Source: Allosphingosinicella sp.
GTDB taxonomy: Bacteria; Pseudomonadota; Alphaproteobacteria; Sphingomonadales; Sphingomonadaceae
Direction: 5' to 3'
DNA length: 7,768 bases
NCBI GenBank assembly: GCA_030146745.1
Contig: JASLBD010000197.1
Span: 1-7,768, forward strand
Numbering within the stretch: the first letter of the stretch is position 1; the number at the start of each line of letters is the position of its first letter. The notes under the pieces are model-generated. The model saw only the letters and a list, made by a program, of their open reading frames with translations. It was not told where the DNA came from and did no database searches. The position numbers and the translations under genes are program-made. Positions 1 through 7,768 of the stretch are shown here, piece by piece.

Positions 1-1
1 G

Positions 2-244
2 TGCGAGCGCGACAAGGCGGTGGACGATTTCTACAACAGCATCTTCCGCACCCTGCTCACCTTCATGATGGAGAGCCCTAACAACATCACCGCCGCCACC
101 CACCTGCTGTTCGTCGCGAAGAATCTGGAGCGGATCGGCGACCATGCGACCAACATCGCCGAGATGGTCTATTTCGCGGCCACCGGCGGCCATCTGGGCG
201 AACGTGAAAAGGGCGTCGACGCGACGGGGCCCGCCGAGCGGTGA
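2..244 (+). CDS. phoU: PhoU, phosphate-specific transport accessory protein (3' part only)
   Basis: Only the last 80 residues are visible; the frame is open to the left edge and the gene starts outside the window. PhoU is a cytoplasmic helical-bundle protein that links the PstSCAB phosphate transporter to the PhoR/PhoB two-component system and keeps the Pho response off when phosphate is plentiful. The visible part carries the family's second metal-binding signature, KNLERIGDHATNIAEMV, in which the E and D residues belong to the conserved ExxxD-type pattern, preceded by the usual ITAATHLLFVAK helix. The stop codon TGA overlaps the GTG start of the next gene within GTGA, so the two genes are almost certainly translationally coupled. 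The TTG/GTG codons near the left edge are internal and are not real starts. The assignment is firm. Confidence 0.95.
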   Translation, partial: CERDKAVDDFYNSIFRTLLTFMMESPNNITAATHLLFVAKNLERIGDHATNIAEMVYFAATGGHLGEREKGVDATGPAER

Positions 245-939
245 CCAAAGGGCGGATCCTGCTGGTCGAGGACGACCGGGCGCTGGTCGAGCTGATCGAC
301 TTCCACCTCGCCAAGGCCGGATATGAGACGAGGCAGACCGCGAGCGGCGACGAGGCCCTGCTGCTGGTGCGCGAATCGGCGCCCGATCTGATCCTGCTCG
401 ACTGGATGATCGAGGGCACGTCCGGAATCGAGGTCTGCCGCCAGCTCCGCCGGCTGACGCCGTCGAAGAACGTACCGATCATCATGATGACGGCGCGCGG
501 CGAGGAGAGCGACCGGATCCGGGGCCTCGATACCGGCGCCGACGACTACATCACCAAGCCCTTTTCCCCGAAGGAGATGCTGGCTCGGGTCGGAGCCGTG
601 CTGAGGCGCGTGCGGCCGGCGCTGGCGGGCGAAACGTTGACCTTCGAGGATCTGGAGATGGACCTCGCGACCTATCGGGTGCGGCGCGGCGGGCAGCCCG
701 TCCATCTCTCGCCTTCGGAATTCCGGCTGCTGCGCCACTTCATGGAAAGTCCGCGGCGGGTGTTCACGCGCGAAGGGCTGCTCGACACGGTCTGGAGCGA
801 AGGCACCGAGCTCGACCTGCGCACCGTCGACGTTCAGATCCGCCGGATCCGCAAGGCGCTGAACGAAGGCGGCAGACCCGATCTCATCCGGACCGTCCGC
901 TCGGCGGGCTACGCGCTGGAGAGCGCCGGCGGAGGGTGA
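241..939 (+). CDS. phoB: PhoB, phosphate-regulon response regulator
   Basis: A 232-residue OmpR/PhoB-class response regulator, the usual family length. The receiver domain spans about residues 4-122, with acidic pocket D11/D12, phospho-acceptor D54 in the LLDWM strand, switch residue T84 and conserved K106 in the TKPF motif. The winged-helix DNA-binding domain spans about 130-227; its recognition helix (RTVDVQIRRIRKAL, from 194) nearly matches the PhoB consensus, with Q199 where E. coli PhoB has histidine. When phosphorylated by PhoR under phosphate limitation, PhoB binds Pho boxes made of 7-bp half-sites at 11-bp spacing and recruits sigma-70 polymerase. The GTG start overlaps the phoU stop, and no good Shine-Dalgarno sequence precedes it, so translation probably depends on coupling. 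No phoR lies in the window. Two candidate Pho boxes occur downstream, at 1089-1106 and 3492-3520. Confidence 0.96.
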   Translation: MTKGRILLVEDDRALVELIDFHLAKAGYETRQTASGDEALLLVRESAPDLILLDWMIEGTSGIEVCRQLRRLTPSKNVPIIMMTARGEESDRIRGLDTGADDYITKPFSPKEMLARVGAVLRRVRPALAGETLTFEDLEMDLATYRVRRGGQPVHLSPSEFRLLRHFMESPRRVFTREGLLDTVWSEGTELDLRTVDVQIRRIRKALNEGGRPDLIRTVRSAGYALESAGGG

Positions 940-967
940 GCCGGATCGCTCCAGCCTGACTCACTCC

Positions 968-1062
968 CGTCCTTTCCGGCGAAAGCCGGAATCCATGAAC
1001 GCGAAAGTTTCGAGAACCCCGCCGTCGGCGTTCATGGATTCCGGAGCAAGTCCGGGATGACG
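968..1062. repeat. Dispersed palindromic repeat, copy 1 (hairpin after phoB)
   Basis: Two arms flank a spacer of 27 bases. The inner 16 bases of the left arm (986-1001) are an exact reverse complement of 1029-1044; the outer parts are diverged but still match at the ends (CGTC at 968, GACG at 1059). The left arm contains CCGGCGAAAGCCGGAATCCA, which is itself a short palindrome and occurs identically in copy 2 at 3524-3623. Frames read through this element give VIPAKAGIH- and MDSGFRRND-like peptides, well-known products of mis-annotated repeats of this type in proteobacteria. As RNA it would form a strong hairpin 29 bases after the phoB stop and may end or protect the phoU-phoB transcript; there is no following T-run. 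The spacer holds a small CGAAA-G-TTTCG palindrome (1002-1012). Confidence 0.85.
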
Positions 1063-1077
1063 CCGGGGGTGGGTGGA

Positions 1078-1122
1078 CCGCAATCCTTTTGTCATACGGG
1101 TGTAACGTTAGTCCCGTTTAAG
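1078..1122 (+). promoter_or_regulatory. Candidate Pho box and -10 for the CYTH-CHAD gene
   Basis: The half-sites TTGTCAT (1089-1095) and GTGTAAC (1100-1106) are separated by ACGG, which gives the 11-bp start-to-start spacing of PhoB sites (consensus CTGTCAT, four bases, CTGTCAC). A weaker 4/7 match (CCGCAAT, 1078-1084) sits one more 11-bp step upstream. Ten bases after the box is TTTAAG (1117-1122, 4 of 6 matches to TATAAT), the box-to-(-10) spacing of E. coli phoA as I recall it. Six more bases lead to the GTG at 1129. The AAGG at 1120-1123 could instead be read as a weak Shine-Dalgarno sequence five bases from the GTG. Confidence 0.7.
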
Positions 1123-1128
1123 GCCGCG

Positions 1129-2598
1129 GTGATCGAATCGCAGGAAGTCGAGCTCAAGCTGGAGCTGCCGCCCGGCGAAATCGAGGCATTTCGCCACGCG
1201 CCGGTGCTCGGCGACCCGGCCCGGCGGCCGGTCGACCAGATCACCACCTATTTCGACACCGACAAGGGCGAGCTGCGCAAGGCCGGCTATTCGCTTCGGC
1301 TGAGGCGGAAGGGGAAAAGCTGCCATCAGACGGTAAAGCAGCGCGGCGCCGATTCCGGCGGCTTCTCGAGCCGGGCCGAGTGGGAGACCAGGGTCGAAGA
1401 GCCGCAGCTCGATTTCGAGGCCCTCAAGGCGACCCCGGTCGGCAAGCTGCTGACCAGGCGGGACATGCGCAAGCGGCTGGCAAGGGTGTCGGAAACGCAG
1501 GTCCGGCGGACCACCTGGCTCATCCCCCTCGGCGCGAGCGAGATCGAGCTGATCCTCGACGAAGGGCGGGTGGTCAGCGACGGCCGCGAAGAGCCGATCA
1601 GCGAAATCGAGCTCGAACTGAAGCGCGGCGCCCGCTCGGACCTGTTCGCGCTTGCCCAGATGCTCGGCGAGGGCCTGACCCTTCGCATGGGCGTGATGAG
1701 CAAGTCCGAGCGCGGCTTCCGGCTCCTCGAGGGCCGTTCCGCCCGCGCCCACAAAGCGGAGAAGGTCAGGCTCGATCCGGAGATGACGATCGGCGAGGCT
1801 TTCGCCGTCATCGTCCAGTCCTGCCTTCGTCACTTCCGCCTCAACGAGCCGCTCATCTCGAGCGACATGAACGCCGCCGCTCTGCACCAGGCGAGGGTGG
1901 CGATGCGGCGGCTCCGCTCGGCCCTGACTTTGTTCAAGCCCGTCCTGGCCGATGCCGACTTCCCTCGCCTTCGCTCCGAGCTGCGCTGGTTCACCGACCA
2001 GCTGGGCGAGGCGCGCAATCTCGACGTGATCCTCGCGATCGGCCCCAACGACCCGGCCCGGCCCGACGCCGCGCTGCGCCGGCAGCTGCGCGAGCGTCGG
2101 AAAGAGGCCTATCGGCGGGTGCAAGGGGCGCTGGCCGAGCGCAGGCTGCCGGCGCTGATCCTCGATCTGGTCGCGTGGAGCGAGGTCGGCGACTGGCGCC
2201 GCAAGGAGGAGGCGAGGCAGCCGATCGCGAGCTTCGCCGAGGCTCGGCTCGATCGCGCCTGGAAGCGGGTCCGCCGGCAGGGCAAGGGGCTGGGCGCGCT
2301 CGCCGCCGAAGATCGCCATCGGCTGCGCATCGAGATGAAGAAGCTGCGTTATGCGGTTGAATTCTTCGTCAGCCTCGCGCCGAGGAAGTCGCGCGCCCGG
2401 CAGAAGCTTTTCAGCGGCCATCTGCGCAGCCTCCAGGAGCTGCTCGGGGAGCTCAACGACATCGAGACCCGGCGGCAGCTGGCGCCCGAGCTGTTCGAGG
2501 CCGGCGACTTGTCCCTGGAGAGGGAAGTCGAGGGGCTGATCGCCCGCGCCGAGCAGGCCTATGACGCGATGAGGGCACTCGGGCCCTACTGGCGCTAG
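1129..2598 (+). CDS. CYTH-CHAD domain protein (candidate inorganic triphosphatase / polyphosphate-binding)
   Basis: A 489-residue two-domain protein counted from the GTG at 1129. The CYTH domain covers about residues 4-205: it opens with the signature ExExK (E6, E8, K10) and continues with TYFDT, the basic strand LRLRRKGK, LILDEGRV, an EIELELKRG strand and SKSERGF. CYTH tunnels bind triphosphate-containing substrates with metal, and E. coli YgiF of similar layout is an inorganic triphosphatase. The CHAD domain covers about 218-485, with its conserved basic/histidine helices HQARVAMRRLRSAL (H253) and HRLRIEMKKLRYAVEFF (H398); CHAD domains bind polyphosphate. No signal peptide or membrane segment is seen, so it is cytoplasmic. 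The frame also has an ATG at 1057, but the extra 24 residues would be read through the repeat and the Pho box, and the CYTH signature follows directly after 1129. The gene is transcribed alone, convergent with the GspE-like gene 112 bases away. The exact substrate cannot be told from sequence. Confidence 0.93.
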   Translation: MIESQEVELKLELPPGEIEAFRHAPVLGDPARRPVDQITTYFDTDKGELRKAGYSLRLRRKGKSCHQTVKQRGADSGGFSSRAEWETRVEEPQLDFEALKATPVGKLLTRRDMRKRLARVSETQVRRTTWLIPLGASEIELILDEGRVVSDGREEPISEIELELKRGARSDLFALAQMLGEGLTLRMGVMSKSERGFRLLEGRSARAHKAEKVRLDPEMTIGEAFAVIVQSCLRHFRLNEPLISSDMNAAALHQARVAMRRLRSALTLFKPVLADADFPRLRSELRWFTDQLGEARNLDVILAIGPNDPARPDAALRRQLRERRKEAYRRVQGALAERRLPALILDLVAWSEVGDWRRKEEARQPIASFAEARLDRAWKRVRRQGKGLGALAAEDRHRLRIEMKKLRYAVEFFVSLAPRKSRARQKLFSGHLRSLQELLGELNDIETRRQLAPELFEAGDLSLEREVEGLIARAEQAYDAMRALGPYWR

Positions 2599-2710
2599 AA
2601 TAAGAACCGCCACTCCGGGCTCGATTCGGCTCCAGGAACCTGTTGCCGCGAGATTGGGAAAGACCGGTGTTCATGGTGCCGGCGAGTCCGGCATGTCGGA
2701 AGCGGCCCGT
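2599..2710. other. Convergent intergenic spacer with a small hairpin
   Basis: This 112-base spacer separates the stops of the CYTH-CHAD gene (+) and the GspE-like gene (-). It holds one short perfect hairpin, TGCCGG-CGAGT-CCGGCA (2677-2693, 6-bp stem, 5-base loop), with no T-run on either side, so it is at best a weak terminator for one or both genes. Nothing else recognisable was seen; open frames that cross it look like shadows of the neighbours. Confidence 0.35.
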
Positions 2711-3469
2711 TCAGCTCTCGCCGCGCCGAGGCCTGAGCAGCGCGATCGCTTCTTCCGCGCCGATGAGGCCCTGGGCGACGAGGGCGCGGACCGCGGCGGC
2801 CAAGTTCGGCCACGTGCGGAAGACGTGGTTGGCGATCGCCGCTTCCTCGGCGCCGCAGACGAGCAGCCGGCCGACATGCGAGTCGATCGGCATCGTCTCG
2901 AAGATCCCGATCGGACCCGCGAAACCCTGGCCGTCGCAGGCATCGCATCCCCGCGCCCGATAGACGACGGCCCCCGGCTCCAGGCCGAGCGGCGCCGTGA
3001 CGCCATTGGCCGGCTGCACGGGCGTCCGGCAGCAGGGACACAGCCTTCGGGCCAGCCGCTGCGCGAGCACGAGACGAAGGACGCACGCGATCGAGAAGGG
3101 CTCGACCCCGAAGGCGGCGATCCGGCGGACGGCGGCGATCGAATCCCCGGCGCCGACCGTCGCCAGGACCAGCCGCCCCCGGGCCGTCTCGAGCGCCGAA
3201 GCGGCGCTTTCCGCGCTGCCGATGTCGCCGACGGCGAGCGCGTCCGGCCTTGCCCTCAGAAGGCCCCTGAGCGTCGTCGCTCTCCCCGAGCCCCGCGGCC
3301 CGGCCACGAGGATGAGGCCGCCGGCCTGGCCGAGCGCGCCGACGAGCGCGGAGCGTGCCGTGGGGGTCATTCCGGCGAAGAAGGGCGGGAGCCCTGCCGG
3401 GCCGCGCATGCCCCCGCCGGCAGGAGCGGAGCGCTCGCGGGTTCCGGGACCGTGGGCTTCGAGGCGCAT
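2711..3469 (-). CDS. Degenerate GspE/PilB-like (type II secretion ATPase family) protein
   Basis: 252 residues that align in order with the C-terminal half of GspE/PilB ATPases, which normally run to about 500 or more. Residues 26-50 resemble the linker before the P-loop; 51-66 (GLILVAGPRGSGRATT) is the Walker A region with R63 in place of the catalytic lysine; 75-90 matches the Walker B strand but reads VGDIGSAES instead of VGEIRDxET; TVGAGDS (104-110) replaces the histidine box TLHTNDA. Between Walker A and B about 60 residues normally holding the Asp box and catalytic glutamate are missing. The GVEPF, LAQRLARRLCP and GIFETM motifs and the zinc-type cysteines C144/C147 and C175/C178 remain. 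It therefore probably cannot hydrolyse ATP normally; a structural, regulatory or nucleotide-sensing role is inference. The frame is intact and has its own Pho-type promoter, so it is not an obvious pseudogene. The ATG at 3469 fits the promoter geometry; M21 (3409) is a less likely alternative start. No other secretion genes lie in the window. Confidence 0.85.
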   Translation of the reverse strand: MRLEAHGPGTRERSAPAGGGMRGPAGLPPFFAGMTPTARSALVGALGQAGGLILVAGPRGSGRATTLRGLLRARPDALAVGDIGSAESAASALETARGRLVLATVGAGDSIAAVRRIAAFGVEPFSIACVLRLVLAQRLARRLCPCCRTPVQPANGVTAPLGLEPGAVVYRARGCDACDGQGFAGPIGIFETMPIDSHVGRLLVCGAEEAAIANHVFRTWPNLAAAVRALVAQGLIGAEEAIALLRPRRGES

Positions 3470-3475
3470 GGCCGA

Positions 3476-3520
3476 TTCCTACACTTCCAACATGACAGGG
3501 TCGTGGAAGTTTTGTGACAG
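3476..3520 (-). promoter_or_regulatory. Three-half-site Pho box and -10 for the GspE-like gene
   Basis: Read on the - strand, half-sites CTGTCAC (3520-3514), CTTCCAC (3509-3503, 5/7 match) and CTGTCAT (3498-3492) occur at exact 11-bp steps, with four-base spacers AAAA and GACC. The outer two match the PhoB half-site consensus 7/7 when its last base may be T or C. Ten bases on is TAGGAA (3481-3476), a weak -10 (3 of 6 matches), then six bases to the ATG at 3469. The AGGA inside this hexamer could instead be a Shine-Dalgarno sequence seven bases before the ATG. Three phased sites would allow more than one PhoB dimer to bind. Confidence 0.78.
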
Positions 3521-3523
3521 GCG

Positions 3524-3623
3524 GGCCGTCATTCCGGCGAAAGCCGGAATCCATTGAACGGCCCGGTGCCGCGATTTCGAACGGCCGTGTTGATGGATCC
3601 CGGCCTTCGCCGGGATGACGGCC
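3524..3623. repeat. Dispersed palindromic repeat, copy 2 (hairpin after the receptor gene)
   Basis: Two 31-base arms, 3524-3554 and 3593-3623, are reverse complements with three mismatches, around a 38-base spacer. Each arm also holds a shorter internal palindrome (CCGGCGAAAGCCGG and CCCGGCCTTCGCCGGG). The left arm shares CCGGCGAAAGCCGGAATCCA with copy 1 in the same orientation. The element begins eight bases past the receptor stop codon and ends just upstream of the GspE-like Pho box, so it probably acts as a transcription end or 3' mRNA-protecting hairpin for the receptor operon and separates the two - strand transcription units. There is no clear T-run. Confidence 0.88.
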
Positions 3624-3630
3624 ACCTCCA

Positions 3631-6360
3631 TCAAAACGTCATGCTCAGCCCGACGCTGAGGGTTCGGCCGACCTTGTAGCTGTTGATGTCGATGCGGTTG
3701 TCCTCGAACTCCTGATATTCCTCGTAATCCTGGCCGAGCAGGTTACGCGCCTCGAGCTTGATCTCCGCATCCTGGCCGAGGAAACGGATCGCCTCGCGGG
3801 CGACGAAGTCGAGCCGGAGGCCGGGCTTCTCGACGATGTCGGGCTGGCGGGCGCTGCCCTGGATCGGGCCGCGTTCGGTGACCCGCTCGCTGGCATAGGT
3901 GAGAAGGAAGGTCGCCTGCGACAGCCGGTCGGTTCTTTCGATGCCGAACTGGATGTTGGCGAGATGGTCCGACTGGCCGGTCAGGGGGGCGCCGTCCTGG
4001 AACAGCAGGTTCGCCGCCACCGGCTGCAGGTCGGGGCCGATGACGAGGGTGTCGTCCGATTTCACCTTCGACTGCGTGTAGGTGTAATTGGCGATCAGCA
4101 GGAGCCGCCGGTCGGCGAAGCTCTCGCCGAGCCCGGACAAAGGCAAATAGGTCTGAAGCTCCGCCTCGGCTCCGTAGAGCGTCGCTTGCGGAGCGTTGGC
4201 GAAGCCGGTGCGAAGCTGGCCGCCGCCGGCGAAGAAGGCGGCCGATTCGATCGGATTGTCGATCTTCTTGTAGAAGCCGGCGAGGCTGAACCGCTCGCCG
4301 CGCCGGAAATAATATTCGTAGCGCGCTTCGGCGTTGGTCAGCTGGCTGTCGGTCAGGAACGGGTTGCCGGTGAACTCCCGGTCGGATTCGAAATCCTGGT
4401 AGATTTGCGGGGCCAGCTCGCGGAACTGGGGACGGGCGATGGTCTTCGAGGCGTGCAGGCGAACCTGCATGTTGTCGGCGAAGTTCCAGGTCACGGTCGC
4501 CGCCGGCAGCCAGTAATCGTTGGCGATCCGGGTCGCGGCGGCGCCCGCGGCGCTGGTCAGGACGGTCTCGACCGCATCCTCGTAGCGGATCCCGAACTGA
4601 GCTCTCAGCGCCGGGCCCGGAAGCTCGATCTCGGCCTGGGCGTAGCCGGCGTGGATTCGAAGCCCCGCCTCGTAAGCCGCCGCGCCTTCCGCGCCTGAGA
4701 TGTCGCGAAGCTGGATGTTGAAATTGTAGATGTTGAAGTCGGAGAGCAGATAGTCCGGCCGCTCCTGAGCGACCGCGATCGGAAGGGCGCCCTCCGGCCG
4801 GAAATATTGGAACTGGAAGCGCGAGGAATCGCGCTCGCTCTTCGTATAGGCGTAGCCGGCCGAGAGGGTCGTCGGCATCGCGCCGTTGAGCCGGTAGGCG
4901 AAATCGATGCCGCCGGCATAGACGTCCTCGCTGAGGTCGTTGAAGGCGATGGTCGCCGACTGGCCGCCGGAGCTCAGGTTGTTCACATAATCGTCGACGT
5001 CGCTGAGGCTTTTGGTCGCCGGGTCGCCGTCGCCCAGATAGGTATAGCTGATGTCCCGCTCGTAAGGGGATTCGCGCTGGGAATTGGCATAGGTGCCGCG
5101 AAGGTCGACGCTGAGGTCGGCGAATTTGAACTCGCCGACGAACTGGGTGTCGATCAGCTGCCGCTCGAACCAGTAGGTGTTCTGCTCGATGATCGAGGGC
5201 GGAAGGTTCGGGTCCTGATCCTGGACGCTCCGGTTGAAGCCGGCGGCGAGGCGGCCCTGCTTCAGCGTGTCGCGGATGAAGAGGTTGGTCCAGCGCAGCT
5301 TGTGGCGGCCGATCTCGGCGCCGACACCGAGCATGGCGTTGACGAGGATCCGGTTGTCGGTGGTGACCCGCCGGAAGCTCGACTGAGGGGTGCCGGCGAG
5401 CTCGGGATCGTTCGAGATCTGCTGGATCGCGTCGCGCGTTCGCCAGCTGTTGCTGTAGCCGACGGCGCCGAGAAGCCCGATCCTCGCCCCGAGCAGGTCG
5501 AAGGCGGTGCCGGCGCTGATGTTGCCGCCCAGATTGGGGGCGAGGTTGTTGACGCGCTGGAGCAGGGTGGTCGGTGCGTTGACCAGGGCCGCCGCGAAGT
5601 CGCGGCGCTGGGCGGCCGTCGTGTCGCCGTTGAAGGCACCGCCGGCGACGGCGGCGCGCAGGCCGGCCGGAATGTCGCGGGTGCCGTCGTCGAAGCCGAG
5701 CGGATCGAGGTCGCTGCCGAAATAGGAATAGCCGAAATGGCCGGTGGTCTCGCTGTCGACCTCGGCCGAGGCGCCGACGGTCAGAAAGGTTTCGTCCGGG
5801 ATCGAGGTCGTGGTGAGGTTGATGACCCCGCCGCCGAACTCGCCCGGGTAATTGACCGAATAGCTCTTCTGAACGACCGAGCTGGCGATGAGCCCGGTCG
5901 GGAAGATGTCGAGCGGAACGACCCGGCGCAGCGGCTCCGGGCTCGGCAGAGGCGAGCCGTTGAGAAGGGCCAGCGAATAGCGGTCGCCCAGGCCTCGAAC
6001 GTAGACGAAGCCGCTGCCGACCACCGAAAGCCCCGTGACCCTCTGCAGCGCGCCGGCGATGTCGCCTTCACCGGTTCGGGCGATGTCCTCGCTCGACAGG
6101 ACCGACACGACCGACGGCGTATTGCGAAGGACGTTGGGGATGTTGCGGCCGGTGACGACGATGTCCCCGGTCTCCTCGGGCTGGGCGCCCGGCGCCGAGA
6201 CTTCGATCGCCTCCTCCGGACTCTCCGCCGGAGTTTCGGCCTCGATCGGGCCCGCCTCCGGCGCGTCCACGACCGCCGGCGCGTCCTGCGCGAAGGCGGC
6301 GGTTGCCGTGAGCGCGGTGGACAGGAGGAGCAGGCTCCCCAAGCGGATGGGTTTCAACAT
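3631..6360 (-). CDS. TonB-dependent outer-membrane receptor
   Basis: A 909-residue TonB-dependent receptor. Residues 1-24 form a signal peptide (basic MLKPIR, hydrophobic core, cleavage expected after AFA). Residues 25-64 are a proline-rich, strongly acidic linker, followed by the TonB box GDIVVTG at about 65-71. The plug domain covers about 75-185, with typical DIARTGEGDIAGALQRVTG, YVRGLGDRYSLALLNG and GEFGGGVINL motifs. The rest is a beta-barrel with alternating aromatic strands, a SKTIARPQFRELAP segment and an NPFLTDSQLTNAEARYEYYF segment common in large receptors, and ends in the outer-membrane C-terminal phenylalanine (GLSMTF). There is no N-terminal STN signalling domain, so it is a transporter rather than a FecA-type transducer. 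A GGGGG stretch at 6371-6375 lies ten bases before the ATG. It follows the beta-helix gene by 78 bases, likely one operon. The substrate is unknown; phosphate-containing compounds are a guess from the neighbouring Pho genes. Confidence 0.95.
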   Translation of the reverse strand: MLKPIRLGSLLLLSTALTATAAFAQDAPAVVDAPEAGPIEAETPAESPEEAIEVSAPGAQPEETGDIVVTGRNIPNVLRNTPSVVSVLSSEDIARTGEGDIAGALQRVTGLSVVGSGFVYVRGLGDRYSLALLNGSPLPSPEPLRRVVPLDIFPTGLIASSVVQKSYSVNYPGEFGGGVINLTTTSIPDETFLTVGASAEVDSETTGHFGYSYFGSDLDPLGFDDGTRDIPAGLRAAVAGGAFNGDTTAAQRRDFAAALVNAPTTLLQRVNNLAPNLGGNISAGTAFDLLGARIGLLGAVGYSNSWRTRDAIQQISNDPELAGTPQSSFRRVTTDNRILVNAMLGVGAEIGRHKLRWTNLFIRDTLKQGRLAAGFNRSVQDQDPNLPPSIIEQNTYWFERQLIDTQFVGEFKFADLSVDLRGTYANSQRESPYERDISYTYLGDGDPATKSLSDVDDYVNNLSSGGQSATIAFNDLSEDVYAGGIDFAYRLNGAMPTTLSAGYAYTKSERDSSRFQFQYFRPEGALPIAVAQERPDYLLSDFNIYNFNIQLRDISGAEGAAAYEAGLRIHAGYAQAEIELPGPALRAQFGIRYEDAVETVLTSAAGAAATRIANDYWLPAATVTWNFADNMQVRLHASKTIARPQFRELAPQIYQDFESDREFTGNPFLTDSQLTNAEARYEYYFRRGERFSLAGFYKKIDNPIESAAFFAGGGQLRTGFANAPQATLYGAEAELQTYLPLSGLGESFADRRLLLIANYTYTQSKVKSDDTLVIGPDLQPVAANLLFQDGAPLTGQSDHLANIQFGIERTDRLSQATFLLTYASERVTERGPIQGSARQPDIVEKPGLRLDFVAREAIRFLGQDAEIKLEARNLLGQDYEEYQEFEDNRIDINSYKVGRTLSVGLSMTF

Positions 6361-6394
6361 CGTCAGATTTCCCCCGGTGCATTCGCGGTAAGGA

Positions 6395-6423
6395 GGGGCG
6401 GCGGCGGACAGGGCCGCCGCCCC
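6395..6423 (-). other. Intercistronic GC-rich hairpin
   Basis: An 11-bp perfect stem (GGGGCGGCGGC paired with GCCGCCGCCCC) with a 7-base loop lies between the beta-helix stop codon and the receptor start. After it the - strand reads TCCTTACC, too few T residues for a convincing intrinsic terminator. It may partly terminate transcription or protect the upstream message, which would set unequal levels of the two proteins. Confidence 0.6.
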
Positions 6424-6438
6424 GGGCAGGCGCTCGGA

Positions 6439-7768
6439 TCAGGACGTGGGAATGGCCGTGCAACTGCCGCTGGCGGCGCCGAAGTTCACGTAGCCGGCGT
6501 TGCAGGTCCAGCCGGCGAACCAGGTGTCCGAAGCGTTGCGGACGGCGCCGATGTAGGTGACCGCCTCGAGACGGTTCGGAGCGGAGCTGTTGGCCGTCGC
6601 GAACTGGTCGGCGTTGAACGGAGTCGGATCCGTCGCCGCCACGGCGTTTTCATTCGCCCCGTTGATGAAGACGTTCGCCAGGGTCGACGTGAAGGCCGAA
6701 TTGTTGCCGTTCGTGCCCGAGCCGAAGATCGCCTGGATTTCCGCCACGGTGACGTTGCCGTCGTCGCGGAACGCCGTCGGGCAGGCCAGCACCACCGACC
6801 GGAAGATCGGCGGCCCGACGTCCTGAAGCGCCGCGTTGGTGGCCCGCATGGTGGAGCCGCCGGTCGCGTCGATGTCCAGACAGGCCTGGGTGCCGACGAC
6901 GACGCTGTTGAGGATGGCGTAATCGGTGCCGCCGCGAAGCAGGATGGTGTTCCCGCCCTGAGCCGTGCCGCGCTGGACGAAGGTCGCGTTGGAAAGCCGC
7001 GTATACTGGCGCGGAAGAGCGTCCTCGTTGCCGTTCGAATCGGCCTCGATCATCGAGTCGCCGTTCTGGGCGTCGCGCTGTACTCCGATCAGGAACTGGA
7101 TCGTGCCGCGATAGCCGATGTCCGTGTCGAGCGCGTCGTCGTCGGCGCCGGTGATCACGAGATGCTTGGCATTCACCCGGCCGCCGAAAATCTCGATGCC
7201 GTCGTCCGAGCTGTTGTGGATCTGGATATGGTCGATCGTCGTGTTGCTTCCGACGCCGCCCATGGTGAGGCCCTGAAGCTCGTTGCCCGGAGCGATGGCG
7301 AAACCGGAATAGCGGATCTGGACGTAGCGCATCGTCCCCGAATTGTCGGTCGCGACATTGCCGCCGTAGAAGGAGCCCGTGGTGCCCTCGATCACCTGCT
7401 GGCAGGCGGCCGAACCGCCCGGAACGGCGGTGTTGCAGTCGCTGATCGGGGCCCGGCCGAGCAGGATGACCCCGCCCCACAGGCCCTGGGTCGAATCGGT
7501 CGCGGTGCCCTCGACATTGGCCCGGGCCGTGAAGATGATCGGCTGGGTGGCGTTTCCGACGGCGTTGATCCGCGAGCCGCGGTTGATCACCAGATAGTCG
7601 TTGCCGGACGATCCGAAGATGGTGACTCCCGCCTGGATGGTCAGGGTCACCGCGTCGCCGCCGGCGAGAGCGCCGTCGCCGCCGACGTCGGTGCCGACAT
7701 TGACCGGCCCGGCGAGCGAGTAGACGACGCCCGGAAGCTTCTGGATGGTGTAATCGTCGCTGATCCGG
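6439..7768 (-). CDS. Secreted right-handed beta-helix-like protein (5' end outside the window)
   Basis: 442 residues are visible and the frame is open through the right edge: residues reading RISDDYTIQKLPGVVYSLAG lie upstream of the GTG at 7650, so that GTG is internal. The visible part starts with a VNVGTD...VTLTIQAGVTIFG pattern typical of the cap of this family, then short repeats rich in N, G, S, T and I with the solenoid look of a right-handed parallel beta-helix (YVQIRYSGFAI, IDHIQIHNSSDDGIEIFGG, AKHLVITGADDDALDTDIGYRG). The acidic DDGIE and DDDALDTD turns could bind calcium. There are six cysteines (SDC, AAC, QAC, LAC, WTC, GSC), an even number that suits a disulfide-bonded exported protein; the signal sequence must lie outside the window. 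From memory, such proteins are often encoded beside TonB-dependent receptors, as here, and may bind substrate at the surface. No catalytic site was recognised, and the function is unknown. Confidence 0.85.
   Translation of the reverse strand, partial: RISDDYTIQKLPGVVYSLAGPVNVGTDVGGDGALAGGDAVTLTIQAGVTIFGSSGNDYLVINRGSRINAVGNATQPIIFTARANVEGTATDSTQGLWGGVILLGRAPISDCNTAVPGGSAACQQVIEGTTGSFYGGNVATDNSGTMRYVQIRYSGFAIAPGNELQGLTMGGVGSNTTIDHIQIHNSSDDGIEIFGGRVNAKHLVITGADDDALDTDIGYRGTIQFLIGVQRDAQNGDSMIEADSNGNEDALPRQYTRLSNATFVQRGTAQGGNTILLRGGTDYAILNSVVVGTQACLDIDATGGSTMRATNAALQDVGPPIFRSVVLACPTAFRDDGNVTVAEIQAIFGSGTNGNNSAFTSTLANVFINGANENAVAATDPTPFNADQFATANSSAPNRLEAVTYIGAVRNASDTWFAGWTCNAGYVNFGAASGSCTAIPTS

Follow-up and report, generated by a model that had tools for sequence, protein, structure and literature searches.

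In some sphingomonads, a shrunken relative of the secretion motor GspE has probably been kept beside phosphate-starvation genes

In some sphingomonads, a secretion-motor protein has shed the parts that burn energy, halved in size and persisted beside phosphate-starvation genes, where it probably has a binding or regulatory role and not that of a motor. The case described here comes from Allosphingosinicella sp., where a stretch of 7,768 nucleotides (contig JASLBD010000197.1; hereafter the window) carries, on its minus strand at 2711..3469, a gene for a short, degenerate GspE of 252 aa that consists of the C-terminal domain only. On balance, we favour reading the product as a maintained, PhoB-controlled, non-hydrolysing binding protein, as its sequence suggests. 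An earlier note on this DNA had proposed that the protein does not hydrolyse and either partners or inhibits a secretion hexamer, or that it is a new nucleotide- or phosphate-linked factor; of that interpretation, only a maintained GspE relative with a Pho box and without the catalytic apparatus has found support. We envisage a pseudo-ATPase, no longer a motor, that would be the C-terminal domain left over from a type II secretion ATPase once linked to elpS, maintained beside phoU-phoB-CYTH/CHAD with a Pho box of its own. PhoB would induce it in phosphate starvation; its P-loop, in a protein that lacks the Mg-holding Asp box and has arginine at both residue 63 and residue 99, may hold a phosphate-bearing ligand without hydrolysis; and the zinc and C-terminal part could bind a partner protein, the whole acting as a starvation-time adaptor or sensor.

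On the plus strand, the window opens with the 3' part of phoU (2..244, assigned by family searches), followed by phoB (241..939; 317.9 bits against TIGR02154, exceeding the cut-off of 296.2) and a gene for a CYTH/CHAD protein (1057..2598, the limits of a frame whose true start may be further in), which is convergent with the short GspE gene. Also on the minus strand are the genes for a TonB-dependent receptor (3631..6360), the partner gene of elpS in relatives, and for an ElpS-like protein (6439..7767, 5' end outside the window), so named from gene order and from a lipoprotein-type start judged by eye in relatives. REP-like palindromes with inverted repeats occur at both 972-1044 and 3524-3623, the latter, with 31-nt arms, in the gap that separates the TonB receptor gene from the short GspE gene. 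The 25-mer CATTCCGGCGAAAGCCGGAATCCAT is present in three copies, with up to 3 mismatches, in these REP-like stretches (shuffle mean 0.00, n=200).

As the earlier note claimed, the frame of the short GspE gene is intact and runs uninterrupted. Its GC3 is 0.881, beside 0.877-0.885 in three neighbour genes, and its GC2 of 0.617 is well over their 0.464-0.465. Opposite-strand frames at 2654-3517 and 2997-3557 were rejected as genes, since homologues and GC3 favour the minus frame. The protein belongs to the PF00437 T2SSE superfamily (E = 3.4e-35; 121.8 bits, gathering cut-off 24.9), and its top NCBIfam model is TIGR02533 GspE, at 139.4 bits and below the equivalog cut-off of 630.25. Aligned with full-length GspEs, it starts just ahead of the C-terminal ATPase domain; N1 and N2 are both missing from the protein, in line with the earlier statement that the N-terminal domains are absent. 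Structure prediction, proposed earlier as a check, returned a confident fold in which the C-terminal domain fold of GspE appears to be kept.

Alignment and structural model together show that the fold and the predicted zinc cysteines are kept, that N1/N2 and the Asp box are lost, and that the His-box histidines and the Walker lysine are replaced. The modified Walker A, GPRGSGRATTL (residues 57-67; 3269..3301, minus strand), has arginine for lysine at residue 63 (3281-3283), as first noticed from the letters, and GPRGSGRATT does not match GxxxxGK[ST]. Directly after it, the segment with the Asp box and its Mg-holding glutamate is deleted: canonical GspEs are 45 residues longer between Walker A and Walker B, TVEDPVEY and QVN included, which bears out the deletion described earlier. 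With these residues gone, the Walker A helix runs directly into the Walker B strand. Calling Walker B altered was half right, for the canonical glutamate is replaced but an acid survives as D82 (GDI), with D or E in 73/84 relatives. The His box was correctly described as altered, R99 and G106 standing at the two positions that are both histidine in 62/62 canonical GspEs. The CxxC pairs, GVEPF and LAQRLARRLCP are all present in the window protein as reported, and the zinc module C144-x2-C147 ... C175-x2-C178 (2936..3040, minus strand) has its four predicted zinc cysteines conserved in 84/84, 84/84, 83/84 and 84/84 aligned sequences.

A protein search with the window protein gave 249 matches at E <= 0.001, of which the best 120 were examined; P0001 is the window protein itself. 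Among these 120, P0002-P0100 have E-values of 6.1e-124 to 8.2e-40, and 98 of the 99 are 211-269 aa long, the exception being P0098 (358 aa). Their database source names, all secretion or pilus ATPases, are misleading. Orthologues are many, rather than rare as the earlier note had allowed. The conservation alignment holds 84 of P0001-P0100, the 16 omitted being mostly N-terminally shorter, odd or near-duplicate. The K-to-R change sought in orthologues is widespread (R63 in 79/84, K in 2/84), G57 is found in 82/84, T66 in 81/84 and R99 in 71/84, and identities go down to 45%. Mean pairwise identity is 0.298 in the tail (residues 8-24; 1799/3486 pairs comparable), 0.516 in residues 28-50, 0.80 in the P-loop strand (51-67), 0.525 in the junction (68-82), 0.583 in the His-box region, 0.568 in helix 111-136, 0.652 in the zinc module and 0.635 in the C-terminal helices, making the arginine P-loop the best-kept block. 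Since this block is the most conserved, a nucleotide- or phosphate-linked factor is possible; canonical GspEs likewise retain their P-loop, and its conservation may have a structural reason. None of the matches listed in 397 family, 26 genus and 297 relative genomes exceeded 49% identity, these being overlapping sets of which the two larger were searched with up to 6 and 9 candidates scored per genome. In a profile search with 18 orphan GspEs, introduced below, most of the best 120 of 1710 matches were canonical GspEs or short forms already known.

The comparison genomes are taken as Sphingomonadaceae from homologue source names. In these, the order elpS - TonB receptor - gspC - gspD - gspE - gspF occurs in 15/40 loci examined, which is no frequency because the loci were selected by a GspE or ElpS match. 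In the window, gspC and gspD are missing between receptor and gspE, and the place of gspF is taken by the CYTH/CHAD gene. At eight loci (L095, L097, L102, L105, L106, L107, L111 and L112), the stretch read has the elpS-TonB receptor pair and no match to gspC-G, so this pair is separable from the type II secretion system (T2SS).

Orphan GspE genes were found in six comparison genomes, a lower bound because they were picked among the matches listed and as short open frames: L046 in G025 (408 aa, P-loop GPSGSGC), L060 in G661 (389 aa, GPDVSDR), L051 in G330 (266 aa, GHGGSGRSTT, likewise without an Asp box), L126/L139 in G779 (at most 441 aa, GTAGSGLST), L127/L140 in G786 (407 aa, GPSGSGKTAT) and L129/L141 in G783 (388 aa, P-loop lost). 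Matches to all six are free of internal stops. Short frames at contig ends in G511 and G752 were not counted, nor was the one in G404, which has canonical motifs and belongs to another T2SS set. In 7/7 loci (the window and these six), the orphan is preceded on its own strand by a TonB receptor gene, at a gap of 118-214 bp in the window, L060, L140 and L141, of about 870-880 bp in L051 and L046, where another gene lies in between, and at L139 at a gap that varies with the start chosen. The intervening gene (L046:10550-11317, plus strand, with a matching stretch in L051 between 9790 and 10658) resembles, by eye, a 2OG-Fe(II) oxygenase.

Two of these loci deserve a closer comparison. L140 is the window's own place, with phoU 85%, phoB 70% and CYTH/CHAD 62% identical, and with an orphan GspE and a TonB receptor after CYTH/CHAD on the opposite strand. 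At L141, phoU (81%) is followed by a split CYTH/CHAD gene, in two frames at L141:5800-7228, and then by the same orphan and receptor; phoB is absent between phoU and CYTH/CHAD. At both loci the TonB receptor, which has a second phoB-like gene on its far side, differs in subfamily from the window's. The earlier note had reckoned with a full-length active GspE at this position in close relatives, and there is none at L140 or L141, both of which are readable. The gene at each is longer than the window's but is missing the P-loop or the Walker B glutamate, as well as the His-box histidines; L140 retains an intact GSGKT. As a separate observation, a second PhoB-like regulator, 60-64% identical to the window's PhoB, occurs at L093, L099, L139, L140 and L141, adjoining units of elpS and TonB receptor or of TonB receptor and orphan GspE, and L140 has a diverged second PhoU as well.

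In an IQ-TREE tree of 87 sequences (L127 entered twice) and 338 columns, all orphans but L060, 17 in number, fall into a single clade (99%) that arises within the radiation of these GspEs, with poor backbone support (11-30%) near its attachment. L060 groups at 81-96% with three canonical genes, one of which, L036, is from the same genome G661, so L060 seems to have degenerated separately. Within the orphan clade, the short form appears at three places, the window clade (98%), P0099/P0100 (100%) and L051, separated by longer forms with supports of 39-95%. Branch lengths reach about 0.7-1.1 substitutions/site in the longer orphans, compared with mostly 0.02-0.3 in canonical GspEs; long-branch attraction is possible, and the fast evolution of the orphans counts against the explanation we prefer. 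Site by site, the Walker lysine is present in 3/17 orphans (arginine in 11/17) versus 62/62 canonical GspEs; 7/17 orphans have the Walker B glutamate, 1/17 the first His-box histidine and 0/17 the second, while zinc cysteines are found in 16-17 of 17 and E191 and R246 in 17/17. L129/L141 and L060 have a wrecked P-loop, and L046 and L126/L139 have one without the basic residue; a ligand role therefore cannot hold for every orphan.

At a distance of 22 bp upstream of the short GspE gene's ATG, three 7-mers with an 11-bp period (3492..3520, minus strand) form what we take to be a Pho box. In the sequence CTGTCAC-AAAA-CTTCCAC-GACC-CTGTCAT, the outer repeats have 0 mismatches and the middle repeat two. 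The Pho control assumed earlier is supported by this triple repeat, at the level of sequence only. Allowing up to 3 mismatches, the window has 3 sites against 0.80 expected (at least 3 in 10/200 shuffles), the two further ones having 3 mismatches each. A Pho box also precedes the orphan at the same 22-bp distance at L140 (2 mismatches) and L141 (1 mismatch), which are not independent of the window's because the three loci are orthologous, and others precede it at L060 (1 mismatch) and L046 (3 mismatches). L139 has one with 3 mismatches from the likely start and none from an earlier start, and L051 has none before the orphan and one with 1 mismatch before elpS. As background, random 250-bp windows (n=4000) contain a site with <=1 mismatch in 0.9%, <=2 in 1.7% and <=3 in 7.9% of cases. 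Pho-box-like pairs were also seen before CYTH/CHAD genes, a weak one in the window at 1089-1106 (plus strand, 3 mismatches) and one at L140:7277-7294 (1 mismatch); judging by the latter, the CYTH/CHAD gene may be PhoB-controlled too.

Catalysis is the first property to weigh. In PilB structures, the Asp-box glutamate holds Mg, a histidine of the His box makes contact with the gamma-phosphate, and each chain packs its N2 domain against the C-terminal domain of its neighbour (PMC5424180). With that glutamate and histidine missing and one half of the N2/C-terminal contact kept, hydrolysis is unlikely. That the short GspE is still an ATPase, R63 replacing the Walker lysine, is extremely improbable: its P-loop has kept the glycines and its Walker B an acid, but it has neither the Asp box nor the His-box histidine. 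It is improbable, too, that the gene is a slowly decaying, functionless relic of a lost T2SS operon. Such decay would fit the loss of catalytic motifs in different ways, the long branches, the sizes, which fall from 388-441 aa to about 230, and the fact that gspC/D/F were not found at the spot; it fits poorly with zinc cysteines in 83-84 and R63 in 79 of 84 sequences with identities down to 45%, with the confident fold and stop-free matches, and with the Pho box at 22 bp in three orthologous loci. The same evidence led us to reject a recent pseudogene. A frameshift artefact was also rejected for the window; a real case, the split gspE frame at L053:9117-10600 (G628) within an otherwise T2SS-like operon, is unlike the window gene and was set aside.

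A possible but doubtful alternative is that the short GspE tunes or poisons the type II secretion hexamer in phosphate starvation, its C-terminal domain docking on GspE N2 or GspF and blocking or reshaping the motor. The contact of N2 with the next C-terminal domain is the main one between PilB chains (PMC5424180); zinc-site changes in EpsE are reported to be dominant negative (PMC5061722), and the Caulobacter T2SS is placed in the PhoB regulon (PMC11208175). GspD exceeds the TIGR02517 cut-off in 4/6 orphan holders (G783, G025, G330 and G661), and in three of these (G025, G330, G661) a GspE covers the Pfam profile from end to end, that of G783 being in two pieces in different frames. Against such a role, the GspL-binding N1 domain is missing, and the draft genomes G779 and G786, both with an orphan, have no GspD that exceeds the cut-off (best 141 and 161 bits), no other profile-spanning GspE and no full GspF pair of T2SS size; their T2SSF matches are short-frame pairs, presumably as in Tad loci, and a contig-edge fragment in G786. 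The best-kept arginine P-loop and these two genomes apparently without a T2SS lead us to favour ligand binding over a GspE cap.

Among known systems, the T2SS GspE is closest in C-terminal domain fold, zinc tetracysteine, highest-scoring NCBIfam model and gene order, elpS-TonB receptor-(gspC-D)-gspE; unlike it, the window protein has no N1/N2, Asp box or His-box histidines, has Walker A K changed to R, falls 490 bits under the equivalog cut-off and has no gspC/D/F beside its gene. From PilB/PilF, the type IV pilus assembly ATPase, it differs by the same losses, and the other five window genes include no pilus gene. As described, the Caulobacter neighbourhood of cc0170/cc0171 and the T2SS is like the elpS-TonB receptor-gsp loci (PMC2996285). 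The window resembles it in having an ElpS-like protein and a TonB receptor by a gspE-derived, phosphate-linked gene, and differs in that a T2SS gene set there corresponds to one degenerate gspE next to phoB here. Narrowly worded searches of the open-access literature found nothing on orphan, inactive or PhoB-linked GspE, on Allosphingosinicella type II secretion, or on pseudo-enzymes derived from T2SS or type IV pilus motors in a nutrient-stress regulon.

A bolder and rather unlikely extension of the binding-protein reading would make this a signalling protein derived from a secretion motor, whose arginine P-loop, with neither magnesium nor hydrolysis involved, binds a small phosphate-bearing molecule (phosphate, a nucleotide, ppGpp or polyphosphate) during phosphate starvation and whose zinc module signals that state to a phosphate-uptake partner, GspE-derived pseudo-ATPases beside TonB receptors having arisen at least twice. 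If the preferred reading is true, the short GspE would be a small protein with which to ask what the GspE zinc module and C-terminal domain do beyond hydrolysis, and it would point to a connection of TonB receptors and one-time secretion genes with phosphate starvation.
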